A stretch of DNA of 47,691 nucleotides. It comes from a virus. The stretch covers positions 1 through 47,691 of the IMG/VR virus record IMGVR_UViG_3300010885_034283; one strand, written 5' to 3'. The notes beneath the pieces were generated by a model. That model saw only the letters and a list, made by a program, of their open reading frames with translations, did no database searches and was not told the origin of the DNA. The position numbers and the translations under genes are program-made. Below, piece by piece: positions 1-47,691 of this stretch. Positions within the stretch are counted from its first letter, which is position 1. Each line of letters starts with the position of its first letter.

Positions 1-294
1 AAAAGACGTGCAAGCGATTGCACACGTTTAGTGTATGTGTTAGCGTATGTATACTAAATCGCCGTTGTTATAAAGACGCAACTCGAGGTACCGGACAACC
101 GCCTCTGTAATTGTTGTAACGCTAAGTGCTGTCAGAACTCAGATGAAGCTTTCTTTGCCCTGTGCGGGCAAAGTGTGACCATAGAATCTAGATGAAACTT
201 ACTATCGCTTCGCTCTCGTTTATATTAGTAGAAGAAAAATCATTGCTGAGCGCATAGCGAAAGCAATAGACTTACGCAGTAAGTCTTGAATGGG
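1..294. other. Non-coding, hairpin-rich intergenic region
   Basis: No convincing gene is seen; every reading frame is interrupted. The stretch contains several short perfect stems: 8-23 (GTGCAA/TTGCAC with a GCGA loop), 85-105 (GAGG/CCTC enclosing CGG/CCG with an ACAA loop), 153-173 (CTTTGCCC/GGGCAAAG), 242-267 and 268-286. An 11-base near-repeat AGATGAARCTT occurs at 141-151 and 190-200. The right part probably ends transcription of the minus-strand gp26 operon. The left part could hold a structured RNA or processed leader, but nothing in the sequence proves it. Confidence 0.5.
231..286 (-). terminator. Probable terminator of the gp26 operon
   Basis: Read on the minus strand, an 8-bp stem (AGACTTAC/GTAAGTCT, loop of 3) begins 8 bases after the stop codon of the 62-residue gene. 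A second stem (ATTGCT/AGCAAT, with an inner CGC/GCG) follows directly and leads into GATTTTTCTTC. A stem followed by a T-rich run is the form of a factor-independent terminator, though the T run is interrupted. Confidence 0.55.
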
Positions 295-483
295 TTAGAA
301 CATTGGCATGCCTGACTTCTTGGTGTTCTCCAAGTTGTCTTTGATAATTTCTGAAATGATTTCGCGTTCTTCTCGACTGAGTATCATTGCGTCTTCATAT
401 GATAAACCTCCACGCATCCACCAACTAAAACGCAACGCTTCTTCTCTAATGGCTCGTGACTCTTTCTCGTAACCCTCGATCAT
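295..483 (-). CDS. Small baseplate hub assembly-type protein following gp26
   Basis: A 62-residue protein, mostly helical in appearance and charged, with a conserved-looking core SWWMRGGLSYEDAMILSREE. It begins 26 bases after the gp26 stop on the same strand, so the two are co-transcribed. From memory, T4-like phages of marine bacteria carry a small protein of this kind immediately after gp26, often labelled a baseplate hub assembly catalyst (gp51-like). The resemblance to T4 gp51 itself, which is far longer, is not visible here. A role as chaperone or partner of gp26 in hub assembly is inferred from position. The start is the only ATG giving a full-length product. Confidence 0.6.
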   Translation of the reverse strand: MIEGYEKESRAIREEALRFSWWMRGGLSYEDAMILSREEREIISEIIKDNLENTKKSGMPMF

Positions 484-509
484 ACGAGAAATTGCGTCAT
501 TGTCTAATG

Positions 510-1367
510 TCAGGAGCCGGTTGCGAAAAAACTTGCGTAGTCAAATGTGATTGTGATAGTGAATGGCTTTTTGCATTCCATGCAACTGACAGGCACAGGT
601 TTGACGTTGGCTTCCATGGCCATTTCAGTTAGTCGTGTTTGAATCAGTCGCACAATCTTGCTGTCTGTTTGTTCAAAGAATTCACGGATAAATGCTTCGT
701 CGGTCACTTCCTGATCTTCTACTGTGATTGAAGTAGTACTGGATACTAGGCCGTCGATGTTCAGCTGATTTAGTTTGGTCATGCTTTCATTGAACATTTT
801 GGTTTTTAGTTCAGGGTCTGAATCATCTGTAACAATGCTCATGATGCGCTGTTCTTCAAAGCGCAGTTGATTATTTTGATTCACTGCAAAATATCTTTGT
901 GGTTTCAACACAATTTTTAGATCATTGCTTTCCACAGGAATATCAAAGTCCGGGCATTTCATTCCGTCACTTACTGTGCGCAAGTCAATTGCATAATCAT
1001 TGCTTTCATTGCAGTGCGGGCATTGTCCGCCAAAATCCATGCGGTGTCCGTAGCTGGCGATGCGAATAGCAATCAGCACAGGGTCCACATCAATGCTAGG
1101 CATGTCCCATGCATTTTTAATGTTTGGGCAACAGCTTTGTATAACACCCACAACACCAGATCCATTCAACAACGCATCAGGAGTGCGAAGCAAGATTTCG
1201 TCTTTTGTGGTCATTGGGTAGACAGGAATCTCCATATTTTCAGGCATGTCCAGTGAACCTTCTGGCCACCAGCGCCCAAGACTTGGTAGTGCAAGATAAA
1301 TTGCGGGTTGTCTAAAATGTTTTGCTAGCGGATTTGATGCAGGTGCTTTGACGGATTTAGTGTCCAT
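510..1367 (-). CDS. gp26: Baseplate hub protein gp26-like
   Basis: A 285-residue protein of the T4 baseplate hub gp26 family (T4_baseplate). The N-terminal part contains a conserved-looking AIYLALPSLGRWWP stretch, followed by a region on membership of the hub (MTTKDEILLRTPDALLNG). Two CxxC pairs, CPHCNES near residue 115 and CMECKKP near residue 263, could bind one zinc ion. In T4, gp26 is needed to assemble the central hub of the baseplate. It is divergent from the tape measure gene, with a 70-base intergenic region holding late-type boxes in both directions. The ATG at 1367 is preceded by AGGATC. Family assignment is firm; the zinc role is inferred. Confidence 0.85.
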   Translation of the reverse strand: MDTKSVKAPASNPLAKHFRQPAIYLALPSLGRWWPEGSLDMPENMEIPVYPMTTKDEILLRTPDALLNGSGVVGVIQSCCPNIKNAWDMPSIDVDPVLIAIRIASYGHRMDFGGQCPHCNESNDYAIDLRTVSDGMKCPDFDIPVESNDLKIVLKPQRYFAVNQNNQLRFEEQRIMSIVTDDSDPELKTKMFNESMTKLNQLNIDGLVSSTTSITVEDQEVTDEAFIREFFEQTDSKIVRLIQTRLTEMAMEANVKPVPVSCMECKKPFTITITFDYASFFATGS

Positions 1368-1377
1368 ATATTGATCC

Positions 1378-1385
1378 TATAAATA
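1378..1385 (+). promoter_or_regulatory. Late promoter box TATAAATA (tape measure)
   Basis: Exact match to the T4 late promoter box, 52 bases before the tape measure ATG. A weaker divergent box, GTTAAATA, lies on the minus strand at 1402-1409 in front of gp26. Confidence 0.8.
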
Positions 1386-1437
1386 TAATTGAGTACATGT
1401 GTATTTAACCGTAAAGAAATAACCCAAGAGAAAAAAT

Positions 1438-4400
1438 ATGGCCGCAGAAGGAATGACACCCGAACAAGAAATGATGATGAAAGCTCTATTTGAGGCTTTT
1501 GGAAAACTTCGTGGTGAGACAGACGCAACTACCAAGAAAATCAAAGAAATTGGTGATGCTGGATTAACTGCGGCTGAGCTAGACATTGAGTTGCGCAAAC
1601 TCAGCACAGATCTAAAACAAAAAACCAAGCCAGAATTTGGTTCATTCTTCAAAGAACTGGCCACAGGCAAAAGCACCTTCAAGAGCATGCAGGCTGATAT
1701 TGATCGACTGTCAGAAGCCGCAAAACATGCAACCAGTGAATTTGATAAAGCGGCATTAGAAACCAAACGAGACGAATTACAAGCACAAGAAGCTAGAAAT
1801 CAAGCACGTGCATCAGTGACAACTGGTGCAGTAGAAATGAGTAAGACTCTGGCCAGCGGTGCCACCAAAGCCGTTGGCGGACTAATCAAAGGATTACAAT
1901 CCAATGCATCTGGAACAGAGCTAGCATCTGGGTTGATGAATGCCAGTATAGATGTTGCTGCCGGTGCAGGTAAAGCACTTGGTGGCGTCATGTCTGGTGT
2001 AGGTGGTGCGTTATCGGCGTTACCTGGGCCAGCCAAGTTTGTTGGAATAGGACTTCAGGTATTGGGCACTGTAACTGGTGCCGCATCTGACGCCATGGGC
2101 AAGCTGGCCAAATTTGGCGTTGAAGTACTGAGCAAAGAAGTAGAAAAAACAGTTGGCGCATTCAATGCTATGAGTGCCAGCGGCGCAATATTTGCCGACG
2201 GTATGACTGGTATGCGAAATGCGGCATCAGGAGCAGGACTCACGATTGAACAGTTTTCAAAAGTAGTTAGTGCAAATAGTGAACTAATTGGTTCGTCAGG
2301 GCTTGGTGTTGTAGAAGGTGCTAAACAGATTGGTAGAGTTGGGCAACAGCTTAAAAACAGTGGTGTGCAAGATCAGTTATTGAAACTAGGGTATAGTTTT
2401 GAAGAACAGGCAGCACTCACAGCAGAAACCATGGCCAACATGCGTAAAGCAGGCGGTGGTAAACTAGACGACAAAAAAGTAGCAGAACAAACAGCCAAGT
2501 ATGCAGAAAATCTAAGACTCATTAGTTCTATTACTGGTGAGGATGCTAAAAAGAAAATGGCTGCAATACAGCAGGAAAATGCTGTGCTTGCATTCCAACA
2601 AAAAGTAGCTGGCATGAGTCAAGAGCAACGTGCTCAACTTGACGCGGCCATGGCAACTATGACAGATCAGGAAAAGAAAAATTTCCGCGACCGCATGGTG
2701 TTTGGTGAAGTTATCAATAAAGAAGGTGCAATCTATGAAGCAACCATTGATGGAGCAAGAGCTAAAGGCGAGGCAGCATTCAAACTAGCTGAACAAGGTA
2801 ACCTCACAGCAACATCAAATGCAGATCTTAATCAACAGTACGGTGAACAAATCAAACAAAGTATTCTAGGTCAACAAGCACTGGGTGTTGCTGCCTACTC
2901 AGGCGCAGAGTCTGTTAAAGGTGCCGCGCAAGCAATGGCTGACGCATTGACACAAGCAAACACCTACACAGCAGAAGGTGTAGAAGCCGCAAAGAAAAAT
3001 ACAGAAGCCGCAAAAACTACGTCAGACGCACTGACAAACAGTGTGATCGGTGCCGAAAAAGCCGCACAAGATTTGAAACTTGCACTGCAAGATCTGCTAA
3101 CGCCAGCCATTGCAAAGTTTGCTGAAGTAAGCAAAGCAATGCTTGAAAGTGTAAGAACTGCAATCAATGAACTTGGATTAGGAGCAGGTAGCAAACAAGC
3201 TGGTAAATCTCAAATTGACCAGCAAGACGACGAAAACTGGAAGAAGATGAAATGGTACCAGAAAGCAGAGTCTGGTGCCGCCCGGGGTATTGAAAAAGCT
3301 GGAGCAGTAACTGATACATTAACTGGTGGGTTGATGAGTGGTCTGCTACAAGCTATGACTGGTAAAACAGTTGACGATGTAAGAAAAGAGCGGGTTGATG
3401 CAGAAACTGCATATTTTAAGAAAAACGGATATGCACGTGGTGGTATAGCATCAGGTCCTGAAAGTGGCTATGCAGTGGCATTGCACGGAGAGGAAGCAGT
3501 TATTCCTACTGTGGGCGGCAAGGTACCATTGGACGTTAGTATACCTAGCATTGACCCAATGGCATTGGCAGAAGCACAAAAAAATACAATTACAGAAACA
3601 TTGAACTCAGGCTTTGGTAGCATGGGTTCAACAATGACATCTAGTTTGAGTAAAACGTTTGACATGGTCAAACCAACACCCGGCGAAGGTAAGGGCAATA
3701 CAAATACTGGCAGCTTTGACAAAATGTTTGCAGCCATGAGACAGCCAGTTAACTTTGAAGCCACTGATTTTGGCAGCAAGTTGTTTGATGACTTCCAAGT
3801 TGGATCCAAGCTAACAACCAGCACAATGCTGGCAGACCTCGACAAAACAAGAAGCTTGAATCAATCAAACTTTGATGAACAGTTTGCTCAAACTAGATCA
3901 TTGTTTGGTCAGCAGTTAGACAACAATAGCAAACTAGTAAACGTACAACTAGACAGCCTGAGCAAGCAAGACATGGCCCGCATGGAATCGTTGCAGGTAG
4001 AACGGTTGGCTCGCAAGAGCATGACAGACGAACAGTTTGCAGACTGGAAGCGCAAGACAGCAGAAAAAGCTAGTACTGCAAAAACTAAAGGCAGTGATAA
4101 AAAAGACGAGCCAAACTTTTTAGAAAAGATGGGACTAAACAGTGGCACAGCAGTGGGCGCGGCCATTGGCACAATGTTACTTCCAGGACTTGGTACCATA
4201 CTTGGCGGGGGTATTGGCACACTGGTTGAAAATGTCACAGCCAAAGACAACAAAGAAAAAGGTGTGTTAGGCGGACTAGTAGACTCAGCCAAAAGCTTCT
4301 TTAACATTGGTAACACTCAACCTGTTACAGGCAAGCAGTCAGAAACATTTACCATCAACGGCAAGCCTGCAAGCAAGGAACAGTTTGACAAGTACATGAA

Positions 4401-4878
4401 AGACAATCCTGAACTTGCACAGCTGATGGGCAAGGCACAGGGACTCAACAAAGACAATGCAGGCAAAGATCCTGTGAGTGGTGCAATGGACAGCATCAAG
4501 AATGCGTTCTCTGACAAAGGCATCATTGGAGACTTTGCTAGTAAAAACAAAGATCTACTGACCGGCGCAGGCGCTGGCTTTATGGTAGGCGGCCCAATGG
4601 GTGCAGTGGTAGGCGGCCTTGCAGGGCAAGTGGCAGCAATGACAGATGCAATGAAACCAGTTGCTCCTAAAAAAGAAGAAGCCAAATCAGACGATACCAA
4701 ACTTGCCAAGCAGGATAAGCCTCGAGCAGAAGCAAGCCCAGAAATGAAAACACTAACAGACAACATGAGCCAGCTGGTGATGATCAGCCAAAAGCAAATA
4801 GAACAACAACGTGAAATGATTGACACACTGGGCAGACATAAAGACATTGCTGAACGTCATTATCAATCGAGTTTGTAA
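1438..4878 (+). CDS. Tail tape measure protein (gp29 role)
   Basis: An 1146-residue protein rich in Ala, Lys, Gln and Thr with long coiled-coil stretches, typical of a tape measure that sets tail length and is released during DNA ejection. Hydrophobic segments occur near residues 180-215. Two glycine-zipper-like membrane segments lie near residues 902-930 and 1043-1070. Near residue 665 is ARGGIASGPESGYAVALHGE, a motif common in the C-terminal part of tape measures. The protein is about twice the length of T4 gp29 (590), so a longer tail than T4 would be expected if length scales as usual. Direct similarity to gp29 is not obvious; the call rests on composition, size and position beside hub and portal genes. 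Confidence 0.8.
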   Translation: MAAEGMTPEQEMMMKALFEAFGKLRGETDATTKKIKEIGDAGLTAAELDIELRKLSTDLKQKTKPEFGSFFKELATGKSTFKSMQADIDRLSEAAKHATSEFDKAALETKRDELQAQEARNQARASVTTGAVEMSKTLASGATKAVGGLIKGLQSNASGTELASGLMNASIDVAAGAGKALGGVMSGVGGALSALPGPAKFVGIGLQVLGTVTGAASDAMGKLAKFGVEVLSKEVEKTVGAFNAMSASGAIFADGMTGMRNAASGAGLTIEQFSKVVSANSELIGSSGLGVVEGAKQIGRVGQQLKNSGVQDQLLKLGYSFEEQAALTAETMANMRKAGGGKLDDKKVAEQTAKYAENLRLISSITGEDAKKKMAAIQQENAVLAFQQKVAGMSQEQRAQLDAAMATMTDQEKKNFRDRMVFGEVINKEGAIYEATIDGARAKGEAAFKLAEQGNLTATSNADLNQQYGEQIKQSILGQQALGVAAYSGAESVKGAAQAMADALTQANTYTAEGVEAAKKNTEAAKTTSDALTNSVIGAEKAAQDLKLALQDLLTPAIAKFAEVSKAMLESVRTAINELGLGAGSKQAGKSQIDQQDDENWKKMKWYQKAESGAARGIEKAGAVTDTLTGGLMSGLLQAMTGKTVDDVRKERVDAETAYFKKNGYARGGIASGPESGYAVALHGEEAVIPTVGGKVPLDVSIPSIDPMALAEAQKNTITETLNSGFGSMGSTMTSSLSKTFDMVKPTPGEGKGNTNTGSFDKMFAAMRQPVNFEATDFGSKLFDDFQVGSKLTTSTMLADLDKTRSLNQSNFDEQFAQTRSLFGQQLDNNSKLVNVQLDSLSKQDMARMESLQVERLARKSMTDEQFADWKRKTAEKASTAKTKGSDKKDEPNFLEKMGLNSGTAVGAAIGTMLLPGLGTILGGGIGTLVENVTAKDNKEKGVLGGLVDSAKSFFNIGNTQPVTGKQSETFTINGKPASKEQFDKYMKDNPELAQLMGKAQGLNKDNAGKDPVSGAMDSIKNAFSDKGIIGDFASKNKDLLTGAGAGFMVGGPMGAVVGGLAGQVAAMTDAMKPVAPKKEEAKSDDTKLAKQDKPRAEASPEMKTLTDNMSQLVMISQKQIEQQREMIDTLGRHKDIAERHYQSSL

Positions 4879-4884
4879 TCTAGG

Positions 4885-4892
4885 GTTAAATA
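4885..4892 (+). promoter_or_regulatory. Late promoter-like box GTTAAATA (portal)
   Basis: Six of eight matches to TATAAATA with an intact TAAATA core, 23 bases before the portal ATG. Confidence 0.55.
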
Positions 4893-4915
4893 TAACACAC
4901 TAGGGAATCCCAATA

Positions 4916-6637
4916 ATGTCATGGAAAAAATACTTTAAGGCGCCAACGCCGGCCAGCAACTTCAGTCCAATATCTGGAAGAGAACAGCCAGTCAACCCCG
5001 ATTTTAGAAATTACCAAAGCCAATTGCCTGAAGTATACATTGGGCACCCAAATCGTGTAGAACGCTACAATCAGTACGAACAAATGGATATGGACAGTGA
5101 GGTCAATGCCGCACTGGACATTCTTGCGGAATTTTGTTCACAGCCAAATGAAGACAATGGCACACCATTTGACATCAGTTTCAAGGAACAACCTACTGAT
5201 AACGAAATCAAAATCATCAAAGAGCAGTTACAGCAGTGGGTGAGTCTAAACGAATTCAACAAGCGCATGTTCAAAATTGTGCGCAACACACTAAAGTACG
5301 GCGACCAAATTTTCCTGCGTGATCCAGAAACATTCAAACTGTTCTGGGTAGAAATGACCAAAGTTACCAAAGTTATTGTAAACGAAGCAGAAGGCAAAGA
5401 GCCCGAACAGTACCTGCTTAAAGATCTAAACATCAACTTTCAAAATTTGACAGTGACCGCAGTTGCAGCCAGTGACACATATACAAATCACCCACAAATG
5501 GGTGGCGCACAAGGCAGTTATGTGCAGTCTAACACACCATTTGCAGGTGGCAGTCGTTTTGCTCATGCCAAAAATGAAAGTGCAATTGAAGCACAGCACA
5601 TACTACACCTAAGCCTAACTGAAGGACTAGATGTATACTGGCCGTTTGGTATCAGTGTACTAGAAAACATTTTCAAAGTGTTCAAGCAAAAAGAACTGCT
5701 GGAAGACGCTATCATTATCTATCGTGTGCAACGTGCGCCAGAGCGTAGAATTTTCAAGATTGACGTGGGCAACATGCCAAGTCACATGGCCATGGCGTTT
5801 GTGGAACGTATCAAGAACGAAGTGCATCAGCGCCGTATACCCACACAAACAGGTGGTGGCACAAACATGATGGATGCCACATATAACCCACTCAGCACCA
5901 ACGAAGACTACTTTTTTCCTACCACAGCAGACGGTCGTGGATCTTCTGTAGAAACACTAGCAGGCGGTACTAACCTAGGTGAAATCACAGACCTGCGATT
6001 CTTTACCAACAAGCTGTTCCGTGGCCTGCGCATACCGTCCAGCTACTTACCCACAGGACTAGATGACGGTACAGCCAGCTTTACTGACGGTAAAGTAGGC
6101 ACAGCACTAATACAAGAATGGCGTTTCAACCAGTACTGCAAGCGACTGCAAGCGGCAATGGCACACAAGCTAGACGAAGAATTCAAGCTGTTTATGAAGT
6201 GGCGCGGTGTCAACATTGACGGACAGTTGTTTGATTTGATCTTTACTGAACCGCAAAACTTTGCACAGTATCGTCAGGCAGACGTGGACACTGCACGTAT
6301 CGCTACATTTACACAGCTAGAAGCACTGCCATACTTTAGCAAACGCTTCTTGCTCACACGCTATCTAGGCCTCACAGAAGCTGAAATGGCAGAAAACGAT
6401 CGTATGTGGGCAGAAGAACACGGCGAAGCAGAAAGCGCAGTGTCACAGGAAGGTGGCAGTGCATTGCGTAGCGTGGGTATCACACCTGGTGGTATCAGCG
6501 CAGACATTGAAAGCCTAGCACCGCCGCCCGAAGGCGGAGAAGCTGGCATGCCACCACCCGGGGCAGAAGGAGCACCACCTGTTGGAGGAGCACCGCCTGC
6601 CACACCAGGAACTGCCAGCCCAGTGGGCAGTGCCTAA
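4916..6637 (+). CDS. gp20: Portal vertex protein gp20
   Basis: A 573-residue T4-type portal (T4 gp20 is 524). The portal dodecamer initiates prohead assembly, docks the terminase and later joins the neck. Recognisable features are the N-terminal YNQYEQMDMDSEVNAALDIL segment, the wing/clip region with RAPERRIFKIDVGNMP near residue 275, and SSYLPTGLDDG near residue 378 before a C-terminal helical part. The last ~40 residues form a Pro/Gly/Ala-rich low-complexity tail (PPP, GGE and APP repeats), not a feature of T4 gp20. It follows the tape measure after 37 bases with its own late-type box. Identification is firm. Confidence 0.93.
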   Translation: MSWKKYFKAPTPASNFSPISGREQPVNPDFRNYQSQLPEVYIGHPNRVERYNQYEQMDMDSEVNAALDILAEFCSQPNEDNGTPFDISFKEQPTDNEIKIIKEQLQQWVSLNEFNKRMFKIVRNTLKYGDQIFLRDPETFKLFWVEMTKVTKVIVNEAEGKEPEQYLLKDLNINFQNLTVTAVAASDTYTNHPQMGGAQGSYVQSNTPFAGGSRFAHAKNESAIEAQHILHLSLTEGLDVYWPFGISVLENIFKVFKQKELLEDAIIIYRVQRAPERRIFKIDVGNMPSHMAMAFVERIKNEVHQRRIPTQTGGGTNMMDATYNPLSTNEDYFFPTTADGRGSSVETLAGGTNLGEITDLRFFTNKLFRGLRIPSSYLPTGLDDGTASFTDGKVGTALIQEWRFNQYCKRLQAAMAHKLDEEFKLFMKWRGVNIDGQLFDLIFTEPQNFAQYRQADVDTARIATFTQLEALPYFSKRFLLTRYLGLTEAEMAENDRMWAEEHGEAESAVSQEGGSALRSVGITPGGISADIESLAPPPEGGEAGMPPPGAEGAPPVGGAPPATPGTASPVGSA

Positions 6638-6650
6638 ATTGTACATTTTG

Positions 6651-6658
6651 GGTAAATA
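6651..6658 (+). promoter_or_regulatory. Late promoter-like box GGTAAATA
   Basis: TAAATA core ending only 5 bases before the ATG of the 77-residue gene. If used, the transcript would be leaderless or nearly so, or would serve genes further downstream. Confidence 0.4.
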
Positions 6659-6663
6659 ACAAT

Positions 6664-6897
6664 ATGTATATAACAGAATTTTGGGCACAAGACCCTGCAG
6701 GCTACAGAGACGAAAAACAAGACAATTCGCCTCTTAAAATCTCTGACCTGCGCAAAACTAGACTCACACTTGGCCAGTTGAATCGTTTACGTATGATGAA
6801 TGATGTACGTAAATTTGAGCACGACGGCAAGATGGAAGATCTTAAAAAACAATACTCTGCACCAGCTGCCGGCGAAGGCGCACCGGCCAGTCTCTAA
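6664..6897 (+). CDS. Small conserved protein between portal and prohead core genes
   Basis: A 77-residue protein of unknown function. The middle part (LRKTRLTLGQLNRLRMMNDVR, then KFEHDGKMEDLKKQY) is basic and likely a helical hairpin; the C terminus is Ala/Gly-rich. In T4 the short genes 67 and 68 lie between 20 and 21. This protein lacks the acidic tail of gp67, and the next gene fits gp67 better. It may therefore be a prohead core component in the gp68 position, but no residue-level evidence supports that. A terminator-like hairpin follows at 6919-6942, separating it from the next gene. Confidence 0.65.
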   Translation: MYITEFWAQDPAGYRDEKQDNSPLKISDLRKTRLTLGQLNRLRMMNDVRKFEHDGKMEDLKKQYSAPAAGEGAPASL

Positions 6898-6918
6898 TTA
6901 TCTTACAAAATTCTTCAA

Positions 6919-6942
6919 AAAACACCTATATTAGGTAGTTTT
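6919..6942 (+). terminator. Terminator-like hairpin before the prohead core gene
   Basis: Stem AAAAC-ACCTA / TAGGT-(A)-GTTTT with a TAT loop and one bulged A, ending in a T run. It lies just upstream of the late-type box TGTAAATA, so it would separate two transcription units. Confidence 0.5.
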
Positions 6943-6953
6943 CTGCGCAGTTA

Positions 6954-6961
6954 TGTAAATA
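6954..6961 (+). promoter_or_regulatory. Late promoter-like box TGTAAATA (prohead core)
   Basis: Seven of eight matches to TATAAATA, placed after a hairpin and 32 bases before the ATG of the gp67-like gene, whose ribosome site is AAAGGAG. Confidence 0.55.
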
Positions 6962-6993
6962 TCTTACAAGCTATATTACAAAGGAGTTCTCCA

Positions 6994-7938
6994 ATGAACA
7001 AATACGAACAACTCATTGAATACATCATCAATGATGAACAAGACAAGGCGAAAGCCTTATTCCACACCATCGTGGTTGAAAAGAGCCGCGACATCTATGA
7101 GAACATTATGGATGAGGAAAACTATGAAGAAGGCGTTGGCGGTAACCAGGTACATGGTTTAGCTGACGAAGTCATGGCCGATGAAGAAGGCATGCATGAA
7201 GCTGAAGCTGATGACGAAATGTCTGATGAAATGGGCGGCGAAGAAGAAATGGGCGGAGATGACATGGGCATGGGCGACGAAATGGGCGGCGAAGAAGCTC
7301 CTATTGAAGATCGCGTGATGGACCTGGAAGCCGCAATGGACGAATTGAAAGCTGAGTTTGACGCACTAATGAGCGACGAGCAAGGCGAAGAAGGCCATGA
7401 CGACATGGGCATGGGCGACGAAATGGGCGGAGATGACATGGGCGGCGAAGAAGAAGTCGAAGGCATGTACATGGAAGCTGAAGAAGACAAAGACGAAGAC
7501 GAAGAAGACGACGAAGAAGAAGTTGCTGAGTCTCGTCGTACCAAGTCTGAAGCTGAACGCATTCGTGAATACGTAGAAAAAGTATCTGGTGGCGCTGACA
7601 AAACTGAAGGCGGCGAAGTTGGTAAAGGTGGAACTACACCAATCAACAAGCAAAGCATTATTGCCAAGAAAAACGACATGGGCGGTACAACTGCCAACAT
7701 CGTTAAAGGTGGCAGTGAGCAAAACCCAGACGGCAAACAATACAAAGCACCAAGCAATGTGTATACAAAAGGTCAAGGCACACTAAAAGGTGCTGAGCGC
7801 AATGTAAACCAGCCAGGTGGCAACAAAGGTGCTCAAGACTATTACAACACAAAAGCAACTGCTAAAAAGCCAGAAGGTAGCACAACTGATGGTTCTGTGT
7901 CTGTAGATAAGCAAAGCATTCTTAAGAAAATTAAGTAA
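6994..7938 (+). CDS. Prohead core protein, gp67-like with long acidic extension
   Basis: A 314-residue, extremely acidic protein. The first ~45 residues (YEQLIEYIINDEQDKAKALF, then EKSRDIYENIMDE) match the pattern of T4 gp67: a short helix with LIExI...DxxxAxxLF followed by an acidic run. T4 gp67 is only 80 residues, so this copy has about 230 extra. The middle (residues ~60-180) is built of Met-Gly-Asp/Glu repeats. At DNA level, 29 bases at 7261-7289 recur exactly at 7402-7430. The C-terminal ~120 residues are Lys/Gly/Asn/Thr-rich and contain two related pieces, INKQSIIAKK and VDKQSILKKI. gp67 is part of the internal scaffold and is degraded by gp21. The position directly before gp21 supports the call. 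Confidence 0.7.
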   Translation: MNKYEQLIEYIINDEQDKAKALFHTIVVEKSRDIYENIMDEENYEEGVGGNQVHGLADEVMADEEGMHEAEADDEMSDEMGGEEEMGGDDMGMGDEMGGEEAPIEDRVMDLEAAMDELKAEFDALMSDEQGEEGHDDMGMGDEMGGDDMGGEEEVEGMYMEAEEDKDEDEEDDEEEVAESRRTKSEAERIREYVEKVSGGADKTEGGEVGKGGTTPINKQSIIAKKNDMGGTTANIVKGGSEQNPDGKQYKAPSNVYTKGQGTLKGAERNVNQPGGNKGAQDYYNTKATAKKPEGSTTDGSVSVDKQSILKKIK

Positions 7939-7954
7939 TTAGGGCACTTATAAT

Positions 7955-8596
7955 ATGGCTTCGTACCTAAGAGAGAATCTTACATTTGATGCGGCCCGTA
8001 TGGAGCTTCTAACAGAAGAAACCAACGACGGCAAAGGCGGTAAGAATCTCTATATGAAAGGGGTATTCATCGAAGGTGGCTTGAAAAACGCCAACCAACG
8101 TGTTTACCCTATTCACGAAATATCAAAAGCCGTAAGCACCATCAATGAGCAGATCAAAGGTGGCTATTCCGTATTGGGTGAAGTAGATCACCCAGATGAC
8201 TTGAAAATTAACCTTGACAGAGTTAGCCACATGATCACTGACATGTGGATGGACGGTCATTGTGGTTACGGAAAATTAAAAGTGTTACCGACTCCAATGG
8301 GTAACCTGGTTAAAACCATGTTGGAAAGCGGAGTCAAACTAGGTGTGAGCAGTCGCGGATCAGGTAATGTAAGCGAAGGCTCGGGACATGTGAGTGATTT
8401 TGAAATAATCACGGTGGATGTGGTCGCCCAACCATCCGCTCCTCATGCATATCCTCATGCAATCTACGAAGGCATGATGAATATGCGCAACGGTCATAGG
8501 GTGTTGGAAATCGCTGGCGAGGCTGGCGGAAATCAACGAGTACAAAAGTATTTGAAAGAGCAGGTAACTCGCTTGATCAAAGACTTGAAACTATAG
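7955..8596 (+). CDS. gp21: Prohead core serine protease gp21
   Basis: A 213-residue homologue of T4 gp21, the protease that matures the prohead by cutting scaffold, capsid and internal proteins, usually after (L/I)-x-E. The catalytic pattern is visible: His79 in GEVDHPDD, Ser132/133 in GVSSRGSG, and a likely third residue Asp155 in TVDVVAQPS. The length is close to T4 gp21 (212). It starts 16 bases after the prohead core gene and lies 10 bases before the scaffold gene, the standard 67-21-22-23 order. Its cleavage preference matters for the candidate internal proteins elsewhere in this window. Confidence 0.93.
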   Translation: MASYLRENLTFDAARMELLTEETNDGKGGKNLYMKGVFIEGGLKNANQRVYPIHEISKAVSTINEQIKGGYSVLGEVDHPDDLKINLDRVSHMITDMWMDGHCGYGKLKVLPTPMGNLVKTMLESGVKLGVSSRGSGNVSEGSGHVSDFEIITVDVVAQPSAPHAYPHAIYEGMMNMRNGHRVLEIAGEAGGNQRVQKYLKEQVTRLIKDLKL

Positions 8597-8606
8597 GAGA
8601 TAGGTA

Positions 8607-9701
8607 ATGTTTGATGCTATCAAACCGTTGCTAGACAGCGGTATCATCAACGAAGACACACGTACAGCCATTAGTGAAGCTTGGGAAGCCAAGTTGCATG
8701 AAGCTCGCGAGTCTATTCGTGCAGAACTCCGTGAGGAGTTTGCCGGTCGTTACGAACACGACAAAGGCATGATGGTTGAAGCTCTAGACAAGATGGTAAC
8801 CGAGTCTCTTTCTGCAGAAATTAAAGAGTTTGCAGAAGACAAGCAAAAGCTAGCTGAAGATCGTGTGAAATTCAAACGTCACATGAGCGAAAGCGCAAGC
8901 AAGTTCGACAATTTCTTAGTTACTAAACTAGCTGAAGAAATCAAAGAACTACGTGCTGATCGCAAGACATACGAAAACAATATTTCTCAACTTGAGAAGT
9001 TTGTTATGAAGAGTCTTGCTGAAGAGATCAGTGAATTCGAAACAGACAAAAAATCTGTAATCGAAGCAAAGGTACGCTTAGTAGCTGAGGCACGACAACA
9101 GCATGATCAATTGCGCAAGCAGTTTATTGAGCGTAGTGCCAAACTTGTAAAAGAGTCTGTAGGTACCAAACTTGAGTCTGAGTTAACTCAACTTAAAGAA
9201 GACATTCAAATTGCTCGTGAGAACAATTTTGGTCGTCGTCTGTTCGAAGCATTTGCTAGTGAGTTTGCTGTAACACATCTCAATGAGAATCGTGAAATTG
9301 CTAAACTACAAGACATGGTTCAACACAAGAACAAGCAACTAAAAGAAGCTGTTCATATTGCTGAAACAACAAAAGCACTTGTTGAAACAAAAAACAAAGA
9401 GATTAAGATAGTTAAAGAAAGTGTAGCCCGCAAGGAAACTATGGATGCACTATTGAAGACTCTTAACAAGGAGAAGGCTACAATTATGAGTCAACTTCTT
9501 GAAAATGTGCAAACTGACAAATTACAGAATGCATATGAAAAGTATCTCCCTGCCGTACTGAACAATGGCGCAATGAAAACAGGTAAAACTGTGATCAGCG
9601 AAAGCCGTAGCACAGTAACAGGAGATAAAACTGCTAAAACACAAACTGCGGAACCCAGTGACAATGTCATTGAGATCAAGCGTTTAGCAGGGCTAAAGTA
9701 A
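8607..9701 (+). CDS. gp22: Prohead scaffold (core) protein gp22
   Basis: A 364-residue, almost entirely alpha-helical charged protein of the gp22 scaffold type. The N terminus (FDAIKPLLDSGIINEDTRTA) and the coiled-coil body, with repeated LAEEIxExxxDxK segments at about residues 70-160, are as expected. gp22 forms the inner core around which gp23 assembles, and it is later cut into small peptides by gp21. Many L-x-E and I-x-E sites are present. T4 gp22 is 269 residues, so this copy is longer. The start has a good ribosome site (AGGAGATAGGTA). Confidence 0.88.
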   Translation: MFDAIKPLLDSGIINEDTRTAISEAWEAKLHEARESIRAELREEFAGRYEHDKGMMVEALDKMVTESLSAEIKEFAEDKQKLAEDRVKFKRHMSESASKFDNFLVTKLAEEIKELRADRKTYENNISQLEKFVMKSLAEEISEFETDKKSVIEAKVRLVAEARQQHDQLRKQFIERSAKLVKESVGTKLESELTQLKEDIQIARENNFGRRLFEAFASEFAVTHLNENREIAKLQDMVQHKNKQLKEAVHIAETTKALVETKNKEIKIVKESVARKETMDALLKTLNKEKATIMSQLLENVQTDKLQNAYEKYLPAVLNNGAMKTGKTVISESRSTVTGDKTAKTQTAEPSDNVIEIKRLAGLK

Positions 9702-9723
9702 CCCTAAATAGGAGAAAAAAGAA

Positions 9724-10896
9724 ATGACAACCGCACTACTAGAAAGCCGTTGGGGCGAAACCAAAGACGCTCTGTTAGAAGGCTTAAACGGTTCACGTAG
9801 AACCACAATGAGTGTAATCCTCGAGAACACTCGCAAGCACTTGGCTGAAAATGCAACAGGTGGCGCTACTAGCTCAAGCAACGTAGCAACATTGAATCGC
9901 GTTATTCTTCCAGTGATTCGTCGTGTAATGCCGACAGTTATTGCTAACGAAATCGTTGGTGTTCAACCAATGACCGGACCTGTTGCACAGATCCACACAT
10001 TACGTGTTCGTTATGCAGACAACGTGTCTGGCACAAGCGGCGCAACTGGCGCATCTGCTGGTGATGAAGCATTGAGCCCATTCCGTATTGCTACTGCATA
10101 CTCGGGTGGTACCAATGGTTATCCATCAAGCACTTCAACCCTTGAAGGTGTTCCAGGTAATCGTATCAACGTTCAAATCTTGAAACAAGTTGTGGAAGCT
10201 AAAACCCGCAAATTGTCAGCACGTTGGACATTTGAAGCTGCTCAAGACGCACAAGCCATGCATGGTTTGGATGTCGAAGCAGAAATCATGGCCGCTCTTG
10301 CACAAGAGATTACCGTTGAAATCGACCAAGAAATTCTTGGATCACTACGTAGCCTAGCCGCTACAGACTTCACATACGACCAAAACGCAGTATCTGGTAC
10401 AGCTACATTCGTTGGTGACGAGCATGCCGCATTGGCAGTTCTAATCAACCGTGCCGCTAACCAAATCGCACAGCGTACACGTCGTGGTGCGGCTAACTGG
10501 GCAGTTGTAAGCCCAGCCGCATTGACTGTTCTTCAGTCAGCAACTACATCAGCATTTGCTCGTACCACAGAAGGTACATTCGAAGCTCCTACAAACACCA
10601 AGTTTGTTGGTACTTTGAACAGCGCAATGCGTGTGTATGTTGACAGCTATGCAAGCGATAGCACACCAGTTCTAGTTGGTTACAAAGGTTCTAGCGAGGC
10701 AGATGCTGCCGCGTTCTATTGCCCTTACGTGCCATTGATGAGCTCTGGTGTTGTTCTTGATCCAAACACATTCGAACCAGTCGTAGGATTTATGACTCGT
10801 TACGGATATGTTGAATTGACAAACACTGCGTCTTCTCTAGGAAACGCCGGTGACTACTTGTCAGAGATCGCTGTAAGCAACCTAACATTCCAATAA
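9724..10896 (+). CDS. gp23: Major capsid protein gp23
   Basis: A 390-residue T4-type major capsid protein with an HK97-like fold in this family. It is clearly shorter than T4 gp23 (521), suggesting absence of the T4 insertion domain. The N-terminal propeptide (first ~42 residues) contains several L-x-E/I-x-E sites; the last is L40-A41-E42, a plausible gp21 maturation cut before N43. The conserved stretch VILPVIRRVMPTVIANEIVG follows directly. The SD sequence GGAG overlaps a CCTAAATA box at 9703-9710, so that box is a doubtful promoter. A strong terminator follows at 10931. No gp24-like vertex paralogue is seen in the window. Confidence 0.95.
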   Translation: MTTALLESRWGETKDALLEGLNGSRRTTMSVILENTRKHLAENATGGATSSSNVATLNRVILPVIRRVMPTVIANEIVGVQPMTGPVAQIHTLRVRYADNVSGTSGATGASAGDEALSPFRIATAYSGGTNGYPSSTSTLEGVPGNRINVQILKQVVEAKTRKLSARWTFEAAQDAQAMHGLDVEAEIMAALAQEITVEIDQEILGSLRSLAATDFTYDQNAVSGTATFVGDEHAALAVLINRAANQIAQRTRRGAANWAVVSPAALTVLQSATTSAFARTTEGTFEAPTNTKFVGTLNSAMRVYVDSYASDSTPVLVGYKGSSEADAAAFYCPYVPLMSSGVVLDPNTFEPVVGFMTRYGYVELTNTASSLGNAGDYLSEIAVSNLTFQ

Positions 10897-10930
10897 TATT
10901 GGAACGTCAACCCAGGGATGGGAAGGCAGG

Positions 10931-10955
10931 AAAAGCACCGCAAGGTGCTTTTTTT
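10931..10955 (+). terminator. Intrinsic terminator after gp23
   Basis: Stem AAGCACC/GGTGCTT with a GCAA tetraloop and a following run of T. The A run on the other side means it could also end transcription of the convergent methyltransferase gene. The same stem recurs at 25846-25870 with a TTCG loop. Confidence 0.88.
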
Positions 10956-10960
10956 GTGAC

Positions 10961-11695
10961 TCAAGATCTACCCAATGTTTTTCTATTGCCAAATGCTATG
11001 TTGGTCCAGTCTGGTATAGCGGTTTTTTCTAATACCAGTTCAATTTCGTAGCAACCGTGTGAGTGTAACAGTTGACCAGTGTAGTCTAGTCCGTCGGATC
11101 CTTGTGTGGATACACGAGTCCATCCGTCGTTCCAATCTGCATCGTTGTCTATACAATGGCGCACCCTGTAGCCTAGGTGTGGCAACGCTTCAAAAACTTC
11201 TAATAACAAATGACCTGGTGTATAAAATCGTTTGTGATCTGGGTTGTACTCACTGGGCAGATCCGGCTTCTTTTCATATAACCAAACATGTGGCACAATG
11301 ATAATAAGGTACCCGCCTATTTTAAGCACACGATACCACTCTTGTAACACAGTACGCCAGTCGTCCACGTGCTCAAATATATGACTAGCATAAACAGTAT
11401 CTTGACTAGTATCTGCAAAAGGTAAAAGAACACCGTTGTACCCGGGGTAATTTTTATCAATGCCAATCGCATGAGGAAACACAGTTTCACAACCTAGCCC
11501 TCCGTCGTGCCCAATCTCTAGCATGTTGGGTCCGCTACAGTATTTTTCCCAGAAGCCGTTGTTAAATTTTTCTTTATATGTTTTAGCAGTCTCTGGTCCG
11601 ACTTTGCGTCCGGTTTTGGCCCAGGCCGCTTTCAAGCCATACGGATCCCATACCTCCTCGGTATCTGTTGACATGGTTGAAGTTAGTGTAGTCAT
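10961..11695 (-). CDS. SAM-dependent class I methyltransferase
   Basis: A 244-residue protein with a Methyltransf_11-like core: motif I MLEIGHDGGLG, the acidic residue binding the SAM ribose in GIDKNYPG, TVYASHIFEHVDDW, and VLKIGGYLIIIVPH. The acceptor is unknown; glycan, lipid or protein methylation are all possible, and no DNA-methylase motif (DPPY/NPPY) is seen. The ATG at 11695 is chosen because a sigma70-like promoter (TTGCCC, 17 bases, TATAAT at 11703-11708) lies just upstream. The longer frame reaching 11755 would run through that promoter and a hairpin. An internal ATG at 11674 is an alternative. It sits alone on the minus strand between capsid and surface protein genes, like an acquired accessory gene. 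Confidence 0.8.
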   Translation of the reverse strand: MTTLTSTMSTDTEEVWDPYGLKAAWAKTGRKVGPETAKTYKEKFNNGFWEKYCSGPNMLEIGHDGGLGCETVFPHAIGIDKNYPGYNGVLLPFADTSQDTVYASHIFEHVDDWRTVLQEWYRVLKIGGYLIIIVPHVWLYEKKPDLPSEYNPDHKRFYTPGHLLLEVFEALPHLGYRVRHCIDNDADWNDGWTRVSTQGSDGLDYTGQLLHSHGCYEIELVLEKTAIPDWTNIAFGNRKTLGRS

Positions 11696-11702
11696 GTTAA
11701 TA

Positions 11703-11731
11703 ATTATACAGTAAAGAAATAGCCCGGGCAA
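11703..11731 (-). promoter_or_regulatory. Sigma70-like promoter of the methyltransferase
   Basis: On the minus strand TTGCCC (11726-11731), a 17-base spacer and TATAAT (11703-11708). The predicted start of transcription falls at about 11696, next to the ATG at 11695, so the message may be leaderless. Confidence 0.6.
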
Positions 11732-11755
11732 TTTCTTACCCGGGCTACCACGCAC

Positions 11756-11915
11756 TCTCTAGGTGAACGCTGTCTGACTAGCGTTATACGTAGTATACAG
11801 CAGGCAGTGAGCAATAGCAAACTTTATGATAAATAAGTTTGTTCATCTCAGAAGTGAGAACTTATGCGGTCCCCACCGCGTAGGCCCAGAACGCCAACAC
11901 ATTAAGGAGAAACAA
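11756..11915. other. Structured intergenic region with hairpins
   Basis: The gap between the methyltransferase and the next plus-strand gene, together with the bases just left of it, holds perfect stems at 11721-11746 (AGCCCGGG/CCCGGGCT), 11766-11785 (AACGCT/AGCGTT) and 11866-11879 (GCGGT/ACCGC, CCCC loop). The last lies in the predicted leader of the downstream gene, after its late promoter box. Confidence 0.5.
11828..11835 (+). promoter_or_regulatory. Late promoter box GATAAATA
   Basis: Seven of eight matches to TATAAATA, 80 bases before the ATG at 11916, giving an unusually long leader for this phage. Confidence 0.65.
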
Positions 11916-12659
11916 ATGGGACGTCCTATTAAGGCAAAATTTTTCAACCCGGTAGACAACACAGCAGACGGTCGCGTGTTAATTGGTGGTGAGGGTGTAA
12001 CCTCTACTAACAGTAACGTTGCAGTTACATTCAGCAATCGTGGCCTTGGCTACTTTTCTGCCAATGCAGTGGTAACATTCAGTGCACCACAACTGCCAAC
12101 AGGTGTAGCAGCCACTGGTACTGTTATTTTATTTGCAAACGGCGCTGTGAATGGCGTTGGATTGACCAGTGCAGGTACTGGCTACACAACCAAACCAACA
12201 CTGACATTCACTGGTGCAAACACAACTCCAGCAGTTGGCACAATCACTGGTGGTGGCTTGACAGCCGCAGTAACCAACGTAATGGCAGTGACTGCATTTA
12301 TTCCTGTGGCCAACGGCGGCTCCAGTGGAGTGGCTGCTGACATTGTGGCACAAAAAGGTACTCGTCGTTACAGAGTTGTTACTGCACAAGGCACTGGTGT
12401 TTGCGCACTGGCAAACACTGCGGCAACAGCTGGCAAAATGACTATCATTGCAACAGACAGCCAAGCTAGCACATACTATGTGACCAAGCTAAATGGCACA
12501 CTGGTCACTCTTGAGCAACAGAATGATGGCGGCACCGGCTTTGATTATACCACTGGCGCACAAGCAAAATGGACTGATCCAGCAACCAACAGTTTTGCAC
12601 TGGCAGCATCTGCACCAACTGCAACTGATATTGGTACAGTTACACTAGCAACTAACTAA
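11916..12659 (+). CDS. Virion structural protein, probably surface/head-associated
   Basis: A 247-residue protein with the N terminus MGRPIKAKFFNPVDNTADG, a start recalled from structural proteins of T4-like phages of marine bacteria. The rest is rich in Gly, Thr, Val and Ala, with a repeated pattern of the type VTSxGxGYxxxPTxTFTG (residues ~30-110), typical of extracellular beta-sandwich virion proteins. The ATG at 11916 is chosen over the upstream frame because AAGGAGA precedes it by five bases and the late promoter box is inside the longer frame. It forms a single-gene unit closed by a strong terminator. The exact role is unknown; position after gp23 makes a capsid-surface protein plausible. 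Confidence 0.75.
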   Translation: MGRPIKAKFFNPVDNTADGRVLIGGEGVTSTNSNVAVTFSNRGLGYFSANAVVTFSAPQLPTGVAATGTVILFANGAVNGVGLTSAGTGYTTKPTLTFTGANTTPAVGTITGGGLTAAVTNVMAVTAFIPVANGGSSGVAADIVAQKGTRRYRVVTAQGTGVCALANTAATAGKMTIIATDSQASTYYVTKLNGTLVTLEQQNDGGTGFDYTTGAQAKWTDPATNSFALAASAPTATDIGTVTLATN

Positions 12660-12681
12660 TCCACTTGGATAGTTACAACAA

Positions 12682-12706
12682 AAGAGGGCTTCGGCCCTCT
12701 TTTTAT
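12682..12706 (+). terminator. Intrinsic terminator with TTCG loop
   Basis: Stem AGAGGGC/GCCCTCT closed by the stable TTCG tetraloop and followed by TTTTATTTT, 24 bases after the stop of the 247-residue gene. Confidence 0.9.
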
Positions 12707-12722
12707 TTTGGCGCCTGCTCCG

Positions 12723-12730
12723 GATAAATA
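12723..12730 (+). promoter_or_regulatory. Late promoter box GATAAATA
   Basis: Seven of eight matches to TATAAATA, 23 bases before the ATG at 12754 and directly after a terminator. Confidence 0.7.
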
Positions 12731-12753
12731 AAGCATACAAGTATTGAGAAGCC

Positions 12754-13395
12754 ATGAGCATACAAAAGAACATAGCCAGCGCATATACCATTTACAGTGT
12801 TAATCGCACCGATCCTATTATTCTGGATTCTAGCATTATCATCCTAAACGGTAACGTGCAGATTAAAGGCAACACAACCACAGTGTCCACACAGAACTCA
12901 GTGGTTGCAGACAACATCATCCAGATCAACAGTGGTGAGACTGGGGCTGGTGTGGGTGGTGGCACAGGATTTGCCGGTATTGAAGTAGCTCGCGGATCAC
13001 TACCCAATGTACAACTTCGTTTCAACGAAACCATTGATAATTGGCAAGTGACCTATGATGGATCCACATACGTAACGTTGGTAGCAACCACAACAGGTTT
13101 TACTAAACTAAGTGAAGACACTGCTCCGTCTTTGAGCGCAAACCTAGTGACTGGGTCAAACTGGCTAACCAGTAACACTACAATACAAGTTGACCCAGCA
13201 TTGCATTTTGTTGTTTATGGTAACGTAAAGCTTCAAAATCAAACAAATTTTCCTGCTTCAGAAGCAGGAAACACCTATATATCTGCCGGTACTGTAGCGA
13301 CCGGTGGCTCTGGCCTGTATGTGATCAATCCCACAGTGGGGCAGGATGAACTAGTAACCAAAGGAAAAGCCATTGTCTTTTCCTTGATCTTTTAA
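12754..13395 (+). CDS. Fibre-type structural protein (short)
   Basis: A 213-residue beta-rich protein. Residues 31-62 (GNVQIKGNTTTVSTQNSVV, then ADNIIQINSG) follow the GNLxVxGxTTTVxTxNxxxxDxxI pattern found again in the large fibre proteins at 17160 and 25917. The C terminus DELVTKGKAIVFSLIF resembles fibre tips recalled from related phages. The protein is probably a short tail fibre or baseplate-attached spike that shares an attachment or trimerisation module with the long fibres. It starts a run of genes spaced by 1-10 bases (13405, 13733). Function is inferred from module sharing only. Confidence 0.7.
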   Translation: MSIQKNIASAYTIYSVNRTDPIILDSSIIILNGNVQIKGNTTTVSTQNSVVADNIIQINSGETGAGVGGGTGFAGIEVARGSLPNVQLRFNETIDNWQVTYDGSTYVTLVATTTGFTKLSEDTAPSLSANLVTGSNWLTSNTTIQVDPALHFVVYGNVKLQNQTNFPASEAGNTYISAGTVATGGSGLYVINPTVGQDELVTKGKAIVFSLIF

Positions 13396-13404
13396 GGAAA
13401 AAGC

Positions 13405-13731
13405 ATGGCAATTATAAATTCAATTATTACTACGCTGGGAGGCACTGCGGCAGCTAACGTGTACGCCAGTGCCGGTAACACCGCAGTAACAACCATATAT
13501 CTATGCAATGCAACAAATGTGCCAGTGACCATCAATCTATTTTGCGTGGCAGGTGGTGCAAACGTAGCAAACCCTTCTCGTAACATGCTTTATAGTAATT
13601 TACAAGTTGCTGGCAATGATACTTACGTCATTGATTCGGAACGTTTATTGCTTGGGCAAGGCGACCACTTGCGTGCCAATGCCAGCATTGCAAGTTCAGT
13701 ACTAGCAACCATTAGTTTTACGAGCATCTAA
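13405..13731 (+). CDS. Small virion structural protein, unknown
   Basis: A 108-residue beta-rich protein (ANVYASAGNTAVTTIYLCNA, later LLLGQGDHLRANAS). Its pattern of a value reported per element with a default 'YVIDSERLLLGQGD' resembles small phage fibre-associated proteins, but I cannot name a family. It is preceded by AAGGAAAAAGC, nine bases after the previous stop, and its own stop is one base before the next ATG. This tight spacing implies translational coupling and assembly with its neighbours. It could be a fibre cap, linker or decoration protein. Confidence 0.65.
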   Translation: MAIINSIITTLGGTAAANVYASAGNTAVTTIYLCNATNVPVTINLFCVAGGANVANPSRNMLYSNLQVAGNDTYVIDSERLLLGQGDHLRANASIASSVLATISFTSI

Positions 13732-13732
13732 C

Positions 13733-14155
13733 ATGGGAAGATTTGTAAAGAACTTTACACTACAACCAACTGGTAGTTACAGTGTTATAATTCCCAACGG
13801 CACTAGTTCACTGGGTCCTGAAGGTCCTGTTAATGGACAGTTCCGTTACAATGCTACCACCGCCAACATGCAGGCCTATTTTGGCGGTGGGTGGAAACAA
13901 CTGGCAGTGGCAGGTAACAGTACCATTCTTAAAGATGCATTCACTGGTGATGGTGCCACCACTGGATTCACAATGACATATAGTTATAACTCAGGGCAGG
14001 AGTCACAAGCCCTGGTGTTTATTGGCGGAGTTTTTCAAAACCCAGGAGTAAACTACACTTTTGGCGGCACAACAACTGCAACATTCACAAGCCCACCACC
14101 GTTTGGACAAGCTGTGGTTATTCTGCATAACTTCGCTAGTACACAAGCGGCCTAA
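13733..14155 (+). CDS. Small fibre-type protein with shared C-terminal domain
   Basis: A 140-residue protein with two parts. Residues ~25-57 (GPVNGQFRYNATTANMQAYF, then GGGWKQLA) match the 'xGxxRYNTxxxxxExYxxGxW' module found in phage fibres, including 14191 and 17160. Residues ~65-138 (FTGDGATTGFTMTYSYNSGQ to the end) match a domain repeated in both large fibres (NGDGATTVYTL, then inGVxQxPxxxY, then TFTxaPxxxxxV). It looks like a minimal fibre made only of the C-terminal modules of its neighbours. It is translationally coupled to the preceding gene (one-base gap). Confidence 0.7.
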   Translation: MGRFVKNFTLQPTGSYSVIIPNGTSSLGPEGPVNGQFRYNATTANMQAYFGGGWKQLAVAGNSTILKDAFTGDGATTGFTMTYSYNSGQESQALVFIGGVFQNPGVNYTFGGTTTATFTSPPPFGQAVVILHNFASTQAA

Positions 14156-14161
14156 CCGCTC

Positions 14162-14169
14162 TATAAATA
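14162..14169 (+). promoter_or_regulatory. Late promoter box TATAAATA
   Basis: Exact match to the T4 late box, 21 bases before the ATG of the 954-residue fibre; a ribosome site TAGGAGTGG lies between. Confidence 0.82.
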
Positions 14170-14190
14170 CAAACAGCATAGGAGTGGCGG

Positions 14191-17055
14191 ATGGCAATTG
14201 GTCGTGTGGCAGGGCCAATGTTATTGTCGGAACTAGACCGACAAGGCATTGACTTAAATTTTACCACAAACAGTAATACACTGGCCTATCTTGATTTTAG
14301 TAATTTCAAGATGGGAATCAACACGTCCGTCCTTACTGAAACTCTCACAATCTACGGAAACATATCAGCAGGCAATGTTGTTGTCACTGCTAATACAATT
14401 TCCACACAACAGAACAACAAAAGTTTAATACTAGCCGCAGGCGAAAGTTTGAAGCTCACTGCTGGCTTTGGTGCCAACATTCGTGTGCGTGACAACATTG
14501 ACATGCAATCCGGCGGCAATCAAACGCTGACGTCTACTGGTACTATCACGTTAGCCACAGCCGCACAAAATATAAACTCTGCTGGGTTGGTTACAGTTAC
14601 CAGTGGCACCAGTGCCAACATCACTGTAATCAACAATGTTGATATTACTACTGGTGGTAGAACATTAATCAGCAATGTCAACGTGCTCAAAGGCAATATC
14701 AATGCAACTGACATTGGTACCACCACACCGTCAACTGGTAGGTTTACTACAGTTAACTCCACAGCATTGGCCAACCTAGCCAACGTCAAAGTACAAACAC
14801 TATCAAACAATCGTATTGTCTACAGTAACTCTGGTATACTAGCCGACGATCCAGACTTGTTATATTTCAATGCCAACAACACATTGTATGTTGGTAATAT
14901 TCAAACCAGTGGCGCATTGTCTTACGAAATCATTGGCGCCAACAATATCACACTAACCACACTGGTTGGTACGCAAGTACTGTATGCCAATACCTCAAGT
15001 CCTTCGTTCATAGTTGGCAGTCCAGGCATGGTGTACTTTGATACCAACAGCAGTCTGCGTGTGACTGAATTAGGCATTACTACTGTACCCGGAAGCCGTG
15101 TGCTGTACACTGCAAGTAACAATCAAGTACAAAGCAATCCGGCATTTTATTACGATGGCACAACATTTGCCAGCAACGGAACCAGTGTGCTTGGTAACTT
15201 GACATTCTCTGTTTCTACCATAAGTGGCCGTGCTACCAACCAAGACATTGTGCTAGCACCATTGGGTTCAGGCGCAGTGTCAGTCAGCTTTAAGAAAATC
15301 ACAAACCTAGGCACACCCACTGCTGGTGCTGATGCGGCAACCAAAGACTATGTGGACAGTTTTAGTGCTGGATTTATTACAGACACCATTGCTCAAGGCG
15401 GATCAAACGTGGCAGTTCGTGACGACAGCTACGGAACAGCCAACGTTAAAATCTACGTTAACAATGTACTGCAAGCCAGCTTTGACGGGCAGACTGCAAG
15501 ACTAGAAGATATTGAAATTTACGGAAGCCGACTAACTGCCTTGGCTGGGCCATTGGAAATGATTCCGGGGGCTGGTGAAAGAATATTCTTTGGTGGCAAC
15601 TCAGCAGTGACCTTGCCAATTGGCGGCACTGGACTTCGTCCAGTAATTCCAGACCTGGGTGATTTGAGATACAACACCGATATCAACGGAATTGAGTTCT
15701 ACAACGGAGACTGGACATCAACCACACCCATCATCCGTAAACAGATTATCTATCCAGACGGTGTTACTCAAGCATATACACTGACTTACAGTGCCAGCGA
15801 AGATGGCATTTTGGTCAACATCAACGGTGTGATCAGCCAAGCAGGTGCCGGCTACACTGTGGTTGGAACCACAATAACATTTGCAGAAGCACCGCTTACA
15901 ACCGACATTGTTGAAATTCGTTATCTAACAGGCAGTCTAAGTATTAGTTCAGCGCCAACTGTGGTCACACAGTTGTACAACGACCTAGACCCTATTCCGT
16001 TTAACATCAACGCCGCAGTTGCATCAATGACAGCAGTAACTCCTGCAGGTACCAGTCACAGAACCAGCAGATTGAATTCCGTGGGCAACGTGTTGTACCA
16101 AAACTCCGGTACCACAATGTATAGATTCACACTGAGCACCGCTTACCAGGCCAACACTTTTGTTTATGGCGGGCAAAACTTTTTGCCCAGCACATATTTT
16201 ACAGAAACATACGGTCCACAAGGATTTGAGTCAAACACCGGTGGCACCCGATACTACACAGTGGGCAACACCAGTGGCAGAGTGTACGAGTACAGTACCA
16301 CCGCAGCCTATCAGTTTACTGGCATGTTACTTACAGGTGGCAACCTATTGATAACTCCGCAGGATGCACAGCCAAGAAACATTCGTTTCAAAACAGATGG
16401 TACCAGCATGTACATGGTTGGATCAGCCAACGTTAAAATTTTCCAATACAATTTGTCTACACCTTGGCGAGTGAACACCGCAGTGGCAGTGGGCAACGTG
16501 TCAGTCAGCGTTCAAGACACCAGTCCACAAGATGTTTACTTTAATACCGCTGGCACACAGATGTTTGTTGCTGGTGGTATCAATGGTAAAGTAACCAGGT
16601 ACGATCTAAGCACTGCCTGGCAAGTGAACACAGCTAGTTATTCGGGATGGACATTTAACTCGTTGGCACCAACCAATACTCTGCGTACCATGGACTTCAA
16701 ACCAGACGGTACAAAAATGTATCTGGGTATACAGACTGGTGTCACACAAGAATACACACTGTCTCAAACAGGCACACTGGAAATTGACAGCTTTTATGTC
16801 ACAGCATACCGCAGTGCCAAATACACTGTGCTGTGCAAGAGTGCAGGATCCACTGCATATCAAACAACAGATCTACTGTTGATTCACAACGGAACCACAG
16901 CCAATCTTCAGCAGACAGGATCTACAGTGCTAGGCAGTTCAATTGCCACATTCACAGCGGGCATTGATGCTCTGGGCGTGGTTCGATTGTATGCTACAAC
17001 ATCAGTGATTGACGCTGTAGTCAAGCTAGAACGCACTTATTTTACTGACCTCTAA
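14191..17055 (+). CDS. Tail fibre protein with probable beta-propeller
   Basis: A 954-residue fibre. Residues 1-370 are beta-rich repeats (GNISAGNVVVTANTISTQQN type). Near 372-392 is NLGTPTAGADAATKDYVDSF, the A-TK-YVDS motif of many phage fibres. A YNTDxxGIEFYNGDW module follows near 490, and a beta domain starting IIYPDGVTQAYTLTY lies near 520-590. Residues ~620-860 contain four to five repeats of the type P-x-V/I-x-F-x-x-D/N-G-T-x-M-Y/F-V-x-G ... V-x-x-Y-x-L-S-T-x-W-x-V-N-T-A, which suggests a beta-propeller. The last ~90 residues (YRSAKYTVLCKSAG...) are shared with the fibre at 17160. It probably contacts the host surface; the receptor is unknown. Confidence 0.8.
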   Translation: MAIGRVAGPMLLSELDRQGIDLNFTTNSNTLAYLDFSNFKMGINTSVLTETLTIYGNISAGNVVVTANTISTQQNNKSLILAAGESLKLTAGFGANIRVRDNIDMQSGGNQTLTSTGTITLATAAQNINSAGLVTVTSGTSANITVINNVDITTGGRTLISNVNVLKGNINATDIGTTTPSTGRFTTVNSTALANLANVKVQTLSNNRIVYSNSGILADDPDLLYFNANNTLYVGNIQTSGALSYEIIGANNITLTTLVGTQVLYANTSSPSFIVGSPGMVYFDTNSSLRVTELGITTVPGSRVLYTASNNQVQSNPAFYYDGTTFASNGTSVLGNLTFSVSTISGRATNQDIVLAPLGSGAVSVSFKKITNLGTPTAGADAATKDYVDSFSAGFITDTIAQGGSNVAVRDDSYGTANVKIYVNNVLQASFDGQTARLEDIEIYGSRLTALAGPLEMIPGAGERIFFGGNSAVTLPIGGTGLRPVIPDLGDLRYNTDINGIEFYNGDWTSTTPIIRKQIIYPDGVTQAYTLTYSASEDGILVNINGVISQAGAGYTVVGTTITFAEAPLTTDIVEIRYLTGSLSISSAPTVVTQLYNDLDPIPFNINAAVASMTAVTPAGTSHRTSRLNSVGNVLYQNSGTTMYRFTLSTAYQANTFVYGGQNFLPSTYFTETYGPQGFESNTGGTRYYTVGNTSGRVYEYSTTAAYQFTGMLLTGGNLLITPQDAQPRNIRFKTDGTSMYMVGSANVKIFQYNLSTPWRVNTAVAVGNVSVSVQDTSPQDVYFNTAGTQMFVAGGINGKVTRYDLSTAWQVNTASYSGWTFNSLAPTNTLRTMDFKPDGTKMYLGIQTGVTQEYTLSQTGTLEIDSFYVTAYRSAKYTVLCKSAGSTAYQTTDLLLIHNGTTANLQQTGSTVLGSSIATFTAGIDALGVVRLYATTSVIDAVVKLERTYFTDL

Positions 17056-17112
17056 GCAGTAAAAGCACAATAGATTCAAATACCCCACACGGGCAACCTT
17101 TGCGCCCAAAAC

Positions 17113-17120
17113 GCTAAATA
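17113..17120 (+). promoter_or_regulatory. Late promoter-like box GCTAAATA
   Basis: Six of eight matches with an intact TAAATA core, 39 bases before the ATG of the 1431-residue fibre. The ribosome site is TTAGGAGC. Confidence 0.6.
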
Positions 17121-17159
17121 GCTTAAACGACTCTCACTTCGCTTAGGAGCTTACACAAC

Positions 17160-20100
17160 ATGGCCGTTACCAGAATTAAAAATAATCAGATCACTGACAA
17201 TACCATTGAGTATCAGAAGATCAAGGACTATACCCTAGTAGGTACCAAGTTCAATCCAAATATTACGTTCAACAGTAATATCAGTATTATCGGTAACCTT
17301 AGTGTTACTGGTAACACATACACTGTTAACAGCACCAACACATTCATTAATGACCCATTGGTTATTTTCAACAATGGATACACAGGTACACCAAGTTATG
17401 ACGTGGGTATCCTGGTCAACCGTGACTTACAGGCAATTAGCCCAACCAATTACGGTAGCTTGAACTCGGCGTGGGTCTGGCGCGAAGCAGACGGCGCATT
17501 TGAAAGTATTTTAACCACAGAAACTGGTAGCACACAAGGTGCTATTAACCGCACAGCCTATGCCAACGTTGTGGTTGGTAACACAGTTATTCGTACAAGT
17601 GCAACCAACCCAAGTGTGGTTGAAGCAGTTGATACTGGTACTGGTGCATTGCAAGTCAAAGGCGGAGCAAGTTTTACACAAAACGTACAGGTTGGCGGTA
17701 CAGCCACTGTATTTGGTGCCAACACTGGACAAGTTGCCATCAGTAGCAATGTTCCAATTTTACAGATTACGCAATTAACCAGCACCCGTCCTGGATTGAT
17801 GATAACAGATACCAGCAACAACGGTGCGTTGACTTTACGTACTGGTGTGTTTGGTGCCCAATTGGCCACATATGGTGGTACCAACAACGACATTTATATA
17901 CAACCAAACAACTTGGCCAGTCTGGTTGTACATGCTAGCAATGGCGCTGTGACATCTACCATTGGCATCAACTCAACCAGTGCCAACGTTGGATCAATGA
18001 TCATTGCCGGTTCTGGTGGTATGGGTATTGGTGGTAACCTAAACATTGGTACAGCAGCCAGCTTTGAAAGTGGACAAGTTTACATTCAAAGTAGCAAAGC
18101 CAACGACGTGGTTATTGGTAAGAATCAGCTTAAATCTGGACTGAGCGCAAACGTTGTTGCTCTGGGTGCCATGCAAGGCACAACCAGCATTGGTATCAAC
18201 GCAACATTGGTTGGTGCTGCCGCAGGCCCTGCTGCCACTCCTGCCAACGCAACTTACATTGGTAAGAGTGCAGGTAACTTGGCCACAGGTTCAGACAGCA
18301 CATTTGTTGGCTACAACGCAGGTAGTCTAGTAACATCAGGACAGTACAACGTTATTGTTGGTAGCTATGACGGTAACGTGATCAACACCCTGAGCAATCA
18401 AGTGGTGATTGCTGACGGCGCAGGTGCTCCACGTATTCGTGTTGACGCAACTGGTAACGTATTTGTAGTAAGCGGAGTCAACAGCACCACAGCCAACACC
18501 GGCGCATTTACAGTGCAAGGTGGTGCAGGCATTGGTGGCAACCTAAACGTTGGTGGCGCACTGGGATTGGCAAGCAAGCGACTGGTACTTGATGCCACAC
18601 AAACAAGTATTGTGATGAGTGGCAACACAGCCACCAGCGCACTGGGCACAAACGGTGTTGTAATTGGTCAGTTAATTGGCCAGACAGGAACATTTGGTTC
18701 TAACGCAACTGTGGTTGGTTATCAAGCACTCAATACCACTGCCACAGCAGCCAGCATTACTGCATACGGTGCTCGAGCAGGTTATGCTGGCCCAGGACTA
18801 AACACAACTGTGATTGGTGCAGACGCTGGTCTAAACTTAGCAAGCACTGGTCTACAAAACCAATTCTTCGGTTACAATTCAGGTAGTTTGGTAACCAGCG
18901 GTGACTACAATGTTATCATTGGTAGCCATGACGGTAACACCATTGCCACAAGCAACAACAACATGTTGTTTGCAGACGGTCAAGGTAACCCACGTATCAC
19001 AATTGACAACACAGGCAAAACCACAATCGTTAGTACAGTTGAATCTGGATCTCCAGCAACTGGTGCATTTGTAGTTGCAGGTGGTATGGGTGTTGCGGCC
19101 AACTTGTATGTTGGCGCTAACTTGACAGTTACAGGCAACTTGACTGTGCTTGGACAAACCACAACAGTCAATGCACAAAACATCACAGTCAATGACTCAA
19201 TCATAGAATTGCATACATTTGCTAACTTGGCAGCATTGTCAACCAATGACAGTCGTGACATTGGTATTCGCAATCACTACTACATCAGCAATGATCGTCA
19301 GTCATTCTTTGGCTTCCAGAACAGCACACAGAACTTTGTGTACATTGACAATGCTACAGAAACAGGCGGCGTGGTTTCTGGCACATACGGTAACGTACAA
19401 TTTGGTAGTGCATGGTTAAGCAACACCACAGCATCTGGTTCACAAACCACTGGTGCATTGGTTGTTAAAGGTGGTATTGGCACCGGCGCATTGTCCTACT
19501 TCCATTCTAGTGTAACTGACAACAACGTAACAGCCAGCGGCGTCAATGCACAGATTGAATTAAAGCCAAGTGGTACAGGTTCGGTCAACGTATTCCCAGT
19601 AACAGTTGCTGGTAATTTGGACAACATGTTTATTGGTCAGACTACTCCTAAGAGTGGTACATTCACGGTGTTGCAGGCCACACAAACTGCATACTTGAAC
19701 CCAACTGGCACAGTACAGATCCAACCCACACAGTTATTGACTGTTAATCCAGGCGGGTCCACCAGCACTGTTGACAACGTGTATATTGGTAACACCACAC
19801 CACGTCAAGCCAGCTTCACTGCTGCGACTGTTGGACAAGACCTAAAGCTGAGTGCATTCTTGGCCAACAGTGCATTGTTTATCAGCCCAAGCGGTAACGT
19901 CACAGTTGATCAAAAGAACGAAGCCTACAACTTCCAGCGCACAACCAGCAATACGTTTGCTACTGTTGCATTGAGCCTAGGACACTCTTCACAAAACAAC
20001 TTGTTGCGTCAAGGCACAGACACACTGAACATTCGCTACCAAGGTGACAGCTACTTAGAAAATTCTTCTATCAGCGCCAACGTTCTTGGACAAGCACAGG

Positions 20101-21455
20101 GATGGACCGTAAGTACTAGCCGTGGCACAGCAAGCGCACCGGATGTTACACAAGACGGTGACTTCAACGGTATCTATGGTGCGTATGCCTGGACAGGTGG
20201 CACACCAAACTATGCTGAGATTGGTGCATGGCGTTATGTCAACCAAGGTACTACAGCAGCCGCAAGTGGTATTGGTGGACAAGCTCAGCTTTGGACCAAG
20301 AAGGACAACGGTGCAAGCACTCTAGCACTTCGTGTTGATGCTAATCAAATTTCAGAATTCTACGGTCAAGTGCGTGTGGCCAATTCCACAGTCAGCACTA
20401 ACACCACAACAGGTGCATTGTACGTAAACGGTGGTATCAGCACCAGTGGCAACTTAAATGTTGGCCTGGGCATGAGAGTCAACGACTTGCAATCAGCAGG
20501 CAAAGACTTTTATGTACGTGGCGGAAATGATGCTACATTGATTTGGGGCTTTACTGGCGCTGCCTACAACCAAGTGTTGGTTGGTAACAGTGCTGTTCAA
20601 GCCAACTTGGTACAAGGTTCTAAACTACAAATCAACTCAACAGACTCTATGCTGTTGCCAATAGGTACCACAGGACAGCGTCCAGGATTGGTTGGTTTCA
20701 GTGACGTGGCAGGTATGATCCGCTACAACACTATCAGCAACGACATTGAATACTACAACGGCACCAGCTGGATTGCTGGACAAGGTTCAAGTATCACAGT
20801 TGTAACTGATCAACAGTTCAACGGCGATGGGGCAACTACTGTTTACACACTCAGCAGAGAAAGCACAACCAACTCCACGGTGGTAACACTGAACGGTGTG
20901 GTTCAAACTCCAACCTTGGCTTACTCTGTATCTGTTGTTGATAACGTGACATTGACATTCACAGAAGCTCCGGCAGTGGACGATGTGATTGACATTCGTA
21001 CATTTGCCACAACATCAAGCATTTCTGGATTGTCAAGTCAAAACGGTTATGTTGAAGTGGTTGCAAGTAACGGTGGAGTTCAAATTACAGGTTCCACAGT
21101 GTCTGCAGGACAGTACAAGGTACTGATTGGAACAGATGGTTCATGGAACGCAACACCAAGCCCTGTATCAGTCAGCACCAGTGCAGTGGCTATTGACACA
21201 TTTGACAAGGCAGTTTATCGCTCTGCCAAATACATAATTCAAGTTACAAATGGCAGCACATACGAAACCAGTGAGGTACTGGTTGTACACGACGGCACAA
21301 CTGCATACCGCACACAATACGGATTGATCAGCACCAGTGGCACAGCACTGGGCACAGTGACAGCATTGGTTGTTGGCGCAAATATTGAAGTACGTTACAC
21401 AGGTACAGCGTCGGGCAACACTGTGAAAGTGATTGCTGAGCGATTGGCTGTTTAA
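17160..21455 (+). CDS. Long tail fibre/adhesin with YadA-like head repeats
   Basis: A 1431-residue fibre, the largest gene here. Five copies of a TGAxxVxGGxxxxxNxxVG motif occur near residues 160, 446, 633, 763 and 1082 and mark module borders. Two copies of a YadA-like (trimeric adhesin head) region lie near 335-430 and 500-620, recognisable by ATYIGKSAG, TFVGYNAGSLVTSG and YNVIVGS-type repeats. Residues ~653-760 match a module in the fibre at 25917. NGDGATTVYTLSRES near 1217 and YRSAKYIIQVTNG near 1352 are C-terminal modules shared with 13733 and 14191. A trimeric receptor-binding fibre is the likely role. The modular design suggests exchange by recombination. Confidence 0.82.
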   Translation: MAVTRIKNNQITDNTIEYQKIKDYTLVGTKFNPNITFNSNISIIGNLSVTGNTYTVNSTNTFINDPLVIFNNGYTGTPSYDVGILVNRDLQAISPTNYGSLNSAWVWREADGAFESILTTETGSTQGAINRTAYANVVVGNTVIRTSATNPSVVEAVDTGTGALQVKGGASFTQNVQVGGTATVFGANTGQVAISSNVPILQITQLTSTRPGLMITDTSNNGALTLRTGVFGAQLATYGGTNNDIYIQPNNLASLVVHASNGAVTSTIGINSTSANVGSMIIAGSGGMGIGGNLNIGTAASFESGQVYIQSSKANDVVIGKNQLKSGLSANVVALGAMQGTTSIGINATLVGAAAGPAATPANATYIGKSAGNLATGSDSTFVGYNAGSLVTSGQYNVIVGSYDGNVINTLSNQVVIADGAGAPRIRVDATGNVFVVSGVNSTTANTGAFTVQGGAGIGGNLNVGGALGLASKRLVLDATQTSIVMSGNTATSALGTNGVVIGQLIGQTGTFGSNATVVGYQALNTTATAASITAYGARAGYAGPGLNTTVIGADAGLNLASTGLQNQFFGYNSGSLVTSGDYNVIIGSHDGNTIATSNNNMLFADGQGNPRITIDNTGKTTIVSTVESGSPATGAFVVAGGMGVAANLYVGANLTVTGNLTVLGQTTTVNAQNITVNDSIIELHTFANLAALSTNDSRDIGIRNHYYISNDRQSFFGFQNSTQNFVYIDNATETGGVVSGTYGNVQFGSAWLSNTTASGSQTTGALVVKGGIGTGALSYFHSSVTDNNVTASGVNAQIELKPSGTGSVNVFPVTVAGNLDNMFIGQTTPKSGTFTVLQATQTAYLNPTGTVQIQPTQLLTVNPGGSTSTVDNVYIGNTTPRQASFTAATVGQDLKLSAFLANSALFISPSGNVTVDQKNEAYNFQRTTSNTFATVALSLGHSSQNNLLRQGTDTLNIRYQGDSYLENSSISANVLGQAQGWTVSTSRGTASAPDVTQDGDFNGIYGAYAWTGGTPNYAEIGAWRYVNQGTTAAASGIGGQAQLWTKKDNGASTLALRVDANQISEFYGQVRVANSTVSTNTTTGALYVNGGISTSGNLNVGLGMRVNDLQSAGKDFYVRGGNDATLIWGFTGAAYNQVLVGNSAVQANLVQGSKLQINSTDSMLLPIGTTGQRPGLVGFSDVAGMIRYNTISNDIEYYNGTSWIAGQGSSITVVTDQQFNGDGATTVYTLSRESTTNSTVVTLNGVVQTPTLAYSVSVVDNVTLTFTEAPAVDDVIDIRTFATTSSISGLSSQNGYVEVVASNGGVQITGSTVSAGQYKVLIGTDGSWNATPSPVSVSTSAVAIDTFDKAVYRSAKYIIQVTNGSTYETSEVLVVHDGTTAYRTQYGLISTSGTALGTVTALVVGANIEVRYTGTASGNTVKVIAERLAV

Positions 21456-21458
21456 TTG

Positions 21459-21466
21459 AATAAATA
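21459..21466 (+). promoter_or_regulatory. Late promoter box AATAAATA
   Basis: Seven of eight matches to TATAAATA, 20 bases before the ATG at 21487. Confidence 0.65.
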
Positions 21467-21486
21467 ACAAATAATGGAACACAAAT

Positions 21487-21789
21487 ATGGCAAATAGCAA
21501 TTTTGTAATTGACCAAGGACTCACAGTAGGTGCATTGAGCGTTACTGCAACAGCAGGCGACTTGACAACAACGGGCAACGTGACCATGGGCTCGATCAAG
21601 ATGTTTGCAGGAAACGGAGACATCATCACCACTGGAAACGTAAGTTTTGGTAGTTCTGCCGTTGGATATGATAACATGACAGTTGGGGGCAATATCACGC
21701 TGTCCCAAACAGCAACACTAAGCACTGCGGCAGACACAGTACAACCAAAACAGTACATAGATGTTATGACTGTGGTGTTTGGTTCATAA
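21487..21789 (+). CDS. Small fibre-type protein
   Basis: A 100-residue protein made almost only of the short beta-repeat seen in the larger fibres: GALSVTATAGDLTTTGNVTMG, SIKMFAGNGDIITTGNVSFG and VGGNITLSQTATLS. The C terminus QPKQYIDVMTVVFGS resembles a reduced form of the A-TK-YVDS type fibre motif. It may be a short fibre or chaperone-like cap, or a remnant left by recombination between fibre genes. The intact start, late-type box and clean stop argue that it is expressed. Confidence 0.65.
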   Translation: MANSNFVIDQGLTVGALSVTATAGDLTTTGNVTMGSIKMFAGNGDIITTGNVSFGSSAVGYDNMTVGGNITLSQTATLSTAADTVQPKQYIDVMTVVFGS

Positions 21790-21792
21790 ATA
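21785..21792 (+). promoter_or_regulatory. Late promoter box CATAAATA
   Basis: Seven of eight matches to TATAAATA, overlapping the stop of the 100-residue gene and 29 bases before the ATG at 21822. Confidence 0.68.
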
Positions 21793-21821
21793 AAGATATT
21801 AAAGGATAAAGGTAGACCGAC

Positions 21822-24800
21822 ATGGCCAGAAAAAAAATACAATATTACGTTTTTACACCAGGTGTAGGCGGTGCAGGAACGATCAAATTCCAGGATCCAT
21901 ATGCGTTGCATGACATCCTAATGATCACCAACGTGACTCGTAACACAGTCATTTACAACTTTGGGGATCCAAATCGCGGTGGAACCATTGCATACAACGC
22001 AAATGATACCACTACATTTCCAGGTGCTCAACAAGGTGTTACTACCCTAACTTTAACATACAACACAAACTCTCCTGTTGCCATGTCATCGGGTGATGTG
22101 TTGCAAATCTTTGTTGAAAGCGCAGAACAAAGAATCCGCACTCATGATTTTGGTATTGATGCAGTTGAGCGTCAACGGGTGGGTATTCCACGTAGCTTGA
22201 TTGACGCTGACTTTGAGTATGGTCTACAATCAACCAAGTGGGCATCTGTTAGTGCGTACCGTAATATTCCTACCTTTTATGAAATTCCTGGTACGCCAAT
22301 TACTGCCAACTTGTTTGGTTACAGCACAATTTTAACAAGTGGCGCCAACACTACCACATCTGGTGGTAACATCCATCCAGGCACTGTTACAACTGCCAGT
22401 ACCATTGTCACAATCAACGCAGCCAATCAAGGTACAGACTACTTGATTTCTGGCCCAGCTGGTTTGAGCGGTGGTGCTGGTACTACCTATGCCTATGTTG
22501 GACCTCGACACCACCTCAATGACTACAAGATGATTGTGGCACAAGGACTATCAGGCGATGCATTGTGTCCACAGTCTGGTACACCAAACGTACAAGTTGG
22601 TGGAACATCATATATCACACTGCCAACGCCAATCACACAGGCCAACGGTGGACAGTACCAGCGTAGTTTTACTGTGGCAAATGCCACTGGCTTCTTTGCA
22701 GGCGACATTATTGCAGTTGCTGGTCTTCCGGACGGTGTTGGCTTTGCAGCCGTTGCCACTGCGGTAACCGGTGCACTTGATAACTTCTTGACTGCCAACG
22801 CAGTTATCACAGCCAACTCAGTTGTTGCAGTTGAAACACTAGGAACACAAGCAGGTGTAGCTGGTTACAACTGGGAACTCATGAGTGTTCACACATCATC
22901 TGCTGGTGTTCATGGCGTGACTCGTCGCTTGTGGGGTACCAACGCAGGTAATGCTCACATTGCCATTGGCGCCAAGATCATGTATCTAAGTGGTAACGTT
23001 ACAACCAACTTTGCCAACTCAGCAATTGAAATCATGCGTGTGGACTCTGTTGAAGCAGCCACCGGCACATTGAACGTCACACGTGGCTGGTTCAATACCA
23101 ACGCCAACGTGCAGTTCAACACCAACAGTATTGTTTCTGTTGTGAACATGCGTGGTAACGTGAGTGCCAACGTTGAAATTGTCAAAATGACACAGACATC
23201 ACAGATCAACAACGTTCCAACACCACAGACCATTGCAAGACAATTTACCAGCCCATTGGGTCGTGCGTTTGGTACCAGCCCAATCTCCAGTGCACCATCT
23301 GGTAGTCACTTTATCACACTAACTGGTGCAGCCGTGGTTGGTAACGTAACCAACCCAGCAGTGCTGATCAATGCCAACGCTCACGGCGTGGTACGTGGCA
23401 CAGTGTCCAACGCCAATGCTTATGTGAGCACAATTGGCTTGAACTCAGCCAACATTGAAGGCGTGTACAAAAACCGTCTTGAAGATATCAACTACATGGG
23501 TTACTATCCAAAAGTCAACCCCAACTTGCCAATTGGATATCAGCTGAACTTCAATGACCAAACAGCTGAAATCCGCCGTGGTGGTATTTACACCGGTGGT
23601 AACATTCGTTTCAAATCAATCACATCCAACGCTGGTACTCCAAGTTTACTCACTGTGAGCACCATCAACCCACACGGCTTGTTGCCAGGTGTTGCGCTTG
23701 AAACAGCACTGATTGGTGGTACCAACGCCGACACACACGGTTCAGGTATTTTTATTGTTGAGTCAGTTCCAACCACAACCACCTTTACCTTCAAGGGCAA
23801 AGACGGTGCGTCAGTACCTAACTCGATTACCAATGCTAACATCACAGTGTTTAGTTCTAGTTTGGTACGTCACCGTCCGTTTGATGGTGGTACAAACATT
23901 GGTACCAACATTCCAGCACACGGTTACGAAACAGCACGTCAGACCAAGAAATATTTCCGCTATCAATCTGGTAAAGGCATGATGTTCACAACAGGTACAC
24001 AGTTTAACCCTGTGTTTACCATTGCCAACATTAGCGCAACTGGTACCGCAGTTGGTCAAACTATTTTCATTACCACTGATGGTGAGCACGGTGTGCAAGC
24101 AGGTGCCAACATAAGTTTGTACAACCTGGGCACCACAGGATACAACAGCTTCTATCGTGTGGCTGGCGTAACAAGTCCTGTAACATTCACAGTGAACGTG
24201 ACTGCCACACTGGGTAGCACACAACCAGTATTCCTGGGCAACACAGGCGCAACAACACCTCCACGTGTGGTTGTGCGTAACTGGCACGGTGCTAGAATTC
24301 GTAACGGTATGTTTGACGCAGGTAACGGTGTGTTCTGGGAGTTTGATGGACAGTACTTGTGGGCTGTGAAACGTAGTGTTACCAACAACATTGCAGGTCG
24401 TGTGAACATTGCTCGTGACGACAACAGAGTCACAGGTGACAGTAATACTCGATTTAGAGATCAGTTAAAGCCAGGCGATGACATCTATGTCAAAGGTATG
24501 GTTTATTCTGTGATCAACGTGCAGGATCAAAACACATTCTTCTGCACACCGGCATTCAAAGGCACTATCAACGCTCAAGATGCCGCAATCAGCGTGATCC
24601 GTGAAACACGCACACGCCAGGCCTTCTTCAACCAGGACCGCATGGACGGTACAGGACCATCAGGATACATTGTGGATCTGACCAAAATGCAGATGGTTGC
24701 CATCCAGTACACCTGGTACGGCGCAGGCTTTGTTGACTGGGGCATGAGAGCCACAGACGGTAAATTGATCTGGGCTCACCGCTTGAAAAACAACAACGTG

Positions 24801-25826
24801 AACGACGAAGGCTACATGCGTTCTGGTAACTTGCCAGCTCGTTATCAAGCTACCAACCGTGGTGCAGTTGGTCAATTGAAGACTGTGATCCCTAACGGTA
24901 CAGACACTGAAATTCAGTTGTACAGTGTGGATGACTTCCCAGGATCAACTGATGCCAACGCCAGCTATCCTGGCTATGTGCTAGTTGACAATGAATTGAT
25001 CAGCTTTACAGGTATCAACACATCCACTGGTAACCTAACAGGTTGCGTTCGTGGTGCAACATACCGTCCTTGGATCTTGGGTGCCAACCGCGCACTCACA
25101 GCAGGCTCAGCCACAACACACGCAGTGAACGCAAGTGTTATTTTGTACAGTGTGACATCCGCACCAGACTTGAACCACTGGGGTTCGGCTGTTATTCTAG
25201 ACGGTGACTTTGACGTTGATCGTACATACCAGTTCAACTACCAGGTTGTTAACCAACAGATTGCTCAAGGTGATCCGTTCACACTGTTCTTGATGCGTCT
25301 AGCACCAAGTATTACATCGGGTCTAACAGGTGACCTGGGTGTGAAGGACATTATTAACCGCGCTCAGTTGCTGTTGCAGAACTGTTATATTTCTCTAAGC
25401 GGTCAATTCATGCGTTGCTTGTTGCAAGGCATTGTGAACCCAGAGAACATTCGTTCAGCCAACTGGGGACGTTTGAATCAGCCAACAACATTTAACCAGC
25501 CAAGCTTCACACAGTTTGTGGCCAACACTGGTTATGGTACTGTTAACCAAAACATTATCTTTGGTAACGTGCGTTCTGCACAAGGTGTTGCAGATCGTAT
25601 CACACCGTTTGCAACAGGTGGTGAACAGTTGTTCAGTATTCCAATTGCTGGTGTGAGTGCTGGTTTTGTTGACTTGTCAAAAGTTAAGGAAATTGGTGGT
25701 GCGATTCTTCCAGGCTATGGAACATTCCCGAATGGTCCAGAAGTTGTTGCGTTTAACATTGTGCCAATTGGTACATTTAACTCGCAGGTGGACTTGCAAG
25801 TAACGTTCCTAGAATCTCAGGCTTAA
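21822..25826 (+). CDS. Large virion structural protein
   Basis: A 1334-residue protein. The N terminus (ARKKIQYYVFTPGVGGAGTI, then NVTRNTVIYNFGDP) recalls a large structural protein conserved in T4-like phages of marine bacteria, and the C terminus ends in a beta domain (VVAFNIVPIGTFNSQVDLQVTF). The middle has many Gly/Asn/Thr-rich beta-strands. Near residues 1025-1080 is a module with YVLVDNELISFTGI and a following GCVRGA, also common in phage structural proteins. Unlike the fibres, it lacks the TGAxxVxGG repeat. It may be a whisker, a baseplate-peripheral protein or a large head/tail appendage. It is followed by a strong terminator. Confidence 0.75.
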   Translation: MARKKIQYYVFTPGVGGAGTIKFQDPYALHDILMITNVTRNTVIYNFGDPNRGGTIAYNANDTTTFPGAQQGVTTLTLTYNTNSPVAMSSGDVLQIFVESAEQRIRTHDFGIDAVERQRVGIPRSLIDADFEYGLQSTKWASVSAYRNIPTFYEIPGTPITANLFGYSTILTSGANTTTSGGNIHPGTVTTASTIVTINAANQGTDYLISGPAGLSGGAGTTYAYVGPRHHLNDYKMIVAQGLSGDALCPQSGTPNVQVGGTSYITLPTPITQANGGQYQRSFTVANATGFFAGDIIAVAGLPDGVGFAAVATAVTGALDNFLTANAVITANSVVAVETLGTQAGVAGYNWELMSVHTSSAGVHGVTRRLWGTNAGNAHIAIGAKIMYLSGNVTTNFANSAIEIMRVDSVEAATGTLNVTRGWFNTNANVQFNTNSIVSVVNMRGNVSANVEIVKMTQTSQINNVPTPQTIARQFTSPLGRAFGTSPISSAPSGSHFITLTGAAVVGNVTNPAVLINANAHGVVRGTVSNANAYVSTIGLNSANIEGVYKNRLEDINYMGYYPKVNPNLPIGYQLNFNDQTAEIRRGGIYTGGNIRFKSITSNAGTPSLLTVSTINPHGLLPGVALETALIGGTNADTHGSGIFIVESVPTTTTFTFKGKDGASVPNSITNANITVFSSSLVRHRPFDGGTNIGTNIPAHGYETARQTKKYFRYQSGKGMMFTTGTQFNPVFTIANISATGTAVGQTIFITTDGEHGVQAGANISLYNLGTTGYNSFYRVAGVTSPVTFTVNVTATLGSTQPVFLGNTGATTPPRVVVRNWHGARIRNGMFDAGNGVFWEFDGQYLWAVKRSVTNNIAGRVNIARDDNRVTGDSNTRFRDQLKPGDDIYVKGMVYSVINVQDQNTFFCTPAFKGTINAQDAAISVIRETRTRQAFFNQDRMDGTGPSGYIVDLTKMQMVAIQYTWYGAGFVDWGMRATDGKLIWAHRLKNNNVNDEGYMRSGNLPARYQATNRGAVGQLKTVIPNGTDTEIQLYSVDDFPGSTDANASYPGYVLVDNELISFTGINTSTGNLTGCVRGATYRPWILGANRALTAGSATTHAVNASVILYSVTSAPDLNHWGSAVILDGDFDVDRTYQFNYQVVNQQIAQGDPFTLFLMRLAPSITSGLTGDLGVKDIINRAQLLLQNCYISLSGQFMRCLLQGIVNPENIRSANWGRLNQPTTFNQPSFTQFVANTGYGTVNQNIIFGNVRSAQGVADRITPFATGGEQLFSIPIAGVSAGFVDLSKVKEIGGAILPGYGTFPNGPEVVAFNIVPIGTFNSQVDLQVTFLESQA

Positions 25827-25845
25827 TCCGGCCACAGAGACCACG

Positions 25846-25870
25846 AAAAAGCACCTTCGGGTGCTTTTTT
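25846..25870 (+). terminator. Intrinsic terminator with TTCG loop
   Basis: Stem AAAAAGCACC/GGTGCTTTTT with a TTCG tetraloop and a T run, 20 bases after the 1334-residue gene. The stem is the same as at 10931-10955. Confidence 0.9.
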
Positions 25871-25887
25871 GCTATGTGCTTCTGGCC

Positions 25888-25895
25888 CATAAATA
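25888..25895 (+). promoter_or_regulatory. Late promoter box CATAAATA
   Basis: Seven of eight matches to TATAAATA, just after a terminator and 21 bases before the ATG at 25917. Confidence 0.7.
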
Positions 25896-25916
25896 CATTA
25901 AACTTTGGAATAGACA

Positions 25917-27992
25917 ATGGGATTAACCAGACCAAAATACAGTAATATTGTTGACACAGACTACAAGGCCAGTTGCCGCATAGTCACAACCACCAACATT
26001 ACATTATCGGGCGGTGCCCCTAGTACCTATGACAGTGTTACGCTTGCATCCGGCGATCGCGTTCTTGTGAATGCACAAAGCACAGGCAGTCAAAATGGTA
26101 TCTACATTGTACAAACACTAGGTACAGGGTCAAACGGAACTTGGATTCGTGCAACTGATGCCAGTGCCAGTGCATACGTTACAGCAGGCATGCGTACCTT
26201 TGTGGCAGAAGGAACTTACGCAGGTACAGAGTACAGATTGGTCACACCAGACCCGATCACACTGGGTAGTACCAGCATAAGTTTTCAAACCACTGCGTCC
26301 ACAGTCAGCGGTGCAAACAAATCAGTACAGTACAACAACTCAGGTTTCATTGCAGGTGCTACCAATCTAGTTTATGACAATGTGACAGGCAATGTAACAG
26401 TTGCTGGTACCACAGCAACAGTAAGTGACAGCACCGGCGCATTGGTAGTAAAAGGTGGTGTCGGTGTTGCAGGTAATTTATTTGCCACTGGCAGACTAAC
26501 AGTTAGCGGCGTGTCCACATTCAACAGCAACGTGGTCATTGTGGGCAACTTGACCACACTAGGCAATACATTTATTACCAACAGCTTTGATCTGAGTATC
26601 CAAGACAGTATTATCAACCTGCACAGTCCCACTGACTTAACACCATTGGTCACCAATGACGGACTAGACATTGGCCTTAAGTTGCACTACTATGACACAG
26701 TGGATTCAGCGGCGTTCCTTGGACGAGACAATCCCACTGGGTACCTAGTATGGGAGGACAAAGGCTCAGATGTTGGTGGCGTGTTTACATCAACATCTCT
26801 TGGCACATTCAAAGTTGGAAACATACTGTTGTCTGGCAATACCTATCGCGGTACCAGCACCATTGGTGCTGCCATTCCAACTTACGTCAATTCGTATACC
26901 ACACAGAGCGCAACACCTCCTGCCAGTCCTTACATTGGCGATCAATGGTATGACACATCAACTGACACCTTGTACCAGTGGACCACAGACGGTACCAGTT
27001 ATTACTGGGTTGACAAATTAAGCCAACCTGTAGCAATCAGTTTTGCCACCCAGGCCACAGTGCCTGTTGGTCCTAAGCAAGGTGATCTATGGTACGACAC
27101 TTCTACTGATACTCTCTACACTCGTGTTTATGATGGTTCTAGTAACTACTGGGTGGACTACAGCACCGCAGGCGTGAGCACAGTGGCCGGGCTTGGTGCA
27201 TTGATATCCAATGTGAGTGTGGGCAACATCACACCATATGGCAATATAATCTATAACATTGGCACTACCACTGCACAGTGGGCTAACATATTCACCAGCA
27301 ATCTCATAGTATCAGGTGGTACAACACTCAATACTTTATCGGCTTCTTCGGCAACAATTACACAAAGTGGCACAGGCAACCAGTACGCACTGACCATGAA
27401 AGGGTCAGGCTCTGGAGACCAATGGGCTTTCACTGTTGGCAGCACCACTGGGCAAAATAATATTACCAGTCTCAATAGTGCAGGGTCTGCTTATGCACCG
27501 TTCTCAATAAACGGATCAACCTTTACTGTTGGCACAACTGGTGCCGGCGCTACCACAAGCCTATCAATAGATAATGCTGGTAATGTGGTTATCACAAATG
27601 CCAATCTGACACTGGGCAACGTTTCTACTGGCGCGGCAAAAAATGGCTACAATGTGGCCAGAGGAACAACTTTTGCCAACATTGACAATGTGAGTGCCAG
27701 CGTGTTTGCAAATGGTGTTCCGGCATTCAGTAGTGTAAGCGGTACTATGAACTATTTTTGGAGTGCGATCACAAACCTAACTGGAGGCAAGTTTTTTGGC
27801 AACACCAGCACCGGCGGCGCAGTCACAACTGTTCCTACTTTTGTTGGTAGTGTTAACGGTCCGCTAGGCAGCGGGGGCGATACGGTTACAGCAATCTTGC
27901 AAGACCAAGATCTGCAACGTGTGTATAAGATCATCTATATGCAAACAGTCACGGGCTCTAGCTGTGCTATTGTAACCACAAGAATAATGTAA
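25917..27992 (+). CDS. Tail fibre protein
   Basis: A 691-residue fibre. Residues ~20-125 form the widespread phage fibre N-terminal domain (ASCRIVTTTNITLSGG, ASGDRVLVNAQ, NGIYIVQTLG, GTWIRATDAS). A TGALVVKGGVGVAGN motif follows near residue 175. A module at ~203-301 is homologous to residues ~653-760 of the 1431-residue fibre, sharing the GNLTxLG...NDxxDIGxxxHYY pattern. Two tandem GDxWYDTSTDTLY...DG...YWVD repeats lie near residues 340 and 388, a motif recalled from other phage fibres. The C terminus is a distinct beta domain ending VTGSSCAIVTTRIM. It is likely a side or short tail fibre. Confidence 0.8.
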   Translation: MGLTRPKYSNIVDTDYKASCRIVTTTNITLSGGAPSTYDSVTLASGDRVLVNAQSTGSQNGIYIVQTLGTGSNGTWIRATDASASAYVTAGMRTFVAEGTYAGTEYRLVTPDPITLGSTSISFQTTASTVSGANKSVQYNNSGFIAGATNLVYDNVTGNVTVAGTTATVSDSTGALVVKGGVGVAGNLFATGRLTVSGVSTFNSNVVIVGNLTTLGNTFITNSFDLSIQDSIINLHSPTDLTPLVTNDGLDIGLKLHYYDTVDSAAFLGRDNPTGYLVWEDKGSDVGGVFTSTSLGTFKVGNILLSGNTYRGTSTIGAAIPTYVNSYTTQSATPPASPYIGDQWYDTSTDTLYQWTTDGTSYYWVDKLSQPVAISFATQATVPVGPKQGDLWYDTSTDTLYTRVYDGSSNYWVDYSTAGVSTVAGLGALISNVSVGNITPYGNIIYNIGTTTAQWANIFTSNLIVSGGTTLNTLSASSATITQSGTGNQYALTMKGSGSGDQWAFTVGSTTGQNNITSLNSAGSAYAPFSINGSTFTVGTTGAGATTSLSIDNAGNVVITNANLTLGNVSTGAAKNGYNVARGTTFANIDNVSASVFANGVPAFSSVSGTMNYFWSAITNLTGGKFFGNTSTGGAVTTVPTFVGSVNGPLGSGGDTVTAILQDQDLQRVYKIIYMQTVTGSSCAIVTTRIM

Positions 27993-27993
27993 C

Positions 27994-28001
27994 CATAAAT
28001 A
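27994..28001 (+). promoter_or_regulatory. Late promoter box CATAAATA
   Basis: Seven of eight matches to TATAAATA, 19 bases before the ATG at 28021; it probably drives the run of genes to about 30 kb. Confidence 0.7.
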
Positions 28002-28020
28002 CAACATAGGAAACTAAAAC

Positions 28021-28254
28021 ATGGCATGGCCCACTAACCCCGCAAACGGATCTACAACAACAATCAACGGTGTGGTGTATGTGTACAACAGCACCAAAAA
28101 CGCCTGGGGACCTGCGGCAGTCAGCAGTGTAACCAGCATAAACTACACAGGAAATGTAACCGCAGCCAATGTGAATGTGACTGGTAATATCTATGTAAAT
28201 AATCAAATAGTGCCAACTCTGGTCACCATGATGACCTATCAGCTGGCACTCTAA
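28021..28254 (+). CDS. Small fibre-associated protein
   Basis: A 77-residue protein: MAWPTNPANGSTTTINGVVY followed by VYNSTKNAWGP and a GNVTAANVNVTGNIYVNNQI repeat. The first part matches the '(W)P.NPxNGxTxxxNGxxYxYxxxxxxW' motif common at phage fibre N termini. The second part is the beta repeat used in the fibres of this window. It ends LVTMMTYQLAL. It looks like a miniature fibre: an attachment motif plus a few strands. The next gene starts 8 bases later. Confidence 0.68.
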   Translation: MAWPTNPANGSTTTINGVVYVYNSTKNAWGPAAVSSVTSINYTGNVTAANVNVTGNIYVNNQIVPTLVTMMTYQLAL

Positions 28255-28262
28255 GGACAAGC

Positions 28263-28715
28263 ATGAAACAACTATTAAACTACAACCCAGCTTTTACACC
28301 AGGCGCATCGGGCACAGGCACACTGGATTTTAGCACTTTTCCAGCATTTGACCGCACACGTTTGTATGCAGTGATCAATATCACCCAAAACGTTCCGCTG
28401 TATATTGCAGGTGCACCTGGGCTAGGAATGGCCAGCAACTCTGCAGGCTCACTGGTTATTCTTTCCACCAGCACAGCTACTCAGAGCAATACAGATGTAC
28501 TCAATGTCTACTACGAAACAGACGCAGTATTGCAGCCGTTGGAAAACAACGATGCCGCAGAGCGCAACGGAAATCTAGCCTACCAAACAGAACTGCTGTC
28601 AATGATACTTGCAGAGCTAAAAGTGCAGAGCATTTTGCTCAAAGAAGGGCTAAATATAAAAGACGAACTGGATCAGTTACGCAACGATATCCAGAATGAT
28701 GTTACATACGACTAA
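28263..28715 (+). CDS. Virion structural protein with C-terminal coiled coil
   Basis: A 150-residue protein in two parts. Residues 1-90 are beta-rich (NPAFTPGASGTGTLDFSTFP, then LYAVINITQNVPLYIAGAPG), similar in style to the N terminus of the 1334-residue protein at 21822 (FTPGVGGAGTI...ITNVTRNTVIYNFG). Residues ~100-145 form a helix with heptads (LLSMILAELKVQSILLKEGL), likely oligomerising. This suggests a connector between a fibre or base and another virion part. It is co-transcribed with 28021 and the paralogous pair downstream. Confidence 0.68.
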   Translation: MKQLLNYNPAFTPGASGTGTLDFSTFPAFDRTRLYAVINITQNVPLYIAGAPGLGMASNSAGSLVILSTSTATQSNTDVLNVYYETDAVLQPLENNDAAERNGNLAYQTELLSMILAELKVQSILLKEGLNIKDELDQLRNDIQNDVTYD

Positions 28716-28724
28716 GGAAGAACC

Positions 28725-29384
28725 ATGTTAATACAAGGACAAGTAGGACAAACAACCGGACTAGACGGTACACAAACAAACCTGCGTCAAGGGCGTACAG
28801 GAGAAATCATCCTGAGCCAAGCGCACGGACGCTATTACGAACAAACCAGCCGCGGCCAGTTGTTTACACTAACATTGTCAGCAACCACCACTGGTATTGC
28901 TGCCGGTAACCTGCTGAACGCTGCTGCCGCTGCTTCAACAAACTTTGCAATCTGGAATCCAATTGGATCTGGTTTTAACTTGAGCATTACCAAAGTAATG
29001 GTTGGGTTGATTTCTGGCACACTGGCAACAGGCCCGCTGTACCATGCTGTTATTCAAACATCAAATCCAACTATCAACACTGTCAGCACCAACGGTGTTG
29101 CATACAACAACCTAGTTGGTGGTAAATCACCTGTAGCACGTTATGTTGCTGTGGCAGCTGGTACTGCGCTAACTGGTGCAAGTGCTCCAGTGGTGTTGCG
29201 TACAATGAACCTTACATTTAGTGCAGCCGCATTTGCCGCACCAGCCGGCGCAAACACTCTTGCAGATCTTCCAGATGGCGACTTGATTATTCCTCCAGGT
29301 TACGGTTGGGTTCCACAGTTTTCAGCCGCAGGCACTTCTGTACTAAACAGCTACAGCGTGACCTGGGAAGAAATCCCAATCTAA
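28725..29384 (+). CDS. Structural protein, first copy of a tandem paralogous pair
   Basis: A 219-residue protein starting MLIQGQVGQTTGLDGTQTNL and ending GYGWVPQFSAAGTSVLNSYS plus VTWEEIPI. It is a clear paralogue of the next gene: the first ~25 and last ~25 residues are almost the same, as are internal pieces (SGFNLxxxK, AYNNLxGGKxPVARYVA). The middle differs more. The composition is beta-rich and lacks charged helices, as in head-decoration or fibre-tip proteins. I do not recognise a named family. Two related copies in tandem could form hetero-oligomers or alternative surface proteins. Confidence 0.72.
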   Translation: MLIQGQVGQTTGLDGTQTNLRQGRTGEIILSQAHGRYYEQTSRGQLFTLTLSATTTGIAAGNLLNAAAAASTNFAIWNPIGSGFNLSITKVMVGLISGTLATGPLYHAVIQTSNPTINTVSTNGVAYNNLVGGKSPVARYVAVAAGTALTGASAPVVLRTMNLTFSAAAFAAPAGANTLADLPDGDLIIPPGYGWVPQFSAAGTSVLNSYSVTWEEIPI

Positions 29385-29405
29385 TCTAACACCGGAGAAA
29401 CAACA

Positions 29406-30074
29406 ATGTTAATACAAGGACAAGTAGGACAAACCACAGCTGGAGATGGCACACAAACCAACCTACGCCAAGGTCGCACCGGTGAGCTAATTGCCACACA
29501 GGCGCATGCACAATATCATGAACAAACCAGTCGCGGAAGTATTTTTAGTCTAAGCGTGACCACTTCTGCTGCCACACTAGGTGCAGGTAATGCACTGGCA
29601 AACAGCACCACAGGCCCTGCGTCAGCCGGTGCAACACATCTAGCACTGTGGAATCCAGTTGGCTCTGGCTTTAACCTTTGCCTGAACAAGTTTGCCACCA
29701 CTCCTATATCAGGAACTCCAACAGCAGGCCCAGTGTTTCACACAGTAATGGCATTAGGTTTACCAACACTCACAGCATCTGTTGGTACTGCATACAATAA
29801 CTTAATTGGTGGTAAAGCACCTGTTGCACGTTATGTAGCTTCTGCAGCCGGCGCAACACTAACCGGCTCTAGTGTACCGGTTATCTTCCGTACCAGTCAT
29901 ATTAGCTTCTCTGGTGCATTTTCATCAGCAAGTGGTTCAGTTACTCCGTACTTTGAAGACCTAGGCGGCGATGTTGTTATTCCTCCAGGTTACGGTTGGG
30001 TACCTTGCTACTCTGGTGTTGGTACAACCTATCTATGTGTCATGAGCATTACCTGGGAAGAAATTCCAATCTAA
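29406..30074 (+). CDS. Structural protein, second copy of a tandem paralogous pair
   Basis: A 222-residue paralogue of the preceding gene. The opening 29 bases of the two genes (28725 onward and 29406 onward) are identical, which indicates a fairly recent duplication or continuing gene conversion at the N terminus. It differs in the central part and carries two cysteines (FNLCLNKF, GWVPCYSG) that the first copy lacks. Each copy has its own ribosome site (GGAAGAACC and CGGAGAAACAAC). The function is unknown; a virion surface role is inferred from composition and location. Confidence 0.72.
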   Translation: MLIQGQVGQTTAGDGTQTNLRQGRTGELIATQAHAQYHEQTSRGSIFSLSVTTSAATLGAGNALANSTTGPASAGATHLALWNPVGSGFNLCLNKFATTPISGTPTAGPVFHTVMALGLPTLTASVGTAYNNLIGGKAPVARYVASAAGATLTGSSVPVIFRTSHISFSGAFSSASGSVTPYFEDLGGDVVIPPGYGWVPCYSGVGTTYLCVMSITWEEIPI

Positions 30075-30083
30075 TAACTGATC

Positions 30084-30821
30084 ATGCAAAAGATACAAAA
30101 ACTTTATAGAGCTACATACACAGGCGAAGAAATTACTTCGTCTATGACCTTTGAAGGTGGGCAATGGAAATACGAACGTGAGTTTGTGCCCAACAGTGTG
30201 GTTAACAATAGAATCAGCAGCCAGGCATGTGTAATCGGCAACGGAGACACTCGCGCCAAATTTGAACTGCATTTGGTTGGCAATCACCGTGGTGGATTGC
30301 TTGGGCGGGATGCGTTACAAAGTTACGGGTGTAATGCACTCTACAGAGACTTTGCTCCTAATTTTTTAGTTGCCACTGGTAAAGAAATTGTACAAGAAAT
30401 TGCTGAAAGTGGTTATAGCGATGAGCATATTGTGTACGCCAACAGTCCGCACATCCAGGCCTATTCAGGCAAATTTTATCTAATTCCGCAGGATCCAAGT
30501 TGGAACGCCGGAACCATTGCTACCTACTTGGCCTGCTTTGATGGACACAAAAAGATTTTCTTGATTGGATTCGACAACAACATCGGCGAGAATCTCAACA
30601 ACAACTGCTATGCTGGGACCAATGGGTACGATGATGCCAACTACAATGTCACAGATGACTACTGGGTCAAAAGCATGGCGTCAATCATGACCATGTACAG
30701 TGATGTGGAGTTCTATCGTGTGATGCCGGGCAAGTATTACAAGGTTCCTGATGCCTGGGCTGGCTTGTTAAACTTCCAGCAAATTGACTACAGGCAGTTT
30801 GCACTTGCTGTAGATTTGTAA
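30084..30821 (+). CDS. Putative glycosyltransferase-like protein (Cst/DUF115-like pattern)
   Basis: A 245-residue protein with three motifs in order: ACVIGNGDTR at residues 48-57, YGCNALYRDFAPNFLVAT at 81-98 and NAGTIATYLACFDGHKKIFL followed by IGFD at 141-164. Their order and sequence recall bacterial sialyltransferases of the Cst type and DUF115 proteins: nucleotide-binding GNGPS, CN in the second motif, and SGxxxxxxAxxxGxxxIYLxGID in the third. No signal peptide or membrane segment is seen. A sugar-transfer role is inferred and the sugar and acceptor are unknown; modification of virion or host glycans would fit its place after fibre genes. It ends directly against the convergent Nudix gene. 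Confidence 0.55.
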   Translation: MQKIQKLYRATYTGEEITSSMTFEGGQWKYEREFVPNSVVNNRISSQACVIGNGDTRAKFELHLVGNHRGGLLGRDALQSYGCNALYRDFAPNFLVATGKEIVQEIAESGYSDEHIVYANSPHIQAYSGKFYLIPQDPSWNAGTIATYLACFDGHKKIFLIGFDNNIGENLNNNCYAGTNGYDDANYNVTDDYWVKSMASIMTMYSDVEFYRVMPGKYYKVPDAWAGLLNFQQIDYRQFALAVDL

Positions 30822-31247
30822 TTAAACCTGTTCCATTGTGCGTATCTTGGTCACAATGCTGTCAAATTTGAATGTACGCCATACACCTGGGTGCAAGGGT
30901 TTAGGATAATCTTCTAGTCGCACCCAGCAGTAACCACGATGCTCGTGGTTAAGTACAGGAACAAACTCTTGATCTACCTGCACTAAAAATGTATGATAGC
31001 AGAAGTTTTCATTTGCGCTGGTAAACTTTTCAATTGGCACAATCTTAAAGTCACGTAGGTCCTTGCCAATTTCTTCATCTGCTTCTCGGTATAGTGCATC
31101 AATCACACGCTCACCCAGCTCGAGCTTGCCACCAACAAACCCCCAACTGCTGGCGTGGCGACTGTGATTCCTTAATAGGAAAAGATATCTTTGTGTGGAA
31201 CGGGCATAAACAAGTGCTCCACAACTTTCTACAATACTAGGCTCCAT
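30822..31247 (-). CDS. Nudix hydrolase
   Basis: A 141-residue protein with a complete Nudix box at residues 40-61: G40-x5-E46-x7-R54-E55-x2-E58-E59-x-G61 (GKLELGERVIDALYREADEE). It is predicted to hydrolyse a nucleoside diphosphate linked to another group (for example modified nucleotides, ADP-ribose or dinucleoside polyphosphates); the substrate cannot be read from the sequence. The ATG at 31247 is preferred over the upstream GTG because AGGA lies directly upstream and the protein then starts at the usual distance from the first strand. It overlaps the end of the gp15 gene by 19 bases, so it is the last gene of a late operon, unusual for an enzyme. Confidence 0.85.
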   Translation of the reverse strand: MEPSIVESCGALVYARSTQRYLFLLRNHSRHASSWGFVGGKLELGERVIDALYREADEEIGKDLRDFKIVPIEKFTSANENFCYHTFLVQVDQEFVPVLNHEHRGYCWVRLEDYPKPLHPGVWRTFKFDSIVTKIRTMEQV

Positions 31248-32632
31248 GATCCTGCTCGATAAACACCTTCTACACTCTTGATCCAATTTTGGTCCAGCCA
31301 CTTGTATTGAATACCTGTTGCTAGGTTAGTTACGTATTGTAGCACATTGGTGCCACGGCTGTCAAAACTAACTGACCAACGTGTGCCGTTGTATTCAATA
31401 ATATCGTTGGTATGTGCCACTAGGTTGTTGCCTACTTCACCTGCCCAGGCCGGCGCAGGGTCATCATTGTCAAAACTTCCAATGTCATTGAGTATCAAAT
31501 AACGTGTGCCGGGCGCCGGATCTAGTATACTTGCATTCACATCAACTTTGAATGGATCGATGATTGCATTGATTGGTCCAACAGTGTTGCTGGGCAAGGT
31601 ATCGCCAAACGGAGTGTACAACAACTTGGTATCGTCGGTTGGATGATACGCAACCGTACCAATTACCTCGCTGCCATCATCTTGCTGAAAACGTATTTCG
31701 CTAGTACCATTGGTTAATTGCAGTGCGTCAACTGATCCGTACAAGTTTATTAGATTGCGCCAGTTGTCAATGCTTTGTTTGTTGATAGTTAAACTAATGC
31801 GTACATCGTCGCCTGTGTAGTGTTCGCTGTACTTGACCAAACTCAATGAATTACCTTGCCACACAACTCCGTAGTCCATTGGAGTCAATACTTTACGCAT
31901 GAGTAACTTGCCCGAGTCAAAAACATCAGTACTTACATTACCTTCAGCATCATACATGTTGGCAATCATTTTTTGTATCACACCCAGCTTTTTAACCTTG
32001 ATCGGAGTACTGATCCAAATTGGGATGTCGAAGCTCATGCTGGCAATGTCAATGGGATCTTCGGTGCCAATTGGCACACTTCTACTACTCCACACAATGT
32101 CGCCTAGATTAATCACACTCAAGCTGGTCCAGTCAATGTAGTTGTCTGTGCTCTGTATCTCTAAGCTAGGGTTAAACAAGGTGGCAATCTGTTCAATTAG
32201 TTGCAGTTTTTGTTCAGTATTAGACGTCCAAATGTCCAATTTGATGCCTAATTTGTATGGTACCGGCATCAGGCGTTCTACTGTGTATGCATCGCCTTGT
32301 TCATTGGTATACGTGCCTGTTGCGCTGTCGTATTTGCGTTCACGAAAATGAAGCTTGCTCACATGATTTGGTTCTTGCATCCTAGACTGATCATAGGTTA
32401 AACTGCTGATATACGCAGCCATTGCAGGTACAGCCTGCATGGTGTTTTCGCTGTTGCCTTTGAGAATCTGACTGGCTTGTCTACTGGCATCGCCGTAGAA
32501 TACTGGCACACGTTGCAGTGTGGTGTTGCCGTCACGTTGTTTTCCAAACTCAACTTGGAAGTTACTCATCACACGAATAAACTGTATGAGGAACCTGCGT
32601 ATTTGATTGTCGTAAAAAAATTGTTGTGCCAT
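31229..32632 (-). CDS. gp15: Tail sheath stabiliser / tail completion protein gp15-like
   Basis: A 467-residue protein whose N terminus (AQQFFYDNQIRRFLIQFIRV, then SNFQVEFG) aligns with the T4 gp15 pattern YFYNSSFRR...FSNIQI. It also has RVPVFYGDASRQ near residue 41 and MPVPYKLGIKLDIWTSNTEQ near residue 115. gp15 terminates the tail and joins it to the neck. T4 gp15 is 272 residues; here about 200 extra C-terminal residues follow, from roughly residue 260, containing ligand-binding-like beta modules (DDTKLLYTPFGD, APGTRYLILNDIG, IEYNGTRWSVSFD). Such extensions are seen in other marine T4-like phages. The gene starts at a TAATG overlap with the gp14-like gene. Confidence 0.75.
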   Translation of the reverse strand: MAQQFFYDNQIRRFLIQFIRVMSNFQVEFGKQRDGNTTLQRVPVFYGDASRQASQILKGNSENTMQAVPAMAAYISSLTYDQSRMQEPNHVSKLHFRERKYDSATGTYTNEQGDAYTVERLMPVPYKLGIKLDIWTSNTEQKLQLIEQIATLFNPSLEIQSTDNYIDWTSLSVINLGDIVWSSRSVPIGTEDPIDIASMSFDIPIWISTPIKVKKLGVIQKMIANMYDAEGNVSTDVFDSGKLLMRKVLTPMDYGVVWQGNSLSLVKYSEHYTGDDVRISLTINKQSIDNWRNLINLYGSVDALQLTNGTSEIRFQQDDGSEVIGTVAYHPTDDTKLLYTPFGDTLPSNTVGPINAIIDPFKVDVNASILDPAPGTRYLILNDIGSFDNDDPAPAWAGEVGNNLVAHTNDIIEYNGTRWSVSFDSRGTNVLQYVTNLATGIQYKWLDQNWIKSVEGVYRAGSWSLVL

Positions 32633-33801
32633 TAGTTATCTGCCTGGGGCTTGAATGCTTTACTGAGACTCTGACGTTCCTCAATCACATCATGTGTTGC
32701 GCCCTTCCATGTGTTTGTGTTGTTGACAAATCCGCCGTGTAGGTTGTTATCGCTTGTGGTGCGCACAGCATCTTCGACCTTGACCCAGCGTTTGCCATCA
32801 TATCTAAACAGTCTGTTGGGCACATAATCCAGGCGCAAGAAAAAGTCGTCTCGTGTGGGATGAGTTGGAAATGCAATACCTGTGCCAACTGGTAGCCCAT
32901 TTGGAGCAGTACCGTCACCAGTTAGATAGCCAGTTATCTTGGTCGGAGATACATCTCTGTTGCTACTTGCTTGCACACCAGTGCCGCTGACTGCATTGTT
33001 GCCACTGGCAGAGACTCCGGACGGATCGCCGAGTCCCTTGAGACTATTGGTAGGTGCGGTATAGAACGGTGTGGTACTGTATCCAGCTTTTGGAACGTCG
33101 ACTATTGCTTGCTGGATTACTGCGTCATTGATGTCGATGTACTTGTTGTAGGTGCTCATAATATCAGCTAGAGGGTTAACAGAGGCATTGGCACCAAACG
33201 GATCGCTACTGGCTGAAATGTTGTTAAGGATATCCTTGTACTCTTGGCTGTCCACAAGCGGTTGCATTTTCAAACGCCAGACATGTGGATACCATGTGGG
33301 ACTGAAACCTTCGGCGGCACGGGCGGCATCAGTTACTACATAAAATCTTTTGAGCGCCGCAGGAAGAGTGCCGTCCAATGAATGTAGATCTGTTAAATGT
33401 TGCAACTCCAACACATCACCTGCCATGAGCTTGCGCCCAATGGTTTCCAGCATGTCATTCAAATGGAACGTCATGAAGATAGTGCCTTGTGCCAAGAATA
33501 TACCAAATTGGCTTAGGTCAAAGTCCTGATCAGCAATTTGATAGATGCCGCGCATGCTGTACACAGATGTGTCGTACTTGCGGTCACGGTTTTCTAAAAA
33601 CAACAAATCTTGTATATTGAGTTCACTGGTATTGTTGTAGCTGGGTTTGGTAGCATCACCGGTGACGCCTTGATCCTGAATACCAAGATACTTGTGTACA
33701 AGCACACCAGTGCCACCCACAGTGTACATTTCGGATATTCGGCGGTCCAGGAACTTGTAATCGTTACCCTTTTTTTCGCGCCAGAGACTAAGACGAGGCA
33801 T
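32632..33801 (-). CDS. Neck protein, gp14-like
   Basis: A 389-residue protein with a conserved-looking middle: LQDLLFLENRDRKYD-type segment near residue 65, then FDLSQFGIFLAQGTIFMTFH near 94, AGDVLELQHL near 130, and FSPTWYPHVWRLKMQPLVDS near 170. The FG...GDxxxxPH-like order resembles gp14 neck proteins, and the protein is paired with gp15, as in T4. The C-terminal ~180 residues are low in conservation and end in a beta module (FFLRLDYVPNRLFRYDGKRW). Exact T4 orthology is uncertain; a neck or baseplate-wedge role is also possible. It starts a minus-strand operon with gp15 and Nudix. Confidence 0.6.
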   Translation of the reverse strand: MPRLSLWREKKGNDYKFLDRRISEMYTVGGTGVLVHKYLGIQDQGVTGDATKPSYNNTSELNIQDLLFLENRDRKYDTSVYSMRGIYQIADQDFDLSQFGIFLAQGTIFMTFHLNDMLETIGRKLMAGDVLELQHLTDLHSLDGTLPAALKRFYVVTDAARAAEGFSPTWYPHVWRLKMQPLVDSQEYKDILNNISASSDPFGANASVNPLADIMSTYNKYIDINDAVIQQAIVDVPKAGYSTTPFYTAPTNSLKGLGDPSGVSASGNNAVSGTGVQASSNRDVSPTKITGYLTGDGTAPNGLPVGTGIAFPTHPTRDDFFLRLDYVPNRLFRYDGKRWVKVEDAVRTTSDNNLHGGFVNNTNTWKGATHDVIEERQSLSKAFKPQADN

Positions 33802-33820
33802 TATTTGATCCTTATTGTGA

Positions 33821-33828
33821 TATTTAGC
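33821..33828 (-). promoter_or_regulatory. Late promoter-like box GCTAAATA (neck operon)
   Basis: Minus-strand GCTAAATA, 20 bases before the ATG at 33801, followed by AAGGATC. It overlaps the region just left of the divergent sigma70 promoter at 33833. Confidence 0.6.
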
Positions 33829-33832
33829 TGGA

Positions 33833-33861
33833 TTGACTTTGGGATTAATTTGTGCTATACT
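33833..33861 (+). promoter_or_regulatory. Sigma70-like promoter of the 89-residue gene
   Basis: TTGACT (33833-33838), a 17-base spacer and TATACT (33856-33861). The start of transcription is predicted at about 33868, the A of the ATG, so the message may be leaderless. Confidence 0.75.
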
Positions 33862-33867
33862 GCACCC

Positions 33868-34137
33868 ATGCAGATAAAAACTTCACTGGATTGGACAGAG
33901 GTCAGCTCAAAAATGCGAGCAGAAATGCAAAATGCACCACAGAACTGTCGCAAGGATCTAGCCCGAATGATAGGCAATGTAGAAGGGCTTGTGCAACAAC
34001 TGGGCGGTGAGGAAGTGGAAATGCGCAGGAACAAACGAGAACGATCCCCACGCCAGATAACGCTACTGACTCGGATAAACGAAAGTATTAACGAGTTTGA
34101 AAAATGGCTAATGCTAGCCCATTTACAACACGGTTGA
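33868..34137 (+). CDS. Small helical protein of unknown function
   Basis: An 89-residue protein, all alpha-helical in appearance (KTSLDWTEVSSKMRAEMQ, later RQITLLTRINESINEFEKWL). Its start is set by the sigma70-like promoter whose predicted +1 falls on the ATG, so the longer frame reaching to 33610, which runs through promoter sequence, is rejected. A second start at 33913 (74 residues), preceded by AGAGG, is an alternative. The promoter type suggests expression by host polymerase, earlier than the structural genes on both sides. I recall similar small proteins beside neck genes in other T4-like phages, without known function. Confidence 0.65.
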   Translation: MQIKTSLDWTEVSSKMRAEMQNAPQNCRKDLARMIGNVEGLVQQLGGEEVEMRRNKRERSPRQITLLTRINESINEFEKWLMLAHLQHG

Positions 34138-34162
34138 CCTATTATCCGTTTTATCGTATAAT
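34134..34162 (+). promoter_or_regulatory. Sigma70-like promoter of the 407-residue gene
   Basis: TTGACC (34134-34139, overlapping the previous stop codon), a 17-base spacer and TATAAT (34157-34162). The predicted start is about 34169, giving a 26-base leader with AGGAG before the ATG. Confidence 0.82.
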
Positions 34163-34194
34163 TACATTTGTAATCAACTAATAGGAGCAGATGC

Positions 34195-35418
34195 ATGGTC
34201 ACAGCAGTGAAAAAAGCACCGCCTAAAAAAGGCAACACAGGCAAAACAGTTGCTGGCGTCAAAATTGCCAAGAAAAAAGTAAGTGTACGCCGTGCTCATC
34301 TGGCTGATGAAAAGTACACAGGCGGGGAACCCGTTTGGGATACAGAACGTGCTCTGGCCTTTAGTGATGCAGATTTTGATCATCACCTGCCCCGTAGTTT
34401 TTATTACTACAACTATCACTTCAGTGTTAAAGATTTGAAGCCAGAGTTTATAACATGGCTCCAGGAACAGAAACACTTTGTAGTCAGCAAAACTGACTTG
34501 AGCAAAGTAATCAAAAGCCGCTGGGTGCCAATCACTGCATGCAGTATCATTGCCGCACACAAACAAGGCATGCCGCTCAAGCCACGTGCATTGCAGTACT
34601 TGGAAACAGCCGTGCGTGATGTGGTTGAAAAATACACAGAATACAACGAAGAAGACGATCAGCCTGTTGCGGCAGAAGACAAGCCCATTGTGAGACAGCC
34701 TACAATACAAGATCGACTGAATGAAAAAACCAGTGCCACTATCGGTGAGCTTGAAGGCTACTTTGATGATGTGGTTACCAATGCTGGCACCAGCTTCAAA
34801 CCCTATGACTTCCTGGTTGCACAAAACGTGCCACAAGGACAGCTAGGCAAGATTGAAATGGCTTTTGTAAAAACACGTGCAGAAATGGAATCTGCGCAAG
34901 CCAAGTCGGACGAGCAGTTGATTGAAGGCTACAAGCACTTCAAAACCGCAGACTACAAACGCATCTATGCCTGGTTTGATGAACTGCAAAAAGCAGTTGA
35001 CCAGTACCGCGGTGTGAAGAAAGCCACCAAGAAAGCTAGAGTTAAAAAGAGCCCTAGCAAAGAAAAACTGGTTGCCAAGCTCAAGTATGCCAAGCAAGAT
35101 GCAGTGCTCAAGCTGGTCAGTGTCAACCCAGTGGACATCATTGGTGCGCAAGAGCTGTGGGTGTACAACACAAAAACACGCAAGCTGGGCCAGTACATGG
35201 CCATGTCGAGTTCGGGTCTAGCTATCAAAGGCACTAGCATTGACAACTACACTGCCAAGAGTGCAAGCAAGACCTTGCGCAAGCCCGAACAACAGCTGGC
35301 AGAGTTTATGAAAGCAGGCAAAGTGCAGTTGCGCAAGTACCTGGACAGTATCAAGGCAACAGAAACCTTGCTAAACGGACGCATCAATGCTGATGTGGTG
35401 CTACTCAAAGTACAATAA
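34195..35418 (+). CDS. Conserved basic protein of unknown function
   Basis: A 407-residue protein. The first ~35 residues are Lys/Pro-rich and disordered. Residues ~60-150 form a folded domain (HHLPRSFYYYNYHFSVKDLK, then LQEQKHFVVSKTDLSKVIKS). A linker near 155-175 and a helical part follow. A Lys-rich stretch near 278-300 (KKATKKARVKKSPSKEKL) precedes a C-terminal domain with ELWVYNTKTRKLGQYMA and KAGKVQLRKYLDSIKATETL...NGRINADVVLLKV. I recall this C-terminal pattern from T4-like phages of marine bacteria, always unnamed. Strong basic charge and a sigma70-type promoter suggest an early or middle nucleic acid-associated protein, but this is inference. ATG at 34195 has AGGAG 8 bases upstream. 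Confidence 0.7.
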   Translation: MVTAVKKAPPKKGNTGKTVAGVKIAKKKVSVRRAHLADEKYTGGEPVWDTERALAFSDADFDHHLPRSFYYYNYHFSVKDLKPEFITWLQEQKHFVVSKTDLSKVIKSRWVPITACSIIAAHKQGMPLKPRALQYLETAVRDVVEKYTEYNEEDDQPVAAEDKPIVRQPTIQDRLNEKTSATIGELEGYFDDVVTNAGTSFKPYDFLVAQNVPQGQLGKIEMAFVKTRAEMESAQAKSDEQLIEGYKHFKTADYKRIYAWFDELQKAVDQYRGVKKATKKARVKKSPSKEKLVAKLKYAKQDAVLKLVSVNPVDIIGAQELWVYNTKTRKLGQYMAMSSSGLAIKGTSIDNYTAKSASKTLRKPEQQLAEFMKAGKVQLRKYLDSIKATETLLNGRINADVVLLKVQ

Positions 35419-35432
35419 TCTAACCCTAGCTC

Positions 35433-35472
35433 AAATCCCTGTGTGTATAAATACTGCATACAGGGATTTTTT
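35433..35472 (+). terminator. Terminator-like hairpin enclosing a late promoter
   Basis: A perfect 10-bp stem AAATCCCTGT/ACAGGGATTT (35433-35442 with 35460-35469), then more T, placed 15 bases after the stop of the 407-residue gene. Its 17-base loop contains an exact TATAAATA box (35446-35453), and the T run ends at the gp13 ATG. It may end the sigma70 transcript while allowing a late transcript to begin inside. Confidence 0.7.
35446..35453 (+). promoter_or_regulatory. Late promoter box TATAAATA (gp13)
   Basis: Exact T4 late box in the loop of the 35433-35469 hairpin. The predicted start near 35459 would give a short leader beginning at the right arm, with AGGGA as ribosome site before ATG at 35473. 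Confidence 0.8.
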
Positions 35473-36606
35473 ATGGCTACGTTAAAGAGCGGACTCAATT
35501 CAAGGCAAGCATTGGTAACAGACAATCTGGGCAGTCCGGGTGTGATTGCCTATGACGAAACTGCGGTATCGCCCAATGCACAAAAACGTAAAGAGATCGA
35601 AGACTATGTGCGCTTCCGCCTGGGTGATGGCATGGTTGATGTGGAATTGGATCCTGACCACTACAGGATTGCAATCAATCAAGCACTTACTCGTTACCGT
35701 CAACGTGCGCAGAATGCAGAAGAAGAAAGCTATGCGTTTCTTGAACTGCTACCCGAAACACAAGAATACATTTTACCAGCAGAAATCAACAATGTGCGTC
35801 AAATATTTCGCAGAGGCATTGGATCAGTTACTGGTACCAGTGCCAGCCAATTTGAACCATTTGCAAGTGGTTACCTAAACACATACATGCTGGTGGCAGG
35901 TCGTGTTGGTGGACTAGTCAACTATGAATTGTTTAGCCAGTACCAAGAACTGGCCATGCGTATGTTTGGCGGTTACATGAACTACACATGGAATCCAGTA
36001 AGCAAAAAACTAACAATTATTCGCAAGATTCCTGATGCTGGACACACTTATCGTGTGCTGTCCCAATTGAGTGCGAGTGGCACAGCAATAGGCAGTACAA
36101 TCACCATTGGTGTTGATCAAGCATGGACTGGCCTTGCAGTAGGCAACAATATTGTAATTAGAAACTGCCGCGTGGTAGGTTACAACGGTAGCTACACTGT
36201 GGACACTGTGAGTGGCGATTACAAAACAGTCACAGTCATAGCCACCAATGTGTTGGCTGCAACAGTGGTTGACGGATATGATCGTAGAAGCACTGAAGCA
36301 TTCAGTCCTGTCACTGACACGCCATCTGAAACAGTGTTGCTATGGATCTATAACAAAAAGCCAGACAGCATGTTGTTCAACAGCGATACTATATTTCCTT
36401 GGTTGCAAGATTACAGTCTTGCAATGTGTAAAGAAATGCTGGGACAGGCACGTGAGAAGTTTGCATCAATTGCAGGCCCACAAGGTGGAACACAACTGAA
36501 TGGGGCAGCACTTAAAGCTGAAGCCAAAGTTGAAATGGATGCTCTCGAAGAAGAGCTCAAACGGTTTGTTGATGGATCACAACCGTATACCTGGGTGATA
36601 GGATAA
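35473..36606 (+). CDS. gp13: Neck protein gp13
   Basis: A 377-residue T4 gp13 family protein, which forms the head-to-tail connector ring under the portal. Recognisable parts: KEIEDYVRFRLGDGMVDVEL near residue 38, LTRYRQRAQN near 76, VRQIFRRGIGSVTG near 112, LWIYNKKPDSMLFNS near 292, and the C-terminal helix ending FVDGSQPYTWVIG (T4 ends FGILVG). About 80 residues (roughly 197-277, starting HTYRVLSQLSASG and including VVGYNGSYTVDTVSG) have no T4 counterpart and look like an inserted beta domain. The ATG at 35473 is chosen because the upstream frame runs through the promoter hairpin. Confidence 0.88.
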   Translation: MATLKSGLNSRQALVTDNLGSPGVIAYDETAVSPNAQKRKEIEDYVRFRLGDGMVDVELDPDHYRIAINQALTRYRQRAQNAEEESYAFLELLPETQEYILPAEINNVRQIFRRGIGSVTGTSASQFEPFASGYLNTYMLVAGRVGGLVNYELFSQYQELAMRMFGGYMNYTWNPVSKKLTIIRKIPDAGHTYRVLSQLSASGTAIGSTITIGVDQAWTGLAVGNNIVIRNCRVVGYNGSYTVDTVSGDYKTVTVIATNVLAATVVDGYDRRSTEAFSPVTDTPSETVLLWIYNKKPDSMLFNSDTIFPWLQDYSLAMCKEMLGQAREKFASIAGPQGGTQLNGAALKAEAKVEMDALEEELKRFVDGSQPYTWVIG

Positions 36607-36609
36607 ACT

Positions 36610-37248
36610 ATGAAAATAACTGAAATTATTGTAGAAGAAAAAGTCCGCTTGGATCCCAAGTGCTGGACAGGTAAAAAGATTGGTAACCCCAAGACCAAGG
36701 TCAAGGGCGGAGTACGTGTGAATAACTGTGTGCCTGCCGAGGCAGTTGAAGAAGCGGCCAATGCCGCTCAACAGGCTGCTATTGCAGTCAACATGAAGAA
36801 GGCAGGCAAAAAACCCAAGACAGAAGACCTGTCAGAAGAATTTGATTTAATTGAATCAATCGTTGAAACTATTGCTGAACGCAATGGAGTTGACGCTGAC
36901 GCAATTTGGGAAGATTTAGAAAGTCTAACAGACGATGAACTGTATGTGTTTGCAGTGACGTCAGATCCTATTATGGAGAGCGAAGCCTGGCAGAAAGCCA
37001 ACAATCGTGACAAGACAGACGGCATGAGCCGCAAAGCAGTTAAAACTTATCGCAGAGAACACCCTGGCAGCAAATTGCAAACTGCTGTGACCACTAAGCC
37101 TAGTAAGTTAAAGAAAGGCAGTAAGGCCAGCAAGCGTAGATCAAGCTACTGCTCACGCAGTCGTGGACAAATGAAAATGCACAGCATTTCATGCGCAAAG
37201 ACTCCGGACAAGGCCATCTGCAAAGCACGTAGACGTTGGAACTGCTGA
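36610..37248 (+). CDS. Candidate packaged internal protein with capsid-targeting-like N terminus
   Basis: A 212-residue protein whose N terminus MKITEIIVEE resembles the T4 capsid-targeting sequence MKTYQEFIAE that sends internal proteins into the prohead and is cut by gp21. The middle (residues ~75-135) is acidic and helical (LIESIVETIAERNGVDADAI). The C-terminal ~75 residues are strongly basic with cysteines: GMSRKAVKTYRREHPGSKLQ, later SKRRSSYCSRSRGQMKMHSI and ending KARRRWNC. I recall this basic C-terminal domain from many phage proteins of unknown function. Nucleic acid binding inside the capsid is a reasonable inference. It follows gp13 by 3 bases and is coupled to the next gene by one base. 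Confidence 0.7.
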   Translation: MKITEIIVEEKVRLDPKCWTGKKIGNPKTKVKGGVRVNNCVPAEAVEEAANAAQQAAIAVNMKKAGKKPKTEDLSEEFDLIESIVETIAERNGVDADAIWEDLESLTDDELYVFAVTSDPIMESEAWQKANNRDKTDGMSRKAVKTYRREHPGSKLQTAVTTKPSKLKKGSKASKRRSSYCSRSRGQMKMHSISCAKTPDKAICKARRRWNC

Positions 37249-37249
37249 T

Positions 37250-37627
37250 ATGAAAATTACTGAAATTGTAGCTGAAGCTCGTGCAGGCAAAGTACCAGAT
37301 AACTTCAAGCAGTCAAACGCAGGCCTGCATACGTTTGGCGATGCAGAAAAAATGAACTCAGACTATGCACACTATCGCCTTGGGCTTGCACTGGCTATGA
37401 GCGATGGCAAAAACAAGCTGGACATTGATCCAAAAACGTTCTACGGTAAAAAGCACACAGCACATCCTTACACACAGGAAGAAGCCAACATGCTAAAACA
37501 AAGCTACGCCGCAGTAGGTGCCAGCTATGAAGATTTGAATCACGGTGATCTAACCAGCAAAGAGCTAGACGACACTCACAAAGCAAGTCCTGTTGCTCCA
37601 AAGAAAAAGAACAAATACGGTGTTTGA
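37250..37627 (+). CDS. Second candidate internal protein with capsid-targeting-like N terminus
   Basis: A 125-residue protein starting MKITEIVAEARAG; the first six residues equal those of the preceding gene, and V-A-E before A fits the gp21 cut in T4 internal proteins (MKTYQEFIAE, cut before A). The body is DYAHYRLGLALAMSDGKNKL, then KKHTAHPYTQEEANMLKQSY and AVGASYEDLNHGD, ending in a Lys-rich tail. I recall this body as a common phage protein of unknown function. The ATG overlaps the end of the preceding gene with a one-base gap. A strong sigma70-like promoter begins at the stop codon. Confidence 0.7.
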   Translation: MKITEIVAEARAGKVPDNFKQSNAGLHTFGDAEKMNSDYAHYRLGLALAMSDGKNKLDIDPKTFYGKKHTAHPYTQEEANMLKQSYAAVGASYEDLNHGDLTSKELDDTHKASPVAPKKKNKYGV

Positions 37628-37652
37628 CATTTGCCAAATTATAAAATATAAT
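37624..37652 (+). promoter_or_regulatory. Consensus sigma70 promoter of dNMP kinase
   Basis: TTGACA (37624-37629), 17-base spacer, TATAAT (37647-37652): a perfect match to the sigma70 consensus. The predicted start is near 37659, 16 bases before the ATG. Confidence 0.9.
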
Positions 37653-37674
37653 ACTTCTAACACCGGGGGTATGT

Positions 37675-38313
37675 ATGATAATAGGTATTTGTGGTTTTAT
37701 TGGCAGCGGCAAGGATACAGCCGCTGATTATCTAGTAGGGTTCCATGGCTTTAGACGAGACAGCTTTGCTGGCACTCTTAAAGACGCTGTAAGCGCAGTG
37801 TTTGGTTGGGACCGAGAACTAATTGAAGGACGCACACCTGAAGCTCGTGCCTGGCGCGAGCAAGTTGATCCTTGGTGGGCTGAACGACTGCAAATGCCAC
37901 ACTTGACCCCACGATGGATTCTACAGTGGTGGGGCACCGAAGTATGCCGCACTCACTTCCATGATGACATTTGGATTGCGGCATTGCAATCGCGACTGGC
38001 ACGCCGCAGTGATCACACTGTGATCAGCGATGTACGTTTTCCAAACGAAATCAAAGCAATCAAAGAACAAGGCGGGCGTATTGTGTGGGTACAGCGTGGT
38101 GTTATACCGCACTGGTATGACATTGCTTGCAAGGCCAACCGAGGTGATACAAAAGCACAGCAATGGCTGACTGACAATGCTATCCATGCAAGTGAAACGT
38201 CATGGGTGGGCACAGACTTTGATGTGATTGTTGACAACAATGGAAGCATTGAGCAACTGTATGCACAGATCAAAGATCTGGCTCGAGCTCCCCAGGCTTC
38301 CACGACAGCTTAG
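37675..38313 (+). CDS. gp1: Deoxynucleoside monophosphate kinase (gp1-like)
   Basis: A 212-residue member of the T4 gp1 family, which phosphorylates deoxynucleoside monophosphates to diphosphates for phage DNA synthesis. The P-loop GFIGSGKDT lies at residues 7-15 with Lys13. Further family features are FGWDRELIEGRTPEARAWRE near residue 43, PRWILQWWGTEVCR near 82 and VISDVRFPNEI near 114. It has the strongest host-type promoter of the window and no late box, fitting early expression. Its 3' end overlaps the convergent HNH-like gene by 44 bases. It sits alone among virion genes, separate from other nucleotide metabolism. Confidence 0.9.
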   Translation: MIIGICGFIGSGKDTAADYLVGFHGFRRDSFAGTLKDAVSAVFGWDRELIEGRTPEARAWREQVDPWWAERLQMPHLTPRWILQWWGTEVCRTHFHDDIWIAALQSRLARRSDHTVISDVRFPNEIKAIKEQGGRIVWVQRGVIPHWYDIACKANRGDTKAQQWLTDNAIHASETSWVGTDFDVIVDNNGSIEQLYAQIKDLARAPQASTTA

Positions 38314-38623
38314 ATTTAGAAATAGTACACAAGCAGTTCAAGCACACTGTTTTCAAGTTGACCCAACTGATGTTTTTCAAGTCGCCATCAATGTGGCACA
38401 CAGTCAGTTGCTCTTTTGGAAACGGTGCTTTGAACTTGCAAACCTCGCAAGTTTCTTTTTTCCTATAGCCACTCTTGAACCATAGTGGTGGATTTGCTTT
38501 GGCCCGCTTACCTTTGCGCAAGCAGTGGCTACACAGTTTACGGTAATAAATCTTCTCTTTGCGTAAATAATTGATTGCCACTGGTCTGCTATGGCACGTT
38601 AAACATATTTTTCTAGATTGCAT
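38270..38623 (-). CDS. Zinc-binding HNH-like endonuclease
   Basis: A 117-residue protein with four CxxC pairs (C7/C10, C31/C34, C59/C62, C94/C97) and the His-Me/HNH-like core LTVCHIDGDLKNISWVNLKT followed by CLNC. It is the size of a freestanding homing-type or nicking HNH endonuclease. The ATG at 38623 is used because upstream sequence in frame contains an exact late box TATAAATA on the minus strand (38628-38635) and only a TTG start. The promoter-to-ATG distance is so short that the message would be leaderless; if the box is fortuitous, the TTG start at 38665 is the alternative. It overlaps the dNMP kinase end. Confidence 0.7.
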   Translation of the reverse strand: MQSRKICLTCHSRPVAINYLRKEKIYYRKLCSHCLRKGKRAKANPPLWFKSGYRKKETCEVCKFKAPFPKEQLTVCHIDGDLKNISWVNLKTVCLNCLCTISKSKLSWKPGELEPDL

Positions 38624-38627
38624 GGAG

Positions 38628-38635
38628 TATTTATA
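38628..38635 (-). promoter_or_regulatory. Late promoter box TATAAATA on minus strand
   Basis: Exact T4 late box on the minus strand, ending 4 bases before the ATG at 38623 of the HNH-like gene. Confidence 0.55.
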
Positions 38636-38685
38636 CGCCTGACCTTTATAAAGGCACCTCAACAAGCCCGAAAAAGCAAGTTCCC

Positions 38686-38693
38686 GGTAAATA
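38686..38693 (+). promoter_or_regulatory. Late promoter-like box GGTAAATA (sheath)
   Basis: TAAATA core 32 bases before the sheath ATG; the ribosome site AAAGGAAATTAACC lies between. Confidence 0.6.
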
Positions 38694-38725
38694 ACTTTAA
38701 CATGTTTCGTTAAAGGAAATTAACC

Positions 38726-41700
38726 ATGGCAACTCTAGTTTCTCCCGGTTTAAGTATAACCGTTTCAGATGAAAGTCAATACGTCCCAGCTGGTACTGGT
38801 ACCGTTCCACTTGTCATCTTCGCAACAGCACAAGACAAACTCAATCCTTCCGGGGACGTGGCGTCTGGTACTACAAAAATTAATGCTAACACATTAAACG
38901 CATACGGCAGTCAGCGCGAACTTATCAACGCATTTGGCTACCCAACATTCAAGAAGAGCGCAGGCACTGCTATTCATGGCGATGAGCTAAATGAATACGG
39001 TTTGCATACAGCGTACTCAGTTCTTGGACTTGGTAACAGCGTATATGCACTTCGTGCAGACATTGATATGAACCAACTGGTTGGTACTAGTGTGCGCCCT
39101 AAAGGTGCAGTACCTGACAGCACAATTTGGCTAGACTTGTCTGGCAGTAAGTTTGGTATTTTTGAATGGGATCAGTCTACTCGTACATTTACTGGCAAGA
39201 CTCCTATCCTTGTTACTGCAACCGAAGACACAACATTGGCAAGCGGCGTTCGCCGTCCAATTAGCTCAATTGGTTTGATCGGCGATTACGCTATTGTGTT
39301 GAAAGACGCAAACAATCCTGTATTCTACAAAAATGCTGCCAACACTTGGGTAGCAGTTGGTACTGACGATTGGGCCACTTCATGGGCATCTGTACAAAGT
39401 TCTATTGCAACTTTGCCAGTGGTAACCAGCAATATTCAAATTCGTATCAACACAACACAAGTCACAATGACTAGTATCACAGCGGCAGCTGATGTGGTAA
39501 CACGTATTAATGCCGCTGCCATTGATGGCGTAACAGCCGCATTGGTTGCAGGTCGTTTGGTACTGTACGCAGACAGCACATCTGCAAGCGATGGCACAAA
39601 TGCTGATGGTCAAATTACACTAGCCGAAGGCGACGATCCTGGCTTGTCAGAGTTGGGTCTTACTGCTGGAACTTACGCATTGCCAGAATTGCATTTTGGC
39701 AGCTACACAGCCGCTCCTGCATGGAACTCTACTGATGTAACTCCACGTCCAACTGGTTCTATCTGGGTTAAAACATCTGTACTAGGTGCAGGCGCTAACT
39801 GGACATTCAAAACATACAACGCAACAACTGACGCTTTTGCTGACTCAGCCGCTCCGTTGTACGCTGATCGTGCAAGTGCAATCTATGCATTAGACGTAGG
39901 TGGCGGTGGGTTTGGTATTGCTAAGAATACATTGTTCCTTGATTATGGTACATTGAATCCAGCACAGTATCCAGCATCATTCAAAGTTTACAAGCGTGTG
40001 CGTGACGGCGTTACAAAGACAACTGGATCAACACCAGGATCGTTTACTGTGTCTGACTCATTTACTATCACAGTGACACAGCCAGGCACATCAACAAAGA
40101 CTACATACACTGTTACACTTGATGCTACCACCGTTAACGGATTTGTTGCAAAAGTATTGAGCAAAGGTATTCCTAACTTCTCTTGCCAAGTTGAAAGCTC
40201 TGGCAACATCAGCTTTACACACCGCACTGGTGGTGAGATTGAACTGGCAGAAGTGGGTGGCGGCACAGCACTTGCTGATGGCGGTTTCACTAGCGCAACT
40301 TCAGGCATTATTGTTGACCCGGTTACTTCTAATCTAGTAGCTTCTAACTGGGGTGTTGCAAGCTATACCTACAGCACCAGCGAGCCATATGCTGAACCAG
40401 CAGACGGCACATACTGGTACTACAGCGACATGCTTGACGTTGACATCATGGTTGCAGACACAGCAGGATGGAAAGGTTATCGTAACGTCAGCGCAGACGC
40501 TCGCGGATATGACCTAACCAACACAGATCCAACAGGTCCAATTATCACAGCCAGCAAGCCAACTACTCAAGTTAGCGGCGACCCATTGGTAGGCGGCGAC
40601 TTGTGGATTGACAGCAGTGACTTAGAAAACTTCCCAGTAATTTATCGTTACAGCGGAACAACCTGGGTCAAGATCAGCAACACTGATCGCACTAGCCAAA
40701 ATGGTATTGTGTTTGCAGACGCACGTTGGGACACTGACGGTACAAGCGATCCAATCAGCGGTACCTTACCAACCATTGCTGAACTACTAGTAAGCGATTA
40801 TCAAGACTTGGATTGCCCGAGTTACCAATTGTACCCACGTGGTACACTGTTGTTTAACACACGCCGCTCAGGCGGTAACGTGAAACAATATGTTGGCGCT
40901 AAGTTTACAGATGACAACTATCCAAACGATTCATTGCCAGCAGAGCCAAGCACATGGGTCAATGCAAGTGGCAATGCGGCCAACGGTACACCATACATGG
41001 GCCACAAAGCTCAACGTGCAATGGTTGTTGCCGCTCTAAGAGCCGCAATTTCCAGCAACACACGAATTCGTGAAAGCCAATTCTCATTCAACTTGATTGC
41101 TTGCCCAGGTTATCCTGAGTTGCTGTCAGGCATGAAACAATTGAACGTTGATCGTTCAGAGACAGCTTTTGTTGTGGGCGACACACCAATTGACTTGGCA
41201 GCTAACAGCACCAATATCATTGATTGGAGCAACAATGTTGCAACAACAGCAGACGTTAACACAGCTTTGTACTATCCAGCTTGTTTGACCAATGCGCTTG
41301 ACGGCACAGAAATTGTTATGCCTGCAAGTCACATGGCATTGCGTACATTCTTGTACAATGACAATGTGAGCTATTCATGGTTTGCTCCAGCAGGCGCACG
41401 TCGTGGTTTGGTTGACAATGCAACAGCAGTTGGTTACCTGGATCGTAGCACCGGCTTGTTTATCAAGAATGGTGTTAACAACGCATTGCGTGATACACTG
41501 TACTTGAACCGTATCAATCCTATCACTAACTTACCAGGTGTTGGGTTGGCAGTGTTTGGTCAGAAAACACGTAGTCCAATTCCACAAGCAACTGATCGTG
41601 TGAACGTAAGTCGCTTGGTAAACTACATCCGTACAATCCTGTCAGGTATTTCAAACAGCTTCTTGTTTGAACCAAATGACAAGATCACACGTGATCAGAT

Positions 41701-41917
41701 CAAAGCCATCATTGATGGCGCAATGAACGACCTGGTTGCCAAGCGTGGTGTATACGACTACCTAGTGGTTTGCGATGACAGCAACAACACACCAGCTAGA
41801 ATTGCTAGAAACGAATTGTATGTAGACATTGCAATTGAACCAATGAAAGACGTTGAGTTCATCTACATTCCAATCCGCTTGAAGAATCCTGGCGCAATCG
41901 CAGGAGGCGGCAAATAA
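38726..41917 (+). CDS. gp18: Tail sheath protein gp18
   Basis: A 1063-residue contractile sheath protein, much larger than T4 gp18 (659). The N terminus (ATLVSPGLSITVSDESQYVP) and the C-terminal ~300 residues (RESQFSFNLIACPGYPELLS, SRLVNYIRTILSG, ending YIPIRLKNPGAIAGG) are the conserved core. The middle holds extra domains: IQIRINTTQVTMTSI...DVVTRINAAAIDGVTAALVA near residues 235-280 resembles a flagellin-hook-like insert, and YTVTLDATTVNGFVAKVLSK with following GNISFTHRTGGEIEL near 460-510 is of similar type. These would sit on the outside of the sheath. It is followed by a hairpin and the tube gene. Confidence 0.92.
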   Translation: MATLVSPGLSITVSDESQYVPAGTGTVPLVIFATAQDKLNPSGDVASGTTKINANTLNAYGSQRELINAFGYPTFKKSAGTAIHGDELNEYGLHTAYSVLGLGNSVYALRADIDMNQLVGTSVRPKGAVPDSTIWLDLSGSKFGIFEWDQSTRTFTGKTPILVTATEDTTLASGVRRPISSIGLIGDYAIVLKDANNPVFYKNAANTWVAVGTDDWATSWASVQSSIATLPVVTSNIQIRINTTQVTMTSITAAADVVTRINAAAIDGVTAALVAGRLVLYADSTSASDGTNADGQITLAEGDDPGLSELGLTAGTYALPELHFGSYTAAPAWNSTDVTPRPTGSIWVKTSVLGAGANWTFKTYNATTDAFADSAAPLYADRASAIYALDVGGGGFGIAKNTLFLDYGTLNPAQYPASFKVYKRVRDGVTKTTGSTPGSFTVSDSFTITVTQPGTSTKTTYTVTLDATTVNGFVAKVLSKGIPNFSCQVESSGNISFTHRTGGEIELAEVGGGTALADGGFTSATSGIIVDPVTSNLVASNWGVASYTYSTSEPYAEPADGTYWYYSDMLDVDIMVADTAGWKGYRNVSADARGYDLTNTDPTGPIITASKPTTQVSGDPLVGGDLWIDSSDLENFPVIYRYSGTTWVKISNTDRTSQNGIVFADARWDTDGTSDPISGTLPTIAELLVSDYQDLDCPSYQLYPRGTLLFNTRRSGGNVKQYVGAKFTDDNYPNDSLPAEPSTWVNASGNAANGTPYMGHKAQRAMVVAALRAAISSNTRIRESQFSFNLIACPGYPELLSGMKQLNVDRSETAFVVGDTPIDLAANSTNIIDWSNNVATTADVNTALYYPACLTNALDGTEIVMPASHMALRTFLYNDNVSYSWFAPAGARRGLVDNATAVGYLDRSTGLFIKNGVNNALRDTLYLNRINPITNLPGVGLAVFGQKTRSPIPQATDRVNVSRLVNYIRTILSGISNSFLFEPNDKITRDQIKAIIDGAMNDLVAKRGVYDYLVVCDDSNNTPARIARNELYVDIAIEPMKDVEFIYIPIRLKNPGAIAGGGK

Positions 41918-41928
41918 TAGTGTCAGTT

Positions 41929-41953
41929 AATGGAACGGCTAGTCCGTTCCATT
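41929..41953 (+). other. Perfect 10-bp palindrome between sheath and tube genes
   Basis: AATGGAACGG/CCGTTCCATT with a CTAGT loop, 11 bases after the sheath stop. No T run follows, so it may be an RNA-processing or stability hairpin more than a terminator. A late-type box for the tube gene follows at 41969. Confidence 0.6.
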
Positions 41954-41968
41954 CTGAAACCAATTTGC

Positions 41969-41976
41969 GATAAATA
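41969..41976 (+). promoter_or_regulatory. Late promoter box GATAAATA (tube)
   Basis: Seven of eight matches to TATAAATA, 19 bases before the tube ATG; ribosome site AATAGGAGA. Confidence 0.7.
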
Positions 41977-41995
41977 TGAGTAATAGGAGAATATA

Positions 41996-42631
41996 ATGGC
42001 AGTCTCGTCACTAACAAAATTCACAGTACCGTTGGCCACTAATCAAAGTGCGTCTAATCAAGGTCTGTTGATGCCAAAACTAGGTTACAGATTCCGTGTA
42101 ACATTTAGTAACTTTGGTGTTAACCCAACCACAACAGAACTCACTAAACAAGTGATGGACTGCACTCGCCCTCAAGTTTCTTTCGGGGACTTGAACATCG
42201 ATGTCTACAACAGCAAAGTTAAATTGCTAGGCAAACCAGACTGGACTGATATCACAATCAACCTACGTGATGATGCCGGCAACGAAGTTAGTCGTTTGGT
42301 AAGTCAACAAGTTCAGAAACAATTTGACTTTATGGAACAAGCATCAGCAGCCGCTGGTATTGACTATAAGTTTATCACCAAGCTAGAAGTACTAGATGGG
42401 TCACAAGGTGCCGAAGCAGGCATTCTTGAAACTTGGGAAATGTACGGTTGTTTCTTGCAACAAGTAGCATACGGTGAGATGAATTATGCCAACGCAGAAG
42501 CAGTTAAAATTGCACTAACAGTACGCTATGATAACGCACTGCAAGTAGCAGGCGGCACAGGGATTGGTACATACGTTGGAGAACGTATTGCTGGTTCCTT
42601 GGCAAAAGGCGCACGTATTATCACTGGCTAA
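41996..42631 (+). CDS. gp19: Tail tube protein gp19
   Basis: A 211-residue member of the T4 gp19 tail tube family, which stacks as hexamers inside the sheath to form the DNA channel. Family features are YRFRVTFSNFG near residue 31, CTRPQVSFGDLNIDVYNSKV near 55, WTDITINLRDDAGN near 82 and the closing ANAEAVKIALTVRYDNALQV near 170. It is longer than T4 gp19 (163). It is directly downstream of the sheath gene, as in T4, and followed by a strong terminator. Confidence 0.92.
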   Translation: MAVSSLTKFTVPLATNQSASNQGLLMPKLGYRFRVTFSNFGVNPTTTELTKQVMDCTRPQVSFGDLNIDVYNSKVKLLGKPDWTDITINLRDDAGNEVSRLVSQQVQKQFDFMEQASAAAGIDYKFITKLEVLDGSQGAEAGILETWEMYGCFLQQVAYGEMNYANAEAVKIALTVRYDNALQVAGGTGIGTYVGERIAGSLAKGARIITG

Positions 42632-42651
42632 TCAAGTCAGACGGCAAGTTC

Positions 42652-42679
42652 AAGCCCGGCTAACCCCGGGCTTTTTTTT
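42652..42679 (+). terminator. Intrinsic terminator after the tail tube gene
   Basis: Stem AAGCCCGG/CCGGGCTT, 6-base loop, followed by a long T run; 20 bases after the tube stop. Confidence 0.9.
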
Positions 42680-42681
42680 GG

Positions 42682-42689
42682 ACTAAATA
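42682..42689 (+). promoter_or_regulatory. Late promoter-like box ACTAAATA
   Basis: TAAATA core right after the tube terminator and 21 bases before the ATG at 42711. Confidence 0.5.
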
Positions 42690-42710
42690 TCTAATATAGG
42701 ACACTTGCCA

Positions 42711-44096
42711 ATGGGAATGCTAGACCAATTTCTTTCTGAAGCTTTTACGGGACCACAGTTGCGGGACTTTCGTCACGCCAGTCAGTTGTTCACAACCAAC
42801 AACTATGAACTAAGCCCCAAGTATCAGTTTCTGTTTTTTGTTCGCATTACGCTGAACTCAAACCTAACTAGGCTTCCTAAAGATAGGCAACTAGAGATAG
42901 GTGTTCTAGCAAAAACAGTTGATCTGCCCAAGTACTCGGTAGAGGTAAAAAACTTCAATGCCTACAATCGTCCAAACCTAGTGCAGTCAAAATTAAAATA
43001 CGATCCAATCAATCTCAAGTTTCACGATGATTCGTCTGACATCATTAGAGAATTTTGGTATGACTACTACAGCTACTACTATCGTGACAGTGATTATACT
43101 GATGCACTTTATGGTGCAAGCCACAAGTATCAACCACGAATGACACAGGACTGGGGTTATACTCCGCTGTCGGGCAAGTACTTTGATGACGACAACCAAA
43201 TGATCAAAGCAATTGATATTTTTAGTTTCCACCAAAAACGATTCAGTTGCTATACATTGCAAAACCCCATTATCACATCATTCAAACACGGTAGTCATGC
43301 ACATGACGGCACTAGCTTGATGGAACACGACATGAGTGTGCAGTTTGAAACTGTGAACTACTCCAAGGGATTTGTCACTCCCAACAACTTTGGTGACATG
43401 ACACTGCATTATGATCTGAACCCTAGTCCTCTTACTCCCGCAGGTGGTGGCACACAAAGTATCCTTGGTCCAGGCGGCATACTTGACGCGGCAACAGATA
43501 TCACACAAGATCTCAAGGATGGCAATATCTTAGGCGCCATATTCAAAGGCGGTCGTGCCATACAAGCAAACAAAAACACAAACCTTAAAGGACTGGCAAT
43601 TGATGAACTCAAAAGCATTGGTACAGGCATACTTCGAGGTCAAAATCCCAGCAGCCGTATTGCAGTGCCTGGCGTGAGTGATTTGATTGGCGGAATATCC
43701 AAAGGTGTAGACGGTGTGTTTAGTAGCATAGCAGGTGGTGGTGGCATTGGCCGCGGCACCGGAGGGTCCAGTGTGGCATTGCTGGCTGGACTTGGTATAG
43801 CTGCCTCTAAGTTCCTTCCGGGTGCCACACGAGACCAAGCTGCCGCACCAACAACCAGCCGTGCTATAACCAGCAATGGTGGCAGTGTGGTAGACACACA
43901 TTATCAAGCACCTGACAACTGGAAACGTCAATGGCCAGCAATACCATCTTCTGTTGAGCAAGCCAAGGCTGGAATATTTGCCAATCCAAAATACACCGAT
44001 GTTGCTGGCAAAGAGTATGCAAACATCAACTATGATTATGAAGCAAAACTAGCATCAAATCAAAACAAACCTGACTTTGGAGACAATTTTGCATGA
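42711..44096 (+). CDS. Tail tube-like baseplate protein (gp54/gp48 role possible)
   Basis: A 461-residue protein with a tube-fold-like N-terminal half. VLAKTVDLPKYSVEVKNFNA followed by YNRPNLVQSKLKYDPINLKF and HDDSS near residues 66-110 follows the pattern of gp19-type tube domains, and SLMEHDMSVQFETVNYSKGF near 205 is the closing strand region. In T4, gp48 and gp54 are tube-like proteins that start the tube on the baseplate. The C-terminal half is Gly/Ser/Ala-rich (GGGGIGRGTGGSSVALLAGL) with a hydrophobic patch. Start: ATG 42711 with AGGA nine bases upstream; the TTG at 42705 is rejected. A tube initiator or baseplate cap is inferred. Confidence 0.6.
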   Translation: MGMLDQFLSEAFTGPQLRDFRHASQLFTTNNYELSPKYQFLFFVRITLNSNLTRLPKDRQLEIGVLAKTVDLPKYSVEVKNFNAYNRPNLVQSKLKYDPINLKFHDDSSDIIREFWYDYYSYYYRDSDYTDALYGASHKYQPRMTQDWGYTPLSGKYFDDDNQMIKAIDIFSFHQKRFSCYTLQNPIITSFKHGSHAHDGTSLMEHDMSVQFETVNYSKGFVTPNNFGDMTLHYDLNPSPLTPAGGGTQSILGPGGILDAATDITQDLKDGNILGAIFKGGRAIQANKNTNLKGLAIDELKSIGTGILRGQNPSSRIAVPGVSDLIGGISKGVDGVFSSIAGGGGIGRGTGGSSVALLAGLGIAASKFLPGATRDQAAAPTTSRAITSNGGSVVDTHYQAPDNWKRQWPAIPSSVEQAKAGIFANPKYTDVAGKEYANINYDYEAKLASNQNKPDFGDNFA

Positions 44097-44473
44097 GTAA
44101 TCCCAGCAACCTAGAACCAGTAAACCTAAGTCCACTGGACCCACAACTATCGTCTACCAAATACTTTAATAATTTTTTTGTCAAGGACCTCAACATAGCG
44201 ACCAACGTCAACGATAGTGTCATTGCATTTTTTGATCAGTACACCGGCAATCAAGCCAGTGCTAAAATTCTTGCAACCAGTGTGATACTAACCAGCTTGG
44301 CACAAAACATCAATCCAATGAGCACACTGGCTGAACTTAAAAAAGTTGGCCGTGGTGAACTCAACACTTATTTGGCCATGTTCCTGAATCTCAATAGAGT
44401 GGGCACAAGTTTGCTTGGACTAAACAATCAACCTATCACATCCAACTACGTCAAACGCACCATAATGATATGA
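44093..44473 (+). CDS. Small virion or assembly protein, unknown
   Basis: A 126-residue protein that starts in an ATGA overlap with the preceding gene and ends in an ATGA overlap with gp4, so the three are translationally coupled. It has a conserved-looking C-terminal part: LAELKKVGRGELNTYLAMFL, NLNRVGTSLLGLNNQ and SNYVKRTIM. The N terminus is polar (NPSNLEPVNLSPLDPQLSST). I recall a similar protein near gp4 in other marine T4-like phages, without assigned function. Location between a tube-like and a head-completion protein suggests a structural or assembly role. Confidence 0.65.
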   Translation: MSNPSNLEPVNLSPLDPQLSSTKYFNNFFVKDLNIATNVNDSVIAFFDQYTGNQASAKILATSVILTSLAQNINPMSTLAELKKVGRGELNTYLAMFLNLNRVGTSLLGLNNQPITSNYVKRTIMI

Positions 44474-44904
44474 GCAAGTATGCCCAGGGCAAATTCCAGA
44501 TAAAGAATCCGTCAAAGTATGTGGGCAACAAAACACCCACATATCGTTCAGGATGGGAATTTGTATTCATGCAGTTTTGTGACAACAATCCCAGGGTGAT
44601 ACAATGGGCCAGTGAAGCAGTACACATACCTTACCGCAATCCCTTTACCAACAAGAACACTATCTACGTTCCGGACTTTTTGATTGTGTACGAAGACAAA
44701 AACGGCCAGAAGCATGCAGAAGTAATAGAAGTCAAACCCAGCAAGGAAGTCAGCATGGAAGGCGCAAAAAGCCTGCGTGATCAAGCCTTTGTGGCGCTGA
44801 ATGCAGCCAAATGGGAAGCCGCCAGGGCCTGGTGCAGGAATCAAGGCTTAACCTTTCGCATAGTTACCGAGGATATGATTTTCCACCAGGGAAAAGCTCG
44901 GTAA
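44470..44904 (+). CDS. gp4: Head completion protein gp4, PD-(D/E)xK nuclease fold
   Basis: A 144-residue protein of the T4 gp4 (gp50) type needed to finish the packaged head before tail joining. It carries a complete-looking nuclease core: Glu30 in SGWEFVF, Asp69 in VPDFLIVYED, and Glu87-x-Lys89 in EVIEVKP, the PD-(D/E)xK order typical of TnsA-like endonucleases. The same order suggests it may be catalytically active. T4 gp4 has 150 residues. It overlaps the preceding gene by four bases. Confidence 0.78.
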   Translation: MSKYAQGKFQIKNPSKYVGNKTPTYRSGWEFVFMQFCDNNPRVIQWASEAVHIPYRNPFTNKNTIYVPDFLIVYEDKNGQKHAEVIEVKPSKEVSMEGAKSLRDQAFVALNAAKWEAARAWCRNQGLTFRIVTEDMIFHQGKAR

Positions 44905-44911
44905 ATATGGT

Positions 44912-45388
44912 ATGACTAAAAAACTCGAACAACTGTTTGATCTTCCAGACGCTCAACAAGGTGATCCAGCAGAAACAATTAGTGAGCACAAAGATACTAT
45001 ACTTGCTATAGACGATGCTATAGACAAGATCGATGCCGCACTACCCACAGTGCGGGACTTGGAAACAGCAGATAGCGAAATGGACGAGCTGGCCAAACTG
45101 GCACAGGACAAGTTTGAAGACCTAATGGATCTGGGCATGAATGTAGAACCACGCTACTCTGGTGTGATCTTTCAAACAGCCGGCATGCTACTGGGTCATG
45201 CTATCACAGCCAAACAAGCCAAGCTAGACAAAAAACTACGCATGGTTGATCTACAGCTGAAGAAAGCTAGACTGGATCAAGTGGCCAAAAAGGATGCTCC
45301 GCCTGAAGAATCAGCCATACAAGGGCAAGGCATGATAATTGATAGAAATGAATTGCTCCGCAGTATCCTTGGCAAAAAAAATGATTAA
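44912..45388 (+). CDS. gp16: Terminase small subunit gp16
   Basis: A 158-residue helical protein of the T4 gp16 family (164 residues), the regulatory subunit that recognises DNA and stimulates gp17. The family region is LGMNVEPRYSGVIFQTAGML followed by LGHAITAKQAKLDKKLRMVD, residues ~72-115, equivalent to the T4 SPR-x-x-EVF...LMGQM...KLHK pattern. The N-terminal part is acidic with a helix (ILAIDDAIDKIDAALPTVRD). A TAAATA sequence at 44902 overlaps the gp4 stop and lies 4 bases before this ATG, so I do not count it as a promoter. The large subunit gp17 is not in the window. Confidence 0.82.
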   Translation: MTKKLEQLFDLPDAQQGDPAETISEHKDTILAIDDAIDKIDAALPTVRDLETADSEMDELAKLAQDKFEDLMDLGMNVEPRYSGVIFQTAGMLLGHAITAKQAKLDKKLRMVDLQLKKARLDQVAKKDAPPEESAIQGQGMIIDRNELLRSILGKKND

Positions 45389-45392
45389 AAAG

Positions 45393-45400
45393 AATAAATA
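45393..45400 (+). promoter_or_regulatory. Late promoter box AATAAATA
   Basis: Seven of eight matches to TATAAATA, 21 bases before the ATG at 45422; ribosome site AATAGGAA. Confidence 0.65.
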
Positions 45401-45421
45401 TCAAATAATAGGAATTTTCAC

Positions 45422-45997
45422 ATGAAATCTTTTACTGAATATTTGACAGAAAGCCATAGACAGTATGGATTCCGTGTCAAAGTTGCCGGATGCGATCTAG
45501 ACAAAGACATGCTAGACCACATTGAGCAAGGACTAACTGCATACGATCTAGCAGACATTAGCAAACCCAAGCGTTTGCCTATCGCACACACAAACGAATT
45601 CCATAAACTTGGCGCAGTTGAGCGTCATGTTTTTGATATCAAAACAAACTATCCTGCCAATCCTCCAATGATTGCGCAGAACATTCACAACAGCACAGGT
45701 ATTCCACTGGGTAACATTATGGTGATTGACCCCAACAACGACAACGAAGGTGCTATTGTGCATGAGCCAGGCGAACCATTGCTGGCCAACACAGACCTAG
45801 TGGACGATGTTAAGAATTCGCAAGACCAAGTTGGCGACAAGCATGTGATGAGTTTCTTGAAGAGTCTTGAAACAACCAAGCATGAGTTTGCGGCAAAAGA
45901 AAAGACAGACAGCAAGTCCACAAACGATTTGCCACAGGGCACTACCAGCCCAGTAGGCAGCAACAAGAATAAATTACAAGGCGCAAGAGGAAAATAA
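45422..45997 (+). CDS. Third candidate internal/capsid-scaffold protein with targeting-like N terminus
   Basis: A 191-residue protein starting MKSFTEYLTES. This fits both halves of the T4 capsid-targeting pattern: MKxxxEx at the start and L-T-E before S, an (L/I)-x-E gp21 site at residues 8-10. The domain that follows (QYGFRVKVAGCDLDKDMLDH, later VERHVFDIKTNYPANPPMIA) is one I recall from phage proteins labelled capsid and scaffold protein. The C-terminal 40 residues are disordered and basic (KSTNDLPQGTTSPVGSNKNK). It has its own late-type box and leads the next gene by one base, so the two are coupled. Confidence 0.75.
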   Translation: MKSFTEYLTESHRQYGFRVKVAGCDLDKDMLDHIEQGLTAYDLADISKPKRLPIAHTNEFHKLGAVERHVFDIKTNYPANPPMIAQNIHNSTGIPLGNIMVIDPNNDNEGAIVHEPGEPLLANTDLVDDVKNSQDQVGDKHVMSFLKSLETTKHEFAAKEKTDSKSTNDLPQGTTSPVGSNKNKLQGARGK

Positions 45998-45998
45998 T

Positions 45999-47691
45999 AT
46001 GAGCAAGCACAACGACATTTACAGCATCTTAGGCAAGCTGAATTCACTTGAGCCTAAAGCACCCACTGCCAAACAGCCAGTGACAGAAGACAATTCTAGT
46101 ACATTCAAGAAAGATCTTGTTCAACGACTGAGCGAAAGCTATGTTGCTGAAAAAGATATGGGCAAGCACAACAATGCTACCACAGGCTTCAAGGCATTGG
46201 CCAAGAAAGCCGGCGGCGGTGAAAAAGGTGAGCGGATTGCTGGCGCACAGTTTCAGAAAATGAAGAAGGCTGGGCAACTAGAAGAAGAGCCAATGGATGC
46301 TCGCGCTGCCGCTGCCGCAAAGCGAGCCGAGTGGGCTCGTGCCGCACAAGAATTAATCAAGAATCCTGATCCAGAGTATGCGGCAATGCATGCCAAGAGA
46401 GCAAAAGAACTAGATGATCTTGAAGCTCAACGTACCGCGGCAGCAAAGAAGAAAACTTGGACGCCACCTACTGCACGGACTTCAACTGATACCATGGAAG
46501 AATCCTCATCAAAGCGCGGCGGCAAAAGACGTCTCCAGGACGCACTAGATGCTGTACAAGATGACGGTCCAGAGATGCTGATATATCATGCCATTGCCGC
46601 AATGTACGGTAATGACATGTGGGACAATGATGCCATGGGCGATCTAGTGAATGACCTCGAACAAGTAAACCCAACAGAAGATGAATTAAAATATATCGTT
46701 TTCAATGCAGAATTACCGCCACGCTTGAAGAACACACGATTCACCAACACAGATGATGTACAATTTGGTCACTTGGGTGAAGCCGATATGGATGAAGACA
46801 TGCTGTCCAAGCCAGACTACGTTGACCTTGACAAGGATGGCAACAAGAAAGAGCCAATGAAGAAGGCTGCTAAAGACGCCAAGAAGACCAACGAAGGCTA
46901 TGACGACATCACTGATCAAGGCGAGTATGACCGCGAAGGCGAAATGGCTGACCAAGATCTTGAAACAGCAGAAGACGCCGCAGAAGAACTACGCAGTATC
47001 CTTGACGCAGATGAGAACTTGCCAGAGTGGGTACAAGCAAAAATTACAAAAGCAGTTGACTACCTAGACACAGCACGTGACTACATGCAGAGCAAAGACA
47101 GCGGCGAAGAAGTTCAAGAAGGTGAGTACAAAGACTCTCCTAACAAGAGTGATGTTCCTGCATTCCAACGCAAAGCCAAAGGCGGCGACTGGAAAGTTTC
47201 TACCAAAGACCTAGATGACGAAGCAAGCAAAAGCCCAACAGGTTCGGCAGGCTTGGCCAAAGCCAAGGAACGACTAGGCATGAAAGAAGGACAAACAATC
47301 CAGACCAAGACTGGCTTGATCCACAAAGGATCTTACGGCAGTGACTATCAAGGCAGTGACGAAGAAGATGATGACTACGGTTCATCAACTTCCAGCACCG
47401 GAGAAAAGAAACGTGGACGTCCACGTATTCATGCCAAGAAAGATCCCGACGCACCAAAACGTGGTCGTGGTCGTCCAAAGAAAGTAGCAGAGCATATCAA
47501 TCTCTCCACCTTTGTGGAAGACACACTGGCAGAGATGGCAGCCATCTATGAAGGCAAGCCTGACTTCTTGGACATGGACAAAGATGGTGACAAAGAAGAG
47601 CCGATGAAAAAAGCCATTGGCGACAAGTGGAAGCCAGCTAAAACCTCCAACGCATTCACGCAGACAGCACCTTATCCGTCCTTCAAGAAAA
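45999..47691 (+). CDS. Large AT-hook, acidic-repeat head protein (partial, runs off window)
   Basis: At least 564 residues, open at the window end. Features in order: a helical start; a basic segment KHNNATTGFKALAKKAGGGE near 60-90; (K/R)-rich KRGGKRRLQDALDAVQDD near 170; two copies of a DxDxDG(N/D)KxEPMKKA motif, at about residues 273-286 and 527-540, which resembles a calcium-loop; and two AT-hook cores, GRPRIH and RGRGRPKK, at about residues 473-492. Possible gp21 sites (L-S-E, L-E-E, L-G-E, L-A-E) fall between these parts. It could be a packaged DNA-binding polyprotein; this is inference. I recall similar DxDGDKxEPMKKA motifs in marine phage head proteins. The ATG follows GAGGAAAATAAT. 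Confidence 0.7.
   Translation, partial: MSKHNDIYSILGKLNSLEPKAPTAKQPVTEDNSSTFKKDLVQRLSESYVAEKDMGKHNNATTGFKALAKKAGGGEKGERIAGAQFQKMKKAGQLEEEPMDARAAAAAKRAEWARAAQELIKNPDPEYAAMHAKRAKELDDLEAQRTAAAKKKTWTPPTARTSTDTMEESSSKRGGKRRLQDALDAVQDDGPEMLIYHAIAAMYGNDMWDNDAMGDLVNDLEQVNPTEDELKYIVFNAELPPRLKNTRFTNTDDVQFGHLGEADMDEDMLSKPDYVDLDKDGNKKEPMKKAAKDAKKTNEGYDDITDQGEYDREGEMADQDLETAEDAAEELRSILDADENLPEWVQAKITKAVDYLDTARDYMQSKDSGEEVQEGEYKDSPNKSDVPAFQRKAKGGDWKVSTKDLDDEASKSPTGSAGLAKAKERLGMKEGQTIQTKTGLIHKGSYGSDYQGSDEEDDDYGSSTSSTGEKKRGRPRIHAKKDPDAPKRGRGRPKKVAEHINLSTFVEDTLAEMAAIYEGKPDFLDMDKDGDKEEPMKKAIGDKWKPAKTSNAFTQTAPYPSFKK

Follow-up and report, generated by a model that had tools for sequence, protein, structure and literature searches.

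Tagged genes and head genes of the window

The window, the whole analysed stretch of 47,691 nucleotides (IMG/VR virus record IMGVR_UViG_3300010885_034283), comes from a giant (jumbo) T4-like phage and encodes three plus-strand proteins whose starts are T4-like capsid-targeting sequences. An earlier note had pointed out these N termini, and all three ORFs are present with ATG starts where it had placed them: ORF A (36610-37248, 212 aa, starting MKITEIIVEE), ORF B (37250-37627, 125 aa, MKITEIVAEA), and ORF C (45422-45997, 191 aa, MKSFTEYLTES). The motif thus occurs on three of the 39 window genes. When residues 2-20 of each window N terminus were shuffled, the mean was 0.009 motif starts and three were never reached in 20,000 trials, and permuted motifs averaged 0.01 on the window and never exceeded 1; as the motif was set after the finding was known, these figures describe its rarity, and the blind tests are those on relatives. 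The bodies of the three proteins are unrelated to each other, as had been claimed: once the first 11 residues of A and B are set aside, no pairwise BLAST hit is better than E 0.017.

The tag of A, MKITEIIVE (nine residues, 36610-36636, plus strand), ends in I-V-E before the predicted cut, and its position is kept in relatives whose bodies differ. The body (36637-37248, plus strand) comprises a KCW...NCVP motif, an acidic middle, and a basic, Cys-containing C-terminal domain, and mature A would have a pI of 9.5 if cut after E9. The "very basic, Cys-containing domain" of the earlier note corresponds to residues 121-212 (pI 10.8, net charge +20, four Cys). Residues 133-210 (37006-37239, plus strand) match the Pfam domain DUF6321 (PF19846) with an E-value of 4.6e-8 and 34.0 bits, above the curated cut-off of 28.5. 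Judging by its composition, this domain most likely allows A to bind nucleic acid. The DUF6321 proteins of cyanophages carry no N-terminal tag.

Directly downstream, the tag of B, MKITEIVAE (nine residues, 37250-37276, plus strand), places V-A-E before the predicted cut, with Val at P3 as opposed to the Leu or Ile published for gp21; most relatives have I or L here, and Val is found in 12% of tagged relatives. An alignment of homologue N termini, set as a check beforehand, revealed that M1 and E9 are invariant across 46 homologues of B, while the linker behind the tag is variable. The body of B (116 residues, 37277-37627, plus strand) was detected at 79 IMG/VR loci and has a Lys-rich C-terminal end, KKKNKYGV, the "Lys-rich tail" previously remarked on. 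Its low-confidence AF2 model (pTM 0.38) yielded no significant fold match. The most likely role of B is that of a small accessory protein packaged in the head.

ORF C carries its tag in the T4 register (MKSFTEYLTE, 10 residues, 45422-45451, plus strand), and its body (45452-45997, plus strand) consists of a ferredoxin-like domain (residues 15-102) and a disordered tail. The basic and Lys-rich character noted for the bodies of A and B does not extend to C, which is acidic past the predicted cut (pI 6.1). For all three proteins, PDB searches by sequence returned nothing useful.

The gp21 prohead protease that the window had been said to encode lies at 7955-8596 on the plus strand (Pfam Peptidase_S77, E 3.8e-25; PHROG 207, E 2.6e-57) and is the presumed processing enzyme. 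The gp23 major capsid protein (9724-10896, plus strand) has a presumed propeptide end at which H-L-A-E precedes N-A (residues 39-44). A 77-residue protein encoded next to the portal gene (6664-6897, plus strand) has the divergent start MYITEFWAQ and is a homologue of PA5oct EST35_0150, with homology starting past the tag.

The tag in T4-like phages and uncultured relatives

For the T4 capsid-targeting sequence, 10 residues of IPIII are enough for packaging; residues 4 and 7 serve targeting and residues 8 and 10 processing, and gp21 cleaves after L/I-X-E (PMC9026906). The earlier note gave the T4 signal correctly, as the T4 record contains IPII and IPIII starting with MKTYQEFIAE and an annotated 10-residue leader. 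The matching pattern recovered IPII, IPIII, and gp61.1 in T4, compared to 0 for the reversed control, and six genes in Dhakavirus MX01, four of them annotated as Ips. Similar to IPI-IPIII of T4 (Straboviridae), the window proteins combine a short N-terminal M-K...[E][F/Y][I/L]xE tag with unrelated bodies, are few per genome, and occur together with gp21; A is also basic, as the T4 IPs are. The L/I-x-E ending of T4 cargo tags is found in A (I-V-E at 7-9) and C (L-T-E at 8-10), with V-A-E in B, and C shares the aromatic residues at positions 4 and 7 (F4 and Y7). In contrast, the tags of A and B are one residue shorter than the 10 of T4, lack the aromatic residue 4, and have A/I/V at position 3 and F/I at position 6. 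The bodies of A, B, and C are unrelated to those of the T4 IPs.

The nine-residue variant can be written as M-[KR]-[AIV]-x-[ED]-[FI]-[ILV]-x-E. The motif, a short one, was spotted by eye, and an MK start with acidic and hydrophobic residues behind it is common among phage proteins, so a chance likeness had to be considered. A DNA scan of IMG/VR with the tag alone matched at least 120 stretches, compared to 12 for a control with E-F swapped to F-E; 153 of the 159 tag matches listed lie within 40 codons of the upstream stop of their ORF, versus five of the 12 control matches. At loci picked by A/B homology, the motif stands at the start of 260 of 2076 genes versus nine of 9123 internal Met, and permuted motifs occur approximately 0.01-0.09 times per genome versus 3-5 for the real one. 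With E9 also invariant in the B family next to a variable linker, coincidence is extremely improbable as the origin of the shared starts and was rejected on the swapped, permuted, and shuffled controls. Sharing at the DNA level, by a common 5' recombination or translation-initiation segment instead of a protein signal, would be in line with the frequent adjacency and overlap of tagged genes and with the exchange of T-even ip genes as cassettes. Nevertheless, several codons are used per conserved tag residue, substitutions are mostly conservative (K/R, E/D, F/I, I/L/V), and upstream sequences differ. As codon variation at conserved residues indicates selection at the protein level, this explanation was likewise rejected and is very improbable.

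Among the matches listed, 156 distinct tagged proteins fall into 30 unrelated body clusters, and their genes are often adjacent and in some cases in tandem. The bodies include ADP-ribosyltransferase, Nudix enzyme, and peptidoglycan-hydrolase or lysozyme-like domains. A tagged protein of a related contig (L276:6640-7242) has an ADP-ribosyltransferase domain (Pfam E 9.5e-13), similar at the domain level, and outside the window, to the head-packaged ADP-ribosyltransferase Alt of T4; ADP-ribosyltransferase-like tagged bodies of another locus (L073) gave sub-threshold Pfam matches or none. An NCBIfam search with eight tagged bodies named none of them. Cytoplasmic action is not expected of the peptidoglycan-hydrolase domains found on some tagged proteins.

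Of the 18 tag-bearing records that have gp23, 17 also have gp21, and the remaining one begins at gp23; L-x-E sites stand at the presumed end of the gp23 propeptide. Counted over all 27 tag-bearing records, gp21 was detected in 17, the others being incomplete or without gp23. Neither phAPEC6 nor GAP32 contains the nine-residue pattern, and CBB has it once. The PA5oct record carries ESI-MS/MS notes of detection in virions for EST35_0150 and EST35_0238, which have the strict nine-residue tag, and for the C homologue EST35_0202; EST35_0205, 0230, 0380, and 0381, with tag-like starts, are also MS-noted. For the strict motif, two of four genes are MS-noted (p 0.19), and for the relaxed motif six of 10 versus 87 of 439 (p 0.007, post hoc).

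ORF C, by homology a core virion protein

Of the 17 tag-bearing records in which gp21 was detected, 15 have a homologue of C, and 12 of the 15 members of the C family match PHROG 14802, annotated as virion structural protein. An IMG/VR search with C alone found one close relative, and the others were obtained from loci that B had retrieved and by searching the tag-bearing records with a profile. By homology, C belongs to the core virion proteins and differs in this from A and B, which are accessory.

The best PDB fold matches of C were generic ferredoxin-like proteins with E-values above 0.001. C matches Ip7 of Dhakavirus MX01 by fold with a probability of 1.00 and an E-value of 1.2e-3; the sequence match is weak, aligned from residue 1 with an hhalign probability of 34. 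Against PHROG 2667 (Ip7), C of the window reached an E-value of 0.21 and the best member of the C family 0.0069. C appears distantly Ip7-like: both have a T4-register tag directly before a small alpha/beta domain, but the disordered tail is longer in C, a virion gene found almost universally in its phage group.

Proposed targeting and processing, and possible ejection

In our view, A, B, and C each begin with a capsid-targeting propeptide of 9-10 residues, with a probability of about 80%. That the tag is a prohead-targeting signal, with the nine-residue form of A and B as a variant of the 10-residue tag of T4, is well supported. While the prohead assembles, a short N-terminal helix would dock each tagged protein to its core; gp21 (7955-8596) would cut after [L/I/V]-x-E, leaving the released body inside the head together with the DNA, and some bodies at least may enter the host along with the genome. 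These phages fuse the A/B variant to many unrelated cargoes. In C the tag has the T4 register, and the core virion protein behind it has a ferredoxin-like domain similar to T-even Ip7. Comparable to this are the inner-body and ejection proteins of phiKZ-like giant phages (SPN3US), which are head-packaged and processed by a prohead protease, with processing varying among homologues (PMC5694885); their propeptides are mostly much longer, in contrast to the 9-10 residues found here and in T4.

The tag might instead be a virion docking element on proteins that stay assembly or structural components of head core, neck, or tail and are not ejected. The structural annotation of the C family and its presence in nearly all related genomes agree with this, as do the lysozyme-like domains among tagged proteins, PA5oct EST35_0150, a protein encoded between portal and protease with the looks of a small core component, and two distant C homologues that retain the N-terminal helix although E10 is gone. 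We regard it as unlikely, as A and B are accessory, with tagged counterparts that change from phage to phage, and ADP-ribosyltransferase and Nudix bodies better fit action on the host. For C only, the N-terminal helix could be integral to the fold and escape cleavage, which is possible but somewhat doubtful. Homologues in PA5oct, Phosso, and G017 (a related genome) lack E10, and no variable linker separates tag and domain; on the other hand, 12 aligned sequences show no change at F4, Y7, L8, and E10, the AF2 model places the helix outside the core at lower confidence, and an Asp at position 10 of the T4 signal prevents processing but not targeting (PMC9026906). Of the proposed set of proteins loaded into the prohead, targeting is upheld by the modular tag, the protein-level constraint, the occurrence in gp21/gp23 phages, and the PA5oct MS notes; with the variant tag on A and B, with C set apart as a core protein, and with cleavage, ejection, and action on the host as predictions, the proposal is partly supported.

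In T4, head-packaged proteins turned out to inhibit type IV restriction enzymes or, in one case, to modify the host as an ADP-ribosyltransferase (PMC12373910, PMC9026906). It seems fairly probable that, in jumbo T4-like phages with an S77 protease, the distinct nine-residue tag is a general loader of numerous, rapidly exchanged enzymes packaged in the head (ADP-ribosyltransferases, Nudix hydrolases, lysozymes, and unknown domains) in tandem cassettes, and that injected effectors of uncultured phages can be predicted by the tag alone. Proteins injected by phages are normally learned phage by phage, by mass spectrometry. Should the nine-residue tag prove to be a genuine prohead-targeting signal, sequence alone would suffice to list the proteins that uncultured jumbo phages may inject, and the tag could serve to load chosen proteins into jumbo phage heads.

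Probable capsid-targeting leaders in the window

The window comes from a T4-like phage, represented in IMG/VR by a fragment of 47,691 bases. Its major capsid protein gp23 (9724-10896) is 67-69% identical to those of the jumbo phages Phosso, PA5oct, and CBB, and its genes include those for portal, neck, and head-closure proteins. Re-reading of the sequence reproduced the earlier note's description of ORFs A (36610-37248, MKITEIIVEE), B (37250-37627, MKITEIVAEA), and C (45422-45997, MKSFTEYLTES), and the S77 prohead protease gp21 that it claimed is encoded (7955-8596). The T4 signal that it invoked, MKTYQEFIAE, begins both IPII and IPIII in the T4 record, where a 10-residue leader is annotated. 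Three of the 39 window genes have tagged starts, compared to 0.009 after shuffling (three never being reached in 20,000 trials) and 0.01 with permuted motifs. The N termini of A, B, and C are best read as prohead-targeting propeptides.

In T4, the 10-residue pattern matches IPII, IPIII, and the hypothetical protein gp61.1 (NC_000866, 18966-19130, minus strand), whose start, MKTFKEFIKE, resembles a capsid-targeting leader; in MX01 it matches six genes, four of them annotated as internal proteins (ipII, IpIII, Ip7, and Ip9). The reversed pattern has no match in either phage. As T4 IPI is missed, the sensitivity of the pattern is limited. The 9-residue pattern of A and B has no match in T4 or MX01, three in PA5oct, and two in Phosso. 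PA5oct and two relatives of ~355 kb carry 4-5 tagged genes per genome vs. 0.04-0.09 with permuted motifs.

A deoxynucleoside monophosphate kinase gene (37675-38313) adjoins the tagged genes, and the kinase-like EST35_0194 in the same place in PA5oct is noted as MS-detected. A long charged ORF (45999-47690) runs past the window end; it contains the motif D-x-D-x-D-G-[DN]-K-x-EPMKKA twice, as well as a sequence resembling an AT-hook.

One tag on many unrelated bodies

Among 46 aligned sequences of the B family (79 IMG/VR loci fetched), M1 and E9 of the tag are invariant and a variable linker follows. Relatives of A keep the tag as the remaining architecture changes. Conserved tag residues are encoded by several codons, so the constraint acts on the protein. 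Loci fetched with A and B yielded 160 distinct tagged proteins in 16 body clusters. A body-independent DNA pattern scan of IMG/VR (M-R-A-x-E-F-[I/L/V..]-x-E) found at least 120 stretches, compared to 12 in the whole collection with E and F swapped; the matches listed comprise 156 distinct tagged proteins in 30 unrelated clusters, the tag nearly always lying at the ORF start.

Tagged genes also form tandem cassettes, four in locus L280 and six plus one near match in L073 (1476-6922). The L073 bodies are unrelated to each other: a Nudix enzyme (Pfam NUDIX, 1e-25), a GH19-like protein (3e-13; the near match), a DUF6321 protein, a protein resembling DnaJ-type zinc fingers, a candidate metalloprotease, and a pair of ART-like proteins, of which one has a sub-threshold Pfam match and the other has none. 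Elsewhere, the tag precedes a body with a Pfam match to ADP-ribosyltransferase exoenzyme (L276, 6640-7242; E 9.5e-13), and one of two adjacent tagged genes in L264 (2913-5680, minus strand) encodes 704 residues with Pfam LysM and phage lysozyme domains. By eye, the N-terminal part of this protein looks like an L073 ART-like protein. In cyanophages (L005-L008), DUF6321 is placed C-terminally in larger proteins that have no tag and whose genes mostly adjoin terminase genes.

Prohead protease and homology-based virion evidence

Of the 27 tag-bearing records, 17 have a detected gp21 gene, among them all those >240 kb. Nine of the other ten also lack gp23 and one starts at gp23, so gp21 absence there says little. 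At the presumed end of its propeptide, gp23 carries L-x-E and then N or S in 13 tag-bearing records, the window, and PA5oct, which is consistent with the published gp21 specificity, L/I-X-E (PMC9026906).

The PA5oct record flags CDSs detected by ESI-MS/MS. Flagged products include the tagged EST35_0150 and EST35_0238, EST35_0202, which is homologous to C (25% identical across 177 columns), and EST35_0205, 0230, 0380, and 0381 with tag-like starts. A relaxed motif, picked post hoc, gives 6 MS-noted products among 10 tag-like ones vs. 87 of the remaining 439 (p 0.007), and the strict motif gives 2 of 4 (p 0.19). Homology between EST35_0150 and window ORF 6664 (6664-6897) begins only just past the tag.

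C as a probable core virion protein

C is a core gene: of the 17 tag-bearing records in which gp21 was detected, 15 have it. F4, Y7, L8, and E10 are kept in all 12 aligned sequences, window C included; in T4, targeting depends on residues 4 and 7, and processing on 8 and 10 (PMC9026906). Another 16 records all have F or L at position 4, and 15 of them retain E10. The earlier note had proposed aligning homologue N termini; the alignments show the tag conserved as above, but E10 is missing from the distant C homologues of PA5oct and Phosso. Single in-frame TAA codons are reported inside the C match of L367 (G001) and the gp23 match of L310 (G016).

The AF2 model of C has a confident ferredoxin-like core (15-102), a disordered tail, and the tag as a lower-confidence helix (residues 4-9) outside the core; that of B is of low quality. 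Foldseek matches C to T-even Ip7 (prob 1.00, E 1.2e-3) and the sequences align from residue 1 at low probability, two weak but concordant lines.

The T4 principle and its use for finding ip genes in T-even phages are already known (PMC12373910). Searches of open-licence papers turned up no description of this tag beyond T-even phages, and the terms "capsid targeting" and "internal protein" are absent from a 2026 jumbo-phage review (PMC13282480). Targeting of tagged proteins to the prohead is well supported and tag cleavage is likely; ejection may follow by analogy with T4. The earlier grouping of A, B, and C as one set calls for a single correction: A and B, which have a 9-residue variant of the tag, are probable accessory cargo, whereas C, which has a T4-register tag, is probably a core protein of the virion.

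Follow-up and report, generated by a model that had tools for sequence, protein, structure and literature searches.

A modular gene at the end of a T4-superfamily phage contig and its proposed role as a head precursor cleaved by a gp21-type protease

P0001, the gene with which a T4-superfamily phage contig ends, belongs to a family whose long members are mosaics of recurring modules in variable order. The family occupies a conserved slot close to head genes, and candidate prohead-protease sites in its members are concentrated between the modules. On the basis of these features, we hold with about even confidence that P0001 encodes a modular prohead-core or internal precursor that is cut by a protease of the gp21 type; its entry into the prohead, its cleavage and packaging, and the fate of its pieces are what we infer from the sequence.

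According to the proposed mechanism, disordered linkers would connect modules that are small and helical or charged, namely modules A, N, E and O, the AT-hook module and the two DxDxDG cassettes, and the precursor would enter the prohead of a T4-superfamily jumbo phage. At head maturation, the gp21-type protease would cleave the linkers after [LIVM]-x-E, freeing pieces no longer than about 90 residues, several of which would be basic and capable of touching DNA. The modules may be exchangeable as DNA cassettes, so that phages would differ in their module sets.

The P0001 gene and its head-gene neighbourhood

The window analysed here (the whole stretch of 47,691 nucleotides, IMG/VR record IMGVR_UViG_3300010885_034283) is a T4-superfamily fragment with PHROG matches to gp20, gp21, gp23, the tail tube and gp4, and with a gp22-like gene recognized by its place. 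By sequence, the window gp23 is nearest to those of jumbo phages: among 2488 phage records, the 25 best matches to this capsid protein share 66.9–69.4 % identity with it, and all come from records of 284–470 kb. P0001 is preceded by gp4, P0003 and P0002, in that order. The head genes of the window are as follows (a slash stands for the presumed cut).

7955..8596, + strand: gp21-like head maturation protease, the proposed cutter (phrog_207, 2.6e-57)
8607..9701, + strand: gp22-like gene, by place between gp21 and gp23 (phrog_10922, function not known; [LIVM]xE 26 versus 11.4, internal comparison)
9724..10896, + strand: gp23-like major capsid protein, with HLAE near the N-terminus
44470..44904, + strand: gp4-like head closure gene (phrog_218, 1.7e-42)
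44912..45388, + strand: P0003, conserved neighbour in the gp16 place
45422..45997, + strand: P0002, with a T4 CTS-like N-terminus MKSFTEYLTE/S (45422–45454); its PA5oct and CBB relatives were found in virions

A CTS-like start was present in all 74 distinct complete environmental relatives of P0002 (F/L-x-x-Y/H-L/I/V-x-E, followed by S or A), and the N-terminus of these relatives resembles that of T4 IPII and IPIII, MKTYQEFIAE/A, which makes P0002 a candidate internal head protein. By hhalign, P0003 could not be confirmed as gp16 (probability 0.14 %), and the gp16 label is given by place only.

Elsewhere in the window, two adjoining genes (36610–37248 and 37250–37627) have the CTS-like starts MKITEIIVEE and MKITEIVAEA, and the first of them contains 10 [LIVM]xE versus 3.4 and matches 10 PHROGs without known function. 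Between gp20 and gp21, in the place of gp67/68, lies a Met/Gly/Asp/Glu-rich gene (6994–7938) for which PHROG gave no match at E≤0.01. Two other neighbours (28725–29384 and 29406–30074) both start with MLIQGQVGQTT and have the appearance of a tandem duplication.

The P0001 open reading frame (45999–47690, 564 aa) is open at its 3' end, where the record stops. Its orthologue in locus L184 is 875 aa in total and continues for about 150 aa beyond the point of truncation, so the end of P0001 is not its true C-terminus. The two proteins have similar N-termini (MSKHNDIYSILGKLNSLEPKA in P0001 and MSKHDNIYSILGKL... in L184), and no clear T4-type CTS, of the kind MKTYQEFIAE/A, was recognized at that of P0001. 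The AlphaFold2 model (15 rows) predicts helical beads and long disordered stretches, with a mean pLDDT of 55 and 306 of 564 residues below 50; for module E, a hairpin of two helices is predicted at a pLDDT of 86. The parts of the gene are listed below.

45999..47691, + strand: P0001, putative modular head-precursor gene, 564 aa, 3' end missing (ORF; L184 orthologue 875 aa)
45999..46088, + strand: N-terminal segment, aa 1–30, with a predicted helix at aa 7–16 and VTE at its end
46152..46286, + strand: module A, aa 52–96, basic, flanked by VAE and LEE (86 % DNA identity to the L184 copy)
46287..46502, + strand: segment aa 97–168, largely predicted helix, with MEE at its end
46584..46742, + strand: module N, aa 196–248, predicted helical
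46809..46868, + strand: first cassette, KPDYVDLDKDG-EPMKKA, aa 271–290
46920..47087, + strand: module E, aa 308–363, predicted two-helix hairpin, with cyanophage relatives
47121..47288, + strand: module O segment, aa 375–430 (70 % aa identity to L184, at a different position in the order)
47289..47492, + strand: AT-hook module, aa 431–498, with VAE at its end; cores at 47415–47432 and 47460–47483
47502..47549, + strand: predicted helix, aa 502–517, with candidate site LAE
47556..47615, + strand: second cassette, KPDFLDMDKDG-EPMKKA, aa 520–539
47583..47691, + strand: 109-bp stretch, 99 % identical to L183 and L185, within which the contig ends

Recurring modules and DNA exchange

In at least 99 environmental loci (a count of loci rather than of phages, since some contigs, e.g. 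L083 and L093, were fetched twice), the gene lies directly after a P0002 relative and, where complete, encodes 258–939 aa. Six loci from named phages are excluded from this count, which reduces it from 105 to 99 and, after collapsing, from 53 to 47. The first locus set comprised 80 of at least 427 relatives and the second 80 of 533; terL was identified in 71 loci of the second set. All loci were fetched with patterns including the cassette, and its presence in all 99 is therefore due to selection.

The long orthologues range from 473 to 1538 aa, the 1538-aa protein being that of L183. Using HMMs from 14 seed segments on 2202 ORFs of 83 loci, 54 proteins with at least two module types were found, with the modules in many orders. 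The window and L184, for instance, have modules A, N and O, the AT-hook and the last cassette in common, in a different order.

Exchange of DNA is clearest at the end of the window. Over the last 109 bp, window and L183 agree at 99 %, and their gp4, P0003 and P0002 proteins share only 54, 50 and 28 % identity; the same 109 bp belong to a 142-bp stretch that is 93 % identical to L184, and a 31-base piece from the window end has exact copies in eight other viral contigs. Among 25 genes, 18 stretches of at least 50 nt and at least 93 % identity were detected; the pairs joined by just two of them have a gp4 identity known to be under 80 %. Both represent the window-end cassette, i.e. one clear case of exchange, pairs without gp4 not being judged. 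Termination of the contig within a stretch common to other contigs might also be expected if the mosaic were an artefact of metagenome assembly, with chimeric joins at shared repeats. This explanation appears highly improbable, given the open frames of up to 1538 aa and the conserved gene order; in addition, L183, L184 and L185 stem from different samples, and all have the cassette fused to one and the same segment upstream.

P0001 matches phrog_24078 over a cassette (1e-9) and phrog_32745 over module E (4e-7). Five phage records matched P0001 and four matched the long orthologue of L007, all of them Synechococcus phages and all over module E only (low-complexity filter on), so that no isolate with a long orthologue is known from the phage records. 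In L139 and L140, 82 % identity to residues 114–180 of the L083 protein was observed, and no module ORF or neighbour gene was recognized in these two loci.

Two features of P0001 singled out by the first-pass annotation were confirmed. The KPD..DxDxDG..EPMKKA segments are DLDKDGNKKEPMKKA at aa 276 and DMDKDGDKEEPMKKA at aa 525, and the AT-hook cores are GRPRIH at aa 473 and RGRGRPKK at aa 488. The distance between the DxDxDG copies, which had been put at about 254 residues, measured 249. The paired motif is not peculiar to P0001, since gp67-like genes and many proteins that bear modules have single copies of it. The segment is strongly conserved, with 10 invariant columns across 39 aligned copies that were themselves chosen by part of the same motif. 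A GRP core with a basic neighbour is present in 20 of 21 long orthologues (shuffled mean 1.1, maximum 5), L124 being the only one without it and L182, whose locus has no neighbour genes, being counted for its likeness to L183; among the short orthologues it occurs in 1 of 29. Together, the comparison of the AT-hook core with shuffled sequences and the conservation of the DxDxDG segment indicate that neither feature is due to chance. As for the DNA binding that had been read from the AT-hooks, the Pfam AT_hook score of P0001 (PF02178, 16.4 bits) is below the gathering cut-off of 17.4, but the core is conserved among long orthologues; one module of P0001 is probably DNA-binding.

The calcium binding suggested earlier for the DxDxDG motif can at best be guessed from its sequence. 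We take the motif to resemble EF-hand or Excalibur loops. EF-hand loops carry E at position 12, and the loop E of the cassette is at position 10; no calcium-binding family in Pfam and no PDB entry matched the cassette at E≤1. Dockerin/EF-like segments of the DxNxNGKxDAND type, which are better calcium candidates than the cassette, occur in L005 (aa 189), L047 (aa 216) and L184 (aa 71).

Candidate prohead-protease sites

It had been proposed earlier that gp21 sites of the L-x-E type lie between the blocks of P0001. Many candidates do lie between modules, but [LIVM]-x-E, with V the commonest residue, is the better motif: it occurs 13 times in P0001 versus 7.4 expected (p=0.021), and strict L-x-E occurs five times. 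T4 gp21 cleaves according to the rule L/I-x-E. As would be expected of a gp21-type substrate, the cognate protease is encoded by the same phage and hydrophobic-x-E sites are in exposed positions; 11 of the 13 sites lie in segments with pLDDT below 50, which make up about half of the protein, and one lies inside module E.

The excess is a property of the linkers. In 47 proteins (54 module proteins before near-identical ones were collapsed), the linkers contain 496 [LIVM]xE versus 275.1 expected (sd 13.4), a 1.78-fold excess, compared with 1.26-fold at −2 in ordinary proteins of the same loci. The D control gave 243 versus 221, offsets 1, 3 and 4 were without excess, and inside the modules 86 sites were counted versus 89 expected. 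When similar contexts were collapsed, 1196 remained, of which 25.3 % had a hydrophobic residue at −2 of E, compared with 13–16 % at −1, −3, −4 and −5; the controls were 19 % at +1 and +2 and, at −2, 16.9 % for D and 22.0 % for Q.

The sites peak 1–5 residues before module starts (0.088 versus 0.010 inside), as measured on 49 proteins (57 before collapsing) with edges from seeds picked by eye. With seed-free edges from plain BLAST alignments, the effect is mild (0.032 versus 0.0235 at starts and 0.031 versus 0.023 at ends). In this test D does not rise, and [LIVM]xxE, a further control, does so mildly (0.016 versus 0.013 and 0.019 versus 0.013). The 74 cassette copies were reduced to 53 by collapsing near-identical proteins, 52 and 44 of which had sufficient flank on the upstream and downstream side, respectively. 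The upstream stretch carries [LIVM]xE in 41 of 52 distinct copies (13.3 expected; D, 6 versus 6.1), and downstream sites provide no clean test because the D control was high as well (36 of 44).

At the level of single genes, an excess at p<0.05 was observed for 4 of 28 window genes, namely gp22-like, gp21, the gene at 36610 and P0001, the sheath and tube genes not being among them. In T4, the same test flagged 4 of 29 genes (gp22, gp21, gp68 and gp20), and the T4 substrates gp23, gp24, IPII, IPIII and gp67 were not flagged. Individually, 15 of 21 long orthologues fell below 0.05 for E and none of the 21 for D; no excess was found in short orthologues (166 versus 207), and the counterparts in five isolates were not individually significant (p 0.054–0.555). 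In the long orthologues, hydrophobic residues were also raised at +2 of E, +2 of D and −2 of K (z 7.0, 6.3 and 4.4), and the gp4 and terL families, which are not known substrates, exceeded shuffles as well (65 versus 34 and 133 versus 94).

The excess in these two families, together with its lack in short orthologues and the location of the gene among gp4, tail tube and terminase genes, could be explained if P0001 were an uncut modular structural protein of the neck, head surface or tail, the [LIVM]xE excess reflecting linker composition or conserved sequence. We regard this as unlikely, since the excess peaks at −2 of E once similar contexts are collapsed, is absent inside modules and is common to the gp22-like and gp21 genes but not to the sheath or tube genes of the window. 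An excess of [LIVM]xE at one offset is a cheap sequence test that flags gp22 and gp21 in both T4 and this phage, and the same test may reveal other multiply cut head proteins.

Comparison with isolates and known head proteins

P0001 shares the hydrophobic-x-E excess with the T4 core proteins gp22 and gp68, but not with gp67. In 6 of 83 loci (L045, L051, L072, L078, L081 and L082), a cassette gene adjoins gp20, gp21 or both and thus sits where T4 has gp67/gp68. The L045 gene matches phrog_1064 ('prohead', 5.7e-6), has a weak Pfam GP67 match (PF17634, 0.012, below the cut-off) and gave an E-value of 0.005 against T4 gp67 in a single comparison; its DxDxDG cassette, which thus occurs in a gp67-like gene, is flanked by VIGE/G and NVSE/G. 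By tblastn, no relatives of this gene were found in phage records, and P0001 itself had no match to the gp67/prohead core family (PF17634, phrog_1064) at E≤1.

Both the shared site excess and the cassette in gp67-like genes would be in keeping with a gp22/gp67-type scaffold of the prohead core. Such a scaffold would be cut many times, and most fragments would leave the head, as PMC7411985 states for most T4 core fragments, so that the pieces would have no function after assembly. Such a role is possible, if doubtful: the annotation of the PA5oct gene in the equivalent position calls it structural and gives detection by ESI-MS/MS, and an AT-hook in nearly all long orthologues would be unexpected for a pure scaffold. 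P0001 also differs from the T4 core proteins gp22, gp67 and gp68 in its greater length, its exchangeable modules and AT-hook, and its location between P0002 and terL.

The PA5oct order is sheath (then a homing endonuclease), tubes, gp4, the P0003 relative, the P0002 relative, gp281 and terminase; like P0001, gp281 lies directly after the P0002 relative and before terL, and both gp281 and gp282 are annotated ESI-MS/MS. For phage CBB, the P0002 relative CBB_210 is listed among virion proteins with 13 peptides and 60.5 % coverage in Table 4 of PMC5259590, and CBB_213 is given there with 5 peptides and 18.9 %. CBB_213, RaK2 gp050 and gene 389 of Vibrio phage 2.275.O, which, like PA5oct gp281, count as virion proteins, lie three genes past the P0002 relative. 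The P0002 relatives of five isolates are firm (2e-13 to 4e-24, in a set of 21 proteins), and x-x-E is kept only in those of CBB and 2.275.O. As relatives of the modules themselves, the isolate proteins mostly showed no link (hmmsearch, 13 modules against 21 proteins, best iE 0.088). Weak C-terminal similarity was detected for RaK2, CBB and 2.275.O (RaK2_050 at 2.3e-4 in the set of 21); in the reverse search of 3859 ORFs the best non-self match was 0.007, the modular family accounting for 6 of the 7 non-self matches listed, and a viral scan gave no relatives of the 2.275.O protein.

Under the preferred reading, a modular precursor cut by the gp21-type protease, P0001 can also be compared with the T4 internal proteins. 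Entry into the head and gp21-type processing would be alike for P0001 and IPII or IPIII, and the P0002 N-terminus is of the same kind; the T4 proteins have one N-terminal CTS with its site, whereas candidate sites are numerous in P0001, in which no clear CTS was recognized. IPI and Alt are further internal proteins of T4. In SPN3US, head proteins with long propeptides and several cuts by gp245 after x-x-E are described (PMC10052503), a likeness to P0001 by description and not by comparison of sequences. The motif given in that account is A-x-E, and 13 of its 14 sites remove N-terminal propeptides, none being described there between recurring modules.

The first-pass annotation had gone as far as a polyprotein that gp21 divides into several small packaged DNA-condensing or DNA-delivered peptides. 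The modular build of P0001, the many candidate sites between modules (weaker with seed-free edges), the gp21-family protease in the window and a head neighbourhood that includes the PA5oct gene annotated ESI-MS/MS lend this idea partial support. In its full form, the idea is of a true polyprotein of jumbo T4-superfamily phages: a string of exchangeable, site-bounded cassettes would be taken up into the prohead, cut up there and sent out together with the genome, and DNA swaps of about 100 bp would let the peptide set evolve by shuffling; we put this forward only tentatively. In the literature covered, on internal proteins, prohead proteases, polyproteins, modules and AT-hooks, no modular head polyprotein was found. 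Multiply cut head proteins are already known (T4, SPN3US); interchangeable cassettes with sites between them would, if true, amount to a polyprotein strategy in tailed phages and to a source of uncatalogued head-borne or delivered peptides.

The families nearest to P0001 in PHROG, phrog_24078 and phrog_32745, are without known function and match only single modules of P0001. In the L007 long orthologue, a segment at aa 458–505 matches phrog_25121 and phrog_22033, annotated as virion structural protein.
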